Under the pieces are notes generated by a model that ran no database searches, had not been told where the DNA came from, and saw only the letters and a program-made list of their open reading frames with translations. DNA of 64,000 bases from Treponema sp. Marseille-Q3903 (GTDB lineage Bacteria > Spirochaetota > Spirochaetia > Treponematales > Treponemataceae). The translations under genes and the position numbers were made by a program. Shown in pieces: positions 1 to 64,000 of the stretch. Within the stretch, counting starts at the first letter, position 1. Each line of letters begins with the position of its first letter. The stretch lies in NCBI RefSeq assembly GCF_014334335.1, contig NZ_JACSEU010000001.1, forward strand, positions 124,001 through 188,000. The letters are read 5' to 3'.

Positions 1-1676
1 TAATCCATTTTTGTCGTCATAAGGCGATCCTGATTCACTAAAAGCATAAAGAGCGGCAACTCGCGGATACATGTCATAAACGGCAGCAAAAATCCGCTGA
101 TTATCGCAGACTTCTGAATCGGAATTATGATTCGTATCATTCGCTTGTACCACGGAGTTCCTGCAATCAAAGCCGATTCTTCAATTTCGCCGCTTATCTG
201 CATCATCGAGTTTAGAGAGCTGCGAGATGCAAACGGAATGTATTTTACAGTAGCTGCGATTATAGCAAGCAAGAAAGTGTCGTACAGTCCGAACAGAGAC
301 CCGAAGATAAAAAACGCGATACCGACAGCGATTGACGGCAAGAGATATGGCAAAAATGCGATGTCGTTTACATAGTTTGCAAAGCGATTTCGGCGGTTTT
401 TGCTGACTGCATAACCGATCAAAAGCCCAATCGTTCCAGCCAGAAGAGAACAGAATACAGCGACAATTATAGTTCCTTTAAAACTGTTCCAGATTCCTGT
501 GTTGAACAACATACCGTGCTGTCCGTACAACCCTACATCTGTAGTTCCTCGGTGCATCCACCATTTTGTTGTAAGATTTGCAACATTGCCGGTCGTAAAG
601 AAACTGTAGTCTCCAGGGTTTGGCAAGAACGTTTCAAATGCAAACGAAATGATTGGGTAAATACTTGTAAAGAATGTAAGAACAATCAGCACGATTGGAA
701 TGATATATTTTCCGACTCGTCCCAGATTCACTTTACTTACTTGTCCGCTCTTTCCGGTAACAGTCGTGTAACTTTTTCGAGATTTTGTGCTCACCTGATT
801 TGCAAGAAGAATGAGAACGCCGAAAATCATCATCAAAACACCGATGATACTCGCCTCTCCCGCATAATTGACTTTCAAATCAACGTATTTTGTAGATAAC
901 GTTGTCAGCTTGAGATAGTGAGGAACAGGATAACTTCCCATTGAACTTCCGAATACAAGCAAAATTGTTGAAAGAATTGCAGGGGTGAGCAATGGCAACG
1001 TGATTCTAAAAAATATCTTAGATTTTTTTGTGTTCAAAATGGTTGCGGCTTCTTCCAAGTTTGAATCCATATTTTTAAAAATACCGCCGATGAGAATATA
1101 CGCAAACGCAGAATAATGGAGAGCCAACACTATGATTGACGGGAACATCCCCTCAATCCACCAAGCCGGCATATAAATATGGAACAGAGATGCTAAAAGT
1201 CCGTCCGCTCCACCTACAGCTTGCGTATTTCTAAACATGTTTCGCCACACAAGCGCAAGAGTCCACTGCGGCATGATATAAGGGAAAATAAAGATTGCAC
1301 TCAAATATCTTTTATATTTCATATTTGTGCGCGTAATTAGAAAGGCGAAAATACCACCGACAATTATCGCTCCGGCACATGAAAAAACGGCAAGAATCAT
1401 ACTATTTGCAAGCGGATGCCATAAGTTTTTTTGCGCAAGTGAGCTCGTAAATAAATCAATCCAGTTTACAAGCGTAAATCCAGACGCTTTGCCTGACAAA
1501 TGCTGGTCTATCGTTCCTGAATGAACAGAAATGGTATCAGCAAGAATCGTTACGACAGGTGCAATCGTCGAAAACGAAAGGAGAATGCCGAAAATTAACA
1601 GAATTACGTTCTGAGGTTTTTGCAGCAAGTCTCTGATTTTGTTAAAGAAGATTTTAGTTTTATTGACTTTTTCCAC
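1..1676 (-). CDS. ABC transporter permease, two-domain (iron(III)/FbpB-like), 3'-truncated by window edge
   Basis: An open frame runs on the minus strand from a GTG codon at 1676-1674 to the window edge (558 codons, no stop). The GTG is preceded by a GGAGTA ribosome-binding site at 1681-1686. The product begins VEKVNKTKIFF and is strongly hydrophobic. It carries two EAA-type cytoplasmic loops: EEAATILNTKKSKIFFRITL in the first half and EESALIAGTPWYKRMIRIII in the second. Paired loops are typical of fused two-domain inner-membrane permeases of the FbpB/ThiP group, which move iron(III) or related ligands. It follows the solute-binding lipoprotein gene on the same strand, so the two probably form one importer. 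An ATPase gene would be expected beyond the edge. The exact substrate cannot be read from the sequence. Confidence 0.8.
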   Translation of the reverse strand, partial: MEKVNKTKIFFNKIRDLLQKPQNVILLIFGILLSFSTIAPVVTILADTISVHSGTIDQHLSGKASGFTLVNWIDLFTSSLAQKNLWHPLANSMILAVFSCAGAIIVGGIFAFLITRTNMKYKRYLSAIFIFPYIMPQWTLALVWRNMFRNTQAVGGADGLLASLFHIYMPAWWIEGMFPSIIVLALHYSAFAYILIGGIFKNMDSNLEEAATILNTKKSKIFFRITLPLLTPAILSTILLVFGSSMGSYPVPHYLKLTTLSTKYVDLKVNYAGEASIIGVLMMIFGVLILLANQVSTKSRKSYTTVTGKSGQVSKVNLGRVGKYIIPIVLIVLTFFTSIYPIISFAFETFLPNPGDYSFFTTGNVANLTTKWWMHRGTTDVGLYGQHGMLFNTGIWNSFKGTIIVAVFCSLLAGTIGLLIGYAVSKNRRNRFANYVNDIAFLPYLLPSIAVGIAFFIFGSLFGLYDTFLLAIIAATVKYIPFASRSSLNSMMQISGEIEESALIAGTPWYKRMIRIIIPIQKSAIISGFLLPFMTCIRELPLFMLLVNQDRLMTTKMD

Positions 1677-1692
1677 AAGATACTCCTACTAA

Positions 1693-1719
1693 ACATATTG
1701 AATCAATGTTTCAATATGT
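1693..1719. promoter_or_regulatory. Inverted repeat upstream of permease start, possible operator
   Basis: ACATATTGA at 1693-1701 and TCAATATGT at 1711-1719 form a perfect 9-base inverted repeat with a 9-base spacer, 17 bases upstream of the permease GTG. The motif AATCAATGTTT inside it recurs at 1762-1772. The position suits a regulator-binding site or an RNA hairpin controlling permease translation; which one is unknown. Confidence 0.4.
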
Positions 1720-1781
1720 ATCTTCCCGATTCATGGAAGTCTGATTAATCCTAATATAATTAATCAATGTTTCCTTAGACT

Positions 1782-1830
1782 AAAAAAATCCGTCTGAAAT
1801 TATCTTGAACAGCAAGTTTTCAGACGGATT
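1782..1830 (-). terminator. Intrinsic terminator between binding-protein and permease genes
   Basis: AATCCGTCTGAAA (1787-1799) pairs with TTTCAGACGGATT (1818-1830), a 13-bp stem. On the minus strand it is followed by seven T (1788-1782). It lies just after the stop of the solute-binding lipoprotein gene. It would let most transcripts end there and give more binding protein than permease, a common arrangement in ABC importers. Confidence 0.8.
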
Positions 1831-1848
1831 AATTTACGCAAACGTAAT

Positions 1849-3147
1849 TTATTTCTTCAAACTGTCAATCCAAAGTCCTACAGTGAACTGAACGCCAGCA
1901 CAATAGTTAGTTTCTTCGATTACCAATCTTCCGAAATCAGGAGATACCCACCATGAATATCCTCTATCATTTTTTGCAGGGAATTTATTTACACCGTCAA
2001 CATATCCGTCTCGGCTGTGATCCTGATTGATTGATGGATTTGATGAATAACCGCCCATGTCTTTTCCCCATGGCTGGAAACCGTCTTTGCTTGTAACCAT
2101 GTAAGAAATGAATGCACATGCAGTCCAAGGATATGGAGTATTTTTAGGAATCTGGAGATAGTGCTTGTAAGCGTATCCACCGAATCCCTGATAACCGTCT
2201 TGATAAGCAGCAACAGCAATATTGTTTACAGAAGTTTCTTGCGATTCGTTGATTGAGCGAAGTTTTGAATAAACGATAAGAGCTGTCTGTCCAGTAGCAG
2301 ATTTTTTTACAATTTCCGTACTTATAGGACCGTCATCAGTCATTTTGTTGAACTGAGTTACGAACAATTTAATCCAAGCGAGAGAATATTCAGCATCGCT
2401 TGTGAGATTCAATTCTTTTACTTTTGGTTTTACTTCTTTGATTATAGGGTCAAAATATGCCTTATCTTCTGCAGAAAGTACTTGATATGCATCTTTTACA
2501 TATTTAACATATTTTTTTTCTGTAAGCATATAAAGGAAGTTCTTTCCAACAGGTTCTGAATCAAGTCCCATGAACATAGGTTTTTCGCCTTCTTTTACAA
2601 AGTCCCATACGTTCATATATTTTTTAGAACCGTCAACAATGTTATACATAAAAACTTTGCTCAAAGTTTGAAGTGCAAGAGGATTTCCGTCAGCAGCGAT
2701 ATTTACTCCTGCAGTTTCACGCCATTCTTTTGGAATGAAGTTGTAAAGGATTCCTGTTGAAATCATCTTATTTTTAATCTGAGCAGCATCCTGGATAAGT
2801 GTAACAGCCTGAACAGGATTTGCAGATTCAGTGTCTTTTTCAAGCGCTTCAAAAATAGAGTTATTCTTTGGCTGACTCCACTTGATAGAACCAGTATAGT
2901 CAGAATGAACTTTTTTGATTTCTGCTACAAATTTTTCACCTGCAGTTTTTCCTCGGCTTGAATTACCAATTCCGGAAACTTCTTTTCCATTCGATTCAGC
3001 ATAAGCCTTTTCCAAAAGCTCTTGAAAAGTCATTTTTTCAGCCTGAGCGATGATGTCCTTTACAGCTTTGTTTTCATTTTTCTTTGAACAGCCAAAGAAA
3101 GCAATTCCAGCCGTAAGCAAAAGCAACGTACCAAGTACTCTTTTCAT
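1849..3147 (-). CDS. ABC transporter extracellular solute-binding lipoprotein
   Basis: A 432-residue protein with a lipoprotein signal: Lys-Arg at the N-terminus, a hydrophobic stretch and a cysteine at residue 20 (AFFGC). After signal peptidase II cleavage it should be anchored in the inner membrane facing the periplasm. Length and layout fit a family 1/iron(III)-type binding protein, and the adjacent FbpB-like permease supports that class. The C-terminal part is Trp/Tyr-rich (YPWTACAFISYMV, YSWWVSPDFGRL), plausible for a ligand cleft. The start has AAGGAG four bases upstream. A good promoter lies at 3267-3294, giving a leader of about 110 bases. The substrate is not identifiable. Confidence 0.82.
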   Translation of the reverse strand: MKRVLGTLLLLTAGIAFFGCSKKNENKAVKDIIAQAEKMTFQELLEKAYAESNGKEVSGIGNSSRGKTAGEKFVAEIKKVHSDYTGSIKWSQPKNNSIFEALEKDTESANPVQAVTLIQDAAQIKNKMISTGILYNFIPKEWRETAGVNIAADGNPLALQTLSKVFMYNIVDGSKKYMNVWDFVKEGEKPMFMGLDSEPVGKNFLYMLTEKKYVKYVKDAYQVLSAEDKAYFDPIIKEVKPKVKELNLTSDAEYSLAWIKLFVTQFNKMTDDGPISTEIVKKSATGQTALIVYSKLRSINESQETSVNNIAVAAYQDGYQGFGGYAYKHYLQIPKNTPYPWTACAFISYMVTSKDGFQPWGKDMGGYSSNPSINQDHSRDGYVDGVNKFPAKNDRGYSWWVSPDFGRLVIEETNYCAGVQFTVGLWIDSLKK

Positions 3148-3266
3148 AAAAACTCCTTAACCTTTTTTTGAAAAGTAATAATGTATAGATTAGACATGAA
3201 CAGAAACATAGACGCAGCGGATGTAGAATCTGCAGACGAAATACTTTTTCTGATATATCTTTATTA

Positions 3267-3294
3267 ATTATATCCTCATATACAAATATGTCAA
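3267..3294 (-). promoter_or_regulatory. Sigma-70-type promoter for the solute-binding lipoprotein gene
   Basis: On the minus strand TTGACA (3294-3289) and TATAAT (3272-3267) are separated by 16 bases; both hexamers match consensus exactly. The start codon lies about 120 bases downstream, so the mRNA should have a long 5' leader. I see no recognisable riboswitch in that leader. Confidence 0.75.
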
Positions 3295-3843
3295 AAAATT
3301 ATTTTACAAAAATGAAAAATTCGCATTTTTTGACATTAAAACAGCAGAGGAAAAGAAGCTTTCGGCAGTCATTGAAAGGCATTATCAATTTTGAATAAAA
3401 ACCACACAAATGTTTATACTGTGCAGCCACCTGTGCACCTCCCCACGCTCACCTCCCGCACGACAGCAGCGTCCCTACACTCGCGCCAGCCGCAACAAAA
3501 CTTTCCCGTTAAATAAAAAAAAGCCGGCAACGTCACTCGCTAAAGCTCGCTCCCAAGCCGAACGGGGGAGGAACCTAAAACGACCCACTTGTGGCTCGTT
3601 TTTTAACGGTTCTCCAGTCGTCGGCTTCTACTAGCCCGCAGAAGAGCTATCCGGGTTCGGCTTCTACTAACCTACGCTTACGCTACCAAGTTTTTGACGC
3701 TCGTAAACTCGCTAAAACTCGCACATAAGAGCTATCCTTATTCGGCGCCGCCTCACGACGCGAGGCTTTGCCTCGCTCACAAAAGTTTGACTGCTCTTCA
3801 GCTATAGACAAAACAACACAGTCATTTTTTTGGAAAATCAGAG
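3295..3843. other. Non-coding spacer downstream of the rRNA operon with GC-rich internal repeats
   Basis: No credible gene is present. About 3295-3400 is AT-rich. From about 3410 the DNA becomes GC-richer than the surrounding intergenic DNA and holds short repeats. TCGGCTTCTACTA occurs at 3621-3633 and 3657-3669. The pattern AAGAGCTATCC-NNN-TTCGGC begins at 3642 and again at 3727. The 24-base tail of the 5S region is duplicated at 3508-3531. It looks like degenerated or rearranged DNA left by recombination at the end of the rRNA operon. Confidence 0.6.
3508..3531 (-). repeat. 24-bp direct repeat, duplicate of the 5S 3' end plus terminator T-run
   Basis: The 24 bases at 3508-3531 are identical to 3844-3867, which hold the 3' end of the 5S rRNA (GTTGCCGGC on the minus strand) and the following run of eight T. 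Only this tail is duplicated; no 5S body precedes the second copy. Confidence 0.85.
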
Positions 3844-3867
3844 TTAAATAAAAAAAAGCCGGCAACT
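3844..3867 (-). terminator. rRNA operon terminator: 5S terminal helix followed by T8
   Basis: On the minus strand the 5S rRNA ends GTTGCCGGC and is followed directly by eight T (3858-3851). The GCCGG ends of the 5S pair with each other, so the 5S terminal helix plus T-run could act as the terminator. The same 24 bases recur at 3508-3531. Confidence 0.5.
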
Positions 3868-3967
3868 ATCTACTTTCCCGCTAAAGAGCAGTATCATCGA
3901 CGTAAGAGAGCTTGACTTCCGTGTTCGGAATGGGAACGGGTATTGCCTCTCCACTATGGTCACCGGC
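3859..3967 (-). rRNA. rrf: 5S ribosomal RNA
   Basis: The minus strand reads GCCGGTGACCATAGTGGAG, then the conserved CCCGTTCCCATTCCGAACAC loop region, and ends at GTTGCCGGC. The complementary ends form the terminal helix. Length is about 109 bases. It is the last gene of the rRNA operon. Confidence 0.95.
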
Positions 3968-4043
3968 ATTTATAAACAAAATAAAAAACTAAGTGTAAGT
4001 CTGTTCTAGGACAGAGCACACGGAACGGAAAAAACTTTAAGTA

Positions 4044-4060
4044 AAAGGAAATGAAAATAT

Positions 4061-4068
<8 letters not shown>
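4044..4068. other. Left arm of the 23S rRNA processing stem (right arm 6973-6997)
   Basis: The 25 bases at 4044-4068 are the exact reverse complement of 6973-6997. In the precursor transcript they pair to bracket the whole 23S sequence, the usual RNase III substrate. The stem gives a lower bound for mature ends near 4061 and 6980. Confidence 0.9.
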
Positions 4069-6980
<2,912 letters not shown>

Positions 6981-7167
6981 ATATTTTCATTTCCTTTCAT
7001 TCCACTCTTTCGCAGCTCAAGGGCTTTTTATTCAAGCTTCCCTTTCCTCTGCTCGCAGACTGAAAAGTCCTTCTTCTGATAACGCAAGTCTTTCCATGCG
7101 TCATCTTCCGTTCCTTCCTTAGCAATTTCAAAAAACAATAAAATCCAGCAATGAAGCTTTCATTAGA

Positions 7168-7241
7168 TGGGACAGACAAGAGTTGAACTTGTGACCCCCG
7201 CCTTATCAGAGCGGTGCTCTAACCAACTGAGCTACTGTCCC
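7168..7241 (-). tRNA. tRNA-Ile (GAT)
   Basis: The minus strand gives GGGACAG...CTGTCCC acceptor arms, D-arm AGCTCAGTTGG, anticodon loop CTGATAA with anticodon GAT, and T-arm GTTCAAC. The discriminator base is A at 7168. CCA is not encoded. It lies between tRNA-Ala and 23S in the rRNA spacer. Confidence 0.95.
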
Positions 7242-7251
7242 TTAAATAATA

Positions 7252-7326
7252 TGGAGAATAAGGGATTTGAACCCTTGACCCTCGGCTTGCAAAGCCGATG
7301 CTCTAGCCAACTGAGCTAATTCCCCA
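7252..7326 (-). tRNA. tRNA-Ala (TGC)
   Basis: The minus strand reads GGGGAATTAGCTCAGTTGGC and folds with the anticodon loop TTTGCAA (anticodon TGC). The acceptor has G3 paired with U70, the alanine identity element. The discriminator is A at 7252, with no encoded CCA. It is the first spacer tRNA after 16S. Confidence 0.95.
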
Positions 7327-7347
7327 TGATTGTATTTTCAGTCTTCG

Positions 7348-7375
7348 ACAGACCAGAGAAAGAAACAATTGACAC
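7348..7375. other. Left arm of the 16S rRNA processing stem (right arm 9104-9131)
   Basis: Bases 7348-7375 and 9104-9131 are complementary at 24 of 28 positions, including an uninterrupted 12-bp core (GAAACAATTGACA at the inner end). They flank the 16S gene and should pair in the precursor as the 16S maturation stem. Confidence 0.75.
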
Positions 7376-7405
7376 TGCTTTGTACACCAAAGCCTATTCC
7401 TTTTT

Positions 7406-8958
<1,553 letters not shown>

Positions 8959-9250
8959 TTTCTAAGTCCCGAAGGACTAAGATTTTCCACAAATCGTTCA
9001 ATCACAGCTTTATTTTTGCTGAAATTGATTTTCAATTCTTAATTCGTGAACCGAATTAAGCGGTATGTTTTTTATTCAATTGAAACACTTAAAACAAATT
9101 ATATGTCAATTGTTTCCTTCCCTGAACTGTCAAAGAATCTTTTGGATTTTTGTCCAAATCTCAGGCTTTTATTGTAAAACCTGCGAAAAAATATCATTTT
9201 ACTGGTATTTTGTGCCGCCCAAAAGATGTGGTTTTGTGACGGTGAAGATG
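8959..9250 (-). other. rRNA operon leader (no gene)
   Basis: This stretch is the transcribed leader between the rRNA promoter and 16S. It holds the right arm of the 16S processing stem (9104-9131) and a perfect 9-bp hairpin, CTTAATTCG/CGAATTAAG at 9038-9060. A small hairpin GGACTAAG/CTAAGTCC lies near 8966-8983. I see no coding sequence. A stretch at 9126-9136 faintly resembles a boxA antitermination signal, but it overlaps the processing stem. Confidence 0.6.
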
Positions 9251-9279
9251 AATATACATCTGAATTAAAAAAGTGTCAA
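9251..9279 (-). promoter_or_regulatory. Promoter of the rRNA operon
   Basis: On the minus strand TTGACA (9279-9274) is followed by a 17-base spacer and TATATT (9256-9251). It lies about 290 bases upstream of 16S with no other gene between, and is followed by the processing leader. Confidence 0.8.
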
Positions 9280-9486
9280 CATAATTTTTAATTTATTTTT
9301 CTTTTTTTTCTACTTTTTTCCCCTTTTTTTTGTGCGCAGAAGAGCCTCACAAAAGAGAATTTCAACGCTCAGAGAGGCAAGAGGTACGGGAGGACGGGGA
9401 AGTTTTTTGTGCGCAGCCTCGTGGAAAAACTTTGCTTGGATATGTCTTTATAGTCACTTTTTTATAAATGGTATAAAATCTCATCT
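9280..9486. other. Spacer between rRNA promoter and ybaK
   Basis: No gene is visible. A T-rich stretch (9290-9330) is followed by a GC-richer insert. The insert is bounded by a direct repeat, TTTTTTGTGCGCAG, ending at 9339 and again at 9416. The -10-like sequence of ybaK (TATAAA, 9472-9477) lies at the right end. Confidence 0.5.
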
Positions 9487-9969
9487 ATGAAAAAGACAAA
9501 TGCAATGCGTATTTTAGACGGCTTAAAGATTTTATACGAAACTGCAGAATACGATGATGATGGTGAACATGTCCTTGAAAAAGGGGCTGCATGCCGCATG
9601 GCTGAAAAACTCGACGTTAACCCTGAAACAGTTTTTAAAACTATTGTAATGCGCACTGAAGCTAAAGAAATCTGTGTTTTTTGCCAAAGTGCAGTCAATG
9701 AAATCAATTTGAAAAAAGCGCGTCAGGCAGCGGGCGTAAAAGAGATTGCTCCTGTAAAACCGGAAGATCTTTTAGGATTGACAGGTTACGTTCGCGGAGG
9801 CTGCACTCCAATCGGGATGAAAAAGAAATTCAGAACCTTTATAGACAAATCTGTGATGGAATGCGAAAAAGTTTGCATAAGCGGTGGGCAGCGTGGAATT
9901 CAGATAAAAATAAAGCCCGAAGACTTAGTGAAAGCTACCGACGCAGTTTTGTGCGATTTGATACTCTAA
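9487..9969 (+). CDS. ybaK: YbaK/EbsC family Cys-tRNA(Pro)/(Cys) deacylase
   Basis: A 160-residue protein matching the YbaK family along its whole length. Proteins of this family hydrolyse Cys-tRNA(Pro) misacylated by prolyl-tRNA synthetase in the cytoplasm. Visible family signatures are VFKTIVM near residue 50, the catalytic-site lysine context within it, and YVRGGCTPIGMKKKF near residue 98. Length is normal for the family. No Shine-Dalgarno sequence is seen before the ATG. A TATAAA box at 9472-9477 ends nine bases upstream, so the message may be almost leaderless. It stands alone on the plus strand between the rRNA operon and a convergent lipoprotein gene. Confidence 0.92.
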   Translation: MKKTNAMRILDGLKILYETAEYDDDGEHVLEKGAACRMAEKLDVNPETVFKTIVMRTEAKEICVFCQSAVNEINLKKARQAAGVKEIAPVKPEDLLGLTGYVRGGCTPIGMKKKFRTFIDKSVMECEKVCISGGQRGIQIKIKPEDLVKATDAVLCDLIL

Positions 9970-10003
9970 CTTCGCTGCGATTTGTTTTAAAACCAGATTA
10001 TGT

Positions 10004-11296
10004 CTAATCAAACATTTTTTTTCGCCAATCTTTTTCCAAATCTGCGATTGAAGGAACTGCTGTCCCTCGTTCTGTAGTTATTACATTCTTTATATAAGGC
10101 TCTACAACTTGGTCTTTATAGCTTTCCCAACGAGCAGGAAGCATTTCAGGGACGAATATCATCTGCGCAGGTGGAAGGTTTGTAAGCAGATGCGTATAAT
10201 AGAGAGGAAGAATATTTTCTGTAACATATCGAACGGCAGAAAATCCTCCTGCAATACCAAAATGTTCAGTCTCAAGATTCATATTGTCTTTTTGGCTCAA
10301 AATTGCATGCTGACTGTCTGAATTGAAAAACCACGAAATAAATTCCGTAGCTCCCGGCTGATTTTTTGCATTTTTAAAAATTCCCATCAGCGTGTAATCA
10401 TCTTCAATCGGGAGCGTATTATCTTTTACAATCCATCTATAATCTTCATTCAAATTTTGTTCTTTAAAAACTTTAAATAACTTATCGCTCGTAGTGTAAG
10501 CAAATAAAGTTCTTCCTGATGTAACTTGACGATAATACGGCATAAATAAATATCTAAATGCGAAATCCTGAGCAACAGCTGCCGAAGAGTTTTCTTTTTC
10601 AATCCAATCTTTAAGAGCGTTTATAGAATTAGAAAGAGCTGTTGAATTATAAGTGATATTGTCTTTTTCTAAACGGAATCTTGCTCCGTAAATTTTTGTG
10701 ACAAGATATAAAAAATCATCATTAGAAAGCGGAGTAAAACCTATTTTTGTATAATGCCCTTTGTTATTCTTTGAATTATAAGAAGCCGAAGTCTTTCTAA
10801 TTTGCTCTAAAGTCATTGTGTAATTATCTTTTACAATCTCTTTGTTTTCATCTGAAAAGATAACAGCAGGAAGATTAAAACTCACAGGCAACAAGTATTG
10901 AACTCTATTTTTTTTCCCTGATTCAAGAAGGTTTCTGTAAAAAATATTTGATGAAAGGTGTTTTGTATCAAAAAGATAATCAAGCGATTTAAAATTCTTT
11001 TTAGGATTTTCCGTTCTAAGCCAAGCCCCAACAACGATGTCCGGAGGAATTTCATCTTTTGCCGGCGGAAGAGAAAGAGCAGGATTTTCTTTGTAGACTA
11101 AAACCGCCTTATTGTTCGCATGCGTTCTGTTGAATAATTCTATATATTGAGCAAACTCGCTGTTGTTAGTCCAGATAACAATCCTGCTGTTAAACTTTGC
11201 ACTAATTTTGTCATTCTGATTCCCGCAAGAAACAAAACACAAAGCGGCAAGCGTTAAAATTATCGATAAACTTAATCTTAATGATGATTTTTGCAT
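10004..11296 (-). CDS. Extracellular solute-binding lipoprotein (family 1-like)
   Basis: A 430-residue protein with a lipoprotein signal ending in FVSC at residue 24. The mature part begins like sugar-type (family 1) binding proteins, with SRIVIWTNNSEFAQYIELFN near residue 36. This is followed by a segment with PPDIVVGAWL and an aromatic-rich C-terminal half. It probably sits on the periplasmic face of the inner membrane and binds a small solute. No permease or ATPase genes are adjacent. Instead it follows an aminotransferase gene by 11 bases on the same strand, so the two are probably co-transcribed. It may be an orphan receptor working with a permease elsewhere. Confidence 0.75.
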   Translation of the reverse strand: MQKSSLRLSLSIILTLAALCFVSCGNQNDKISAKFNSRIVIWTNNSEFAQYIELFNRTHANNKAVLVYKENPALSLPPAKDEIPPDIVVGAWLRTENPKKNFKSLDYLFDTKHLSSNIFYRNLLESGKKNRVQYLLPVSFNLPAVIFSDENKEIVKDNYTMTLEQIRKTSASYNSKNNKGHYTKIGFTPLSNDDFLYLVTKIYGARFRLEKDNITYNSTALSNSINALKDWIEKENSSAAVAQDFAFRYLFMPYYRQVTSGRTLFAYTTSDKLFKVFKEQNLNEDYRWIVKDNTLPIEDDYTLMGIFKNAKNQPGATEFISWFFNSDSQHAILSQKDNMNLETEHFGIAGGFSAVRYVTENILPLYYTHLLTNLPPAQMIFVPEMLPARWESYKDQVVEPYIKNVITTERGTAVPSIADLEKDWRKKMFD

Positions 11297-11307
11297 TATA
11301 ACCTTAA

Positions 11308-12600
11308 CTATTTTGTAGTTTCGGCTTCATTATAAATGCTTGCGTAAACCAAATCAATCTTATCTTCATCGATGCTTGAAAAAGCAACGCGCAAAGTGTA
11401 AGGATCAATCTGAATTACCCCGATACAATCTACCGCAAGAAGTCTTTTTCTTATCTCCTCTGCTTTTCCCGTATTAACATGAAAACTCATAAAGTAGCCG
11501 GAATTGAAAGGCAACGGTTCAAGCACTGAAGATTTGTGAGTATTTACGAATTTTCTTACAAGGTCGTAACGGCGCTTAAGCATTGCTCTAAGTTCTTTTT
11601 TCTGTTCTTCATGCGCCTGATCATTTAATGCATGCATAATAATGCTTTGCGAAGGAGTTGCAGAGCATGAAACTGAAGAACGAATTGCAGACATAAACTT
11701 TGTCGTCAATGCCGTATACTGAGCTTCTGAAAGACTCTTTGAAGCAAATGTTATAAAACCTGTGCGAAATCCCCAAGCAAAATCTTCTTTTGTTGGACCA
11801 TCAGCTTTGATTGCAAGCACGTTTTCGTGAATATCGCATAGATAAGCAAAAAGTGACTGAGGCTCAATATCATCTTCGTAGTCCAACCCAAAATACGCAT
11901 CGTCAGAGAGGACGAGGACTTTTTTACCGCTTTCGGCAATTTCTTTCACAATTCTGCATATCTCCAAAACCTCATTTTTTGTAGGGCTGTATCCTGATGG
12001 ATTTTGCGGAAAATTCAAAATAACGCGCACAGAACCATATTTTTGTGCATCTGCTTTCATTTTTTCTTCAAGACCAGATATGTTAAACTTGCCGTTTTCA
12101 AAACATTTAAATCGGTGAAATTCTGCATTGCAACGCGCAGCTGCGATAAGTTCGTAATTATCCCAACAAGGCTCTGCTGAAATCATAGGCTTTGTTTCGT
12201 CTACAAATAAATCGCATACGTATGATAAAGCTGCGGTAAGGCCGGGAACAAGAATTGGCAGCGAAAAAGTTTTGCCTTTTAACAAAGGATTTTTTGATAT
12301 AATTTGCTCTTTCCAAATCTTACGCAATTCAGGGTTGCCCCCGGTTTTTGCGTATGCGACCGCTTCTCGCGCATTAAAATTCGGCATACTTTTTTTGTAA
12401 GAATCGAGTTCAATTGGAGTTCCATTTACAACTGCCATACCGATTGTACCGTTTGCAAAGGTAGCATCTTTTGCAGCTTCCCCACCTTGTGAAATAATTC
12501 CGTTAGGAAAATAAAGTCTTTCACCCATCTTTGAAAAAAGAGAGTCTACTACAGAACCTGCGAGAGTTTGATTTAATTCTTGTGCTAAAGCATTTATCAT
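11308..12600 (-). CDS. PLP-dependent aminotransferase, class I/II
   Basis: A 430-residue cytoplasmic protein of the fold-type I aminotransferase superfamily. It shows NFPQNPSGYSPT (the N-P-S-G motif) near residue 195. Next come VLSDDAYFGLDY with the cofactor-binding Asp and Tyr, then DGPTKEDFAWGFRTGF containing the probable Schiff-base Lys and a phosphate-binding Arg. A late Arg (YTLRVAFSS) fits the substrate-carboxylate arginine. The N-terminal 70 residues do not resemble the commonest aspartate aminotransferases, and the amino-acid substrate cannot be assigned. It is first in a two-gene unit with a binding lipoprotein, suggesting amino-acid or peptide use. Confidence 0.85.
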   Translation of the reverse strand: MINALAQELNQTLAGSVVDSLFSKMGERLYFPNGIISQGGEAAKDATFANGTIGMAVVNGTPIELDSYKKSMPNFNAREAVAYAKTGGNPELRKIWKEQIISKNPLLKGKTFSLPILVPGLTAALSYVCDLFVDETKPMISAEPCWDNYELIAAARCNAEFHRFKCFENGKFNISGLEEKMKADAQKYGSVRVILNFPQNPSGYSPTKNEVLEICRIVKEIAESGKKVLVLSDDAYFGLDYEDDIEPQSLFAYLCDIHENVLAIKADGPTKEDFAWGFRTGFITFASKSLSEAQYTALTTKFMSAIRSSVSCSATPSQSIIMHALNDQAHEEQKKELRAMLKRRYDLVRKFVNTHKSSVLEPLPFNSGYFMSFHVNTGKAEEIRKRLLAVDCIGVIQIDPYTLRVAFSSIDEDKIDLVYASIYNEAETTK

Positions 12601-12710
12601 AATGAGTCAATTATGCGAATTTACGCAGTTTTAGTCAATAAAAATGCATAACTATGTGATTTCTTTGCATAAATATACAAAAGAAAATCACGGCGTTTTT
12701 GATGTTGAAT

Positions 12711-12739
12711 TTGTAACGCTGTGCTATTTTCGCTATAAT
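12711..12739 (+). promoter_or_regulatory. Promoter of the moxR/Bat operon
   Basis: TTGTAA (12711-12716), a 17-base spacer and TATAAT (12734-12739). The moxR ATG begins only ten bases after the -10 box and has no Shine-Dalgarno sequence, so transcripts should be leaderless or nearly so. Confidence 0.75.
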
Positions 12740-12749
12740 CTTCAATAAT

Positions 12750-13754
12750 ATGAATAATGAAATCGAACGTTTTAAAATCATCACGAAAAAATGTCGCACA
12801 GAAGCTGCAAAGCGCCTTATTGGGCAAGAAAATCTCGTTGATGATATATTGACTGCCTTTATAGCCGGGGGACACGTATTGGTCGAAGGAGTGCCGGGAC
12901 TTGCCAAAACACTCGCAATTAAAACAATAGCGGAGATTCTCGGACTTGATTTTAAACGAATTCAATTTACACCCGATTTGTTGCCTGCCGATGTTACAGG
13001 AACTTTGATATACGAACAAAACAAGGGAACTTTCACTGTAAGAAAAGGCCCTGTTTTTGCGAACGTAATTCTTGCTGATGAAATAAACCGTGCACCTGCA
13101 AAAGTTCAGTCTGCAATGCTTGAAGCGATGGAAGAACGTCAGATTACAATCGGAGAAGAAACATACAAGCTGCCGGAACCTTTTTTTGTGCTTGCAACTC
13201 AAAACCCTGTTGAACAAGAAGGCACATACAATCTGCCTGAAGCAGAACTTGACCGTTTTTTGATGAAACTTGTTGTCAAATATCCTGCTGCAGACAATGA
13301 AATTCAAATTGTCCAGACTTGCGGGAAAGCTCCTGACGTTCCGGTAAACCAGATTGTAACGGCATCTGATATCGCAGACATGAAAGCCACAGCAGACAAA
13401 GTTACATGCAGTGAAAAACTCGTTGAATATATCGTTTCGATTTTAACAGTCACACGTCCTGAAAGCCCTCACAGACAGCAGACAGGTCGTACAATTGTAA
13501 ATACAACTAACACAAACGACATCACCCGTTATATTCATTTTGGAGCATCGCCACGAGCGGGGATTGCAATGCTGCAATGTGCAAAAGTTCGTGCGCTTTT
13601 TGCAGGCCGCGATTTTGTTTTGCCGGAAGATATAAAATCAGTCGCAATGAACGTATTGCGTCACAGGCTCGTCCTTTCTTACGAAGCAGCTGCAGACAAT
13701 GTCACCGCAGACGAAATCATATCTCGTATTATGAACTTTATTCCTGTTCCGTAA
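12750..13754 (+). CDS. moxR: MoxR-family AAA+ ATPase
   Basis: A 334-residue AAA+ ATPase. Walker A is GVPGLAKT at residues 47-54, Walker B VILADE at 106-111, and the sensor I region ATQNPVEQEG lies near 150. MoxR ATPases act as chaperone-like partners of von Willebrand factor A (VWA) proteins. Here the gene heads an operon with DUF58, two fused VWA domains and BatD-like proteins, the classic MoxR-Bat arrangement. The promoter at 12711-12739 places the start codon next to the -10 box. The next gene starts 30 bases after the stop. Confidence 0.93.
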   Translation: MNNEIERFKIITKKCRTEAAKRLIGQENLVDDILTAFIAGGHVLVEGVPGLAKTLAIKTIAEILGLDFKRIQFTPDLLPADVTGTLIYEQNKGTFTVRKGPVFANVILADEINRAPAKVQSAMLEAMEERQITIGEETYKLPEPFFVLATQNPVEQEGTYNLPEAELDRFLMKLVVKYPAADNEIQIVQTCGKAPDVPVNQIVTASDIADMKATADKVTCSEKLVEYIVSILTVTRPESPHRQQTGRTIVNTTNTNDITRYIHFGASPRAGIAMLQCAKVRALFAGRDFVLPEDIKSVAMNVLRHRLVLSYEAAADNVTADEIISRIMNFIPVP

Positions 13755-13784
13755 ATTCGACTTTATCCAAACGGAATTTAGAAG

Positions 13785-14669
13785 ATGAAAACAGAACTTC
13801 TTGTAAAAAAAGCCACTTACCTCAGAATTCAGGCAGCAGAATTAGCCGAAGGAATAAAGTCGGGGAATTTTCAGTCTCTTTACCGTGGGCAGGGGATTGA
13901 GTTTACAGGAGTTCGAGACTATATACGCGGAGATGATGTCCGTTCGATTGACTGGAACGTAACTGCAAGGATGGGAAAGCCGTTTGTGAAAATGTTCGTT
14001 GAAGAACGAGAGTTTCAGATTTTTTTGATTGTAGATTCATCGCTTTCAATGAAACTTGATACAAAGTCTTGCAGAAGAACAAAATTTGAATCTGCGGAAG
14101 AAGCCGCAGCGTTAGTGACAATTGCAGCCGAATTAAACGGATGCCCTATAGGGGCGGTTTTTTTTGACGGCGCAATTTATTTTTCATGCAAACCGGCTCT
14201 CTCAAAAGAAAACACAATGAATATCCTAAACAACCTTTACCGCACTCCAAAGGGAGCGACAAAAGGCTCATCGCTTGGAAACGCAATAGAGTACGCATGC
14301 AATTTGCTTCGTATGCGTTCACTTGTTTTCGTGTTGTCCGATTTCCGAAGCGCGGAATGGGAAACTCCTATGACCGCAATTGCTCATAAAAATGACGTCA
14401 TCGCAATAAATATCCACGATTTTATAGATGAAGAACTTCCATCACTCGGGACTGTCGTTTTTGAAGATGTTGAAAGCGGAATTAAAATGGATCTTCCATC
14501 ATCTTCTGAAAAATTTAAGAAAGAATGGCGCAGATATAACCAAAAAAAAACGGAACGGTGGCAGGATTTTTGCTACAAGCACGGAATTCTGCCTGTCACA
14601 ATGGACACAAAAAGCGAACCTCTTCAGGTTTTAAATTCCATTTTTACAAGAAAAGCAAGGACAAGATAA
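13785..14669 (+). CDS. DUF58 domain protein (Bat operon)
   Basis: A 294-residue soluble protein of the DUF58 family. It carries the family's characteristic block YIRGDDVRSIDWNVTARMG near residues 47-65. This is followed by a VWA-like core, FLIVDSSLSMKL, which holds a D-x-S-x-S metal-site motif. DUF58 proteins are nearly always encoded next to MoxR and are thought to be its substrates or adaptors. There is no signal peptide or membrane segment. It is translated in tandem with the next gene, whose ATG lies three bases after this stop. Confidence 0.9.
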   Translation: MKTELLVKKATYLRIQAAELAEGIKSGNFQSLYRGQGIEFTGVRDYIRGDDVRSIDWNVTARMGKPFVKMFVEEREFQIFLIVDSSLSMKLDTKSCRRTKFESAEEAAALVTIAAELNGCPIGAVFFDGAIYFSCKPALSKENTMNILNNLYRTPKGATKGSSLGNAIEYACNLLRMRSLVFVLSDFRSAEWETPMTAIAHKNDVIAINIHDFIDEELPSLGTVVFEDVESGIKMDLPSSSEKFKKEWRRYNQKKTERWQDFCYKHGILPVTMDTKSEPLQVLNSIFTRKARTR

Positions 14670-14672
14670 TTC

Positions 14673-15578
14673 ATGGCAGAAATAAAATCAGAGCAAGTCC
14701 TTCTTCCTCGCAAAGTTTATGTAGCCGACACGGCAGAACTGAGATGTTCCTTTAATTCTGACAGTGCAAATCTAAAATCGCTTTCAGAAAAAGGCGCTTT
14801 TGAGATTTCTTTTGAAAACTTTGCAGGAGAATTAGACGGAAACGATTACGACATCAAGCAGGTTCAAGTCGTCCCATCAGGGATAGATTTCTACAAGCTC
14901 GTCATAACATTTGTTCCATGGAAAACAGGCACAATCAAATTTCCGCCGATTCAGATAGAAGACCTCTACATTGACTTTGCTCCGATTCAAATTGTTTCAA
15001 TCACAGAGCAAGCAAACAACGCAACTTTAAGCGGATTTGCAGCGCCGCTTTTACTTCCTGGAACGACTTACAAACTGTATGGCATGCTGATTTTTTCTTT
15101 GCTTTCATTTTTGTTGATTATCAGGCTTGTCATAAAGCGAAAAAGCATCGCATTTTTTATTAAAAACCGAAAACTTTTGCGCAAATACAAAAAAAACAAG
15201 AGAAAAACTGCAAGGCTTCTGCGTTCAATTAAAAATAAAAAAATCGGCAGCTCTGAAATCGCCGCTCAAATTCAAAAAATTATGCGGCAATATCTTGAAA
15301 TACGTTTTGATTATCAGTTTACGCGGGCCGCATCATCAGAGTTTGAAGAAGGTTTTTGCAAAGCGACAGGCGGACTTTTGCCCGATGAAAAAAATATAGC
15401 GTTCGGTAAAATTTTATCAAGTTTTGTCAGAACAGATTTTATCAGATACAGTAAAAATGCTGTTTTCAACGATGGCGAAGTTGCAAAAATCGTAAAAGAG
15501 CTCATCAAAAATATCGACATAATCGAAACGGCGGCTGACAAAAACAACAAAAAGGCGGAGGAATCAAAAAATGCTTAA
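14673..15578 (+). CDS. Bat-operon membrane protein with one transmembrane helix
   Basis: A 301-residue protein. Residues 1-130 look like a beta-rich extracytoplasmic domain. One strong membrane helix follows (LYGMLIFSLLSFLLIIRLV, about 135-155). A very basic cytoplasmic segment rich in Lys (RKYKKNKRKTARLLRS) and an alpha-helical C-terminal domain complete it. No classical signal peptide precedes the beta domain, so its topology is uncertain. Position between DUF58 and the VWA protein matches the poorly described third gene of spirochaetal MoxR operons (DUF4381-like). Its stop overlaps the next start by eight bases (ATGCTTAA), indicating translational coupling. Confidence 0.6.
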   Translation: MAEIKSEQVLLPRKVYVADTAELRCSFNSDSANLKSLSEKGAFEISFENFAGELDGNDYDIKQVQVVPSGIDFYKLVITFVPWKTGTIKFPPIQIEDLYIDFAPIQIVSITEQANNATLSGFAAPLLLPGTTYKLYGMLIFSLLSFLLIIRLVIKRKSIAFFIKNRKLLRKYKKNKRKTARLLRSIKNKKIGSSEIAAQIQKIMRQYLEIRFDYQFTRAASSEFEEGFCKATGGLLPDEKNIAFGKILSSFVRTDFIRYSKNAVFNDGEVAKIVKELIKNIDIIETAADKNNKKAEESKNA

Positions 15579-18039
15579 TTTTCAAAATCCGTTTGCGTTT
15601 TTCCTCTTGCTTTTAATTCCAATTCTGTTTATTTTGCGTAGACTAAAAATTTTCAACAGGATATCTTTTCCGGCAGTTCTTTCCGATTGGAACGGACAGC
15701 ATTTTACATGGCGAGGAAAATCTCAGAAGTTTTTGTCAATTCTCGCAAAAATTCTACTTGGAATAGGTTTTTCTCTTGTCGTAACCGCTTTTGCCGACCC
15801 TGCAATTTCAAGTCAAGAAAAAGTTTTTTCGACGCTCGGCACGGACATTGTTTTTGTTTTAGATACAAGCCCTTCGATGGCTGCAAAAGATGTCGACGGC
15901 AATTCTCGGCTTGAAGCAACGCTTCGTTCAATTTATTCTCTTGCAAGAGCCCACGACGGCTGCAGATTAGGGATTGTCGCTCTGGGCAGCAGTGCAGCTG
16001 TCATTGTCCCACCGACAATAGACAGCGAATCATTTAACAGCAGTCTCGGACGGATTTCTGTTGGAAGCATGGGAGACGGGTCTGCAATTGGGGACGGATT
16101 GAGCACAGCGGTGTGTCATCTTGCATCTTCATCAGCTCCAAAAAAATGTATAATTCTCTTCACAGATGGCGAAAACAATGCCGGAGAAATCCATCCTGAA
16201 ACGGCAGCAAAACTAGCGGCAAACAATGGCATTACACTTTATGTCGTCGGAATCGGCTCAAAAGGTACAGTCCCTATCGAATACACAGATCCTGCGACAG
16301 GAAAACAATATTCAGGATACTTAAATTCAAACTTCAATCCTGCGTCTCTTAAAAAAATCGCAGAAATCGCCAACGGTCGTTATTTTGAAGCACAAACTTT
16401 ATCCGAGCTTTCAGAAAGGCTGAACACTGTTTCAAAACAGGAACAAGTTGCACAAAATTATACGTATAAAACAGTCAACAAGCTGTATTATCAGAAATTT
16501 CTTTTTATTGCTCTTATACTTTTTTCTGCTTCTTGGTTTATCAAAAGAATTTTGTTGAAAGAACTGATATGTTTCAGGCATAAAAAAATTTTGTTTGCTC
16601 GCTCAGGATTTTTGCTTTTTGCATATATCATGCTTATTCTTGCGAATATGGGACTGACGTGGGGAACATATCTCGTACCGGTTCAAAAAAGCGGAACGGC
16701 AGTTTCTATGGTGTTTGATATTTCAAACAGTATGATGGCAAAAGACTGCCCTATGAATACGACAAGACTAAAAGCCGCCGGGACATACGCAAAAAAACTT
16801 CTTTCAAACATGAGTGGAGTACCTGTTTCAGTCGTACTTGCAAAAGGTGACGGAATCCCTGCAATTCCTCTTACAGAAGATACTGCACAGATTGAATCTT
16901 TACTTGACGCTCTTTCTCCGAATTTAATGACAGTTCCTGGTACAAGGCTCGGGAAAGGCATTTTAAAAGCAAAAGAAACATTTCCATCAAAGTACTCAGC
17001 GGCCGGAAGAATTTGGGTATTTACCGACGGAGAAGAGACTGACGGGGAACTCGTTCCTTCTTTATCTGAATGTTTAAAATCCGGCATTCCTGTTACAATT
17101 ATAGGATTTGGAACAGAAAAGGGAATTGAAATCACTACCGGAGATGGAAAAACAAAAGTGAATTCTGCATTGCGCAGTCAGGAGATTGAAAACGCAATTT
17201 CCGAAGCGACGTCAAAATTCAATCTTTATAAAAACCGTTCTGACTTGTCGTATATAAACTCAAACGAAAAAGGCTCTGCCGCAAAACTTTTGTCGCAACT
17301 GAGGCGTTCAGATTCGGATAACCTCATCACATCTTACGAATCAAAACCTGTGCAGCGTTACAAACTTTTTATAACGCTTTCATTGCTTTCCTTTATTTTG
17401 AGCTACATCGTTACTGAAATTAATTTCTCAAAATTTATAAAAAAATCTCTGCCTGCAGAATTCCTGGCACTCATTGTAACGCTTTCAGGCTGCGGCTCAG
17501 ATACAGTTAAAATTTTTGATGGAACTTATTCATATCACAAAAAAGACTACCGACACTCAATATCATGTTTTATCGACGTTTCCGAAAATGCTCTTTCTAT
17601 GGAAAATCAACAGACTTTAGATTTTGCTCTCTACGATTTAGGCACGGTATATGCGATGATTGGAGAAAACCCTGTGGCGATTGAACAGTTTGCAAAAATT
17701 TCAGAAGAAGCTCCATCAAATGTACGATACGCAGCATTTTACAACGCAGGAGTTTTATCATACAAAGCCGGAAATTACGAAGATGCTCAAAAATATTTTA
17801 GAAAAGCGCTCGAGACAAATAGCGCAAAGATAGAAGCCAAAATAAATTTTGAGCTCTCGGCTAAACAAGCAGAAGAGGCCTCTAAAAAAAATGAAAACGA
17901 ATCGATTCAGGCGCAAGCCCACGAGTCAAACATCCCAGACCTTGAAAAAGCAGTTTTTAAACACATAAAGGAGAACGATCAAAAGCAATGGAAAAACAGC
18001 GAATCGCAACCGTCAGAAATTTCTACAGAAGATTATTAA
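15571..18039 (+). CDS. Fused BatA-BatB-BatC protein: two VWA domains plus TPR region
   Basis: An 822-residue membrane protein. The N-terminal part has a hydrophobic helix (residues 8-22), a second helix (55-75) and a VWA domain with metal-site motif DTSPS at 98-102. After another helix pair (about 310-370) a second VWA domain has DISNS starting at residue 383. A further helix (about 605-620) precedes a hydrophobic segment with an embedded lipobox-like LSGC (Cys641). Then come tetratricopeptide-like repeats (YNAGVLSYKAGNYEDAQKYF near 730) and a charged tail. In many bacteria BatA, BatB and BatC are separate proteins. Here all three appear fused in order. The gene is coupled to its neighbour by an 8-bp overlap. 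Confidence 0.85.
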   Translation: MLNFQNPFAFFLLLLIPILFILRRLKIFNRISFPAVLSDWNGQHFTWRGKSQKFLSILAKILLGIGFSLVVTAFADPAISSQEKVFSTLGTDIVFVLDTSPSMAAKDVDGNSRLEATLRSIYSLARAHDGCRLGIVALGSSAAVIVPPTIDSESFNSSLGRISVGSMGDGSAIGDGLSTAVCHLASSSAPKKCIILFTDGENNAGEIHPETAAKLAANNGITLYVVGIGSKGTVPIEYTDPATGKQYSGYLNSNFNPASLKKIAEIANGRYFEAQTLSELSERLNTVSKQEQVAQNYTYKTVNKLYYQKFLFIALILFSASWFIKRILLKELICFRHKKILFARSGFLLFAYIMLILANMGLTWGTYLVPVQKSGTAVSMVFDISNSMMAKDCPMNTTRLKAAGTYAKKLLSNMSGVPVSVVLAKGDGIPAIPLTEDTAQIESLLDALSPNLMTVPGTRLGKGILKAKETFPSKYSAAGRIWVFTDGEETDGELVPSLSECLKSGIPVTIIGFGTEKGIEITTGDGKTKVNSALRSQEIENAISEATSKFNLYKNRSDLSYINSNEKGSAAKLLSQLRRSDSDNLITSYESKPVQRYKLFITLSLLSFILSYIVTEINFSKFIKKSLPAEFLALIVTLSGCGSDTVKIFDGTYSYHKKDYRHSISCFIDVSENALSMENQQTLDFALYDLGTVYAMIGENPVAIEQFAKISEEAPSNVRYAAFYNAGVLSYKAGNYEDAQKYFRKALETNSAKIEAKINFELSAKQAEEASKKNENESIQAQAHESNIPDLEKAVFKHIKENDQKQWKNSESQPSEISTEDY

Positions 18040-19382
18040 CTGTAACTGCATTTTTGATTTTCTTTTCAAGCAGTCTGTTTTCTCAAAATGTAAATTACAA
18101 CAATCTCATCATAAAGCATGCAGAAAACCAAAATTTGTTTACAAACACTGATTTAAAATTTCTGGTGAAAATTGCAGATGTAAAACCTTCACAGATTCAA
18201 GTTTTATCTTCAATGAGCAGACAAAATGTGACATATCGTTCAATAAAAAAGACAGAAGTTTTTGATGAAAGTGGAAATTTTGGAACGGAAATCGAAATTT
18301 GGCTTTCTTTCGACAAAAAAGGAATCTACAATCAGCTTTCTCTCCCTGTGATGATAAAAACCAGGCGACGAAACTTAGCATTTGAATCAATTGAGATTAC
18401 AGAAGACCCCTCAAAAAAAAGTCCGCTTATTACAATCAAATTTTCAAACGGATACGAAGTGTATTCTGACCAGCCGCCGGAAAAAAATCCGATATTCAAT
18501 GCAAAAATCGGAGAAAAAATCACTTTTACTGTTTACCTGCAATACATAAATCAACTTGTTCAATTAAACTGGGATCTTCCACAAAATTCGATTTTTACAC
18601 GAACTGAAGAATACGAAATCACTGAGATAAAATACCGCGAACGAACATATACGCATGACTTAATTCCGGTGTCAACATTCGAATGGACTGGACTTGCACC
18701 CGGAGAACAGCAATTTCCAAAAATAAAACTTTCAGCTATGGATTATAACGGCTACAGGACAGACCTTTTAACGCCTAAATTTTCTATCAATTTTACGGAA
18801 AACGAAACATCATCTAAAAAAAACGAACCCGACATTTTCAAAGACGCTTTTACTTCTTTTGATTCTGAAGCAAATGACATTTTTGAAGATGATATCACAG
18901 ACGAGACTTGCCGAAAGCTCGCCGATTTGTATTACAAAGAACAGATATCTTTTTTCGGATTTAAAAATGCGCATGAAAAACGAATTGAGCTTGAAAATAA
19001 AATAGGAGTTCCATCGACTGCCCAAAACAGCATTCCCATCATCTATATTTGCATCTTGCTCACCTTGTGCATTACGTTCACTGTTTTTGTTGTCGTATTT
19101 ATAATTAAAAAAAGGAACTTGCTTTTGATTATTTTTATCGCATTGTTGTCGTCTTCTGTTATCGCGCTCGGGATGGGCATTGCAAAACGGTTTCAAAGTT
19201 ACGGAATATGCAAAGGCTGTATGATTTATTCAATTCCATCAGAAAATGCGGAAGCGTTCTCGGAAATTGGAGCTGGCAACAGAGTTTTGATAACAGAACA
19301 TGCTGGTTCGTGGATAAACATTCAGCTCGGAGATAGCAGCGGCTGGTGTAAAAAAGACGACATCATCGAAATAAAGAGGTGA
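17988..19382 (+). CDS. BatD-like protein with C-terminal SH3-type domain
   Basis: A 464-residue protein with a signal peptide (VTAFLIFFSSSLFSQ, cleaved near residue 33). A long beta-rich extracytoplasmic region resembles BatD (oxygen-tolerance family). Two membrane helices follow (about 343-368 and 374-398). The C-terminal SH3b-like module (AGSWINIQLGDSSGWCK) recalls BatE. The start overlaps the preceding gene by 52 bases but has AAGGAG about 12 bases upstream and a complete signal peptide, so I keep it. It completes the Bat complex at the membrane, whose cellular function is still unclear. Confidence 0.75.
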   Translation: MEKQRIATVRNFYRRLLTVTAFLIFFSSSLFSQNVNYNNLIIKHAENQNLFTNTDLKFLVKIADVKPSQIQVLSSMSRQNVTYRSIKKTEVFDESGNFGTEIEIWLSFDKKGIYNQLSLPVMIKTRRRNLAFESIEITEDPSKKSPLITIKFSNGYEVYSDQPPEKNPIFNAKIGEKITFTVYLQYINQLVQLNWDLPQNSIFTRTEEYEITEIKYRERTYTHDLIPVSTFEWTGLAPGEQQFPKIKLSAMDYNGYRTDLLTPKFSINFTENETSSKKNEPDIFKDAFTSFDSEANDIFEDDITDETCRKLADLYYKEQISFFGFKNAHEKRIELENKIGVPSTAQNSIPIIYICILLTLCITFTVFVVVFIIKKRNLLLIIFIALLSSSVIALGMGIAKRFQSYGICKGCMIYSIPSENAEAFSEIGAGNRVLITEHAGSWINIQLGDSSGWCKKDDIIEIKR

Positions 19383-19386
19383 TTTT

Positions 19387-19953
19387 ATGGACATGAATGA
19401 TATTTTAAATCGATGGGCAGATATTCAATCTCAAAAGAACCTGAAACAAAAAGAAAGCGGCAAAAACAAAGTGTCTAGCAAAAAGGCAAATGCTCCAACT
19501 CCCGAAGAAAAAGCGCTCGCTGCCGAAAAAGATTTTGAGGCAAAAATCAATGCGGAAAATTCAAAGCAAATAAACCCGATTGAATTGTGGCTTCGTCGTT
19601 ACGGAACTGTTGACAAAGACAAGGTTTCCGAAGATCAGGAACGCCGCACAACTCAAATGGACAGGAATTATCTTATAAATATGAGACCCGAAGCTCGTCT
19701 TGATTTGCACGGACTCCATCAAGATGAAGCCGAAATCGCTCTCAATAATTTTATCGAAAAGTGTTCAAAAAGCGGAATTCGCAAAGTTATTGTTGTACAC
19801 GGCAAAGGGATTCACACGACAGGAACAGATCCTGTGCTCGGAAAGCTTGTGCGCAGGTTTATCGAAAACGACAAAAGGTGCGGAATGTCGGGGCATCCAA
19901 AGTCAAAGCAAGATGGCGGAAGCGGAGCAACGTGGATTATTCTAAAAAACTGA
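19387..19953 (+). CDS. Smr domain protein
   Basis: A 188-residue protein. The N-terminal 95 residues are charged and low in complexity, rich in Lys, Glu and Ala. The C-terminal half is an Smr domain, with LDLHGLHQDEAEIAL near residue 103, VIVVHGKGIH near 131 and a closing GGSGATWIILKN. Stand-alone Smr proteins are nucleases or nucleic-acid binders. It begins four bases after the BatD-like gene, so it belongs to the operon's tail. Its 3' end overlaps the convergent EEP lipoprotein gene by 17 bases, with no terminator between them. Confidence 0.88.
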   Translation: MDMNDILNRWADIQSQKNLKQKESGKNKVSSKKANAPTPEEKALAAEKDFEAKINAENSKQINPIELWLRRYGTVDKDKVSEDQERRTTQMDRNYLINMRPEARLDLHGLHQDEAEIALNNFIEKCSKSGIRKVIVVHGKGIHTTGTDPVLGKLVRRFIENDKRCGMSGHPKSKQDGGSGATWIILKN

Positions 19954-20977
19954 GTTTGCTAAAAAGCGGCAGATGGTCTGAATACCCTTTCCCATTGTAA
20001 ATTTTATAACTATTCGGCACGGAATCTTCATTAGCCCACGGACTTTCCGCAATAGAACGGAAATCCGAAATCTCTACATTTCCAATGCAAAAAATGTTGT
20101 CGATATATTCCCATGAATTTTTATAAAAATAACTGCCGGTTTCGTATTTATATTTCCCATTTTCATCGAGCCACGGATTATAAGCACAGATGTTCTCTCC
20201 GTCTGCTCCAAGAGTATTGCTTCCCCTCAAAACAACGTTGCTTAATCCTTTTCTTGATTTTTTACAGACAAAATCGGCAGCATTGCGGTTGAAGTCTCCA
20301 CAAGCGATTATCGCACTTTTTGAATCTGCTTTGTAGATATTTTCAATTCGCCCAGCCAAAATCATCTCTTGCCAGTTGCGCCAAACTTCAGTTTCTTCTG
20401 CACCGCCGCTTTTTGATTTCCAATGATTTACAAAAAGCACAAGATTGTGCCCATTCACATCTACAGTAACTTGAATGATAGGTCGAGACGCTGGTTGTGC
20501 TTTCTTTTCGCTTTTTATCAGCATAGAATGGAGTTTCATATCTCTTAGGGCAAATCTTGAAAAAACTGCACAACCGATTGCAGTCCCTTTCGTTTTAGAA
20601 AAACACGCATACTGCCACACCTTTTTTGAATGCCACGAGTTTCCGGCAAGGGAATTTGCAATATCTTGGACGACGGCAGAATTTTCAATCTCTTCTAAAA
20701 CAAAGACATCTGGATTAAGAGTTGTCATGACTTCGCAAAGCCGGCGTAGCCGCTCGGAATATTTTTCTTTTGACCACTTAGCCATGTTTTTGTAATCATT
20801 GTATTCCGTTCCATCAGTTTCCGCATCAAAAAAAGTCTGAACATTCCAACATGCAAAGGTGAAAGAATCGCACCTGCCGGTAAAATTCTTTTTTGAACAT
20901 GCACAAAAACTGCACATAAAAAGAAAAACCACGCAAAAATAAAATGGCGCAAAAACAAATTTAAAATATTTCATCAA
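19937..20977 (-). CDS. Endonuclease/exonuclease/phosphatase (EEP) family lipoprotein
   Basis: A 346-residue protein with a lipoprotein signal ending FCAC (Cys about residue 27). The core carries EEP motifs: FACWNVQTFF with the conserved Asn, EEIEN with the metal-ligand Glu, CGDFNRN (G-D-x-N) and GYSDHLPLF (S-D-H). EEP enzymes cleave phosphodiester bonds in DNA, RNA or phospholipids. Membrane anchoring outside the cytoplasm suggests a surface or periplasmic nuclease that scavenges nucleic acids, though a phosphodiesterase is possible. The 3' end overlaps the Smr gene. Confidence 0.85.
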   Translation of the reverse strand: MMKYFKFVFAPFYFCVVFLFMCSFCACSKKNFTGRCDSFTFACWNVQTFFDAETDGTEYNDYKNMAKWSKEKYSERLRRLCEVMTTLNPDVFVLEEIENSAVVQDIANSLAGNSWHSKKVWQYACFSKTKGTAIGCAVFSRFALRDMKLHSMLIKSEKKAQPASRPIIQVTVDVNGHNLVLFVNHWKSKSGGAEETEVWRNWQEMILAGRIENIYKADSKSAIIACGDFNRNAADFVCKKSRKGLSNVVLRGSNTLGADGENICAYNPWLDENGKYKYETGSYFYKNSWEYIDNIFCIGNVEISDFRSIAESPWANEDSVPNSYKIYNGKGYSDHLPLFSKLSFLE

Positions 20978-21050
20978 AAACCTCTTCTACAATACTATTT
21001 TCCTCAATATGCGATTTTTGACAAAATTTTACGGAAAATCATTTTAAATA

Positions 21051-21088
21051 AAAAAAAACCGAACCCCGTTGCGGAGTTCGGTTTTTTT
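21051..21088. terminator. Bidirectional intrinsic terminator downstream of oppA
   Basis: AACCGAACCCCG and CGGAGTTCGGTT (21057-21082) form a stem with one mismatch and a TTG loop. An A-run precedes it and a T-run follows, so it can work on both strands. On the minus strand it terminates the opp operon, 20 bases after the oppA stop. Confidence 0.85.
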
Positions 21089-21101
21089 ATAGACTTATAG
21101 T

Positions 21102-22730
21102 CTACTCGAGGCTTCCATACATAAGGAACCAGAATCCATAAGGTGAATGCCATGTTCCTTTGAGATTTGTTTTCTGCAACCAGAAGTCATTGTAGTAAGC
21201 AATCGGAGCCATAGCAGCATCGCTCAAGGCAACTTGTTCTGCCTTGTGGAGCAAGTCATAGTGTTTTTCGACGTTGTTTGTGTTTCTAGCTCTGTCAACA
21301 AGTTCGTCAAATCCTTCAGATGAATATTTACCGTCGTTGTTGCCGTTTGCAGTTTCGAAAAGGTTGATTATGTTAGACGGATCATCCCAGTCGCAAACCC
21401 AACCATTGCGGGCAATATCGAAGTTTCCTGAACGTCTGTCAGCAGTAAATGTCTTCCATTCCTGGATATTTACGTTCATTGTAATTCCGAGTTCTTTCCA
21501 TGCAGACTGAAGGTATTCAGCAACAGCCTTGTGATAACTGGCATCGTTTGTAAGATACTCTATAGTAGGGAATCCTTTTCCGTCTGGGTATCCTGCATCA
21601 GCTAAGAGTTTCTTTGCCTTTGCCAGGTCAGCGTTGTAATCATCAGAGAAATGGTTGCCATATTTTTCTGCAGTTACTTTTTCAAAAGATGAATTAAGAG
21701 CTGCATCTGTCATACCGGGACCAACAAAGTTCTTTGCAGGAGAGTATGTTCCACCCATTATTGTGTTTGCAACGTAGTTGCGGTCGATTGACAATGAAAG
21801 AGCTTCTCGAACGCGTGAATCTTTAAAGAGCTCTTTACGAATATTGAAAGAAAGATAATATGTACCCATAATCGGTTCAACGTGGAATTCAGAAGAGCCT
21901 CTAAGCGAAGGGATTTCTTCAGTTGGAACGTCTTTTATCAGCTGAATATTGCCTTCGTTGTATGCTGTGTAAGATGTGTTAGGATCTTCAATCAAGTGCC
22001 ATACGATTTTGTCGAATGTAACATTTTCAACGTCCCAATAGTAAGGGTTCTTTTCAAAAACAATCTGTGAGCCGTCTGTAAATTCTGTCATATAGTAAGG
22101 ACCGCTCGAGATGTATGTTTTTGGATCAATAGTCCATTTATCGTTGGCCGCTTTAATTGTCTTCTCCTGAACAGGAACGAGTACAGGGAATGTTGTAATC
22201 TTATCAAAGTAAATACACGGAGTAGAAAGATGAACAACAAAAGTGTTTGCATTAGGAGTTTCAACTCCAAGTTTTGACACATCACCTTTAGCTGCTTCCG
22301 GATAACCTTTTACAACTGAAAGAAGATCATATCCGTAAGGAGCGGCTGTAGCAGGATCTGCAATACGTCTCCAAGCGTAAGCAAAATCTTTTGATGTAAG
22401 AGGAGAACCGTCTGACCATTTCAAGTTTTTGCGTAAATGGAATGTCCAAGTAAGACCATCGTCTGACTTTTCCCAAGATTCTGCGAGAGCAGGAACAACG
22501 TTATTGTTGCGGTCAAATTTAACAAGACCTTCAAAAGCATGAAGAATCATGTTACCACTGTCGACAGCACTGCTCAAAGCTGGATCAATTGTTTCCGGAG
22601 AAGGACCAATTTGTACATGCAATTCAGTCTTTGCAGTACCTACAGTCTTTCTGTCTGCTTCCTTTTTGCTGCACGATGTAAATACAACAGCGGCTGCAAA
22701 AACAGCAATTACCAAGTTTTTTTTGTTCAT
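21102..22730 (-). CDS. oppA: Oligopeptide ABC transporter substrate-binding lipoprotein OppA
   Basis: A 542-residue family 5 binding protein. The lipoprotein signal ends FTSC (Cys20). Family signatures include ETIDPALSSAVDSGNMI, LAESWEKSDDGLTWTFHLRK and WSDGSPLTSKDFAYAWRRI, and a SIDRNYVANTIMGG segment near the hinge. It captures peptides in the periplasm and delivers them to OppBC. It is the last gene of oppBCDFA. It has its own ribosome-binding site (TTGGAGG) and its own promoter at 22751-22779, so it can be made in excess over the permease. A terminator follows. Confidence 0.95.
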   Translation of the reverse strand: MNKKNLVIAVFAAAVVFTSCSKKEADRKTVGTAKTELHVQIGPSPETIDPALSSAVDSGNMILHAFEGLVKFDRNNNVVPALAESWEKSDDGLTWTFHLRKNLKWSDGSPLTSKDFAYAWRRIADPATAAPYGYDLLSVVKGYPEAAKGDVSKLGVETPNANTFVVHLSTPCIYFDKITTFPVLVPVQEKTIKAANDKWTIDPKTYISSGPYYMTEFTDGSQIVFEKNPYYWDVENVTFDKIVWHLIEDPNTSYTAYNEGNIQLIKDVPTEEIPSLRGSSEFHVEPIMGTYYLSFNIRKELFKDSRVREALSLSIDRNYVANTIMGGTYSPAKNFVGPGMTDAALNSSFEKVTAEKYGNHFSDDYNADLAKAKKLLADAGYPDGKGFPTIEYLTNDASYHKAVAEYLQSAWKELGITMNVNIQEWKTFTADRRSGNFDIARNGWVCDWDDPSNIINLFETANGNNDGKYSSEGFDELVDRARNTNNVEKHYDLLHKAEQVALSDAAMAPIAYYNDFWLQKTNLKGTWHSPYGFWFLMYGSLE

Positions 22731-22750
22731 TTCAGAACCTCCAAAAATTT

Positions 22751-22779
22751 TATATATAAAACTTATATAAACAATTCAA
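22751..22779 (-). promoter_or_regulatory. Internal promoter for oppA with flanking direct repeat
   Basis: On the minus strand TTGAAT (22779-22774), a 17-base spacer and TATATA (22756-22751). A 9-base direct repeat, CAATCACTG, sits at 22777-22785 and 22788-22796, overlapping the -35 box and the oppF stop. It could be a regulator half-site pair. Confidence 0.55.
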
Positions 22780-22790
22780 TCACTGCACAA

Positions 22791-23783
22791 TCACTGTATT
22801 TTGTCAAGGTGATGACACGCAGCGTAGTGTCCGCTTGAAATCTCTTTAAACTCCGGTTTTTTCTCAGCACAAATTTCATCAGCATAAGGGCAACGTGTCC
22901 TAAACGGACAGCCTGATGGTGGATTTACAGGAGATGGCACATCGCCATTTAAAATAATGCGTTTTGAAGAACGTGCAATTTTCGGGTCTGCAATCGGCAC
23001 CGCAGATATAAGAGATTTTGTATATGGATGTGCAGAGTGAAAAATCAATTCATCTGAATCTGCAAGCTCAACCATGTGTCCAAGATACATCACCCCGATT
23101 CTGCTTGAAATATGATTTACAATCGAAAGGTCATGTGCAATAAAAAGATATGTCAACCCCATCTTTACTTGAAGATCTTCAAACATATTTACAACTTGCG
23201 CCTGAATAGAGACGTCCAAAGCCGAAACGGGTTCATCGCAGACAACAAATTCCGGTTTTACAGCAAGGGCTCTGGCAATTCCGATTCTCTGCCGTTGACC
23301 ACCTGAAAATTCGTGAGGATAGCGGTTTGCGTGCTCAGAATTCAATCCGACAGTTTCAAGTAAATCAAGAATCTTTTCACGTCGTTCCGCTTTTGATGAA
23401 TAAAGACGGTGAATATCAAGGGCTTCCCCGACGATGTCGCTTACAGTCATTCGCGGATCCAAAGATGCATAAGGGTCTTGAAATACAATCTGCATCTTAC
23501 GTCGAAAAGGAAGCATATTCGCTTTAATTTTATTTTTGCTATCAAAAAGAACTTCGCCGTCGTAAACTATTTTTCCGGCGGTTGGTTCTGTAAGGCGCAA
23601 AATTGAGCGTCCTGTAGTTGTTTTACCGCAGCCTGACTCGCCTACAAGCCCAAATGTTTCACCTTTTTTGATAAAGAAACTTACATCATCTACTGCGCGA
23701 ACAGTTTTGCTTGAACCGGGCAGAGGGAAATATTGTTTTAAGTGTTCTATTTCAAGAAGTTTTTTATTTGAATCGTTACTCAT
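22791..23783 (-). CDS. oppF: Oligopeptide ABC transporter ATP-binding protein OppF
   Basis: A 330-residue ABC ATPase with Walker [10 protein letters not shown], signature [15 protein letters not shown] and Walker [13 protein letters not shown]. The C-terminal oligopeptide/dipeptide extension ([14 protein letters not shown]) carries the conserved cysteines, possibly an iron-sulfur site. I place the start at the ATG of [10 protein letters not shown], because AAGGA lies eight bases upstream and the start overlaps the oppD stop by eight bases. A longer frame reaches 23822 but would overlap oppD by 47 bases. Confidence 0.93.
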
Positions 23784-24822
23784 TCTCATTTTCCTTTTTT
23801 TGATTTTTTTGTGCCGACTCAAATTCAGCCTTTTGTTCTAACCAACATCGGGAATAATGGACACGGTCTTTGCCGCAAAGACTTTCGTAATCGCTGCGGA
23901 CAGGTTTCGTTGTAAGGCAAATCTGCATGCATTTTTCACAACGAGGGGCAAATCCGCACCCTTTTGGAGGATTGAGGAGGTCAACAGGGTGTCCTTCGAT
24001 TGGAACAAGTTTTGAATAATCTTTTTCTTGAAACTTTGGAATAGATTTCAAAAGACCTTTTGTATACTCATGCTTTGGATTGTAAAAGATATCATCTGTT
24101 GCGCCATATTCAACAATCTCGCCTGCGTACATAACAGCAATCTGGTCACACATAGAAGCGACAACTCCAAGGTCATGTGTAATCATAATTATTCCCATTC
24201 CGAGTTTTTTCTTCAAATCCTGCATTAAGTCAAGAATCTGTGCCTGAATGGTGACATCGAGCGCCGTAGTCGGTTCGTCAGCTATTAAAAGTTTCGGTTC
24301 ACAAGCCAAAGCCATAGCGATCATAACTCGTTGGCGCATACCACCTGAGAGAGCATGAGGATATTGCTTAAGCCGTTTTTCAGGTTCATTTATTCCTACA
24401 AGCTGCAAAAGTTCTATCGCGCGTGCACGAATTTCCGGTCCTTTTTTTTCTGTGTGAAGACGGACTGCTTCTTCAATTTGATTTCCAATTGTCCAAACAG
24501 GGTTTAATGACGTCATCGGGTCTTGGAATATAATGCTGACTTCTTGCCCGCGAATTTTGCGAAGCTCTCGCTCCGACAATTGGTCAATCCTGTGCCCGTT
24601 AAAAGTTACCGAACCTCCGGTGATTTTACCGTTATCTGCCGTAAGTCCCATGATAGAATAAGCTGTAACTGATTTACCGGAACCTGACTCGCCTACAATG
24701 CCAAGAACTTCTCCGTCTTTCATCTGAATCGTCACGTCATTTAAAGCCTTAACTTCGCCTGCCGGTGTAAAAAATGAAAGTCTTTCGTGCTTTATATCTA
24801 CTAAGTATTCGTTTTCGCTCAT
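23776..24822 (-). CDS. oppD: Oligopeptide ABC transporter ATP-binding protein OppD
   Basis: A 348-residue ABC ATPase. It has Walker [11 protein letters not shown] near residue 42, signature [15 protein letters not shown], Walker [14 protein letters not shown], and the Opp C-terminal extension with the Cys motif [14 protein letters not shown]. It pairs with OppF to power the OppBC channel at the inner membrane. It is third in the operon, and oppC ends 17 bases upstream of its start. Confidence 0.95.
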
Positions 24823-24839
24823 CTTAAATTCCTTTTTGT

Positions 24840-25904
24840 CTATTGCTTAAGTTTAGGGTCGAATGCATCGCGCAATCCATCCCCAAGAAGGTTAAAACTG
24901 AGGATAATAACAAAAATAAGAGCTGCGGGAGCAAAGAGCTTTTCAGGGAATGTCTGGAACCCGTTCAAAGCTGCAGACGCAAGCGAACCGAGAGAAGGCA
25001 TTGGAGCCTGAACGCCAAGCCCGAGAAACGAGAGAAACGATTCTGTAAAAATTGACGACGGAATCTGAAGCGTTGTTGTAACTATCAAAGTTCCAATACA
25101 GTTCTTAATAAGATGTTTTCCGATAATTCTCCTGCGCTTAGCACCAAGAGCAGTTGCAGCAGTCACATATTCATTCTGTTTCAAAATCATAATCTGCGAG
25201 CGGACTATACGAGCCATACCAACCCAGTACAAAAGCGCAAACACAATAAACATTGAAACCATATTAGGGCCGAGTTTCTGAATCCAACCAAACCCAGCGA
25301 CAGTTCCAAGATTTTTCAAAGGGAATTTCAAAGTCTGCGCAAGAAGGATGATGATAAGTACATCAGGGACAGTGTATATTACATCGACGATACGCATCAT
25401 TATCAAATCTACAATTCCGCCAAAATATCCTGAAATCGCTCCATAAAGGGAACCTATAATCAAGATAAGCAAAGAAGCGATGATGCCGACAAGCATTGAA
25501 ACACGCCCTCCAACCATTACACGAATTGCATAATCGCGCCCGTTTTGGTCAGTCCCCAAAATATGAGGAAAAACTTTCTCCCCACTTGCGATACGCTGTT
25601 TTTCCGAAGCCGAATATTCCATTGACTTAAGGCGTTCAGAGCCTTTCATCTGCTGTTCGTATTTATAAGGATAAAAAACAGGAACAATAAAGCAAAAAAA
25701 CATAATTATCAAAATGATAACTAACGAAATCATTGCGATAGGATTTTTTCGGAAACGTCGAATACCGTCTTGCCAAAAATTTACAGATTCACGCATCACG
25801 ACAAGGGAATCTTTATCTTCCGCAGAAGCAGGTAAAAAATCATCAACATTAAGCTGAAGACTTAGAAAGTTTTTCTTTTTTTCATTCATTTCATTGTTTT
25901 CCAT
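24840..25904 (-). CDS. oppC: Oligopeptide ABC transporter permease OppC
   Basis: A 354-residue inner-membrane permease. The N-terminal cytoplasmic stretch precedes helix 1 (AMISLVIILIIMFFCFIVPV, near residue 58). A periplasmic insert contains HILGTDQNGRDYAIRVMVGG, the hallmark of OppC/DppC proteins. Later helices and the EAA-type loop AATALGAKRRRIIGKHL follow. It starts 12 bases after oppB. Length is longer than E. coli OppC because of the N-terminal extension. Confidence 0.94.
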   Translation of the reverse strand: MENNEMNEKKKNFLSLQLNVDDFLPASAEDKDSLVVMRESVNFWQDGIRRFRKNPIAMISLVIILIIMFFCFIVPVFYPYKYEQQMKGSERLKSMEYSASEKQRIASGEKVFPHILGTDQNGRDYAIRVMVGGRVSMLVGIIASLLILIIGSLYGAISGYFGGIVDLIMMRIVDVIYTVPDVLIIILLAQTLKFPLKNLGTVAGFGWIQKLGPNMVSMFIVFALLYWVGMARIVRSQIMILKQNEYVTAATALGAKRRRIIGKHLIKNCIGTLIVTTTLQIPSSIFTESFLSFLGLGVQAPMPSLGSLASAALNGFQTFPEKLFAPAALIFVIILSFNLLGDGLRDAFDPKLKQ

Positions 25905-25916
25905 CTTTGAAGCACC

Positions 25917-26834
25917 TTATTTAAGTTTAATTCTCGGGTCAACAATTGCATAAAGGATATCAACGATAACGTTCATAAAAATTACAAATACTGCAAGGAA
26001 TATTGTTGTTCCCATAATCATAGGGTAGTCACGAGAAGTGATTGCCCCTACAAATTCGGAACCGAGCCCCGGAATGTTAAAAATCTTTTCAATAATAAAA
26101 CTTCCGGTCATCAACGATGCAAGAAGCGGTCCAAGATAAGTTATGACAGGCAGGATCGCATTACGCAAAGCATGTTTGAATATTGAACGGAATGTGTTTA
26201 CACCTTTAGCACGTGCGGTGCGCATATAATCCTGTCCGATTACATCGAGCATAGAAGACCGCATAAGGCGGGCGATGTAAAAAGTCGGATAAAGAGAAAG
26301 AGCCACAACAGGCATGACGTACGCTTTTGGAGTATTCAGCCCCAAAGAAGGAAGCCATTTGAGTTTTGTTGTAAAAATGTACATAAGAAGTGTAGAAGAA
26401 AGGAAACTTGGAATTGCAATACCTGCTGTAGAAAGAACGACGAGAATGCGGTCTATAAGTTTACCGCGTCTGTAAGCAGCGATAGCTCCAAGTGGAATTC
26501 CTGCGAAGACTGCCAATATCATTGCCAGACCGCCAAGCCGTGCGGAAACCGGGAATTTTGTCGCAATAATCTGACTCACTGTTCGTCCACGTTTTTTAAG
26601 AGAGATCCCGAGATCTCCATGAACCAATCCATTCATATAAGTCAAATACTGCTGTCCGAGAGGCTTATCGAGTCCATATTTTGCTTCCATTGCAGCTTGT
26701 GCCTGTGGTGTGACGGCTTTTTCTGCAAGAAAAGGTCCACCGGGAACCATATTCATAATAAAAAATGTCAATGTTGCGACTACAAAAGCAGTAAATATAG
26801 CAGTGATCATGCGTTTTGTAAAATAACGTAGCAT
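25917..26834 (-). CDS. oppB: Oligopeptide ABC transporter permease OppB
   Basis: A 305-residue permease, first gene of the opp operon. It has the OppB N-terminal pattern (TKRMITAIFTAFVVATLTFF), the periplasmic GPFLAEKAVTPQAQAAMEAK segment, five further helices and the EAA-like loop TARAKGVNTFRSIFKHALRN. GAGGA lies upstream of the ATG at moderate spacing. I could not find a convincing promoter hexamer pair in the AT-rich stretch upstream (26835-26980). Confidence 0.94.
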   Translation of the reverse strand: MLRYFTKRMITAIFTAFVVATLTFFIMNMVPGGPFLAEKAVTPQAQAAMEAKYGLDKPLGQQYLTYMNGLVHGDLGISLKKRGRTVSQIIATKFPVSARLGGLAMILAVFAGIPLGAIAAYRRGKLIDRILVVLSTAGIAIPSFLSSTLLMYIFTTKLKWLPSLGLNTPKAYVMPVVALSLYPTFYIARLMRSSMLDVIGQDYMRTARAKGVNTFRSIFKHALRNAILPVITYLGPLLASLMTGSFIIEKIFNIPGLGSEFVGAITSRDYPMIMGTTIFLAVFVIFMNVIVDILYAIVDPRIKLK

Positions 26835-26981
26835 ATAAGTAAAATCCTCGTTTTTGTTATAAAAATGGACGAACTATCAAGTACACCATGTTATTCAAAA
26901 ATATAATAGTCATACTATCAGTTTTGTACATCAACTTATCATAATACGAAAAAACACACAAATAAGATAGTATGCTTTTGC

Positions 26982-27030
26982 AAAAAAAATGCATAAAAAT
27001 AATTTTTTTTAATATTTTTTATGCATTTTT
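26982..27030 (-). terminator. AT-rich intrinsic terminator after the methylase gene
   Basis: AAAATGCATAAAAAT (26986-27000) can pair with the ATTTTTTATGCATTTT region (27014-27029). On the minus strand the stem is followed by eight T (26989-26982). It separates the aroA-methylase unit from oppB. Confidence 0.65.
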
Positions 27031-27078
27031 AATTATAATGCGTTTTCACAGGCATAAATAATCTTTTTTCTCTGCTTT

Positions 27079-28254
27079 TCAATCTTTTTTTAGCAAAAAT
27101 AAATACTCTTTGACGTGAATTTCGCGTTCATTTAGATTTCGCGAGCCCCTAAATGCGTTGTAATCAGATTCAAGAACTTCAACCTTTCCACATTCAGAAA
27201 GGATTTCTATCATTTCTTGCTTAGGAATAAACCCTTCAGAATTAAAAGAGACAAGCACAAACTTTGCGCGCACATTTTTAACAAGATTAAAAAAGACTCC
27301 CGAAACCTTTTTCTTTTTATTGTAATCAGACCTGTTCCATTCGCACGGAATTCCTGATACGCGGCTGATTTTTTCAGCATCGGGGCATTTGTATTCTGCA
27401 AGGAGATTCAGCATAAAGTAATTTGAACCGTACGGGTGCTGATTGTAAGGAGGGTCAAAATATGCAATATCAAAAGTTTCCACATCTTCGTAAAGTTCAT
27501 CGCTTAAAACTAGCTGATTTGCGTCGTTGCAAAAAACTTTGCTTTTACATTCGAAATCCGAAAAAACAGGAAACGGAAGCTTTATTTTGCCAAGAATTCT
27601 AGAAAGCGCATTGCAACCGTTTCCGCCAAACTGACCTGTTCCTGTGCTTGAGTTTTTGTAAAATCCTTTAAATATGCCGGCAGTGTTTGCGTGAATTGAC
27701 GCTTCGGAAAGCAGAGGCGCGATAAAATAATCACGGAGAACCTCAGGCACTGTCTCATCAATTTTTTGCCGGGCGACGTCGAGGTACGCAGCATTGTACG
27801 ATGTATAAAAACATCTGTCGGATTTCAGGATATTTTTTTCATCCGAAGGTGAATACAATTCAGAGATAAAACCTTTGCGCCCTTTTTTTATGTCCGAATC
27901 GATTTCTGCACACAGTTTTTCGTGAAGAAAATGCAAACGCTCAAGCGGAAGTTCAGATTTATTTGCGAGATAGCATCTGCTGATTATGCCGGCGTATTTT
28001 TCCAAATCGTTTACGGCAATAAATTCCGAATACTGCTTAAGAAAACGGCTTACAATTCCGCTGCCGGAAAAAATATCGAGACAACTAAGTTTTTCCTTTC
28101 TAAGCCGTTGTTGAACGATTTTTACCCCTTCTCCGATAAAACCAAGTAGAGCTCTTTTATTGCCGATATAAGTTATGAGCTGAGAACGGAGGAATTCATG
28201 GTTTTCCCCGCTGAAATTTTCAGTTTCGTTATTTACATACAAAGCCGGCTCCAA
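27079..28254 (-). CDS. D12-class N6-adenine DNA methyltransferase
   Basis: A 391-residue protein. TYIGNKRALLGFI near residue 29 is the S-adenosylmethionine-binding region seen in Dam/D12 enzymes (F-x-G-x-K type). LDIFSGSGIVSRFL is a second binding motif, and FDIAYFDPPYNQHPYGSNYF contains the catalytic DPPY tetrapeptide. It should methylate adenine in a specific DNA site. No restriction endonuclease gene is next to it, so it may be an orphan methylase with a regulatory or protective role. The best in-frame start is a TTG inside the 3' end of aroA (26-base overlap), so translation is probably coupled to aroA. Confidence 0.87.
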   Translation of the reverse strand: MEPALYVNNETENFSGENHEFLRSQLITYIGNKRALLGFIGEGVKIVQQRLRKEKLSCLDIFSGSGIVSRFLKQYSEFIAVNDLEKYAGIISRCYLANKSELPLERLHFLHEKLCAEIDSDIKKGRKGFISELYSPSDEKNILKSDRCFYTSYNAAYLDVARQKIDETVPEVLRDYFIAPLLSEASIHANTAGIFKGFYKNSSTGTGQFGGNGCNALSRILGKIKLPFPVFSDFECKSKVFCNDANQLVLSDELYEDVETFDIAYFDPPYNQHPYGSNYFMLNLLAEYKCPDAEKISRVSGIPCEWNRSDYNKKKKVSGVFFNLVKNVRAKFVLVSFNSEGFIPKQEMIEILSECGKVEVLESDYNAFRGSRNLNEREIHVKEYLFLLKKD

Positions 28255-29575
28255 TTTTATTCATCACTTCAAAAAAATGCGGGAATGAAACATTGCAACA
28301 CTCGGCATCGCAAACGGAAAGAGATTCGCCTTCAGAAAGCCCGAGTCCAAGACATGCGAGAGACATCGCAATTCTGTGATCTTTATAAGAGTCGCAGTTG
28401 CCGCCGTGGAGACCGAATCCTCTATTTTTCCCGTGAATTATAAGGCAATTTTCGCCTTCTTCCACAGAACCGCCGAGTTTACAAAGTTCTGTTTTCATCG
28501 CTTTAATCCTGTCTGTCTCTTTTTTACGGCAGATTTCGACATTTGTGATGACAGTTTTCCCGTCAATAAAGCACGCAATTGCAGATAGAGCGCAAACAGC
28601 ATCAGGAAAATTTGAAATATCTATGCAAAGTTCACCATGAGGAAGATTTTTTGTAGAAAGCTCGCTTTTAGCACTGACACTCAGCGTGCATTTTTCCTTG
28701 TTCCATTCAATATCGGCACCGACTGATTTTAGGACATCGACTATTTTTTCATCACCTTGACTGCCAGAGCCATCAACATTGTCAATTGTGATTGAGCTGC
28801 CTGAAATAAGAGCTGCAATCAGAGGAAAAGCAACTCCTTCCCAATCTGACGGGACTTCTCTATCAAAACCTTTTATGGTTACACTCCCGCGTACTTTCAC
28901 TGATTTAAAATCATCGGAAATAAAAACTCGCTCTGTGCCGTCTGCACAAGTTTTTCCACAGACATCGTCGAGCCAAAGTTTTGTCATTTTTAAATATGGA
29001 GTTTCTTGAGGAGCCGTAAGTTTGATGTTCAAAGTTCCGTCAAGCCTAGTAGCCGCCATCATGAATCCGCTTATATACTGAGAGAGCGCTCCTTCCGTAA
29101 CAAGAGTTTTTTTTACATCAATGGGTCCGCAAAAAGTAAATGGCGGAGTATTGCCTTTTTTGCAGCTGGCAGTTGCCCCAAGTGTATTCAAAGCATCTAC
29201 CAGATGATTTACAGGTCTTTTACAAATTGACTTGTCACCCGTGAAAAGACATTTTCCAGACAAAGTTGCAAGCACAGGAGCCAAAAAATACATGAGAGAG
29301 CCGGAGTTTCCGACATCGATAAAATCTGAAGGAATATGAATGCTGTCGCCGGCACCAAAAACAGTCCAAACGTTATTATCGCCAAAAGTTACTTTTCCTC
29401 CGATTTTTTCTATTGCTTTTACCGTCGAAAAACAGTCATCTCCTGAAAGCGGGTTAGAAATATGCGAGACACCATCTGCCATTGAAGCTAAAATAAGTGC
29501 ACGAATTGTGTGACTTTTTGAACCGGGAACGGCGATATTCCCGGAGAGTACAGACTTTTTTGCTACAACTTTCAT
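28229..29575 (-). CDS. aroA: 3-phosphoshikimate 1-carboxyvinyltransferase (EPSP synthase)
   Basis: A 448-residue EPSP synthase. It joins phosphoenolpyruvate to shikimate-3-phosphate in aromatic amino-acid synthesis, in the cytoplasm. Signatures are PGSKSHTIRALILASMADG near residue 17 with the substrate Lys, DVGNSGSLMYFLAP near 86 and DCDSYKDHRIAMSLA near the C-terminus. Length is typical. A promoter on the minus strand (TTGAAA-18-TAAGAT, 29612-29583) puts the -10 box seven bases from the ATG, with no ribosome-binding site. It is divergent from the PurH-like gene. Confidence 0.95.
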   Translation of the reverse strand: MKVVAKKSVLSGNIAVPGSKSHTIRALILASMADGVSHISNPLSGDDCFSTVKAIEKIGGKVTFGDNNVWTVFGAGDSIHIPSDFIDVGNSGSLMYFLAPVLATLSGKCLFTGDKSICKRPVNHLVDALNTLGATASCKKGNTPPFTFCGPIDVKKTLVTEGALSQYISGFMMAATRLDGTLNIKLTAPQETPYLKMTKLWLDDVCGKTCADGTERVFISDDFKSVKVRGSVTIKGFDREVPSDWEGVAFPLIAALISGSSITIDNVDGSGSQGDEKIVDVLKSVGADIEWNKEKCTLSVSAKSELSTKNLPHGELCIDISNFPDAVCALSAIACFIDGKTVITNVEICRKKETDRIKAMKTELCKLGGSVEEGENCLIIHGKNRGFGLHGGNCDSYKDHRIAMSLACLGLGLSEGESLSVCDAECCNVSFPHFFEVMNKIGAGFVCK

Positions 29576-29582
29576 AATTATT

Positions 29583-29634
29583 ATCTTACCTTATTTTATC
29601 GTCTATTTTCAATTATATTTTTTTTTGGTAAAAT
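29583..29634. promoter_or_regulatory. Overlapping divergent promoters of aroA and the purH-like gene
   Basis: Minus strand: TTGAAA (29612-29607), 18 bases, TAAGAT (29588-29583), then seven bases to the aroA ATG. Plus strand: TTTTCA (29606-29611), 17 bases, TAAAAT (29629-29634), then six bases to the ATG at 29641. The two -35 boxes occupy the same bases, so the genes may compete for polymerase. Neither gene has a Shine-Dalgarno sequence. Confidence 0.6.
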
Positions 29635-29640
29635 ACAACC

Positions 29641-31284
29641 ATGTCTAAGAGTGCGATTATTCATGTAGAAAATTCAGATAACATTTTAGAGTTTGCAGAA
29701 TATCTTGCCTCTGCGGGCTGGGCTATTATTTCTGCAGACAAGACAGAAGAATTACTAAAAGAAAATAACATCCCTGTCATTCACGAACCTTCTCTTGTTG
29801 AAAACAACATATATCTTTCAGATTTTTCTCAGCTTATCAGGAGAATTCTTTTGACAAAGCACGGTGTAAACCGGTTTTATGCAAACTCGTCAGATGTCGA
29901 AAACGATATTTGCATAGTGTGCATGAATGTTATTCCCGGATTGAACACCGCAGTTCTTACGAACCAGTTCGACAATCAGCTCATAACTCCAAACTTTCCA
30001 TGCACATCGATTTTACGCAGCTCTACAGGAAACTACGAAAATGTTTTGATACTTACAGACCCATCTGATTATAAAGAAGCGATTATCCAGCTTAAAACAG
30101 ATTCTGTCACAAAGGAATTCAGGACATACCTTGCCGCAAAAGCATTGAACCTTCTGTCAGCATACGACGCAGGGCTTTCCTCGTCATTTTTACAAATAGC
30201 AAATAAATTCAGCAGCAAATATATGAATTATCTGATGATTCCTTTTAAAAAAGAATTCCAGATAAAATGTGGTTCAAATACACAACAAGACGCATGCCTT
30301 TACAAACTTCCGGCAGAGCACGGTGCCACAGGAAATTTCTTAAAATTCCAAGGGCGCGAACTTACGTACAACATTATCGCCGATATTTCATATTCGTGGG
30401 GACAGATAACAAATCTCTACGCTGCGTTAAAAGAACAGTACACAGTAAAAAGCACAAACAGCGACGGTTACGAGTTTACAACTCAGTTTACCCCACTTAC
30501 AGGCACGGTCTTCACAATGGCAGTAAAGTTTTGCACGATTTTAGGCGCAGGACTTTCTTCAAACGTGCTCGATTCATTTAAAAAAACATACACGTACGAT
30601 GCATCAAATACAAAAGATGTCGTGCTAGCGTGCAGCGCCGTAATCGATTCAGCCTCAGCAACAGAGATTATTCAATGTGATTTTGCCGCAATCGTCGCAC
30701 CAAGTTTTACAAACGACGCAAAACAGATACTTTCTCTCAACAAAAAAATCAAATTGATTCCTGCTGTAAAAAACTCTCGCATTCCTTTTAAAGGGAAATT
30801 TATGAACATGAACGGAGGAATTCTCCTTCAAGATATTGATGCAAAACTTTTTAACCACTGGGAAATAAAAACGAAAAACAGACCGTCGCAAATTCAGACT
30901 GATGAAATGGTTTTTGGAATGATGCTTGCGATGGGCGCACGTTCATATTCTGCGGTCATATTAAAACAAAATTCGATAGTTGGAATCTCTCAAGGATGCA
31001 CTTCTACAGCGAACGCAATTCAAGGAGTTCTTTTTGAGGCTGCTAAATATAATGAACGCACAAGCGGTCAAAAAGAGTCTAGAGATTCGACTACATATTT
31101 AGGCGATGTCCTTGTGACTGACGCAGAAATCCCGTTCAACGATACGACAAAACGCCTTGTAGACAGGGGAATTAAAGCAATTATGCAAACAGGTGGAACT
31201 CCAATGGACAAGGAATTTATAGATTATTGTAACGAACGAGAAATTGTGATGGTGTTTACAGATATGACGCACATCTCATTTTAA
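29641..31284 (+). CDS. PurH-like protein lacking canonical catalytic motifs
   Basis: A 547-residue protein whose architecture follows PurH (IMP cyclohydrolase then AICAR transformylase). Recognisable blocks are the N-terminal IIHVENSDNILEFAEYLASA, FQGRELTYNIIAD (PurH QGKELSYNN-type), IVGISQGCTSTANAI (in place of GxGxGQxSR), and the C-terminal IKAIMQTGGTPMDKEFIDYC with MVFTDMTHISF. The transformylase KHxNPCG motif is absent, and the cyclohydrolase S-V-S-D-K motif is replaced by HVENSD. It may be a divergent enzyme, a regulatory homologue or a dead enzyme. It sits 33 bases upstream of mraY. Confidence 0.7.
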   Translation: MSKSAIIHVENSDNILEFAEYLASAGWAIISADKTEELLKENNIPVIHEPSLVENNIYLSDFSQLIRRILLTKHGVNRFYANSSDVENDICIVCMNVIPGLNTAVLTNQFDNQLITPNFPCTSILRSSTGNYENVLILTDPSDYKEAIIQLKTDSVTKEFRTYLAAKALNLLSAYDAGLSSSFLQIANKFSSKYMNYLMIPFKKEFQIKCGSNTQQDACLYKLPAEHGATGNFLKFQGRELTYNIIADISYSWGQITNLYAALKEQYTVKSTNSDGYEFTTQFTPLTGTVFTMAVKFCTILGAGLSSNVLDSFKKTYTYDASNTKDVVLACSAVIDSASATEIIQCDFAAIVAPSFTNDAKQILSLNKKIKLIPAVKNSRIPFKGKFMNMNGGILLQDIDAKLFNHWEIKTKNRPSQIQTDEMVFGMMLAMGARSYSAVILKQNSIVGISQGCTSTANAIQGVLFEAAKYNERTSGQKESRDSTTYLGDVLVTDAEIPFNDTTKRLVDRGIKAIMQTGGTPMDKEFIDYCNEREIVMVFTDMTHISF

Positions 31285-31317
31285 TCATAGATATAAAAAA
31301 TATTTTAAGAGGTAAAA

Positions 31318-32394
31318 ATGATTTATTACTTAGGACAGTATCTTCAACATATTTGGGGCCCGGCAAGACTTTTAAATTCATACGCTGTTCTGATAACTGT
31401 TTCACTTTATCTTGGTTTTTTTCTTTCACGCAAGCTTATTCCAAAATTTTACGAATTCCTTCCGCATGACCGTGGGCGCGAGTTCACAATTAAAGAGACT
31501 TCAGAAGCGTCAAAAGGCAAGCCGACAGGAGCCGGAAGCATTTTCATCACTTTTTTTGTTTTAATCTGCTTTTTGATTTGTCCTATGAACTGGGTGCGCT
31601 CATCGATTGTGCTCCTCACTTGGATTACAATGCTTACCGGATTTTTAGATGACCGCAGCACAACAAGTTGGGGCGAATATCTAAAAGGAGCCCTAGATTT
31701 AATAATCAGCGTCACAACTGCATTCATACTTTATTTTGGGCTCAAACAGATCTCCCCTGACGGACTTGTAAGGTTCTGGTTACCATTTTTTTCAAATGAA
31801 ATCGTAGTAAATCCTGTTGTGTACATAGTGATCACAACGATAATGCTCTGGGCAAGCATAAATACAACAAACTGCACAGATGGCGTAGACGGTCTATCAT
31901 CTTCACTTGTTTTAATTGCACTTCTGACTCTCGGCATGTTGCTCTACTTTATACTCGGTCACAAAGATATTGCCGCATATCTGCTTTTGCCTCATTTTCG
32001 CTACGGTGCAAACTGGGCAATCATGCTTTTCGCAATGGCAGGAGTTGTGATGGGTTATTTATGGCACAACGCATACCCAAGCCACTGTCTGATGGGAGAC
32101 GCAGGAAGCCGAGCTCTAGGATTTTTTATTGGGGTCTGCGTTATGGTTTCAGGAAATCCATTCATAATTCTTGCGACATCGTCAATTATTTTTGTAAACG
32201 GAGGGATGGGTCTTTTAAAAGTGTTCCTGCTCCGTTTCTTTAAGATTAAAGTTTTTGAAAATATAAGGTTTCCGCTCCACGACCACATGCATAAAAACAG
32301 AGGCTGGTCTCCAACTCAAGTTTTGCTTAAGTTTATGATCATGCAGCTTTTAATTACGTGCGGACTGCTCGGAATGTTCTTAAAAATACGATAA
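31318..32394 (+). CDS. mraY: Phospho-N-acetylmuramoyl-pentapeptide-transferase
   Basis: A 358-residue multi-helix membrane enzyme that transfers phospho-MurNAc-pentapeptide to undecaprenyl phosphate, forming lipid I for peptidoglycan. Seen are GKPTGAGSIFI, TGFLDDRSTTSWGEYLKG with the paired Asp, NTTNCTDGVDGLSSS, CLMGDAGSRALGFFIG and PLHDHMHKNRGWS, all MraY landmarks. The gene is separate from any mur/fts cluster here and follows the PurH-like gene. A GAGG ribosome-binding site precedes the ATG. Confidence 0.95.
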   Translation: MIYYLGQYLQHIWGPARLLNSYAVLITVSLYLGFFLSRKLIPKFYEFLPHDRGREFTIKETSEASKGKPTGAGSIFITFFVLICFLICPMNWVRSSIVLLTWITMLTGFLDDRSTTSWGEYLKGALDLIISVTTAFILYFGLKQISPDGLVRFWLPFFSNEIVVNPVVYIVITTIMLWASINTTNCTDGVDGLSSSLVLIALLTLGMLLYFILGHKDIAAYLLLPHFRYGANWAIMLFAMAGVVMGYLWHNAYPSHCLMGDAGSRALGFFIGVCVMVSGNPFIILATSSIIFVNGGMGLLKVFLLRFFKIKVFENIRFPLHDHMHKNRGWSPTQVLLKFMIMQLLITCGLLGMFLKIR

Positions 32395-32429
32395 AAATAA
32401 TGCGGATTTGCCGCACAAAGGAAACAAAT

Positions 32430-33635
32430 ATGGATAAATTTTTTGAAGAAAATCGCAGAGAAATAATAGAGCTGGAAAAGATGCTGACATCTCACATAGC
32501 AATCGCTCCAGAAGGTGGCGGAGACGGAGAGACGGAAAAATGCAACGCTCTGGAAGCATGGCTCAAATCAAAAGGGTTTACAAATATAGAACGATATGAA
32601 GCTCCTGACAGCCGAGTCAGTTCAGGCAGTCGCCCTTCTCTCGTCGTTACAATTCCGGGAAAAGACGATTCAAGCAGAATCTGGGTGATGGCTCACTTAG
32701 ACGTTGTCCCAACAGGCGATCTAAAATTATGGGATTCTGATCCTTGGACAGTCGTTGAAAAAGATGGAAAATTGTACGGGCGCGGCGTTGAAGACGATCA
32801 GCAAGGATTGTGCAGCGCAGCGTTTGCAGGTCTTTATTATATTAAAAACGGACTTACACCTGCTCACACAGTTAAACTCCTTTTTGTAGCAGATGAAGAA
32901 AACGGAAGCCGATACGGAATCCTCTGGCTAATAAAAAACCAAAATCTTTTTACTAAAAAAGACTTGATTTTGATTCCTGACGGAGGCGATCCGGAAGGAA
33001 AAACAATCGAAATCGCTGAAAAAAATATACTGTGGCTGGCAGTTCATGTACAAGGCAAACAGACTCACGGAAGCCGTCCAGATAGCGGAGCAAATGCGTG
33101 CCTAGCAGCGTGCGATCTTAGTTTGCGTTTGCACAACCTAGAAAAAATATTCAATAAAAAAGATGAACTGTTTGAACCTGCATATTCTACATTCCAGCCG
33201 ACAAAGCGTTCAAAAAATGTTGACAGCATAAATATAATTCCGGGCGAAGACACATTCTGCATGGACTGTCGTATTTTGCCATGTTATCACCTCACAGACG
33301 TTCTCGTAGAAGTAGACAAATGCTGCCGTGCAGTTGAGCAAGAATACGGAGTAAAAGTTGAATACACAACTCCGCAAAAATCAGAATCACCGGCAACCCC
33401 GGTAACTGCCCCTGTAGCACAAAAACTAGCCGCCGCAATCAAAAAAGTTCACAACATAGATGCAAAGTTCATAGGAATTGGCGGTGGAACAGTTGGAGCT
33501 GAGCTCCGCAGAGAAGGAATTGATGCCGTTGTTTGGAGTACGCTCGATGACCAGGCTCATCAACCTAACGAATATTGTATCGTAGATAATCTCATAAAAG
33601 ACGCAAAAACTCTTATAGAGCTGTTCAGAGAATAG
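32430..33635 (+). CDS. M20-family metallopeptidase/deacylase
   Basis: A 401-residue protein. It has the M20 zinc-site motifs WVMAHLDVVPTGD (His/Asp), LYGRGVEDDQQG (bridging Asp) and LLFVADEENGS (Glu-Glu), followed by a dimerisation domain. These enzymes cleave dipeptides or N-acyl amino acids in the cytoplasm. I start at ATG 32430, which has AAAGGA six bases upstream. A longer frame reaching 32358 would overlap mraY. The closest groups are Sapep/ArgE/DapE-like; the exact substrate is unknown. Confidence 0.9.
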   Translation: MDKFFEENRREIIELEKMLTSHIAIAPEGGGDGETEKCNALEAWLKSKGFTNIERYEAPDSRVSSGSRPSLVVTIPGKDDSSRIWVMAHLDVVPTGDLKLWDSDPWTVVEKDGKLYGRGVEDDQQGLCSAAFAGLYYIKNGLTPAHTVKLLFVADEENGSRYGILWLIKNQNLFTKKDLILIPDGGDPEGKTIEIAEKNILWLAVHVQGKQTHGSRPDSGANACLAACDLSLRLHNLEKIFNKKDELFEPAYSTFQPTKRSKNVDSINIIPGEDTFCMDCRILPCYHLTDVLVEVDKCCRAVEQEYGVKVEYTTPQKSESPATPVTAPVAQKLAAAIKKVHNIDAKFIGIGGGTVGAELRREGIDAVVWSTLDDQAHQPNEYCIVDNLIKDAKTLIELFRE

Positions 33636-33692
33636 ATTTTACACAGCGGTTTGATTTTTTATAACTTTATATAATTTTTTTTAATTTTCCTC

Positions 33693-33719
33693 TAAACTTT
33701 TTTTTCCATACCCCGAGAA
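33693..33719 (+). promoter_or_regulatory. Sigma-28 (FliA)-type promoter of flaB
   Basis: TAAACTTT (33693-33700), 11 bases, CCCGAGAA (33712-33719). This matches the flagellar consensus TAAAGTTT-N11-GCCGATAA at 13 of 16 positions with the correct spacer. It lies about 105 bases before flaB. Confidence 0.75.
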
Positions 33720-33731
33720 TGTAGTATAGGG

Positions 33732-33780
33732 TGGTGGAAACCCAAAAAGATAAACCACGTCGTGGTTTAAAAGCCCACCA
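33732..33780 (+). promoter_or_regulatory. Structured 5' leader of flaB mRNA
   Basis: TGGTGG (33732-33737) pairs with CCACCA (33775-33780), enclosing a hairpin AAACCAC/GTGGTTT (33752-33768). A loop contains GGA, the core of CsrA sites. The start-site ribosome-binding sequence AGGAG is at 33813-33817. Translational control is possible but not shown. Confidence 0.45.
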
Positions 33781-33824
33781 TGTGTTTTATCTTAATTACT
33801 AACCAAGCTTTATAGGAGATTATT

Positions 33825-34685
33825 ATGGTTATTAATCACAATATGAGCGCAATGTTCGCTCAGCGTTCCCAGGGACTTCAGGATCTTAACCAGCAGAAAT
33901 CAATGGAAAAACTTTCTTCTGGTATGAAAATCAATCGTGCCGGTGATGATGCATCAGGACTCGCAGTTTCAGAAAAAATGCGTTCCCAGATTCGCGGTTT
34001 GAACCAGGCATCTACAAACGCCCAGAATGGTATTTCATTTATTCAGACAACAGAAGGATATTTGCAGGAAACTACAGATATCGTACAGCGCATCCGTGAA
34101 TTGGCAATTCAGGCTTCAAACGGAATTTACTCTTCAGAAGACCGCATGCAGATTCAGGTTGAAGTTTCTTCTCTCATCGCAGAAGTTGATAGAATTGCTT
34201 CATCTGCTCAATTCAACGGAATGAACATGCTTACAGGTCGTTTTGCTCGTCCAACAGGCGAAAACGTTGTAACAGGCTCTATGTGGTTCCACATCGGTGC
34301 TAACATGGATCAGAGAACACAGGTTTACATTGGAACAATGTCAGCAACAGCACTCGGACTTCGCAATCTCGGAGACGAGTCAATTATGACTTTGGAAACT
34401 CCTGATGAAGCTAACCGTGCAATCGGAACTTTGGACGAAGCTTTGAAAAAGATCAACAAACAGCGTGCAGACTTGGGAGCTTATCAGAACCGCCTCGAAA
34501 AGACTGTAACAGGATTGGACGTAGGTGCTGAAAACTTACAGGCTTCTGAATCTCGCATCCGTGATACAGACATGGCTAAAGAAATGGTTAAATTCACAAG
34601 TTCTAACGTGCTCTCTCAAGCCGGCACCGCAATGCTCGCACAAGCTAACCAGAGTTCACAGAACGTACTTTCTTTGCTCCGCTAG
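33825..34685 (+). CDS. flaB: Flagellin FlaB (periplasmic flagellar filament core)
   Basis: A 286-residue spirochaetal flagellin. The N-terminal D0/D1 domain has [37 protein letters not shown] and [10 protein letters not shown]. The C-terminal D0 domain ends [10 protein letters not shown]. The variable middle is nearly absent, as in FlaB proteins of Treponema, which form the core of periplasmic filaments. There is no signal peptide, as expected for a type III export substrate. It is preceded by a sigma-28-type promoter and a structured leader. Its last 55 bases belong to a 152-bp tandem repeat that continues downstream. Confidence 0.96.
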
Positions 34686-35095
34686 GGAAAAAGTTAGTTG
34701 AATTAAAACAAACTGGCGAGCTATTGCGAAGTCAGTTTGCGCAAGCAAACTGAGTAAGCAGACGCTGTAAGCGTATGCGTCCAATGCTCGCACAAGCTAA
34801 CCAGAGTTCACAGAACGTACTTTCTTTGCTCCGCTAGGAAAAGCGTTAGTTGAATTAAAACAAACCGGCGAGCTATTGCGAAGTCAGTTTGCGCAAGCAA
34901 ACTGAGTAAGCAGACGCTGTAAGCGTATGCGTCCAATGCTCGCACAGGCTAACCAGAGTTCACAGAACGTACTTTCTTTGCTCCGCTAGGAAAAAAGTTA
35001 GTTGAATTAAAACAAACCGGCGAGCTATTGCGAAGTCAGTTTGCGCATGCAAACTGAGTAAGCAGACGCTGTAAGCGTATGCGTCCAATGCTCGC
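34631..35095 (+). repeat. Three tandem 152-bp units copying the flaB 3' end, plus a partial fourth
   Basis: Units run 34631-34782, 34783-34934 and 34935-35086, then break off in a fourth copy (from 35087). Each contains the last 17 flagellin codons with stop, a short A/T-rich link and a structured segment. The units are nearly identical; differences include AAACTGG/AAACCGG and GCAA/GCAT in a loop. The first unit's coding part is the true flaB end. In the others the reading frame [17 protein letters not shown] has no ribosome-binding site. Confidence 0.95.
34717..34790 (+). ncRNA. Predicted three-way-junction RNA fold in each 152-bp unit (copy 1 shown)
   Basis: CGAGC-T-ATTG (34717-34726) pairs with CAATGCTCG (34782-34790), nine pairs with one bulge. 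It encloses hairpin CAGTTTGC-GCAA-GCAAACTG (34733-34752, 8 bp with a GNRA-type loop) and hairpin GACGC...GCGTC (34761-34781). Copies recur at 152-base intervals. The closing arm of each copy lies in the next unit's flagellin codons. In copy 3 the loop changes to GCAT while the stem is kept. This is a base-pairing prediction made by eye, not a known RNA family. Confidence 0.45.
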
Positions 35096-35103
35096 GAAAA
35101 TTA

Positions 35104-35158
35104 AAACACGGTAGATGAAACTCCACAATTTTGGACGCTTCGTCGACCGTGTTTTTTT
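35104..35158 (+). terminator. Intrinsic terminator of the flaB transcript
   Basis: AAACACGGT (35104-35112) pairs with ACCGTGTTT (35146-35154), followed by a T-run to 35158. It follows the last repeat, so flaB transcripts should include all repeat units. Confidence 0.75.
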
Positions 35159-35322
35159 ATGCTCACAAAATTATGACGGTTCAAATGAACCCTTTTCTTT
35201 TATTTTGACGGCATTATGTTTCCTCGCTTGCCATGCCCATTACATACCAAAAAAAATTGACACCCATTAGCTTTCCTGTGTATAATTGCTACAAATTATT
35301 TCATTACTAAAGGAGAAAAAGT
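35159..35322. promoter_or_regulatory. Spacer with promoter of the first small lipoprotein gene
   Basis: A good promoter, TTGACA (35257-35262), 18 bases, TATAAT (35281-35286), precedes the lipoprotein start by about 36 bases. The remaining sequence shows no gene. With the flaB repeats it makes up the 637-base gap after flaB. Confidence 0.7.
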
Positions 35323-35778
35323 ATGAAAAAAATGAGTTTGGCAATGGTAATTCTTCTGGCATTAGGACTGGTATTTACATCTTGTAAACAACAGGATACA
35401 GATATGACACTATCTGACCTTGACAACACTGACTGGTTGCTTGGCACATGGGAAATGACGTCTACAGTAGATTACAATATCACAGGTGCTGATGCAGCTA
35501 CAGAAAAGGCGATAAAAGAGAATTTTATGGCTTCACCCACTACGTCTATGACAGTTACAAAAGTTAATGTTGGAATATTTGCCGGAGTGCTTAAAGGATA
35601 CGTTCAAATGGCTGGAAAAGAAGTGCCTGTTCCGGATGGAAAATCTACTATCAGCGTAAAAATAAACAAAGCTAAAACTAAGGTTTCCATATATACGGAC
35701 ACAGAAGTTTCAAAGACAATTGCAGATAAAAAAGTTAATGCAAAAATCTCAATAGCGGTTACTTACACAAAGAAGTAA
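35323..35778 (+). CDS. Small lipoprotein, paralogue 1
   Basis: A 151-residue lipoprotein with signal MKKMSLAMVILLALGLVF and lipobox FTSC (Cys20). The mature part starts with an acidic linker (DTDMTLSDLDNTDWLLGTW). It then shows alternating hydrophobic and polar stretches (TMTVTKVNVGIF; ISVKINKAKTKVSIYTDTE) that suggest a small beta-barrel or lipocalin-like fold with an early GTW motif. No enzyme motif is seen. A paralogue lies downstream with the same promoter-proximal sequence. Function unknown; probably exposed on the outer or inner membrane. Confidence 0.75.
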   Translation: MKKMSLAMVILLALGLVFTSCKQQDTDMTLSDLDNTDWLLGTWEMTSTVDYNITGADAATEKAIKENFMASPTTSMTVTKVNVGIFAGVLKGYVQMAGKEVPVPDGKSTISVKINKAKTKVSIYTDTEVSKTIADKKVNAKISIAVTYTKK

Positions 35779-35812
35779 CAATACCTTAGCAAAATAAAGC
35801 ATTTTATTTACA

Positions 35813-35865
35813 AAAAAAAGCTGCCCTAAAAGTTAGATAAACTTTATAAAGGGCAGTTTTTTTTT
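35813..35865 (+). terminator. Intrinsic terminator between the two lipoprotein genes
   Basis: CTGCCCT (35821-35827) pairs with AGGGCAG (35850-35856), extended by flanking A/T pairs, then eight or more T. Confidence 0.8.
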
Positions 35866-35944
35866 ATAAAAAAGACTTGCCCCCACACACACAACCTCGT
35901 GATATAATGTTGCTATATTATTTCATCACCAAAGGAGAAAAAGT

Positions 35945-36418
35945 ATGAAAAAAATGAGTTTGGCAATTGTAATGCTTTTGGCATTAGGATTGGCATTTAC
36001 ATCTTGTAAACAACCGGGTACACAAGATGCAGATTTGACAGCAGAGGATCTTAACGACACAAGCTGGATGATTGGCACATGGGAAGAAAAATCAGAGAAT
36101 GATTACAACATAAGCGGTATTTCGGATGTGTTAAAAAAAGAGGTTGAAAAAAGGGTGCCATCAGCTCCTGCCCCTACGGAACTAACAGTTACTAAAGATA
36201 ATGTTGACGAATTTGCTACAAAATTAAAAGGATATATCGCAATCGCAGGAAAACCGCAGCCCATCCCGGGTAAAACTGAGACATATACGATTAACATAAA
36301 GATAAACAAGGACAAAACAAAAATTTCTATATACAATGAGACAGAAACAAAAATGGATTTTATGGGAAACAAAGTTAGCGTAAAGATTACAAAAGCTACT
36401 ATTTATACAAAGAAATAA
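35945..36418 (+). CDS. Small lipoprotein, paralogue 2
   Basis: A 157-residue lipoprotein paralogous to its neighbour. It shares the signal sequence and FTSC lipobox, a Trp-containing DLNDTSWMIGTWEEKSE segment, LTVTKDNVDEFATKLKGYIA, and a C-terminal half rich in INIKINKDKTKISIYNETE. The two proteins align over their whole length with clear divergence in the middle. The region from 35917 to the start codon repeats the sequence before paralogue 1 almost exactly (ATTATTTCAT to AAAGGAGAAAAAGT). A weaker promoter has TATAAT at 35903-35908. Function unknown. Confidence 0.75.
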   Translation: MKKMSLAIVMLLALGLAFTSCKQPGTQDADLTAEDLNDTSWMIGTWEEKSENDYNISGISDVLKKEVEKRVPSAPAPTELTVTKDNVDEFATKLKGYIAIAGKPQPIPGKTETYTINIKINKDKTKISIYNETETKMDFMGNKVSVKITKATIYTKK

Positions 36419-36434
36419 CCCTCCCTTAAAAATA

Positions 36435-36462
36435 AAAAACGTCCCTTGTTCGGGACGTTTTT
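36435..36462. terminator. Intrinsic terminator after lipoprotein paralogue 2
   Basis: AAAAACGTCCC pairs with GGGACGTTTTT around a TTGTTC loop. A- and T-rich flanks allow action on both strands, and the STAS gene converges from the right. Confidence 0.8.
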
Positions 36463-36493
36463 CAAAACAAATCACAAATTAAAAACACCGCAA

Positions 36494-37048
36494 TTAACCA
36501 AGCACTACAGAACCGTCAGCTTTAATTGTAAGAATCGCTTTACAATTTGTGCAACGGAAACGCCCTGCATGAGCTGCTTGAAGGCTTCTTCCACAAGATG
36601 GACAAGGAAACAATTTTGGAAACACCGTTCCCATAGACTTGCCTCCGCCATTGCGCAAAAACTCGAGAGCTTCCTCTGTTGTCTCTTTAAGATTAAAAAA
36701 CTGAGAGAATCCCAAAATCTGAAAAACCTCTACAACTTTTTCTTGCACTTCAGAGAGCACAATATCTCCGCCTTTCACTTTTACCATCTTAAGAAGAATA
36801 GTAAATGAGCCGAGTCCTGTTGAAGACACGTAAGAAAGCCTCTTACAATCAAACAATAAATTGAAAAAGCCTGCTCCAATAACTTTTGTCATTTGCTTTT
36901 GGAAAAAAGATGAATTGTAAGTGTCAATATAGCCTTCCAAAATAATCATACAGCCATTTTGGACTCCTGGAATCTTACACAATGTAATTTTAAGAGAATC
37001 ATCTTTGTCGCTATCAAACCCTGAAACAATCGAATTATTTGATTCCAT
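36494..37048 (-). CDS. STAS-domain protein with C-terminal zinc ribbon
   Basis: A 184-residue protein. The N-terminal two-thirds is a STAS (anti-anti-sigma) domain, with MIILEGYIDTYNSSFFQKQM near residue 35, then LLFDCKRLSYVSSTGLGSF, where the Ser-Ser-Thr lies at the site phosphorylated in SpoIIAA-type antagonists. The C-terminus has two CxxC pairs (FPCPSCGRS, FRCTNCKAI) forming a zinc ribbon. That combination is unusual. I use the ATG at 37048, with GGAG seven bases upstream. No anti-sigma kinase gene is adjacent. It is likely a regulatory switch protein. Confidence 0.8.
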   Translation of the reverse strand: MESNNSIVSGFDSDKDDSLKITLCKIPGVQNGCMIILEGYIDTYNSSFFQKQMTKVIGAGFFNLLFDCKRLSYVSSTGLGSFTILLKMVKVKGGDIVLSEVQEKVVEVFQILGFSQFFNLKETTEEALEFLRNGGGKSMGTVFPKLFPCPSCGRSLQAAHAGRFRCTNCKAILTIKADGSVVLG

Positions 37049-37159
37049 TTTGTACTCCTGCAAAAGCATTCTAATAGAAATTATATTTATTGTCTACGAA
37101 ACGTAATTCTTTAAAAATCGTAAAAAAGTATCTTTTACACTTACACAAAAAATTGGTTT

Positions 37160-37759
37160 TTACATGCAGCTTCTGCCCCGAAAACTCAACGAAAGTGTAC
37201 GCTTGTCTATGTACTCAAGGTCGCCTCCCACAGGAATTCCAGTCGCAAGGCGCGTAACTTTTGGAGAACTGGAGAGATTAAGCTCCGTAATCACCTTGTT
37301 GATATATAAGGCTGTCGTATCACCTTCAACTGTTGGATTTGTGGCGATAATGATTTCCGTAATTGCCCCGTCTTTGATTCTATTCAACAAAGGCTGAATC
37401 GCAAGTTGCGCAGGGCCTATTCCTTCGAGCGGTTTTATAAGCCCTCCGAGAACGTGATACAACCCTTTATATTCACCATGAGCCTCGATTGTAGAGACAT
37501 CCTGTGGCTGTTCAACAACGCATATTTGTGTTTTATCGCGGATTGGGTTAGAACATATTGGGCACGGATCAGATTCCGTCCAAGTTCCGCAAACAGAGCA
37601 ATGTTTTATTCTCTCTTGAAGCGTTCCAAGATTTTGTGCAAAGCGTTGAATAAAAGCGGGGTCTTGCCGTAAAAGCCAGTTCACCATTCGCACGGCACTT
37701 TTTTTGCCGATTCCGGGAAGCCGCGAAAAATTGTTGGAAAGTTCTTCAAATGCGTTCAT
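37160..37759 (-). CDS. recR: Recombination protein RecR
   Basis: A 199-residue RecR. The N-terminal helix-hairpin-helix region is LPGIGKKSAVRMVNWLL. The Cys4 zinc finger is CSVCGTWTESDPCPIC near residue 54, the Toprim core is ICVVEQPQDVSTIEAHG, and a closing GGDLEYIDKRTL follows. It works with RecF/RecO to load RecA at gaps. It lies one base after ybaB and completes the classic dnaX-ybaB-recR order. Confidence 0.96.
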   Translation of the reverse strand: MNAFEELSNNFSRLPGIGKKSAVRMVNWLLRQDPAFIQRFAQNLGTLQERIKHCSVCGTWTESDPCPICSNPIRDKTQICVVEQPQDVSTIEAHGEYKGLYHVLGGLIKPLEGIGPAQLAIQPLLNRIKDGAITEIIIATNPTVEGDTTALYINKVITELNLSSSPKVTRLATGIPVGGDLEYIDKRTLSLSFRGRSCM

Positions 37760-37760
37760 T

Positions 37761-38072
37761 TTACAATCCGAATTTGCCCAAATCTATTCCACCGAGCAAG
37801 GAAGCTGACTTTTGTTTAATCTGCTCTTGAACATTTTCTATTGCATTTTTGTGCGCAGAAACAATTAAATCCTGAAGCATCTGAACATCGCGATTGTCGA
37901 CGCAAATTGGGTCAAGAGTTATGTCGAGCATCTCAAATTTTCCATTCAAAGTGACAGTTACCATTCTGCCACCTGACGAACCTATGCCACGAATGTCAGC
38001 TAATTCTTGCTGAAGTTTTTCAGATTGTTCTTTTAGCGCCTGCGTGTTTTTTAGCAATTCAAATGGATTCAT
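37761..38072 (-). CDS. ybaB: YbaB/EbfC family nucleoid-associated protein
   Basis: A 103-residue protein with the YbaB pattern: an N-terminal coiled helix (LKNTQALKEQSEKLQQELAD), a central beta region with VTVTLNGKFEMLDITLDP, and a C-terminal helix. YbaB/EbfC dimers bind DNA and organise the nucleoid; the Borrelia homologue (EbfC) is well known. It sits between dnaX and recR with no intergenic space. Confidence 0.93.
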   Translation of the reverse strand: MNPFELLKNTQALKEQSEKLQQELADIRGIGSSGGRMVTVTLNGKFEMLDITLDPICVDNRDVQMLQDLIVSAHKNAIENVQEQIKQKSASLLGGIDLGKFGL

Positions 38073-39959
38073 CTACATCCTCCCTGCAACAATTGTTCCT
38101 TTGAATATATCTACAAGTATTTTTGCCTGAACAGGAATTTCTACTTGTTCAGATTTTTCTTCAAGTTCCATTTCTTTTAAAGCGATATTAAACTGCATTT
38201 GGCATTGGCAGATATTAGAAAGTTCTGCAGTAATTTCGCCGGAATACTTTTTTATAAGCTGGAGGTCATAATTATTTTCGACGGTTATATTCACAGAAGT
38301 TGCGTCAACTTTCCATTCGCCGGTTTTGTCGAGATTTGATGCCGCAAACGGAGCTGAAATCGAAAGTGCAGCCATGAGGTTTCCTCGCAACTGTGCAACG
38401 GCCATCCGCTTTCCATTTGAAAGCGTAAAAAAATCGTTCAGCTGAACAGGAAAACCGGCTTCTTTTGTATGATTTTCAGGAACTTCCGAAGTCGCAAACG
38501 GCTGCCCTGAATAATCATCAAAATCTGAGAAGCCTTGATGATCTTCCGGCGGAGAATCAAAATTTGTCCAGCCGTCGTTTTCCATATCTGGATTTTCAGT
38601 ATAACCGATTTCTGACGGCTCAACGACAATTGCCTTTTGAAAAGATGGCGGCGGCACCGTTTGCTCTTGCTCTACGTGAATTTTTAATTTTTCATTTATT
38701 TCTGCCGACTGTATTGCAACTGCATTTTGACTCGCTGATTGTTCAGGCGGCAGCGAACCGCCATCAAGAAAAGGGCTCGATTCTCCTTTTGAAACATCTT
38801 CTGACGGAACAGAAACTCCGCCCAGCAGAGCTCTTGCTGCGTCAATAGCTTCTTTCACTTCACTGTTAGAAACATACCGGTTAATCCAACACAAACGGCT
38901 GAATGAAAGTTCTAGTTCATAACGCGGAGAAACCGAATAACGAATATCGCGATAAAGTTGAAGATAAATTGAAAGCGCTCTCTCAATCTGAACTGCGTTC
39001 CAAGCGCCGAGAACAATGCTGCTGAAACGCTCCTTTGAATTCCCAAGCAGAGACTCTTTTGAAACTCCGCTTTTTATCAACAGCAACGACCTTAGATAAT
39101 CAGCACTGTTGGAGATAATTTGCTCGATTGAAACTCCACCTTGCAGATATTCGTCCAAAATATTGAGGACTTCATCTGTCTTTCCCACAGCACATCCTTC
39201 AAATATTTTGTTCAATCGGTCAATTCCGAGCAATCCGAGTTTGTCCCGAATCTTTTCATAAGTTATATGACCTTCGCTGAACGCAACAACCTGATCAAAT
39301 AATGTATACGCATCACGCATAGAGCCGGTAGATTCTCGTGCAATCCAAAAAAGAGCTTCATCGTCTGCCTGAATGTTCAATTCTTTTGCGGCATCGGTTA
39401 AACACTGCTTTACTTTATCTATTGCAACAAGTCTAAAATTATACTGCTGACAACGTGATTTTATAGTTGCCGGAACTTTTTGCAGTTCTGTCGTCGCAAA
39501 AATAAAAATTACATACGGAGGCGGCTCTTCTATCGTCTTTAAAAGAGCATTAAAAGCCGAAGTCGAAAGCATGTGGACTTCATCGATTATATAGATTTTG
39601 TATTTTGCATTTACAGGAGGAAAAAGAACTTCGTCTTTAATCTGGCGGATATTTTCAACACTTGTGTTTGACGCACCATCTATTTCGATTACATCAAGGG
39701 AAGTTCCTTTTGTGATTTCCTGACAGTTTGCGCACTGCCCACACGGAGTGTCTGTTGGACCTCTTTGACAATTCAACGCTTTTGCCAAAATGCGTGCAGT
39801 CGATGTTTTTCCACACCCTCGTGGACCTGCAAACAGATAAGCATGTGCAATTTTTTTTGATTTTATAGAATTTTTGAGCGTTTCTGCAACAAATTCCTGC
39901 CCAACAAGGTCATCAAATTGCTGAGGACGCCTTCGGGCTGCTGTTACTTCGTATGACAT
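38073..39959 (-). CDS. dnaX: DNA polymerase III subunits gamma/tau
   Basis: A 628-residue clamp-loader ATPase. It has Walker A GPRGCGKT at 45-52, zinc-binding cysteines at 64, 73, 76 and 79, the DEVHMLS Walker B region near 126, and a C-terminal tau-like extension rich in Ser, Pro and acidic residues. I start at ATG 39959 (MSYEVTAARRRPQQF), the family-typical start; a longer frame to 40016 adds an unlikely hydrophobic stretch. TATAAT on the minus strand (39972-39967) ends seven bases before this ATG, so the mRNA should be leaderless. I noted no frameshift slippery site. Confidence 0.95.
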   Translation of the reverse strand: MSYEVTAARRRPQQFDDLVGQEFVAETLKNSIKSKKIAHAYLFAGPRGCGKTSTARILAKALNCQRGPTDTPCGQCANCQEITKGTSLDVIEIDGASNTSVENIRQIKDEVLFPPVNAKYKIYIIDEVHMLSTSAFNALLKTIEEPPPYVIFIFATTELQKVPATIKSRCQQYNFRLVAIDKVKQCLTDAAKELNIQADDEALFWIARESTGSMRDAYTLFDQVVAFSEGHITYEKIRDKLGLLGIDRLNKIFEGCAVGKTDEVLNILDEYLQGGVSIEQIISNSADYLRSLLLIKSGVSKESLLGNSKERFSSIVLGAWNAVQIERALSIYLQLYRDIRYSVSPRYELELSFSRLCWINRYVSNSEVKEAIDAARALLGGVSVPSEDVSKGESSPFLDGGSLPPEQSASQNAVAIQSAEINEKLKIHVEQEQTVPPPSFQKAIVVEPSEIGYTENPDMENDGWTNFDSPPEDHQGFSDFDDYSGQPFATSEVPENHTKEAGFPVQLNDFFTLSNGKRMAVAQLRGNLMAALSISAPFAASNLDKTGEWKVDATSVNITVENNYDLQLIKKYSGEITAELSNICQCQMQFNIALKEMELEEKSEQVEIPVQAKILVDIFKGTIVAGRM

Positions 39960-39966
39960 ACGCTGA

Positions 39967-40030
39967 ATTATAATGTGAAAAAACAAATTTTGAAAGTATA
40001 CTTGCTTACATTTCATTCCGCAATTATACT
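39967..40030. promoter_or_regulatory. Divergent promoters for dnaX and the downstream plus-strand operon
   Basis: Minus: TATAAT (39972-39967) seven bases before the dnaX ATG. Plus: TTGCTT (40002-40007), 17 bases, TATACT (40025-40030), then seven bases to the ATG at 40038. Both give leaderless transcripts. Confidence 0.65.
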
Positions 40031-40037
40031 TTTTAAT

Positions 40038-41171
40038 ATGAAATTTTACGGTGAGCTTTTAGTTTTTGCGATGCTTTTAATTACTAACTTGCGAGTCTTT
40101 TTTGTCAAACAAGTCAGACGTGACCCATTGGTTGTCCTAGCACCTTTTACTTTCACAATTTCAATTCTTCAGGTTTTTGCATTTGGAATCGATTTTATTA
40201 CAGCTCTCGGCGTTTTTATCGGACTGCTCGTCTTGCTTTCAAACTTTCACGCAATTTTCCGATATTTCGAAAAACTTTACATTGACCATTACAGTATTTT
40301 AATGAAAGTCTGGGCTGTTTTTACAGTGACGCTCTGTGTTTTAGCGGCAGGAATCACAATATATTTTGCGCCGGTAGAAGTTCCAAGCCGAAAACTTAAA
40401 ATTGCGGAATTTCAGATGCGTTATAAAGGGCGCTTTGCAGATGGATTTGAACTGATAAAACCGTTTGAAAAAGCAAATGCGGTTTTAACGTGCTTTTCAC
40501 CGAATTTCACTCCAAAAGCTGATTTTCGTTCTCTAAAAAACATCGATAGAGATAAAATCATCATATTTTTCCCCGACAAACGTGGAGACACTGCAAATTA
40601 CGTGCCGTATCTTCAACAACTTGCGCTGGAAAACTACACTGTTTTTTCAATCGACTATTTTGCAGATGACTGCCGCTGGATGCATTCAAAATTTGAAGAT
40701 TTAAAAATATCGCGCCGAATAAGCATAGTTGTAAGAAGTTATCTAAATGACAAGCTTTTTGCCTCTCAACGCGAATTTTACAATTACAACATCAAAATGG
40801 AAATTGGCGCAAGCATTAAGCTGATAGACGATATTCTAGCCAAATTAGACGGTGACGGTGGCGCAAATGACGGAGATAACAAAGTCAGCACAACTCCCGG
40901 TCTCTCTAAAAATCAATACTATCTTGTTTGCGACTGGATGGGAAAAACTTCTCTCGACGAATATCAAAAAAAATATCCGGAAAAAATCCGTGATATCTTC
41001 CTGCTCGACTCCGTTGAACAATATAAAACACCCGGTTATGGAGTGATTGAAGAGACAGACCCTTTTCTTGCAACATTGCTCGGTTCAAAACGGGATTCTG
41101 CTTTTTCAACATCAAAAATGCTCGCTCTAAAAACTTCACAAAAATTTGGAGGAAAAAATGACATTAAATGA
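40038..41171 (+). CDS. Membrane protein with alpha/beta-hydrolase-like C-terminal domain, function unknown
   Basis: A 377-residue protein. The first 115 residues hold three or four membrane helices (for example LVVLAPFTFTISILQVFAFG and IYFAPV near the last). The rest is soluble and contains IIIFFPDKRGDTANYVPYL followed by FSIDYFADDCRW, a pattern seen in alpha/beta hydrolases. Where a G-x-S-x-G nucleophile would be, the protein has CDWMGKTS, so hydrolase activity is doubtful. The ATG at 40038 sits seven bases from a -10 box; a GTG at 39975 is less likely. Its stop overlaps the next start by 14 bases. Confidence 0.55.
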   Translation: MKFYGELLVFAMLLITNLRVFFVKQVRRDPLVVLAPFTFTISILQVFAFGIDFITALGVFIGLLVLLSNFHAIFRYFEKLYIDHYSILMKVWAVFTVTLCVLAAGITIYFAPVEVPSRKLKIAEFQMRYKGRFADGFELIKPFEKANAVLTCFSPNFTPKADFRSLKNIDRDKIIIFFPDKRGDTANYVPYLQQLALENYTVFSIDYFADDCRWMHSKFEDLKISRRISIVVRSYLNDKLFASQREFYNYNIKMEIGASIKLIDDILAKLDGDGGANDGDNKVSTTPGLSKNQYYLVCDWMGKTSLDEYQKKYPEKIRDIFLLDSVEQYKTPGYGVIEETDPFLATLLGSKRDSAFSTSKMLALKTSQKFGGKNDIK

Positions 41172-41925
41172 ATTTAACAATTATCTCAACGCATTTCTCA
41201 AAAAAGAGAATTTTTCCGACGACCCTTCTTTGAACGGAATTCAGATTCAAAACTCATCGCCGGATTCAAAGCAGTTAAAAAAAGTTGCTTTTGCCGTAGA
41301 TGCGTGCGAGGCAACTGCCCTTGCCGCTGCAAATGAAAATGCAGACGTTCTTATTGTTCATCACGGGCTTTTTTGGGGAGGATGCGAAACAATCACCGGT
41401 TCTTTTTACAAAAGAATTGCGCCGTTTATAAAAAATGATTTAGCGCTGATAGCATATCACATTCCTCTTGACGCAAACAATCCTTACGGAAACAACTATG
41501 GACTTGCAAATCTGATTGGTCTTACAGAACTTGAACCGTTTGCATTTTGGCATGGAATGCCGGTCGGAGTAAAAGGCAAGTTTTCTTCGCCGCTGTCGCT
41601 TGACGAAGTTTGCAAAAAAGTTTCAGAGCACACAAAGACGGAATGCCAGTCGTTCCCATTCGGCAAAAAAGACATTCGGAATGTAGGAATCGTTTCAGGC
41701 GGTGCGAGCGGAGATGTTTGGCAAGCTGTTGAAGACGGGTTGGATTTATACATAACGGGAGTGTTTATGCACGACAATTTTCATTATGCAAAAGAGATGA
41801 AAATGAATGTAATTTCCGGCGGTCATTACGGAACTGAGATAATAGGAGTAACCCTTCTTAAAGAAAAAATTGAAAAGGAACTTGGGCTACAGACATTGTT
41901 TATTGACCAGCCTACGGCTTTATAA
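41158..41925 (+). CDS. Nif3-like dinuclear metal protein (DUF34/NIF3 family)
   Basis: A 255-residue NIF3-family protein. It has the N-terminal LNGIQIQNSS segment, IVHHGLFWGG with metal-binding His residues, YHIPLDAN with further ligands, and the C-terminal VISGGHYGTEIIG. These proteins form hexamers holding two metals, and their role is not well defined. I use ATG 41158, with GGAGGAA upstream, inside the 3' end of the previous gene. The frame could be extended to a TTG at 41146, but the ribosome-binding site would then lie within the coding region. Confidence 0.9.
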   Translation: MTLNEFNNYLNAFLKKENFSDDPSLNGIQIQNSSPDSKQLKKVAFAVDACEATALAAANENADVLIVHHGLFWGGCETITGSFYKRIAPFIKNDLALIAYHIPLDANNPYGNNYGLANLIGLTELEPFAFWHGMPVGVKGKFSSPLSLDEVCKKVSEHTKTECQSFPFGKKDIRNVGIVSGGASGDVWQAVEDGLDLYITGVFMHDNFHYAKEMKMNVISGGHYGTEIIGVTLLKEKIEKELGLQTLFIDQPTAL

Positions 41926-41932
41926 GTATATT
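41903..41932 (+). promoter_or_regulatory. Promoter of lspA inside the nif3 3' end
   Basis: TTGACC (41903-41908), 18 bases, TATATT (41927-41932), six bases before the lspA ATG at 41939. No Shine-Dalgarno sequence. This makes lspA independent of upstream read-through. Confidence 0.6.
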
Positions 41933-41938
41933 GGAAAT

Positions 41939-42463
41939 ATGACAAAAGAATTAAAATCAAAACTGCTCCCTTTTACATTGACAATTGTAGTTATCATTTT
42001 AGATCAAATTACAAAACTTATTGTAGTCAACAATATTCCGCCGTACACAATCGGCACACAATTTTTTGGTGATTTTTTAAGAATCATCCATGTTTCAAAT
42101 AGCGGCGTTGCTTTCAGCGTCGGTGCTAGCTGGTCTCTGACTATTAGAAAATTGATGTTCTCATTGATTCCTCTTATTGTGATGGGGATTGTGATTGCAG
42201 TCTATTTTAGAAATAAAGAGTGGAATAAGACACAGCGATGGGCGATTATGGGAATCGTCGGCGGAGGTTTTGGAAACCTGATAGACCGTATTTTCCGTGC
42301 AGAAGGTGTCGTAGATTTTATCGATATTAAATTTTATGGACTTTTTGGGTTCCAACGCTGGCCGACCTTCAACATCGCAGATTCAGCAGTTGTGATTTGC
42401 GGAATTATACTTGTAATTTCATTTATCTGCACAAGCATAAAACAAAGCAAATCAGAAAAATAA
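41939..42463 (+). CDS. lspA: Lipoprotein signal peptidase (signal peptidase II)
   Basis: A 174-residue four-helix membrane protease that cleaves prolipoprotein signals at the lipidated Cys. Catalytic-region motifs are GNLIDRIFRAEGVVDFIDI (the first Asp) and FNIADSAVVICG (the second Asp). Length matches the family. The start at ATG 41939 is leaderless, six bases from a -10 box; a longer frame back to 41870 would overlap the Nif3-like gene. It fits an organism rich in lipoproteins. Confidence 0.95.
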   Translation: MTKELKSKLLPFTLTIVVIILDQITKLIVVNNIPPYTIGTQFFGDFLRIIHVSNSGVAFSVGASWSLTIRKLMFSLIPLIVMGIVIAVYFRNKEWNKTQRWAIMGIVGGGFGNLIDRIFRAEGVVDFIDIKFYGLFGFQRWPTFNIADSAVVICGIILVISFICTSIKQSKSEK

Positions 42464-42482
42464 ATTCAGGAGACCGGGAAAA

Positions 42483-42863
42483 ATGCAAGATTTAGATGAA
42501 CAGGAAAAAGCTCGCCGCAGAAAAGAAGAGATTGAATTCAGAAATAAGAAACGGTATTCAAATTTATTTTTGTTTTTTGGAAGCATTTTTCAAATCGCAA
42601 TAAGTTTGCTTATAATACTAGGGTTGTGGCTCTTGTTTGCATTTATATTTTTCAAAGTAATTGGAGCTCAAAATCAATATGTTTTTCAGGGATTCACAAT
42701 CATCATATTTATTGGCGGCTTGATGCTTGGATTTACGATTTATAAAAAACTCGCTCAATATATTATCGAAAAGAAAAACCTCAAAGAAAAACTTACAAAT
42801 GATGTTATAAAACATTATGCAAAGTTGACTAAAGAAGAACAGGAAAAACTATATAGAAGATGA
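42483..42863 (+). CDS. Small two-helix membrane protein, unknown
   Basis: A 126-residue protein. A very charged N-terminus (EQEKARRRKEEIEFRNKKR) is followed by two membrane helices (about 33-58 and 68-87) and a basic amphipathic C-terminus (KNLKEKLTNDVIKHYAKL). No family is recognised. It lies between lspA and mtnN, and its stop overlaps the mtnN start (ATGA), so it is co-translated with mtnN. Confidence 0.65.
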   Translation: MQDLDEQEKARRRKEEIEFRNKKRYSNLFLFFGSIFQIAISLLIILGLWLLFAFIFFKVIGAQNQYVFQGFTIIIFIGGLMLGFTIYKKLAQYIIEKKNLKEKLTNDVIKHYAKLTKEEQEKLYRR

Positions 42864-43549
42864 TTGGAATTATCGGAGCGATGGACAGCGAGGTAAATTC
42901 TTTATTTTCCAAGATGTCAGCAAAAGAAAAAATTCAGTACAACAACCTTGTGTTTTACAAAGGAAAACTTCTCGAAAAAGATGTTGTCATCGTAAAATGC
43001 GGAATCGGAAAAGTAAACGCCGCTTTATGCACACAACTTTTGATTTTAAAATTCAAAGTTTCGGCTGTGATAAACACGGGAATTGCAGGGGCGACCGGTG
43101 ACGGGTTGAAAATCTATGATTTTGTAGTTTCGTCAGAAGTTGTCTACCACGATTTTGATACTGTTTTTTTCGGCTATAAACCGGGGCAAGTTCCGGGAAT
43201 GCCTGAAAATTTTAAAGCTGATGCCGCTCTTGTCGACGCAGCGCTCGAAGCGTTTTCAAAAACAGATTTAGCAAACGAGCACAAAATTAAAAAAGGGCTC
43301 ATCGCATCAGGTGACCAGTTTATTGCAGGCGGAGAACGAAAAAAAATCATTGTCAACACTTTCCATCCATCTTGTGTTGAAATGGAAGGCTGTGCAATCG
43401 CACATGCATGTTATGCAAACAATATTCCGTTTGTGATAATCAGATGTATGTCCGACTGTGCAGATGAAAACACTCATGAATCTTATTCCGAAGGCACTGC
43501 ATCAGAGCTAAGCAGCAAATTTTTGATCCAAGTTATCAAGGAGCTATAA
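42860..43549 (+). CDS. mtnN: 5'-methylthioadenosine/S-adenosylhomocysteine nucleosidase
   Basis: A 229-residue MTAN/Pfs enzyme that cleaves adenine from SAH and MTA. Motifs are IGIIGAMDSEVNSL at the N-terminus, INTGIAGATGDGLKIYDFVV, VEMEGCAIAHACY (catalytic Glu region) and IRCMSDCADE (catalytic Asp). It is followed after one base by luxS, so SAH is converted to S-ribosylhomocysteine and then homocysteine plus AI-2 precursor. Confidence 0.95.
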   Translation: MIGIIGAMDSEVNSLFSKMSAKEKIQYNNLVFYKGKLLEKDVVIVKCGIGKVNAALCTQLLILKFKVSAVINTGIAGATGDGLKIYDFVVSSEVVYHDFDTVFFGYKPGQVPGMPENFKADAALVDAALEAFSKTDLANEHKIKKGLIASGDQFIAGGERKKIIVNTFHPSCVEMEGCAIAHACYANNIPFVIIRCMSDCADENTHESYSEGTASELSSKFLIQVIKEL

Positions 43550-43550
43550 A

Positions 43551-44024
43551 ATGGCAGAAAAAAAATATAATGTGGATTCATTTAATCTAGACCACACAAA
43601 AGTAACGGCGCCTTTCGTCCGCCAGGCTGGAAAGAAAGTCGGTCCAAAAGGTGATATAGTCACAAAGTTCGATATCCGTTTCTGTCAGCCTAACAAAGAG
43701 TTTATGACAACAGGAGCAATCCACACATTAGAACACCTGATGGCTGAATATATCCGCGACGAAATGCAAGGAGTGATTGACCTTTCTCCAATGGGCTGCC
43801 GTACAGGTTTTTATTTTACTGTTTTTGGAGAATATTCGGAAGAAGAAATTGCAGAACATCTCATGCGCGTCCTTGAAAAAGTCGCAGTTTGGGATAAACC
43901 GATTCCCGCAACGACAGAACAAGAATGCGGAAACTACCGCGACCACGACCTAGAAGGAGCAAAACATTACGCAAAAATGTGGTGCGACCAAATAAAATCA
44001 AAAGGATACAGCGCTTTTATCTAA
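43551..44024 (+). CDS. luxS: S-ribosylhomocysteine lyase
   Basis: A 157-residue LuxS. Iron-binding HTLEHL (H-x-x-E-H) is near residue 58, followed by SPMGCRTGFYF with the catalytic Cys and TTEQECGNYRDHDL with the third metal ligand. It makes homocysteine and DPD, the AI-2 precursor. Adjacency to mtnN forms a complete two-step SAH recycling unit. Confidence 0.97.
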   Translation: MAEKKYNVDSFNLDHTKVTAPFVRQAGKKVGPKGDIVTKFDIRFCQPNKEFMTTGAIHTLEHLMAEYIRDEMQGVIDLSPMGCRTGFYFTVFGEYSEEEIAEHLMRVLEKVAVWDKPIPATTEQECGNYRDHDLEGAKHYAKMWCDQIKSKGYSAFI

Positions 44025-44043
44025 TGTTTGATTTGAGGTCTCT

Positions 44044-45543
44044 ATGAATATTCTTGAAAAACTAAAAGAAACTGCAATTTCGGTTTTGCCGGTGATGGCA
44101 ATCGTCCTCGTGTTAGGAATTTTCGTTGTTCATCTCGACGCGGTTCTTTTAACTCGCTTTGTTATTGGAAGCTTTCTTTTGATAGCCGGTCTCACAATTT
44201 TTCTGCTTGGGGTTGATTTAGGCATTCAACCGCTCGGAGAACGTTCCGGTTCAGAGTTGACAAAAAAACGCTCTCTTCCTCTTTTGCTTTCAGTTGCCTT
44301 TATAATCGGATTTATCGTTACAGCTGCCGAACCTGATATTCAAGTTTTTGGAGATCAAGTCCGCAGAATTTTTCCTATGGTAAACAAAACGGTAATCACT
44401 TTTGTAATAGCAGCCGGAGTTGGCTTTTTTACAATGCTCGGGCTTTTCCGGGCTGTTTTAAATTTTTCTCTTAAGCTAACATTTTTGATATCTTACACTG
44501 CCCTTTTTTTGATTGCAATCTTTGCGCCAAACAGTTTTATAGGAATCGCTTTTGACTCAGGAGGAGCAACGACAGGTCCGATGACAGTTCCGTTTATCAT
44601 GGCTCTAGGACTTGGTGTTTCGTCTGCTCGAAATGACAATAAAAACAGTTTCGGTCTTACGGGAGTTTGCTCTGCAGGTCCCATAATGGCTGTTTTACTT
44701 TACGCCATCTTTTTGAAATTCAACGGGTCTCTCGCCAATTCCGAAGCGATTGGAGCGACAGGCGCTGCCCATTCTGCAATATCATCAGGCGGATTTTTAT
44801 ATAAGGTTTTCAGTTCTTTTGGCGGCGCAATCGGCGCTGTTTTGCACGAATCTCTTTTATCAATCTCGCCTTTGTTTGCAATGTTCATTTTATTCCAGAT
44901 ATTTTTAATCAAAATGACAGCACATCAAGTTACGCGCATAGTGATCGGATTTATATATGCATTCGTTGGGCTTGCAATTTTTTTAATCGGAGTGAATGGA
45001 GGATTTTCGCAGGCAGGCGCTGCTCTCGGGCATGCGCTTGGAGCAAAAGCAATAACAGGCGGCAAATTTTGGTATGCGATTTTGATTGGGACAGGGCTCG
45101 CACTTGGAGCAATCATCGTCTGCGCGGAACCGGCAGTATGGGTTTTGAGTGAACAAGTTGAAAGAGTCAGCGGAGGCACAATCAAGCGTAAAATGCTGTT
45201 GATTTTCCTTTCAGTCGGAACGGCGATCGCTATCGGTCTTTCAATGCTGCGCGCAGTCAGTGGATTTGACCTTAAAATCATTTTAATTCCAGGATATGTA
45301 ATTTCAATTATTTTGATGATTTTCTGCCCGTCATTGTTCACTGGAATTGCATTTGACTCGGGAGGAGTTGCATCCGGCCCGTTGACATCGACTTTTGTTT
45401 TGTCATTTACTTTAGGAGCCGCAGCAAGCGGAAATTCCGGCGACGATTCGTTTGGCGTAATTGCTCTTGTAGCGATGATGCCGCTGATAGCAATTCAGAT
45501 AATGGGAATCATCTTTAAATTCAAACAGGGAGGCAAAAAATGA
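44044..45543 (+). CDS. DUF1538 membrane protein (two-repeat transporter)
   Basis: A 499-residue protein with about twelve membrane helices in two homologous halves. Each half carries the DUF1538 signature: AAEPDIQVFGDQV with IAFDSGGATTGPMTVPF in the first, and CAEPAVWVLSEQV with IAFDSGGVASGPLTSTF in the second. DUF1538 proteins have no agreed substrate. Here the stop overlaps the start of a PII-type gene (ATGA), the arrangement seen for PII-controlled transporters such as AmtB-GlnK. That makes it a regulated importer or exporter of a nitrogen or carbon compound. Confidence 0.88.
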   Translation: MNILEKLKETAISVLPVMAIVLVLGIFVVHLDAVLLTRFVIGSFLLIAGLTIFLLGVDLGIQPLGERSGSELTKKRSLPLLLSVAFIIGFIVTAAEPDIQVFGDQVRRIFPMVNKTVITFVIAAGVGFFTMLGLFRAVLNFSLKLTFLISYTALFLIAIFAPNSFIGIAFDSGGATTGPMTVPFIMALGLGVSSARNDNKNSFGLTGVCSAGPIMAVLLYAIFLKFNGSLANSEAIGATGAAHSAISSGGFLYKVFSSFGGAIGAVLHESLLSISPLFAMFILFQIFLIKMTAHQVTRIVIGFIYAFVGLAIFLIGVNGGFSQAGAALGHALGAKAITGGKFWYAILIGTGLALGAIIVCAEPAVWVLSEQVERVSGGTIKRKMLLIFLSVGTAIAIGLSMLRAVSGFDLKIILIPGYVISIILMIFCPSLFTGIAFDSGGVASGPLTSTFVLSFTLGAAASGNSGDDSFGVIALVAMMPLIAIQIMGIIFKFKQGGKK

Positions 45544-46238
45544 ACCATGCACTTTTAATAAGCATCATACCTCACAACAGTGCAGAATTTATTGTGGAAG
45601 CAGCAAAGACAGCAGGAGCTGGCGGCGGTTCAATAATCATGGGGCGGGGAACTGCTTCGAGCAATATAGTTCAGCTGCTGGGATTTGGTGACAAAGCGCA
45701 AGATATTGTCTACATAGTCGTAGAAAACGAAAAAAAACAGGCAATTTTAGACGCAATCAAAAAAGCTTCAGAATCAAAAAAAGAACACTTTGGAGTTTTG
45801 TTCACAATTGAAGTAGATGATTTCATAAAATCTGGACATATAACTGAATCGGAAAGCACGAAAAATGCGGCGACAAATTTTGCAAAAGCAAAAAACCACG
45901 AAGAAAGTCGAAACGGAGGAAAGAAAATGAACAGCTCATATCAGATGATAAATGTGATAGTAAACAAAGGTTATGCAGAAGACGCAATGGCAGCAGCGCG
46001 TAAAGCTGGAGCAGGAGGCGGCACTACAATCGGGGCACGCGGAACTGCACGTGAAGACGACGTTGCATTTTTTGGAATGAAAATAGTTCCTGAAAAAGAG
46101 ATGCTGATGATTTTAGTTCCATCGGAAAAGAAAGACGAAATTGTAAAAGCTATCACGGCTATTCCATGCTTTGCAGAAAAAGGTAGCGGAATTATTTTTT
46201 GCAGCGAAGCAAACGACTTTACACTTTTGGGAAAATAA
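45540..46238 (+). CDS. Tandem PII-like signalling protein
   Basis: A 232-residue protein with two PII-like domains. Domain 1 covers about residues 1-105, with AKTAGAGGGSIIMGRGTAS. Domain 2 begins at Met130, with ARKAGAGGGTTIGARGTAR. PII proteins normally act as trimers of single domains that bind ATP/ADP and 2-oxoglutarate. Here the two are joined by a charged linker. Just before Met130 is a strong Shine-Dalgarno sequence (GGAGGA at 45915-45920, ATG at 45927), so a short second product could be made. The start overlaps the DUF1538 stop. Confidence 0.85.
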   Translation: MNHALLISIIPHNSAEFIVEAAKTAGAGGGSIIMGRGTASSNIVQLLGFGDKAQDIVYIVVENEKKQAILDAIKKASESKKEHFGVLFTIEVDDFIKSGHITESESTKNAATNFAKAKNHEESRNGGKKMNSSYQMINVIVNKGYAEDAMAAARKAGAGGGTTIGARGTAREDDVAFFGMKIVPEKEMLMILVPSEKKDEIVKAITAIPCFAEKGSGIIFCSEANDFTLLGK

Positions 46239-46266
46239 AATTTTAAAAATGAAAATTTAAAAACAC

Positions 46267-46327
46267 TTGCAAACTTGCTCAAATGATGATAACATTTGAA
46301 CAAACGTTCATTTGAACAGTTATTCAA
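46267..46327 (+). promoter_or_regulatory. Promoter and ArsR operator before the metal-resistance operon
   Basis: TTGCAA (46267-46272), 17 bases, TAACAT (46290-46295). Immediately after comes TGAAC-AAAC-GTTCA (46297-46310), a perfect inverted repeat. It is followed by TTTGAACAGTTATTCAA (46311-46327). The TGAAC/GTTCA half-sites match ArsR/SmtB/CadC operators, and their place at the start point fits repression released by metal. Confidence 0.8.
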
Positions 46328-46394
46328 GTATTGCCCCGAAAATTCCGGCTTTCTAAAAACTGTTCAAAGAACTTGTTATCAAAAGGAGGGTGTT

Positions 46395-46751
46395 TTGCAA
46401 GATTCAAATATATGCGAATCTGATATAATTCACGAAGACGCAGTCAACAAAGTCAAATCTCAGTTTCCGCCGGACGAAACAATTTTTGATTTGGCGGACT
46501 TTTACAAGATATTCGGTGATACTACAAGAGTTCGAATTCTTTATGCACTTGATAAAAGCGATCTGTGCGTCTGTGATATTTCAGCACTGTTAAACATGAC
46601 TGTTTCGGCAGTCTCTCATCAATTAAAAGTTCTACGAGACTCAAACCTTGTCGCAACTCGCCGAGACGGTAAAATTGTTTATTACAGCCTCGCAGACGAC
46701 CACGTAAAAGAGATTATCGAATGCGGTTTAGACCATATCAAAGAAAAATAA
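46395..46751 (+). CDS. ArsR-family metal-responsive repressor (CadC/SmtB-like)
   Basis: A 118-residue winged-helix regulator. Core elements are FKIFGDTTRVRILYAL-type helix alpha-2/3 (Y in place of F), DLCVCDISALLNMTVSAVSHQLKVLRD with the CVC metal site and recognition helix, and a wing LVATRRDGKIVYYSL. The Cys pair in the DLCVCD motif is typical of Cd/Pb/Zn sensors. I choose the TTG at 46395, with AAAGGAGGGTG upstream; an ATG at 46296 lies inside the operator and is unlikely. It precedes a metal ATPase by 11 bases. Confidence 0.9.
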   Translation: MQDSNICESDIIHEDAVNKVKSQFPPDETIFDLADFYKIFGDTTRVRILYALDKSDLCVCDISALLNMTVSAVSHQLKVLRDSNLVATRRDGKIVYYSLADDHVKEIIECGLDHIKEK

Positions 46752-46761
46752 GGAAAGAAAT

Positions 46762-48954
46762 ATGAAAGAAGAGATAAAGGAAAAAGAATCTGACAATAGA
46801 GAAAGTTGTCATTGTCACTGCGACCACGAACATCATGAGCATAATCACGACCACCATCACGGAGAACATGACCACAATCACGAGCATGAACATCATCACG
46901 AGCACTGCGACGAGGTGCACTCTCACGATGACTGCCACACGCATCACGAACATGACCACCATCACGACGGCTGCAGCTGCGGTCATTGCCACGGACATCA
47001 CGACGATGATGATGAAAAAGAACTTTCTGTAAAAGCGCTTGTATTTGCAGGAATCCTTTTTGTAATCGGAATTGTCATTGAACATCTTCCGCTTACGACT
47101 TATTTTGCCGGTGTAAAAAATATTGAAACAATTCACAAGGCAATTTTCATGGCACTTTACTTTGTCGCATACATGATTACGGGAAAAGGCGTAATAATCG
47201 GCGCTATAAAAAATATTATTCATGGAGAATTCCTCGACGAAGTCTTTTTGATGTCTGTCGCTTCAATCGGGGCAATCTTGCTCGGAAAATATGAAGAAGC
47301 AACTGCCATAATGATTTTGTATCAAATCGGGGAAAAGTTCGAAGATTATGCGGTAGATAAATCTCGCGACTCAATCGAAGCGATTTCAAAACTGCGCCCT
47401 GACCACGCAACGCTAAAAGTCGGGAACGAAACACGAGAAGTTTCTCCCGATGATGTTGAAACTGATTCTATCATAATCGTAAAACCTGGCGACAGAATCC
47501 CTATCGACGGAATTGTCACAGACGGAGACAGCTTTATAGATACTTCTGCACTTACAGGAGAAAGCATTCCTCGCCACGTAAAAGTTGGGGACAACGTTCT
47601 TTCGGGTTCAATCAACAAGCAGGGTGTCCTCGAAATCCGCACGACAAAACACGCAGGAGAATCAGCCCTTGCGCGCATATTGGATCTCGTGGAAAATGCT
47701 ACAGAAAACAAAACCAAGTCTGAACAGTTTGTAACTCGTTTTGCAAAAGTCTACACGCCGATTGTAGTTGCCGCCGCAATCTGTGTCGCACTTATTCCGG
47801 GCATAATAACTGCAATTATGACGGGAAACTGGAACTATCAAGCGACGTTCTCCACTTGGGCATACCGCGCATTGATGTTCTTAGTTGTAAGCTGCCCTTG
47901 TGCGATTGTAATTTCAATCCCATTGAGTTTTTATGGCGGTATTACGGCAAATGCAAAAAGAGGCATTTTAATTAAAGGAAGTGTATATCTTGAGGCGCTT
48001 GCTCACACAAAAACTGCAGTGTTCGACAAGACAGGAACTCTTACAAAGGGAAATTTCGTTGTAACTCATGTACATGCGACAGACAAATCAATCTCAAACG
48101 GAGAACTCCTTGCCCTCGCTACGCACACAGAAATGTTTTCAACGCATCCTATTTCAGCATCTCTAAAAGCCGCTCATCACGATAAATGTTGTGAAAACGT
48201 AAAACTCGAAAATATTGAAGAGATTGCCGGCAAAGGAATTAAAGCAACTGTAAATGGGAAAGAAGTCCTTGCAGGAAATACAAAATTGATGGATATGTTC
48301 AATATCGAATATCATGAATGTGCGGAACATCAAGATGGAACAGTAGTTCACATCGCCTGCAACGAAAAATACGCCGGTCATATTGTGATAAGCGATGAAA
48401 TTAAAGATGATTCGCAGCAAGCGATTGAAGGGCTCAAGAAGATTGGAGTTGAAAATGTTGTGATGTTGACAGGAGACAACGAAAAGGCTGCCCACACAGT
48501 TGCGGAAAAACTCGGACTCCACAAAGTATATGATCAGCTCTTGAGCGAAGATAAACTGAAAAAAGTTGAAGAGCTTCTCAAAGATTTACAAAAAGGTGGA
48601 AAAAAACGCGGAACGCTGATTTTCACAGGAGACGGAATCAACGACGCTCCTGTTCTTGCACGTGCCGACGCAGGTATTGCGATGGGCGCAATCGGAAGTG
48701 ACGCAGCAATTGAAGCAGCCGATATAATCATCATGGAAGACAAACCGTCTAAACTTGTTGAAGGCATTAAGATAAGCAGACGCACGTTACGCATAGTCTA
48801 CGAAAATCTAATCGGCTCGCTTGGAATAAAAGGACTGATTTTGATTTTCAGTGCATTCGGACTTACAAATATGTGGATTGCGGTGTTCGGAGATGTCGGA
48901 GTCACAATTCTCGCTGTGCTCAATTGTCTCAGATTGTTGAAGGACAAGAAATAA
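46762..48954 (+). CDS. P1B-type Zn/Cd-exporting ATPase with His-rich N-terminus
   Basis: A 730-residue metal pump. The first 90 residues are His-, Asp- and Cys-rich, with repeated HH/HNHDHHH runs and a C-x-C-x-H cluster, instead of a normal HMA domain. Six to eight membrane helices follow. The SCPCAIVISIP motif marks a P1B-2 Zn/Cd/Pb pump. DKTGT is the phosphorylation site, THPIS the H-P motif and GDGINDAP the hinge. Co-transcription with a CadC-like repressor supports zinc or cadmium efflux. Confidence 0.93.
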   Translation: MKEEIKEKESDNRESCHCHCDHEHHEHNHDHHHGEHDHNHEHEHHHEHCDEVHSHDDCHTHHEHDHHHDGCSCGHCHGHHDDDDEKELSVKALVFAGILFVIGIVIEHLPLTTYFAGVKNIETIHKAIFMALYFVAYMITGKGVIIGAIKNIIHGEFLDEVFLMSVASIGAILLGKYEEATAIMILYQIGEKFEDYAVDKSRDSIEAISKLRPDHATLKVGNETREVSPDDVETDSIIIVKPGDRIPIDGIVTDGDSFIDTSALTGESIPRHVKVGDNVLSGSINKQGVLEIRTTKHAGESALARILDLVENATENKTKSEQFVTRFAKVYTPIVVAAAICVALIPGIITAIMTGNWNYQATFSTWAYRALMFLVVSCPCAIVISIPLSFYGGITANAKRGILIKGSVYLEALAHTKTAVFDKTGTLTKGNFVVTHVHATDKSISNGELLALATHTEMFSTHPISASLKAAHHDKCCENVKLENIEEIAGKGIKATVNGKEVLAGNTKLMDMFNIEYHECAEHQDGTVVHIACNEKYAGHIVISDEIKDDSQQAIEGLKKIGVENVVMLTGDNEKAAHTVAEKLGLHKVYDQLLSEDKLKKVEELLKDLQKGGKKRGTLIFTGDGINDAPVLARADAGIAMGAIGSDAAIEAADIIIMEDKPSKLVEGIKISRRTLRIVYENLIGSLGIKGLILIFSAFGLTNMWIAVFGDVGVTILAVLNCLRLLKDKK

Positions 48955-48962
48955 GCTAAAAT
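48934..48962 (+). promoter_or_regulatory. Promoter of trmJ within the end of the ATPase gene
   Basis: TTGTTG (48934-48939), 17 bases, TAAAAT (48957-48962), six bases before the ATG at 48969. No ribosome-binding site. Confidence 0.5.
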
Positions 48963-48968
48963 GTTCGA

Positions 48969-49760
48969 ATGAATTTAAACAACATTGTAATAGTTTTAGA
49001 CAACCCTGACGAATCGCGCAATATCGGAGCGGCTTGCAGGGCAATGGCAAACAATGATATTTCAGATTTACGCATTGTCGGAAAGCCTGAAGACTATGAC
49101 ATAGAACACATCCATGTGCTGGCAATTCACGCCGGCACAATTTTTGACAATGCTCATTTTTATTCATCTATAAAGCAAGCAACTGCAGACTGTGCGATTT
49201 CTGCGGGAACTACAAGGCGGCGCGGAAAAAAACGCGGAAAATTGCTGCTCCCTGAAGAATTTGCAGAGATGGTAGATAAAATCACTTGCGACCAAAAAAA
49301 TCTGACAAATGTGGAAAACGACACAACGGCGGAGACAAGTTCAAGAGTTGCAATAATTTTTGGAAACGAGCGTACAGGACTTACAGATTCCCAGCTGGAG
49401 CAATGCAACCTCGGCATCACAATCCCGTCATCTGACAATTTCGGCTCACTAAACTTAAGCCACGCAGTTCAAATTATATGTTATCACATGTTCCGCCAAA
49501 ATCTTAAAAGTAAAGCCGAATACAAAGGGTACACCCCTCTTACTCTTGAACGTTTGGCAAAGACAGTGAAGACAATTACAGATGACATGCATAAAATCGG
49601 GTTTTTCAAAATGCCCGGTCGCAAAGATATGGAAAATTTCTGGACGAATATTTTAAGCCGCGCAAGCCTTTCCGAAGGCGAAGCAAAATATCTTGAGAAA
49701 ACATTCGATAAAATTGCAGGACTCGCATCAAAAAACTTTGGCATTCCGGACGAAAAATAA
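48969..49760 (+). CDS. trmJ: TrmJ/SpoU-type RNA methyltransferase
   Basis: A 263-residue SPOUT methyltransferase. Knot motifs are VLDNPDESRNIGAACRAM near residue 10, IIFGNERTGLTDSQL near 131 and ITIPSSDNFGSLNLSHAV near 150. These match TrmJ, which 2'-O-methylates position 32 of tRNAs. A helical C-terminal domain follows. The start sits six bases from a -10 box, so it is likely leaderless. Confidence 0.9.
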   Translation: MNLNNIVIVLDNPDESRNIGAACRAMANNDISDLRIVGKPEDYDIEHIHVLAIHAGTIFDNAHFYSSIKQATADCAISAGTTRRRGKKRGKLLLPEEFAEMVDKITCDQKNLTNVENDTTAETSSRVAIIFGNERTGLTDSQLEQCNLGITIPSSDNFGSLNLSHAVQIICYHMFRQNLKSKAEYKGYTPLTLERLAKTVKTITDDMHKIGFFKMPGRKDMENFWTNILSRASLSEGEAKYLEKTFDKIAGLASKNFGIPDEK

Positions 49761-49858
49761 TATAAGTGCAAAATAAGTGCTAGGCAAAATCCCGCCCTAT
49801 TTGCTGACATACAACCCGATTTGCTGTATTTTTCAGTTTTGTCTGATATAATAACTTT

Positions 49859-50530
49859 ATGAAATACAAACATCTGCTTTTTGATTTAGACAATACATTA
49901 TATCCTTCGTCTTCTGATATGGACAAAGGAATTACACGCCGAATGCTTGAATGCGTCGCAGAATATTTTAACTGTAGCATAGAGCGAGCGATAGAGCTGC
50001 GCAAAGAGCGAATCACACATTATTCAACGACTTTGGAATGGCTCCGCTCGGAGGGAATGTCTGATATTGAAAAATTTTTAGCACATGTCCACCCACAAAA
50101 TGAAGCAGATGAATTGCAGCCACAACCTCATCTACGAGAGTTTTTACAGAGTCTTCCGCTTCCAATGTCTATTTTGACAAACGCCCCACACGAACACGCA
50201 GACAGAGTATTATCAAAACTTGGTGTAGCAGATTTATTTCAAACTGTAACAGATATCAGAGATACGGGTTTCAATGGAAAACCATATCCAAGTGCTTACA
50301 AAGCTGCATTAAATAAAGTTGGAGCAGACTTAGAGACAACTCTGTTTTTAGATGACATGCAAAAATACACTGATGGGTGGTGTGCATTAGGCGGAACTTC
50401 CGTTTTAATTGGAGACAAAAATGGAAGACCGCTATCAAAAGATGCAAAATCAATGGCTAATGCCGAACAAAATAAAAAGGGGCGTACAATCAGGCTCAAA
50501 TCTATATATGAAGTTCCTGAAATTTTATAA
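49859..50530 (+). CDS. HAD-superfamily hydrolase (pyrimidine 5'-nucleotidase-like)
   Basis: A 223-residue HAD protein. Motif I is FDLDNTLYPSSSDM near residue 7, motif II SILTNAPHEHADRVL, and motif III/IV has KPYPSAYKAAL and TLFLDDMQKYTDG. The DLDNTLYP pattern is that of Sdt1/Phm8-type nucleotidases, which dephosphorylate UMP or CMP. A TATAAT box at 49847-49852 is followed by only six bases before the ATG, so it is another leaderless candidate. Confidence 0.82.
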   Translation: MKYKHLLFDLDNTLYPSSSDMDKGITRRMLECVAEYFNCSIERAIELRKERITHYSTTLEWLRSEGMSDIEKFLAHVHPQNEADELQPQPHLREFLQSLPLPMSILTNAPHEHADRVLSKLGVADLFQTVTDIRDTGFNGKPYPSAYKAALNKVGADLETTLFLDDMQKYTDGWCALGGTSVLIGDKNGRPLSKDAKSMANAEQNKKGRTIRLKSIYEVPEIL

Positions 50531-50549
50531 TGATAATCATGGTTAAATT

Positions 50550-51458
50550 ATGAAGCACATCTTATGCATTTGCCTTAGCGCAACAATTCAGCGAACAATC
50601 ACTTTTGAAAATATAAAACTGGCGTGCGTAAACCGTTCGGAGCATTACAGAATAGACGCATCAGGAAAAGCAGTCAATTCTGCACGCGTGCTAAACATGC
50701 TTGAAAAAGGATGCGCTTTGACAATCTGCCCTCTGGGCAAAGAAAATAAAGAGCTCTTTGAAAAACTAGCAGAAAGCGACAATCTGAACCTCTTGTTTGT
50801 GACAATTCCCGGCAGCACTCGGCAATGCTGGACTTTGCTAGACAAAACCGCCGGCACAACGACAGAGCTCGTCGTAAGTGAACCCAAAATTATCGATGCA
50901 GAAAAAGAAGTCACAGAAAATAAGCTTTTAAAATTAATCGTAGATTCTCTTCCAAAAGTTGATGCTGTCATCCTCTCCGGCAGCCGTCCTGATTTTTGGA
51001 GTGAAGACCTTTATGCAACAATCGCCGGGATTTCAAAAGACAATAAAAAAATATTTCTTGCCGACTATATTGGGAAAGACCTTGTGAAGACAATTGAAAC
51101 TGCAACTCCTGATATCATCAAAATAAATGATGAAGAATATTGCAAAACTTTCGGGCTGAAATTCCCATTGAGCGAGTCCGAACTAAAATCAAATATCACA
51201 GAAAAAAGCCGCAAATACAAAAATATCATCATCATCACTCGCGGCATGGAATCTACACTTGCGGCAAATTGCGGAGACTTTTTTGAATGTCCAACAGAAA
51301 AAGTGACTGCTGTAAACACGACAGCTTGCGGCGACAGTTTTAATGCGGGATTTTTATATCAGTATTTATCGTCAGGTGATATACCTTCGGCGCTAAAAAA
51401 AGGAACGTGGTGTGCCGCCCGAAACGCAGAAGTTGAAGCTCCGGGCAGCATTTCTTAA
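50550..51458 (+). CDS. PfkB-family carbohydrate kinase
   Basis: A 302-residue ribokinase-like kinase. Seen are the N-terminal LSATIQRTITFENI (the 1-phosphofructokinase/tagatose-6-phosphate kinase pattern), SGKAVNSARVLNML (substrate region), and the C-terminal NTTACGDSFNAGFLYQY with the catalytic base Asp and anion-hole Gly. It probably phosphorylates a sugar phosphate. It ends five bases before the convergent htpG stop, with no terminator between. Confidence 0.85.
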   Translation: MKHILCICLSATIQRTITFENIKLACVNRSEHYRIDASGKAVNSARVLNMLEKGCALTICPLGKENKELFEKLAESDNLNLLFVTIPGSTRQCWTLLDKTAGTTTELVVSEPKIIDAEKEVTENKLLKLIVDSLPKVDAVILSGSRPDFWSEDLYATIAGISKDNKKIFLADYIGKDLVKTIETATPDIIKINDEEYCKTFGLKFPLSESELKSNITEKSRKYKNIIIITRGMESTLAANCGDFFECPTEKVTAVNTTACGDSFNAGFLYQYLSSGDIPSALKKGTWCAARNAEVEAPGSIS

Positions 51459-51463
51459 AATAG

Positions 51464-53443
51464 CTACTTGCTCAACAAATTATTCAAATGTTTAACAAAT
51501 TCGGCAGGTTCTTTAAGTTCAACCCCGGCAATCAAAAGCGCTTGTCCGAGCAAAACCTCAGAAACATCTTCTATCAATGCTTTATCATCTGAATCCTTTA
51601 GTTTTGCAACAAGCGGATGTTCTCCGTTCACTTCAAGGATCGGTCTTAGTTCAGGTCCCGATTGCCCCATAGCTTTCATCATCTGAATCATCTGATAGCT
51701 CGGATCATTTTCATCAACGACAATACAAGACGGATTTTCACCACTTAGAGTCTTTGAAAGTTTTACATCTTTGACTTTATCACCGAGTTCTTTCTTGATT
51801 TTTTCAACGACAGGTTTGAACGCTTCAGCTTTTTTTTCGGCTTCAGCTTTATCGCCACCGAGATCTTCATCAGAACCGGAACGATTTACAGCTTTGAGTT
51901 CAATCTCATTTTTATATTTTCCAAATCCCGGAATTACAATATCGTCGATATCATCATCCATCACGAGAACTTCAAAACCTTTTTCAACATACGCTTTAAG
52001 AAGAGGGTTTGCTCGGAGGTTCTTCTCATCGCTGCCGCTGATGTAGAAAATTGCTTTTTGTTCAGGTTTCATTCTCTGAACGTAGTCTGCAAGGCTCGTG
52101 TAATTTCCATCTCCGGTTCCGCTTGCATCTGTAGATTTAAATCTTACAATTTCTGCAATTTCATCGCGGTTCGCATAATCAGAATACAAGCCTTCTTTCA
52201 TCGGGCGATTGAATGCAGCAACAAATTTACTCCATTTTTCAATTGCTTTTTTGTCGTCTTCCGTGCGGTCTTTTTCTGCGATTTTTCGCGCTTTGTCAGC
52301 ATCTTCACCCATTTTTTTGAATTCGCTTAGCAATTTTTTTACAGACGCAGATTTTATGTTTTCGAGAATTTTGTTTTGCTGAAGAATCTCTCGGCTGACG
52401 TTCAAAGGTAAATCTTCGGAATCGATAATACCGCGCACAAAACGCAAATAGCTCGGTAAAAGTTCACGGTCGTCATCTGTGATAAATACGCGCTTTACAT
52501 AAAGTTTAACACCGCTCTTGTAGTCAGCCTGATACATATCATACGGAGCAGTCTGCGGAACATAGAACAAAGTCGTATATTCCTGAGTTCCTTCTGCATG
52601 AGTGTGAATATAAAGGAGAGGATCTTGTCCATCGTGTCCAAAAGTCTTGTAAAACTCATTGTAGTCAGCTTCTTTGAGCTCGCTCTTTGAGCGTTTCCAC
52701 AAAGCCGAAGCGCTGTTTACCTGCTCAACTTTGCTTTCGCTGCCAGTCTCTTTGCCTTTATCATCATATTTTTTTTGCTCGTAATGAAGATAAATAGGAA
52801 ACGCAATGTGGTCTGAATAACGCTTTATCAATTCCTCAATTTTCCATCGGCTTGCAAATTCCTTGCTGTCATCATTTAAATGCATCTCAATCGCAGAACC
52901 TGTTTTTTCCGGATTGTCAAAACCGTATTTTTTAGCAGCGTCAGAATCGGCAGCAACCTCTTCAATTTCGTATGAGTTTGTTCCGTCAGAAGACCAGTGC
53001 CAGATTTTTCCATCGGAAGCGGCTTTTCTAGTGTAAACATCGATTTTGCCGGCAGCCATAAATGCCGAATAAAATCCAACTCCGAACTGCCCAATCAAAG
53101 CAGAATCTTTTGCCGCTTCTGCAGTCAGTTTTTCCATAAAGGCTTTTGTACCGGAACGCGCGATAGTACCGAGATTGTTCGTCAAATCCTCATCGTTCAT
53201 ACCGATTCCCGTATCCTGAACAGTGAGCGTAGGATTTTTTTCATCGAACGAAATGTCAATGCGTGGCTCAAAATTTATCGACTTATACGCATCGTCGGAA
53301 ACAGTCAGATATTTGAGCTTGTCCAACGCATCCGAACCGTTGGAAATAATTTCACGAAGGAAAATGTCCTTGTTTGAATAAAGAGAATGAATGATTAATT
53401 TTAAAAGTTGATTAACCTCTGTCTGAAACTGATATTTTGCCAT
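51464..53443 (-). CDS. htpG: Chaperone HtpG (Hsp90)
   Basis: A 659-residue HtpG. The GHKL ATP-binding domain has FLREIISNGSDALDKLKYLT, LTVQDTGIGMNDEDL, and IGQFGVGFYSAFMAA. The middle domain has LLPSYLRFVRGIIDSEDLPL and NVSREILQQNKIL. The C-terminal dimerisation domain shows LAKLKDSDDKALIEDVSEVL. A GAGG ribosome-binding site precedes the ATG. Length is slightly above the E. coli protein. Confidence 0.97.
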   Translation of the reverse strand: MAKYQFQTEVNQLLKLIIHSLYSNKDIFLREIISNGSDALDKLKYLTVSDDAYKSINFEPRIDISFDEKNPTLTVQDTGIGMNDEDLTNNLGTIARSGTKAFMEKLTAEAAKDSALIGQFGVGFYSAFMAAGKIDVYTRKAASDGKIWHWSSDGTNSYEIEEVAADSDAAKKYGFDNPEKTGSAIEMHLNDDSKEFASRWKIEELIKRYSDHIAFPIYLHYEQKKYDDKGKETGSESKVEQVNSASALWKRSKSELKEADYNEFYKTFGHDGQDPLLYIHTHAEGTQEYTTLFYVPQTAPYDMYQADYKSGVKLYVKRVFITDDDRELLPSYLRFVRGIIDSEDLPLNVSREILQQNKILENIKSASVKKLLSEFKKMGEDADKARKIAEKDRTEDDKKAIEKWSKFVAAFNRPMKEGLYSDYANRDEIAEIVRFKSTDASGTGDGNYTSLADYVQRMKPEQKAIFYISGSDEKNLRANPLLKAYVEKGFEVLVMDDDIDDIVIPGFGKYKNEIELKAVNRSGSDEDLGGDKAEAEKKAEAFKPVVEKIKKELGDKVKDVKLSKTLSGENPSCIVVDENDPSYQMIQMMKAMGQSGPELRPILEVNGEHPLVAKLKDSDDKALIEDVSEVLLGQALLIAGVELKEPAEFVKHLNNLLSK

Positions 53444-53569
53444 TTCTTGCCTCTGTTATATCTTTTGTATTGCTTAAAAAATAATAACAAAAATATCAAA
53501 ATTCAAGAGAATTTGTATTATATGGGAACATTTTTGCTGCGCAAAAACCGGGCTTCTTCAGGTTCCGCT

Positions 53570-53617
53570 ATTCGCTTCATTCCGGCTTCGCCGGAACGCC
53601 TTCGGCGCCTTGCGAAT
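53570..53617. repeat. Palindromic REP-like element downstream of the acyl-CoA synthetase
   Basis: ATTCGC (53570-53575) pairs with GCGAAT (53612-53617). Inside lie hairpins TTCCGGC-TTC-GCCGGAA (53580-53596) and CGCC-TTC-GGCG (53597-53607). It is GC-rich compared with its surroundings and has no coding potential. It may protect or terminate transcripts; no second copy is seen in the window. Confidence 0.6.
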
Positions 53618-53640
53618 CCCTTGTTCTTGCCAGCCCCCTG

Positions 53641-55572
53641 TTACTCTTCGTCAAACATCGCATCAATCTGCTTTTTATAAAGCTCGTTGATTCTAAAACG
53701 CATGATTTCCTGCTTAGCCGAAAGCTCTACACCGACTTCAAAAGGTTTTGTAATCAGCGTGAACTTTGAAATGCGTTCAAACATCTTAAATCCGTTTTTT
53801 GAACTGATAAGATCTGCAATTTCAGTTTCATACAGTTTTTGAATGACTTCCGAGTTCAACAGATTTTCAAATGTATCATATTGAACGCCGTTGAAAGCTG
53901 CGTAGTTTTTGACTTCATCTTCATCTACTAAAATAAGCGCTGCAAGATAACGCATATCCTGTCCAACGACAACAGCCTGCTTTATATAGCGTGATTCAGA
54001 TAATTTTGTCTCAATTGGAAGAGGCTCAAGGTTTTCCCCACCGCGAAGAACAATCGTATCTTTAATTCGACCTTTTATCTGGATTTCATTGTGAATTGTC
54101 ATCACAGCAAGGTCTCCGGTATCGAGCCAGCCTTCTTCGTTTATAACCTTTGCAGTCAAATCAGGGCGTTTGTAATACCCTTTCATGACAGTAGGACCTC
54201 TAACTTGAAGAACTCCCTGTTGTCCACGCGAGAGAACAAATCCGTCTACAGGATCAACAACCCTCGCCTCTACGCCACGGATTGCAGAACCGATTGTTCT
54301 GAAAATCGGTGCCGCTATAGGTCGAACCGCAACGATTGGAGCCGTTTCTGTAAGTCCATATCCTTCAACAATTTCAACACCAATTGCCCAGAAAAACTCA
54401 TCTATGAATTTAGGATAAGCACCTCCGCCTACAACTCCTGCACGGAAATTCGTTCCAAGCATAGCCTTGATTTTTCTAAAAACAATTAAATCTCCAAGCC
54501 AGTAAAGCGGCCACAACAATGTCCATGGAATGAGGAACAAGAACCACCACAAAACAGGTTTATAGCTCGTTGTGCAAGCGTTTTGGTTGAACATCAGTCG
54601 GCTCATGCGCTTCTGAACTTTTGCAACTCCAACAAAAAAGTTGAACATTTTAAGGACAATACCGCCTGTTTTGCGCATCTTTTTTGTAACGCCGTCGTAA
54701 ACAGCTTCAAAAATGCGAGGAACAGCCGGCAAAATTGAAGGATTGATCTTTTTAAAATCGGCAAGAAGAATAGAGCCTACAGGTTTTGAATAACAAAGCG
54801 TAGCTCCCTGAATTGTGATTACATATTCTACTTCGCGTTCAAAAACATGCCAAACAGGAAGAACGCACAGAGCTCTGTCTCCGGGATTTAAGAAAATACG
54901 CTCAGGAATTTCGTCTAGCTGAGCAAGGAAATTTTTGTGAGTCAGCATTACACCTTTTGGAGTTCCTGTTGTTCCTGATGTAAAGATTATTGTTGCAACA
55001 TCGTCTCCTTTTCCTTTCTCAAGCTCTGCTTCAACTGCCCCGTTGTGTTCAATGCGCCATTTTTGACCTTCTTTCATCAGCTCTTCAAAAAAGAGGATTT
55101 TTACCTTTGCTTTTGACGCTTCTTCAACAACTTTAGATTTCACATTGTTTTCAAAACATATGATAGTTTCAAGCGTTGGAATTGTATCTCTTATCCCCAA
55201 AAGTTTTGAAACTTGAGCTTCATTTTCAGCAATTACGTATCTTGCCTCTGTTATAGAGAGAATTTTTTCAAGGTCATTCAAAGTTGCATCACAACCGCGA
55301 GGTACATCAATTGCACCAATCGCCATAATGCCGAGATCTGCCTGAAACCATTCAGCGCGGTTATCGGAGATAAGCCCTATTTTTTCTTCACGAGCAATAC
55401 CAAGGCTCAAAAGAGCTGCTCCAAAATCAAGTGCAAGTTGAAACATCTCTCTGTATAAAACAGGTTCAAATTCACCTTCCGGTGTTCTTTTCATCTGAGC
55501 GGGAATCTCTGCATACTTTTCAGCAGAGTCTTTAATCATTTTAGGAACCGTGTAGCTATCATCAAAAATCAT
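53641..55572 (-). CDS. AMP-dependent long-chain acyl-CoA synthetase
   Basis: A 643-residue ANL-superfamily ligase. The AMP-binding motif TIIFTSGTTGTPKGVMLTH is near residue 195; other blocks are VEGYGLTETAPIVAVRP and GWLDTGDLAVM. It activates fatty acids as acyl-AMP then acyl-CoA. Membrane-facing segments around WWFLFLIPWTLLWPLYWLG suggest association with the bilayer. I start at ATG 55572, with GGAG nine bases upstream; a TTG 15 bases earlier is less likely. It is divergent from a TetR gene and has a clear promoter at 55648-55676. Confidence 0.92.
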   Translation of the reverse strand: MIFDDSYTVPKMIKDSAEKYAEIPAQMKRTPEGEFEPVLYREMFQLALDFGAALLSLGIAREEKIGLISDNRAEWFQADLGIMAIGAIDVPRGCDATLNDLEKILSITEARYVIAENEAQVSKLLGIRDTIPTLETIICFENNVKSKVVEEASKAKVKILFFEELMKEGQKWRIEHNGAVEAELEKGKGDDVATIIFTSGTTGTPKGVMLTHKNFLAQLDEIPERIFLNPGDRALCVLPVWHVFEREVEYVITIQGATLCYSKPVGSILLADFKKINPSILPAVPRIFEAVYDGVTKKMRKTGGIVLKMFNFFVGVAKVQKRMSRLMFNQNACTTSYKPVLWWFLFLIPWTLLWPLYWLGDLIVFRKIKAMLGTNFRAGVVGGGAYPKFIDEFFWAIGVEIVEGYGLTETAPIVAVRPIAAPIFRTIGSAIRGVEARVVDPVDGFVLSRGQQGVLQVRGPTVMKGYYKRPDLTAKVINEEGWLDTGDLAVMTIHNEIQIKGRIKDTIVLRGGENLEPLPIETKLSESRYIKQAVVVGQDMRYLAALILVDEDEVKNYAAFNGVQYDTFENLLNSEVIQKLYETEIADLISSKNGFKMFERISKFTLITKPFEVGVELSAKQEIMRFRINELYKKQIDAMFDEE

Positions 55573-55613
55573 ACTACTAATCTCCAATTTCCAAAATTAA
55601 GTTTTCAGGATAA

Positions 55614-55676
55614 ATGACACTTTGGTTGCTTTTTGTCATTTTGACTCAGTATATATAACTTTCAAGAGTAAAGCAA
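55614..55676 (-). promoter_or_regulatory. Promoter and leader operator of the acyl-CoA synthetase gene
   Basis: Minus strand: TTGCTT (55676-55671), 17 bases, TATACT (55653-55648). Downstream of the start point ATGACA (55614-55619) and TGTCAT (55634-55639) form an inverted repeat that may bind a regulator. Confidence 0.6.
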
Positions 55677-55729
55677 GAGCCTTTTTTTTCATTTCCATAG
55701 TTAAAAATTCTGAAACTACCCAAGATTTG

Positions 55730-55759
55730 TATAAATTGTAAACTAATAAGTGTTAGTTT
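55730..55759 (+). promoter_or_regulatory. -10 box and palindromic operator of the TetR gene
   Basis: TATAAA (55730-55735) is followed by AAACTAA-TAAGTG-TTAGTTT (55740-55759), a perfect 7-base inverted repeat over the transcription start. This is the usual place for a TetR autoregulatory operator. Confidence 0.65.
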
Positions 55760-55773
55760 CCGATAAAAGAAAT

Positions 55774-56436
55774 ATGAGCAAAAAAAATATTTCTCAAGAA
55801 AAAATTATTCAGGCATTTATAAAAAGTGCGTTCGAAAAAAGCGCCGGAGCAACATCTCTTGCAGATGTGTCTGAAATTTTGGAAATAAAAAAGGCATCGC
55901 TCTACAATCACTTTGAAAGCCGAGATGCAATGTACGGCGCAACTTTGGAATACTGCGCAAAACAAGTTGCCGATGTCAGTTTTTTACCAGCAAAAACGCT
56001 AGAAGCAATCAAAAGCAATAAAATCAATCCATCAACACAGTTTAAAAAACTTATCACACGATATTTTGACCTTTATGAAAACGAACCTTTTTTTGAGATT
56101 TATACACTTGTCCATACAGAACAATACTTTCAGCTTGAAGCTCTTAAAATTGTTGAAAAAGAAACAGAAGATATAATCGATTCGATATTTAAGATTCTGC
56201 GAGAATTTTCGCTGACAGGTAAGATTTCGGGAAAAACTGATAAAGAACTTAAAGAAGCTTCATCTATAATAAGTGCAATAATTATTCAACAGAGGGATTT
56301 TTACATTGTGAAGAAAAAGGAAACCGTTCGTCAAAACCCGGAAAGTGGAGCAGGAAGTCTATTTGCATTGCCAACTGACGAAACTTTTCTGAACAAAACT
56401 GTAAAACTCGTAGACAACTTTATTAAAGCTTTGTAA
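55774..56436 (+). CDS. TetR-family transcriptional regulator
   Basis: A 220-residue regulator. The N-terminal helix-turn-helix reads SLADVSEILEIKKASLYNHF near residues 25-45, followed by a divergent ligand domain with no strong family match. Placement divergent from an acyl-CoA synthetase, with an operator at its own start, suggests a FadR/PsrA-like sensor of acyl-CoA. I use ATG 55774; a GTG at 55750 falls inside the operator. The 3' end overlaps the methyltransferase gene by 14 bases. Confidence 0.85.
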   Translation: MSKKNISQEKIIQAFIKSAFEKSAGATSLADVSEILEIKKASLYNHFESRDAMYGATLEYCAKQVADVSFLPAKTLEAIKSNKINPSTQFKKLITRYFDLYENEPFFEIYTLVHTEQYFQLEALKIVEKETEDIIDSIFKILREFSLTGKISGKTDKELKEASSIISAIIIQQRDFYIVKKKETVRQNPESGAGSLFALPTDETFLNKTVKLVDNFIKAL

Positions 56437-57154
56437 ACGATTTGTAAATTTCATCGATTTCTTTTGTATAACTTCCATCAGGCTCTCGCACTATGAGAGG
56501 AGGCTCCACCTTTAAATCCGGATTGGCGTTTTTTCTCGCTTCAATTAAAACGATATTTGCATTTTCGTCCCTAAAAGGATAAACAACCCGCATTCTTTTT
56601 GGTTCAAGATTGTGACGGGCAAAACTTGCAAAAATTTCTCCGAGCCTCGAAGGTCTGTGAACAATGAAAAATTTCCCATGAGGAGCAAGCAGATAATCGG
56701 CAGCAGCAACGACATCTTCCAGATTGCACAAAATTTCATGACGAGCAATTGCAAGAGCCTGATTCAGGTTTGAAACACCGATTTTATCATTCATATACGG
56801 AGGATTTGAAACAACATCTGAAAAACTGTGCTTTGCAAAAAGAAAACTCACTTTTTTTATATCTGCATTTACGACTTCAATCTTTGATTCGAGCCCGTTT
56901 AATTTTACGCTGCGCCTCGCCATATCAGCAGATTCTTGTTGTATTTCAAGCGCGGTAAAATGTGCTGAATCACAGCGACTTTCCATCAAAAGCGGAATAA
57001 TCCCAGTCCCTGTCCCAAGTTCACAGAGTTTTGCTCCTCTGCGGACATTTGATGCTGCAAAATCAGCGAGAAGAACTGCATCAATTCCGAACTGGAAGCG
57101 CTCTGAATCTTGAATAATTTTATTCCCGTTTTGAAGAATATCGACTTGTTCCAT
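56423..57154 (-). CDS. TrmN6-like tRNA (adenine37-N6)-methyltransferase
   Basis: A 243-residue Rossmann methyltransferase. Motif I is KLCELGTGTGIIPLLM near residue 41, the NPPY motif is DVVSNPPYMND, and the C-terminus has YPFRDENANIVLIEARK. This combination is typical of YfiC/TrmN6, which methylates A37 of tRNA-Val. N-terminal DILQNGNKIIQDSERFQF gives the family's usual start. Confidence 0.88.
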   Translation of the reverse strand: MEQVDILQNGNKIIQDSERFQFGIDAVLLADFAASNVRRGAKLCELGTGTGIIPLLMESRCDSAHFTALEIQQESADMARRSVKLNGLESKIEVVNADIKKVSFLFAKHSFSDVVSNPPYMNDKIGVSNLNQALAIARHEILCNLEDVVAAADYLLAPHGKFFIVHRPSRLGEIFASFARHNLEPKRMRVVYPFRDENANIVLIEARKNANPDLKVEPPLIVREPDGSYTKEIDEIYKSFTKL

Positions 57155-57157
57155 AAT

Positions 57158-57186
57158 TTGTAATTTTAATAACTTTGGTATATAAT
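57158..57186 (+). promoter_or_regulatory. Promoter of the outer-membrane barrel gene
   Basis: TTGTAA (57158-57163), 17 bases, TATAAT (57181-57186); start codon 66 bases further on, with AGGAG before it. Confidence 0.7.
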
Positions 57187-57251
57187 ATAAATATCATAAA
57201 CTTTTAAGTCACACAAAACTTAAAGGTTTTTCGTTTTTTTAGGAGAATTTT

Positions 57252-57821
57252 ATGAAAAAATTATTGTCAGTTTTTACAGTCTTGTTTTTGCTTTCAGCGA
57301 CAGCAGTTTTTGCACAAGAGGACAATTCAGATGCGCCCGTTCAGAAAAAGGGTTTTGGATTTAGAGATGAACTCGGCTTAAAATATTTGATCAGCGAACA
57401 CCCTTTCTTTGATTTGGAATACGGACATATTTTTGAAAATAGATTGGGATTTAATTTTGACTTTGGAATCCATTATGAGTCTGACGTTAATGTCAACACT
57501 AATATTCAATTGTCGTATCAACTTTACGAAACCAGAGCAGGCAACTGGTTTAATACGCGCCTTTATTTGTGGGGATTGGGCGGTTTTAGATATGAAAAAG
57601 GCACTGAATATCAATCATATTTTGACAGCGCAACTAATCAAACTGTTTCAACGTACACCCCATATACACGCAATATTGCAATGGCAGGGTTCGGATTTGG
57701 AATCGATTTTCTTTTTGTAAGACATCTCTATTTTCCTATTCAAGTTGGATTTATTAGCGAATTTTTTGACAGAAACACTATTTCATTTGCATTGATGTCA
57801 GGAATCGGCTACAGATTCTAA
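57252..57821 (+). CDS. Small outer-membrane beta-barrel protein
   Basis: A 189-residue secreted protein. The signal peptide is MKKLLSVFTVLFLLSATAVFA, with cleavage near residue 22. The mature part alternates aromatic and polar residues in beta-strand pattern (FFDLEYGHIFENRLGFNFDF, FNTRLYLWGLGGFRYEKG) and ends with a C-terminal Phe (GIGYRF). That aromatic terminus is the signature of BAM-inserted barrels. Probably eight strands; the function is unknown. Confidence 0.75.
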   Translation: MKKLLSVFTVLFLLSATAVFAQEDNSDAPVQKKGFGFRDELGLKYLISEHPFFDLEYGHIFENRLGFNFDFGIHYESDVNVNTNIQLSYQLYETRAGNWFNTRLYLWGLGGFRYEKGTEYQSYFDSATNQTVSTYTPYTRNIAMAGFGFGIDFLFVRHLYFPIQVGFISEFFDRNTISFALMSGIGYRF

Positions 57822-57830
57822 TTTAGGCAA

Positions 57831-57878
57831 AAAGGCAGGCAACCGCTTTGAGCAAAGCGATTGCCTGCCTTTTTTTTA
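57831..57878 (+). terminator. Strong intrinsic terminator after the barrel gene
   Basis: AAGGCAGGCAACCGCTTT pairs with AAAGCGATTGCCTGCCTT (one mismatch) around GAGC, then eight T. Convergent with the BI-1 gene. Confidence 0.9.
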
Positions 57879-57907
57879 TATTTTGCAAGTTTTAAATTCA
57901 AGCCTTT

Positions 57908-58615
57908 TTATCTTCTTTTGCCGAACAATCTCAAAAGGCTAAGGAAAATATTTATAAAATCAAGATACAGTTGAAGTGCTCCAAAAATAGCCGCTTTTTT
58001 GCAAACTTCTGAATCAGAAGCATAGCCTGCCGCATTGTATATTCTCTGAGAATCATAAGCGGTAAGCCCCGCAAACAAAACTACAGAAACTAAAGAAATC
58101 AACCAATCCAGCTTTGAAGACTTAAAGAAAATGTTTAATAGAGATGCTATCAACACGCCCCACAAAATCATAATCAAGTAACGCCCTGCTGATGCGAGGT
58201 TTTGTTTTGTAAGTGCACCGTAAACTGCCATTCCGCAAAACATCAAAGCCGCAACAATAAAAACGTTCATAATTGAACCTAGCTGATACACAAAGAAAAT
58301 CGACGACAATGTAGCGCCGTTTATGACTGCATAGACTATAAAAGCAATCGCCGCAGCTCCAACCGAAATCTTTCTGATTGCCGAAGATAGCCAGATTACA
58401 AGCCCGATTTCGACAATTGCAAGAACAAAAAATCCCATCGCACCATTTGAAAATAAAAGCTTCAAAAGAGCGGAATTGCTAACTGTAAAAAATGCACTGA
58501 CTGCGCTGATAAGCAGAGCAAGCCCCATCCAGCCATAAGTGCGAACCATAAATTTCTGTTTTTCGTTTTTTGCCGTGTCTTTAGTCTTTGATAAATAAGC
58601 TTCATTCATATCCAT
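57908..58615 (-). CDS. Bax inhibitor-1 (YccA/YbhL) family membrane protein
   Basis: A 235-residue protein with seven membrane helices, matching the BI-1 family: YGWMGLALLISAVSAFFTVS, INGATLSSIFFVYQLGS, and the C-terminal LTAYDSQRIYNAA with the conserved Asp, then LQLYLDFINIFLSLLRLF. Members are ion-leak or stress-protein modulators in the inner membrane. GGAG precedes the start. Confidence 0.93.
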   Translation of the reverse strand: MDMNEAYLSKTKDTAKNEKQKFMVRTYGWMGLALLISAVSAFFTVSNSALLKLLFSNGAMGFFVLAIVEIGLVIWLSSAIRKISVGAAAIAFIVYAVINGATLSSIFFVYQLGSIMNVFIVAALMFCGMAVYGALTKQNLASAGRYLIMILWGVLIASLLNIFFKSSKLDWLISLVSVVLFAGLTAYDSQRIYNAAGYASDSEVCKKAAIFGALQLYLDFINIFLSLLRLFGKRR

Positions 58616-58824
58616 TGTGACGCTCCTGTATTTTGTTTATTTAAACATACCAATAACGGTCATATAATGCAAACAAAAAAATTAATAAAAAGTTACTCTG
58701 ATTCCTCGCATGCCAACCGAGAGCGGCTCCTGAACTTGCGCTCCCATGCAGATTGCAGACAAAAAATTTTCTCCACCCTATGATTAACTTTTCAAAATTT
58801 TGTATAATCGTGCTGAGGTGAATT

Positions 58825-59748
58825 TTGAACTGGCAACCTGCAAATTTTGATAATGTTGAACAACTGCAAAAATGTGCAATCAACAACAACGTTCTTGCAA
58901 ACAATTACAGTGCAGTTAATTCTATTCTATATGGGAAAAAATTTAATTCCAGCATCTCGATAAATGGCGGCTGGATTTTTGAAAAATATTACAAAGGAAA
59001 ATGTCCTGTCTATTGTTTTCCACACAACATCGAAGGCGATAATTCAGAGCTGAACAGCGCGCTCAACCTCATTGTTGAAGACTCAAAGGAATATGGGTGC
59101 GAGCTGAAATTCAGGAATGTCACAGAGCAGCAAAAAGACAAACTCTTACAATTTTTAAAAAATGTAGAAGTTATAGAGCTGCCGGAACTAAGCGATTATA
59201 TTTATCTTTCAGAAAATCTTGCAAAGCTTCCGGGCAAAACTTACAGCAAAAAACGAAATCACGTAAATCAATTTAAAAAGAAGCACCCAAATTTCCGCTT
59301 TGAAAAACTTTCTCCGGAAAATCTTGATGCAGCCCGCGAGGTCGAAAACACATGGCTTTCCGAGAGTATTGAAAATGAAGATAAAAACGATTCTCTTGCA
59401 GATTTGCAAAATGAAAAACTTATGATTTTTGAAGTTTTTGACAATTTTGAGTTTTTTTCAAAAACATGCGGAATGTCCGGCGGAATTGTTTATGAAGAAG
59501 AAAAACCGTTTGCGTTTTGTCTTGCAAGCGAATTGAGCACAGATGTTACAGATATCCACTTTGAAAAATGCATCTCTCCCTTTGCCCACGACGGCGGCTA
59601 TGCAATCATAAACATGGAATTTGCAAAAACAGTGAAGACAAAATACATAAACCGCGAAGAAGATTTAGGAATTGAAGGATTGAGAAAAGCAAAACTCTCA
59701 TATTACCCGGAAATGCTTATCGATAAGTTTTTATGCAAAATCATCTGA
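58825..59748 (+). CDS. DUF2156 (LPG synthase C-terminal-like) acyltransferase-fold protein
   Basis: A 307-residue protein of the DUF2156 family, related to the GNAT-fold domain of lysylphosphatidylglycerol synthases. Typical blocks are GKTYSKKRNHVNQFKKKHP near residue 136, FCLASELSTDVTDIHFEKC and NREEDLGIEGLRKAKLSYYP. It may transfer an aminoacyl group, but stand-alone members are not well characterised. Start is TTG at 58825, with GAGGTG five bases upstream. TATAAT is at 58803-58808. Confidence 0.85.
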   Translation: MNWQPANFDNVEQLQKCAINNNVLANNYSAVNSILYGKKFNSSISINGGWIFEKYYKGKCPVYCFPHNIEGDNSELNSALNLIVEDSKEYGCELKFRNVTEQQKDKLLQFLKNVEVIELPELSDYIYLSENLAKLPGKTYSKKRNHVNQFKKKHPNFRFEKLSPENLDAAREVENTWLSESIENEDKNDSLADLQNEKLMIFEVFDNFEFFSKTCGMSGGIVYEEEKPFAFCLASELSTDVTDIHFEKCISPFAHDGGYAIINMEFAKTVKTKYINREEDLGIEGLRKAKLSYYPEMLIDKFLCKII

Positions 59749-59781
59749 TGTTGAAACTGCAAAAGTATTTTGAGATTTAAA

Positions 59782-60363
59782 ATGCCAATAGAATACACTC
59801 ACGTAGTTCAGCCTTTTGAACCTTTTTACGACTCGGACTCAACTGTACTCATACTTGGCAGTTTGCCTTCTGTAAAGTCACGAGAAACAGGATTTTTTTA
59901 CGGAAATAAGCAGAACAGATTTTGGAAAGTTCTGATGGCGATTTTTGAACCTGAAATCGCAGCCGGCGCTCCTCTGACAATCGAAGAAAAAAAATCATTT
60001 CTCAAACGTCATCACATCGCACTTTTCGACAGCATCAAAGAATGCAATATCCGAGGCTTTTCCGATAGCAGCATCACAGATGTTGTGCCGTCGACACCAG
60101 AAATTGAAAAAATTTTGGCAGAAACAAAAGTAAATAAAATCATATTAAACGGAATGACGGCGGCAAAATATTTTTATAGATATTGGAAACAAAATGATCA
60201 AATGGCAATAAAATTTGACAACCGAAAGGAGATAACAACGAAAATTAACCAGCCAAAACAAAAGTTTTTGCTTTACGAACTTCCCTCTACAAGTTCTGCG
60301 AACGCATCGTATAGCCTTGAAGAACTGATCAAGAGCAGGAAAGCATGTTTTCAAAAATTGTAG
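59782..60363 (+). CDS. Uracil-DNA-glycosylase-family protein (hypoxanthine-type)
   Basis: A 193-residue protein. LILGSLPSVKSRETGFFYG near residue 25 fits the active-site loop of the DNA-deoxyinosine glycosylase group. NRFWKVLMAIFEPE follows, with LFDSIKECNIRGFSDSSI and ELPSTSSAN late. It should remove deaminated bases such as hypoxanthine from DNA. I use ATG 59782; the frame extends to a TTG at 59770. It follows the DUF2156 gene closely. Confidence 0.85.
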   Translation: MPIEYTHVVQPFEPFYDSDSTVLILGSLPSVKSRETGFFYGNKQNRFWKVLMAIFEPEIAAGAPLTIEEKKSFLKRHHIALFDSIKECNIRGFSDSSITDVVPSTPEIEKILAETKVNKIILNGMTAAKYFYRYWKQNDQMAIKFDNRKEITTKINQPKQKFLLYELPSTSSANASYSLEELIKSRKACFQKL

Positions 60364-60489
60364 CATTCATAAAACTTTCCAAAATCAATATTTTCCGAAT
60401 CTACAACAATGCGTGTTTTTTTTATAAATGCATGAGCTTAATTCATGCCTTATTTTTCATTATTTACTATTTTTATATACTTTCGTTCA

Positions 60490-60518
60490 TTGAAATATAG
60501 CATGCTCGGGTTTATACT
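60490..60518 (+). promoter_or_regulatory. Promoter of the aldo/keto reductase gene
   Basis: TTGAAA (60490-60495), 17 bases, TATACT (60513-60518), six bases before the ATG; no ribosome-binding site. Confidence 0.75.
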
Positions 60519-60524
60519 TTTAAT

Positions 60525-61670
60525 ATGAGTAACAATATTTTTAATAATGCCAAAAAACTCGGTTTTGGGCTTATGCGTCTTCCGTCTCGTTCAAACAAAG
60601 ATGGCGACATCAATATTGAACTTTGCAAAAAGATGGTAGATTGTTTTATGGAACAAGGATTTACTTATTTTGACACAGCACTTATGTACTGCGGTGAAAA
60701 GAGCGAATCTGCTGCTAAAGAAATTCTTGTAGGCCGCTACCCTCGCGACAAATTTACACTGACGACAAAACTTCATTCGGCTTATATTCATTCAGAAAGC
60801 GATTGTGAAAAAGTATTCAACGGGCAACTTGAACACACCGGGGCGGGATATTTTGATTACTACTTAGTTCACGACGTCAACATCCATTCACTTGACACTT
60901 ATGACAAATTGAAAGTTTTTGATTTTGTTATGCAAAAAAAATCAGAAGGGCTTGTCCGCCACGTTGGTTTTTCATTTCATGACTGTCCTGAGCTTTTAGA
61001 CAAAGTTTTAACAGAACATCCTGAAATGGAATTTGTTCAAATTCAGTTGAACTATCTCGACTATAACAATCCCGGGGTCCGCTCAAAAGCTTGCTACGAC
61101 GTTTGCGTCAAGCACAACAAACCTATCATCATCATGGAACCTGTAAAAGGCGGAACACTCGTAAACGTTGGCGAAGAAATCGAAACAATGTTTAAAAAAT
61201 ATAATCCAAAAGCAAGCATTGCGTCATGGGCAATTCGCTTTGCAGCTTCGCACCCAGGCGTTGAAATGGTTTTGTCGGGAATGAGCAATATGGAACAGAT
61301 AGAAGACAACACTTCTTATATGAAAGATTTCCATCCGCTAAATGATGAAGAAAAGTCTATTATTCGCAAGGCTGTAAAAATTCTTTCCGATTCAAACGCA
61401 ATTCCTTGTACAGGCTGTTCGTATTGTACAGGCGGCTGCCCACAAAAAATCGCGATTCCAAAATATTTCGCCCTTTACAATGCAGATTTAAAACAAGATC
61501 CGAACGGAACCGCAGGTTGGACTATTCAACTTGAATACTATGCAAACTTTACAAAATCGTTTGGCAAAGCGAGCGACTGCATAAGCTGTGGTCAATGTGA
61601 AGAAATCTGTCCGCAGCATTTGGCAATCATAGAGCATCTAAAAGATGTATCCGTTCGTTTTGAAAGATAA
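60525..61670 (+). CDS. Aldo/keto reductase with C-terminal ferredoxin-type 4Fe-4S domain
   Basis: A 381-residue protein. The barrel half has FDTALMYCGEKSE (catalytic Asp and Tyr) near residue 45 and YYLVHDVNIHS. The C-terminus has two Cys clusters, CTGCSYCTGGCP and CISCGQCEEICP, for two 4Fe-4S clusters. Such fusions occur in anaerobes and probably pass electrons between the barrel's cofactor and the clusters. The start is leaderless. It converges with the CBS-ACT gene. Confidence 0.92.
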   Translation: MSNNIFNNAKKLGFGLMRLPSRSNKDGDINIELCKKMVDCFMEQGFTYFDTALMYCGEKSESAAKEILVGRYPRDKFTLTTKLHSAYIHSESDCEKVFNGQLEHTGAGYFDYYLVHDVNIHSLDTYDKLKVFDFVMQKKSEGLVRHVGFSFHDCPELLDKVLTEHPEMEFVQIQLNYLDYNNPGVRSKACYDVCVKHNKPIIIMEPVKGGTLVNVGEEIETMFKKYNPKASIASWAIRFAASHPGVEMVLSGMSNMEQIEDNTSYMKDFHPLNDEEKSIIRKAVKILSDSNAIPCTGCSYCTGGCPQKIAIPKYFALYNADLKQDPNGTAGWTIQLEYYANFTKSFGKASDCISCGQCEEICPQHLAIIEHLKDVSVRFER

Positions 61671-61671
61671 T

Positions 61672-62319
61672 CTATTTTATCTCTCTTATATCTTCAGCGA
61701 CTAAATCACATTCTTTTAAAATCTGCTTCATCTGATTTAATGTGATTCCAGTCGCTTTGATTGTAAACCGCCTGTCGCCAACTTTTTTTGACTCTCTTGT
61801 TACAACCGAAATTATGTTTCCGTTCAATGCTGCAATTTTTGTCATAATTCCGCTGAGGACGCCGGGTTTGTCTGCCGATTCAAGGTTGATTCTAATTCCG
61901 GGCTGGCTGGCTCCAAAAATCTCTGTAAACAACCTGAACAAGTCGCTTTCCGTGACAATACCGACAAGAATATCGTCTTTCATTACAGGTAAGCAACCGA
62001 TATCGTGTTCAACCATAATCCTTGCAGCTTCTTCAACAACTTCATCTTCAGAGACAACCAAAACTTTTTTTGTCATTACCTTTTCTACTGTCAATTTAGA
62101 AAGCAGATATCCTATTTCGTAAACATCGAGCGTAGTTGCATCCGATGGACCTGCCTTTGCAAGGTCATTTTTTGTTACAATTCCTGCAAGTCTGTTTTTT
62201 TTATCGATTACAGGCAACTTGTTGATATTGTGTTTTGTCATCAAATTTTTTGCTTCTGTCAAACTTGTATCCGGCGAAACGTAAATCGGATTAGGTGTCA
62301 TCACAGTTTTAATTATCAT
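61672..62319 (-). CDS. CBS-pair and ACT domain protein (AcuB-like)
   Basis: A 215-residue protein. Two CBS domains lie at about 1-60 (TPNPIYVSPDTSLTEAKNLM) and 78-135 (VVEEAARIMVEHDIGCLPVM). A C-terminal ACT domain contains ADKPGVLSGIMTKIAALNGN. CBS pairs bind adenosyl ligands and ACT domains bind amino acids. Next to a branched-chain amino-acid transporter it may sense amino acids or energy state. GAGG precedes the ATG. Confidence 0.88.
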   Translation of the reverse strand: MIIKTVMTPNPIYVSPDTSLTEAKNLMTKHNINKLPVIDKKNRLAGIVTKNDLAKAGPSDATTLDVYEIGYLLSKLTVEKVMTKKVLVVSEDEVVEEAARIMVEHDIGCLPVMKDDILVGIVTESDLFRLFTEIFGASQPGIRINLESADKPGVLSGIMTKIAALNGNIISVVTRESKKVGDRRFTIKATGITLNQMKQILKECDLVAEDIREIK

Positions 62320-62374
62320 AGAATTTCCTCTTTAGTTATTTTACTACAACTTACCTTAAAAGCAATTGCAATCA

Positions 62375-63088
62375 TCAGCCGCCAAGATATGCAGCACGAA
62401 CAGAATCATCAACCGCAAGCTTTTTTGCATCTCCACTTTTTGTAACTGAACCGGTCTCCAAAATGTAAGCACGGTCTGCAATTGAAAGAGCTTTGTACGC
62501 ATTCTGCTCAACAACGAGAATTGTAGTTCCCTGTCCGTTGATTTTTTGGATAATCGAGAATATTTCGTCGACAAGAATAGGAGCAAGCCCCATAGAAGGC
62601 TCGTCAAGGAGAAGAACTTTTGGCTTAGCCATAATTCCTCGCCCAATGGCGAGCATCTGCTGCTCTCCGCCACTCAAAGTTCCTGCATTTTGCTTAATTC
62701 GTTCTTTTAAACGTGGAAAAAGTTCAAAAACATTTTCCATATCATCATTGATTCCGTCTTTATCTTTTCTGAGGAAAGCTCCGAGTTCAAGATTTTCTCT
62801 GACAGTCAGATTCTGAAATATGCGTCTTCCTTCCGGAACATGGATCAAATTCTTTGCAACGATTTTATCTGGAGAAAGATTTGTTATATCTTCGCCCTCA
62901 AAAAACACCTGCCCTTCATTTTTTTTGATAATATTTGAGACTGCGTGAAGCGTCGTCGTTTTTCCTGCCCCATTTGAACCAATCAGAGAGATGATTTCGC
63001 CTTGCTCAACTGAAAATGAAATATTTCTGAGAGCTTTGATAGCCCCGTACGAGACAGAAAGATTTTTTACTTCTAGTATAGCCATCAA
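62375..63088 (-). CDS. livF: Branched-chain amino acid ABC transporter ATP-binding protein LivF
   Basis: A 237-residue ATPase. Walker A is GSNGAGKTTTLH, signature LSGGEQQMLAIGRG, Walker B VLLLDEPSMGLAP, with the LivF-typical VVEQNAYKALSIADRAYIL. Its start overlaps livG's stop (ATGA-type). No terminator follows before the CBS-ACT gene. Confidence 0.94.
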   Translation of the reverse strand: MMAILEVKNLSVSYGAIKALRNISFSVEQGEIISLIGSNGAGKTTTLHAVSNIIKKNEGQVFFEGEDITNLSPDKIVAKNLIHVPEGRRIFQNLTVRENLELGAFLRKDKDGINDDMENVFELFPRLKERIKQNAGTLSGGEQQMLAIGRGIMAKPKVLLLDEPSMGLAPILVDEIFSIIQKINGQGTTILVVEQNAYKALSIADRAYILETGSVTKSGDAKKLAVDDSVRAAYLGG

Positions 63089-63879
63089 ACAGCCTCCGAA
63101 CCAAGATAAGCTTTTATAACCTGCGGATTCGTTCTTATTTCTTCAGGTTTTCCCGATGCAATGATTTTTCCGTAGTTCAAGACCATAATTCTTTCGCATA
63201 TCCCCATTACGAGTTTCATGTCATGCTCAATCAAAAGAATCGTCAGGTTGAATTCTCTGCGTATAAAACCGATCATTTCCATCAACTCTTCAGTTTCCTG
63301 CCCATTCATTCCGGCTGCAGGTTCGTCGAGAAGAAGGAGTTTTGGCTTAGAAGCGAGCGCTCGTACGATTTCAAGTTTGCGCTGTTCGCCATACGGAAGA
63401 TTTTTTGCATATTCATCGGCTTTGTTGTCAATTTTAAAAAGTTTCAAAAGCTGCATAGCCTTTTCAGTCATCATCTTTTCATCGCGGCGGAACTTTGAAG
63501 TTCTGAACAAAACGTCGAGCGGGTTGACTGTCCTTGAGTTGTGGAGCGCAATTCTAACATTGTCTGCAACTGTCAGCTTTCCAAACAAACGGATATTTTG
63601 AAAAGTTCTGGCTATTCCGATTTTATTCAACTGAGCCGGACTCATCTTGTTGATTACGTGAACTCTGCCGTCTTTATCCCAAAATGAAAGCTGCCCTGAT
63701 GTCGGCGTGTAAACTCCACTCAACATGTTGAATAAAGTTGTTTTGCCGGCTCCATTCGGACCAATCAAACCTACAAGTTCCCCTTCCCGTAATTCACCGG
63801 AAAATCCGTTGACAGCGCAGAGTCCACCGAAAATAATAGAAATATCAGTAGCTTCGAGAACTAATTTTTTTTCACTCAT
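63085..63879 (-). CDS. livG: Branched-chain amino acid ABC transporter ATP-binding protein LivG
   Basis: A 264-residue ATPase. Walker A is GPNGAGKTTLFN near residue 40, a long insertion contains IARTFQNIRLFGKLTVADN, and Walker B is LLLLDEPAAGMNGQE. The C-terminal YGKIIASGKPEEIRTNPQV is typical of LivG. The start overlaps livM's stop by eight bases. Confidence 0.94.
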   Translation of the reverse strand: MSEKKLVLEATDISIIFGGLCAVNGFSGELREGELVGLIGPNGAGKTTLFNMLSGVYTPTSGQLSFWDKDGRVHVINKMSPAQLNKIGIARTFQNIRLFGKLTVADNVRIALHNSRTVNPLDVLFRTSKFRRDEKMMTEKAMQLLKLFKIDNKADEYAKNLPYGEQRKLEIVRALASKPKLLLLDEPAAGMNGQETEELMEMIGFIRREFNLTILLIEHDMKLVMGICERIMVLNYGKIIASGKPEEIRTNPQVIKAYLGSEAV

Positions 63880-64000
63880 TTTCGACCTCGCTTGTAGATT
63901 TATTTTTTATATTTTTGACCATATTTGAAAATTTTTCCCACAGCCCGACAAATGAAATCTCGTTGATTCCCATAAGCCCTTTGGGACGGAACAGCATCAC
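63872..64000 (-). CDS. livM: Branched-chain amino acid ABC permease LivM, C-terminal 42 residues
   Basis: The minus-strand frame from the right edge reads VMLFRPKGLMGINEISFVGL, then a Lys/Glu-rich tail, and stops at 63874-63872. MLFRPKGLMG is the usual LivM C-terminus. Only the last 43 codons are in the window. It overlaps livG by eight bases. Confidence 0.85.
   Translation of the reverse strand: MMLFRPKGLMGINEISFVGLWEKFSNMVKNIKNKSTSEVENE

Follow-up and report, generated by a model that had tools for sequence, protein, structure and literature searches.

Tandem copies of a flagellin gene end point to a cassette-like DNA insertion at a fixed position in Treponema flagellin genes

We analyzed a stretch of 64,000 nucleotides from the genome of Treponema sp. 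Marseille-Q3903 (hereafter "the window"), in which the 3' end of the flagellin gene flaB is present in tandem copies. Our results point to a type of DNA insertion, not described so far, that targets a single position in a motility gene. We propose, with a probability of roughly 0.53, that a fixed core in the flagellin genes of gut Treponema serves as the insertion point for cassettes, each bringing a spare flagellin end, and that the unit found in the window was amplified later. The proposal builds on what can be read from the sequences, namely the layout of the units, its recurrence in other genomes, the foreign-looking gene end at one related locus (L006), the break of similarity near the core, and the agreement of an inverted arm with the in-frame core. 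If it is correct, a conserved protein-coding sequence would be a likely hot spot for insertions, where gene ends turn over and the protein remains unchanged.

The flaB array and its folded sites

Tandem Repeats Finder reports an array of period 152 with 3.1 copies, 97% matches and 0% indels, at 34630-35095 of the window (C1:158630-159095 on the host contig; Table 1). The array begins within the flaB coding sequence, and its three units of 152 bp (34630-35085) vary at 6 of 152 positions in all. A previous reading of the sequence alone had described three near-identical 152-bp units starting in flaB, each composed of the last 17 flagellin codons, the stop and a folding segment; this description holds for all three, and the array itself stands, with its start corrected from 34631 to 34630. 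The near-identity had been ascribed to recent amplification or homogenisation, and 97% likeness fits either. Every unit contains ATG CTC GCA ... CGC TAG, i.e. the last 17 flaB codons and the stop. The UTR that follows is about 30 nt long, and behind it come the arm GCGAGC[T]ATTGCG, the two hairpins and GTC, up to the next CAATGCTCGC. Unit 3 is followed by a 10-nt remnant CAATGCTCGC, then by a native-looking UTR and a terminator-like stem; the UTR of the window unit and the sequence 3' of the array both contain AATTAAAACA.

Table 1. Features of the flaB array (positions in the window)
Feature	Position	Strand	Basis
flaB flagellin ORF, 286 aa; includes copy 1 of the repeated end as its last 17 codons	33825..34685	+	
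Unit 1: in-frame flagellin end, stop, UTR, arm, two hairpins	34630..34781	+	Tandem Repeats Finder and copy alignment
Unit 2	34782..34933	+	Tandem Repeats Finder and copy alignment
Unit 3; coding copy with one synonymous change, CAA to CAG	34934..35085	+	
Core in flaB, GCAATGCTCGCA, inferred insertion point	34629..34640	+	Foreign-looking ends of relatives begin at its ATG
Inverted arm of unit 1, GCGAGC[T]ATTGCG	34716..34728	+	Further arms at 34868-34880 and 35020-35032
Folded site 1: arm, two hairpins, CAATGCTCGC of unit 2	34716..34791	+	RNA and DNA fold
Folded site 2	34868..34943	+	RNA fold
Folded site 3, closed by the remnant core	35020..35095	+	DNA fold
Remnant CAATGCTCGC, read as leftover of the displaced native end	35086..35095	+	Sequence reading; inference from L006 and L007
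Terminator-like stem with T run, 3' of the array	35103..35156	+	Inverted repeat I10 and sequence reading

An assembly artefact is argued against by the differences between the copies and by other assemblies that show this architecture too. By flaB similarity, the host probably belongs to the gut Treponema: among named genomes, the best matches come mainly from rumen and gut members of the genus. A search of the host genome revealed no near copy elsewhere; the three copies all lie in the array, with one additional 14-nt match, which rules out a dispersed repeat of the REP or MITE type. Two small lipoprotein-like genes follow directly 3' of the array (window 35295-36418); they are tandem paralogues whose upstream regions are alike (106 nt at 92%). 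An imperfect 84-bp direct repeat with 71% identity is present at 7157-7324.

The arm and the beginning of the next unit form the ends of a predicted fold, in which a closing stem, GCGAGC[T]ATTG against CAATGCTCGC, encloses the two hairpins. This supports the suggestion of the sequence-only reading that the fold of one unit is closed by the neighboring copy: for site 1 the z-score is -4.0 as RNA and -5.9 as single-stranded DNA, and for site 3 it is -6.2 as single-stranded DNA. Among related loci described below, the fold of L007 is weaker (z -2.8), its closing stem being only partly formed in the stretch that was folded, and that of L124 is no better than chance (z -1.2). The terminator had been placed after the units, and a stem with a T run is indeed found there by eye and as inverted repeat I10; a consensus scan omits this stem from its list, and reports no terminator-like site inside the array on either strand.

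Related loci in other Treponema genomes

The same layout (in-frame end, inverted core copy, hairpins and a second end) recurs at 16 flagellin loci, distributed over 14 genomes of gut Treponema; the genomes analyzed are mostly metagenome-assembled. Several of the loci were picked for their resemblance to the repeat, and two of the 16 (L024/L076 and L091) look like remnants. The sequence-only reading had proposed to look for copies at other fla genes; no near copy was found at those of the same genome. Its idea of gene conversion with other flagellin genes is right in linking the units to an exchange of flagellin ends.

When 196 genomes of the genus were searched at the DNA level, two relatives were retrieved, L006 (G092) and L007 (G148), which carry one extra copy each at the same locus, where flaB is followed by a convergent STAS-like gene. 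Their arms read GCCAGC[A]ATTGCG and GCCAGC[C]ATTGCG, the bracketed base taking the place of the extra T of the window, and a pattern requiring two direct cores matched only the window, L006 and L007 among 200 genomes. L052 (G029) lies in a different flagellin gene and has a spacing of 106 and one hairpin; in L124 the spacing is 82. The displaced junction has C directly before CAATG in the window, L006, L007 and L052, and C directly before ATG in L124. A larger type, comprising L039 (G029), L040 (G055), L155 (G079), L087, L075, L081, L082 (Treponema sp. JC4), L083 and L088, consists, as judged by eye, of an in-frame end with its own terminator, the inverted core, hairpins, and a displaced end that is incomplete or damaged; the hairpin block of L039 shows 80% identity to G055 over query positions 169-631. 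Tandem or repeated units are present, besides the window, in L039, L087 and L155, which suggests that such arrays arise more than once.

Among 92 flagellin ends collected by similarity of the flaB protein (L069-L148), each with at least 150 nt of downstream sequence, eight carry the element, L091 counted, in addition to the remnant L076. Two patterns that combine a sense and an inverted core on one strand matched 3/196 genomes each, six different genomes together, and the reversed-pattern control matched 0/196.

The inverted arm tracks the in-frame codons of its own locus. For 12 of the 16 loci, the arm agrees with the in-frame core at 53 of 60 variable positions; when the cores were shuffled among these loci, the mean agreement was 36.7 and the maximum 49, and none of 100000 shuffles reached 53, with the arms aligned by hand, bulge bases removed, and the relatedness of the loci ignored by the statistic. 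In the window, the arm extends into CG, pairing with the in-frame CGCAATG and not with the displaced TCCAATG. Such a dependence on the in-frame core would be explained if the cassette passed through a circular form, because the arm and the hairpins would then fold with the cassette's own core into a single site, as in integron cassettes.

Origin of the in-frame end

The flaB body of L006 (807 nt) is 94.5% identical to that of L029, evenly along its length (0.95, 0.95, 0.94 and 0.94 by 200 nt), and 93–95% identical to the element-free orthologues L029, L031 and L018. The displaced end of L006 is 94% identical to the ends of these three, the in-frame end only 74%, and mismatches to the L029 end number 3/54 for the displaced and 14/54 for the in-frame end (Fisher p 0.007). 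Since body and displaced end match the orthologues at about 94%, the in-frame end of L006 looks like a newcomer from another flagellin gene that has displaced the native end. With L009 (body 94.3%), whose own end also breaks from L029, the values are 0.78 for the displaced and 0.76 for the in-frame end, and with L011 they are 0.74 and 0.78, respectively. L007 compared with L033 points in the same direction less strongly (displaced 0.85 with 8 mismatches, in-frame 0.72 with 15, p 0.16) and is suggestive only; comparisons for L052 and L124 favor neither end. In 71 comparisons without listed elements, the divergence of the end relative to the body has a mean of 0.04, a 95th percentile of 0.19 and a maximum of 0.21, so the difference at L006 (about 0.2) is extreme, not unique. 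As judged from these alignments, the signal of a foreign end is clear at L006 alone, and the native end of the window is gone.

A complete, diverged displaced copy is present in four loci, L006, L007, L052 and L124. There, displaced and in-frame ends differ at 25 of 68 codons, and these differences comprise 25 synonymous and 0 non-synonymous changes. Because all of them are synonymous, both ends look like working flagellin ends, and simple decay of the displaced copy would not be expected to look like that.

Divergence at this position is also seen in a wider comparison of flagellin genes. In 125 flaB pairs that are not on our element list (element status was checked for part of the genes), the window of the last 17 codons has a ratio of observed to expected identical codons, corrected for amino-acid composition, of 0.84, the lowest of all codon windows. 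It falls below z -2.5 in 18/125 pairs, whereas none of the 15 other windows does so in more than 6. For pairs with an element-bearing member the corresponding count is 44/187, with at most 11 in other windows, and for the C-terminal 136-codon stretches of 502 non-independent flagellin pairs, element-bearing ones included, it is 135 at the end and at most 8 elsewhere. The control with other genes comprises 18 pairs only; their end is low in 2/17. In the pairs L017/L073 and L009/L029 the alignment breaks at the ATG and recovers at or after the terminator, in L078/L079 it breaks a few codons past the ATG, and in L018/L029 the end is kept and the UTR differs. Eight disjoint outlier pairs were chosen for a divergent end, and in five of them one or both genes bear an element. 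Here, identity is seen in 5/8 and 4/8 pairs at codons -4 and -3, in 8/8 and 7/8 at codons -2 and -1, and in 1/8 each at codons +1 and +2. By alignment, then, some flaB pairs without an element also differ at the end, breaking near the same ATG.

Specificity for flagellin gene ends

A further copy, direct or inverted, of part of the last 75 nt of the gene within 700 nt (E <= 0.01) was found for 16/103 distinct flagellin ends, a count that includes loci picked by the repeat and a few weak ones, with the match of L136 taken as chance. The same test applied to other genes gave 30/711, most of them weak. Four of these 30 were read in detail and one was judged to be of the same kind: in L086 (2640-2820), the last 30 nt of a zinc-ribbon-like gene, including the stop, are repeated 83 nt downstream, with two hairpins between. 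Given this similar end duplication, flagellins are a favored, though perhaps not the sole, target. In 864 kb with 1432 ORFs (the window, its own genome and three relatives), the flaB end of the window was the only short gene-end duplication left by a filter that dropped repeats inside ORFs and low-complexity, short or weak ones; the scan also returned a 545-bp gene-size tandem (L170) and repeats away from gene ends (L174 and L193). A 9-mer search for direct-inverted-direct triples returned a mixture of the array and chance matches and was not used, and a further pattern search across the collected loci gave no matches.

We also considered phages as carriers and rejected this possibility: the flagellin-end pattern matched three stretches of viral contigs, each with a flagellin frame of 220–303 codons up to the match and two of them cut by the end of the stretch, and two hairpin patterns had no matches in viral contigs. 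L149, L150 and L151, IMG/VR contigs listed as viral, have flagellin genes near one end of the stretch. The plasmid search returned seven records, all of them flagellin genes of Bacillus, Pseudobutyrivibrio or Pseudarthrobacter. In the literature accessible to our search, which covered few subscription journals, we found no report of insertions or repeats at flagellin gene ends.

Proposed insertion and alternative explanations

According to our proposal, insertion would take place 17 codons before the gene end, at the core G^CAATGCTSGC or one of its codon variants. The cassette would carry a complete synonymous flagellin end, the stop, a UTR (with a terminator in the larger type), the inverted core and at least one hairpin. 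Upon insertion it would supply the in-frame end, so the gene would stay functional, and the native end would be moved downstream. Arm, hairpins and the next core would fold into one site, in which the core is presented as a duplex, and a recombinase might act on this folded single strand. Amplification of the unit in the window would have come later, with unequal crossing-over between direct copies as the simplest route, and most of the last native end would have been lost by deletion. More tentatively, and with considerable doubt, we suggest that the elements could represent a new integron-like system of mobile cassettes, with the flagellin 3' end as both attachment site and cargo and a putative recombinase that inserts folded single strands; each arrival would then swap the last 17 codons, leaving the protein unchanged, and arrays could grow as in the window. 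The elements encode no recombinase, and a phmmer search of the flanks of the collected loci with IntI and a few ORFs from recombinase loci found a tyrosine recombinase near a flagellin gene in L094 only. There, an integron-integrase-like gene (L094:329-1597) lies divergently beside a flagellin gene.

Replication template switching is a rather unlikely alternative that would dispense with a mobile element: the fork would fold back at the flagellin 3' end, copy the core in inverted orientation and return, giving direct-inverted-direct structures, from which tandem copies could later arise by unequal crossing-over. Such a process would account for an arm that copies the local in-frame core and reaches into the GC before the junction, and for AATTAAAACA shared by the unit UTR and the sequence after the array; moreover, flagellin genes are highly expressed. 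However, it leaves unexplained the foreign-looking in-frame end ahead of the native displaced end in L006, the break near the same ATG in element-free pairs, and the hairpin blocks common to different species (L039/G055, 80%). The element-free differences at the ends of L017/L073, L009/L029 and L078/L079 would instead suit homologous recombination or gene conversion between the flagellin genes of strains and species, which would replace the end and leave the hairpins as bystanders. We regard this as improbable: the upstream boundary clusters at the core, the inverted arm is left unexplained, and in the L006 draft genome (89% completeness), the last 33 nt of the in-frame end together with its UTR match other places over 26 nt at most.

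Two further readings, both of which we hold to be very improbable, start from the fold. The sequence-only reading had named mRNA stabilisation and a 3'-derived small RNA among possible roles, and a structured RNA in the flaB mRNA, either a stabiliser or a 3'-derived small RNA maintained by selection, would agree with the stable fold and with the plus-strand scan, which lists no terminator-like site 5' of the array, so that the array in the window is probably within the flaB mRNA. However, at 11/16 loci the inverted arm lies, by eye, 3' of a terminator-like stem and therefore outside the expected flaB mRNA, and the closing stem covaries between species as a coding sequence and its inverted copy, which requires no selection on RNA. 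On these grounds we give little weight to a role as RNA, with the window as a possible exception. Neither do database comparisons uphold it: Rfam gives no match in 33500-36500 up to E 1, and its 14 matches up to E 1 on ten related loci are all below the gathering threshold. The hairpins also diverge among most class I loci, those of the window resembling L006 and those of L007, L052 and L124 being different. More generally, covariation beside coding repeats can mimic RNA structure. The least probable reading is single-strand transposition of the IS200/IS605 type, in which ATTG of the arm would guide cleavage at CAAT. These elements have the order guide, hairpin, cleavage site, which the order arm, hairpin, CAAT resembles; yet a search of the host genome (98.66% complete) at E <= 0.001 turned up no Y1 transposase, and we rejected an IS200/IS605 or REP/RAYT element on this basis. 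Y1 transposase was found in 6/9 element-bearing genomes.

Comparison with known systems

Hairpin arrays are known in Treponema as TD-2 RNA (Rfam RF03162), which the flaB array does not match up to E 1; its position differs as well, at the end of a gene instead of ahead of one. Another site of the host genome, L174:6110-6476 (G000:C1:1800001-1820000), contains three 121-bp tandem hairpin units right before a gene start, each including a likely ribosome-binding site, with a weak match to TD-2 RNA (E 0.072, 29 bits, gathering threshold 48.7). Palindromic elements derived from IS200/IS605, such as REP, are small hairpin elements with a short complementary foot. The flaB units share both features, but the element of the window is not dispersed and its own genome lacks a Y1 transposase. 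Some integrative elements insert in the 3' end of a gene, of the tRNA or icd type, and restore it. Like them, the flagellin element seems to supply the in-frame end, which differs by synonymous changes, and to displace the native one, a pattern that is clear in L006 only; unlike these, the flagellin elements span a repeat spacing of 82 to about 270 bp, too short for an integrase gene, and have an inverted core copy and tandem arrays.

Integrons occur in Treponema (PMC3607928), and the host of the flaB array itself has one, at L204:16758-17864 and in L204/L205 (G000:C1:665001-704800). Its intI (C1:681914-682861) scores 487 bits with TIGR02249 (cut-off 265) and is followed by many small frames, among them by eye one DinB-like and one PIN-domain protein, and by about ten repeated attC-like sites, also recognized by eye, that read CTAACACC...GTTAGA. 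A strict attC scan found none of these sites and gave one false match inside intI. TIGR02249 exceeds the cut-off in two of nine element-bearing drafts (G000 and G120), with fragments in G148 and G029 and low-scoring relatives in the other five.

The flaB sites are ruled out as integron attC, as they have no R'' AAC / R' GTT core and do not lie beside intI or attI; they are closed by GCGAGC/GCTCGC with the junction CAATG, and their cargo is a gene end only. The likeness lies in the tandem units, each closed by a folded site that ends in the first bases of the next unit, in the additional base that the arms of the window, L006 and L007 carry at a fixed place, and in the host itself having intI and attC-like sites. 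Natural tandem arrays with a defined junction offer material for the search for the enzyme, and if the model of the folded site is true, integron-like recombination would extend beyond attC.
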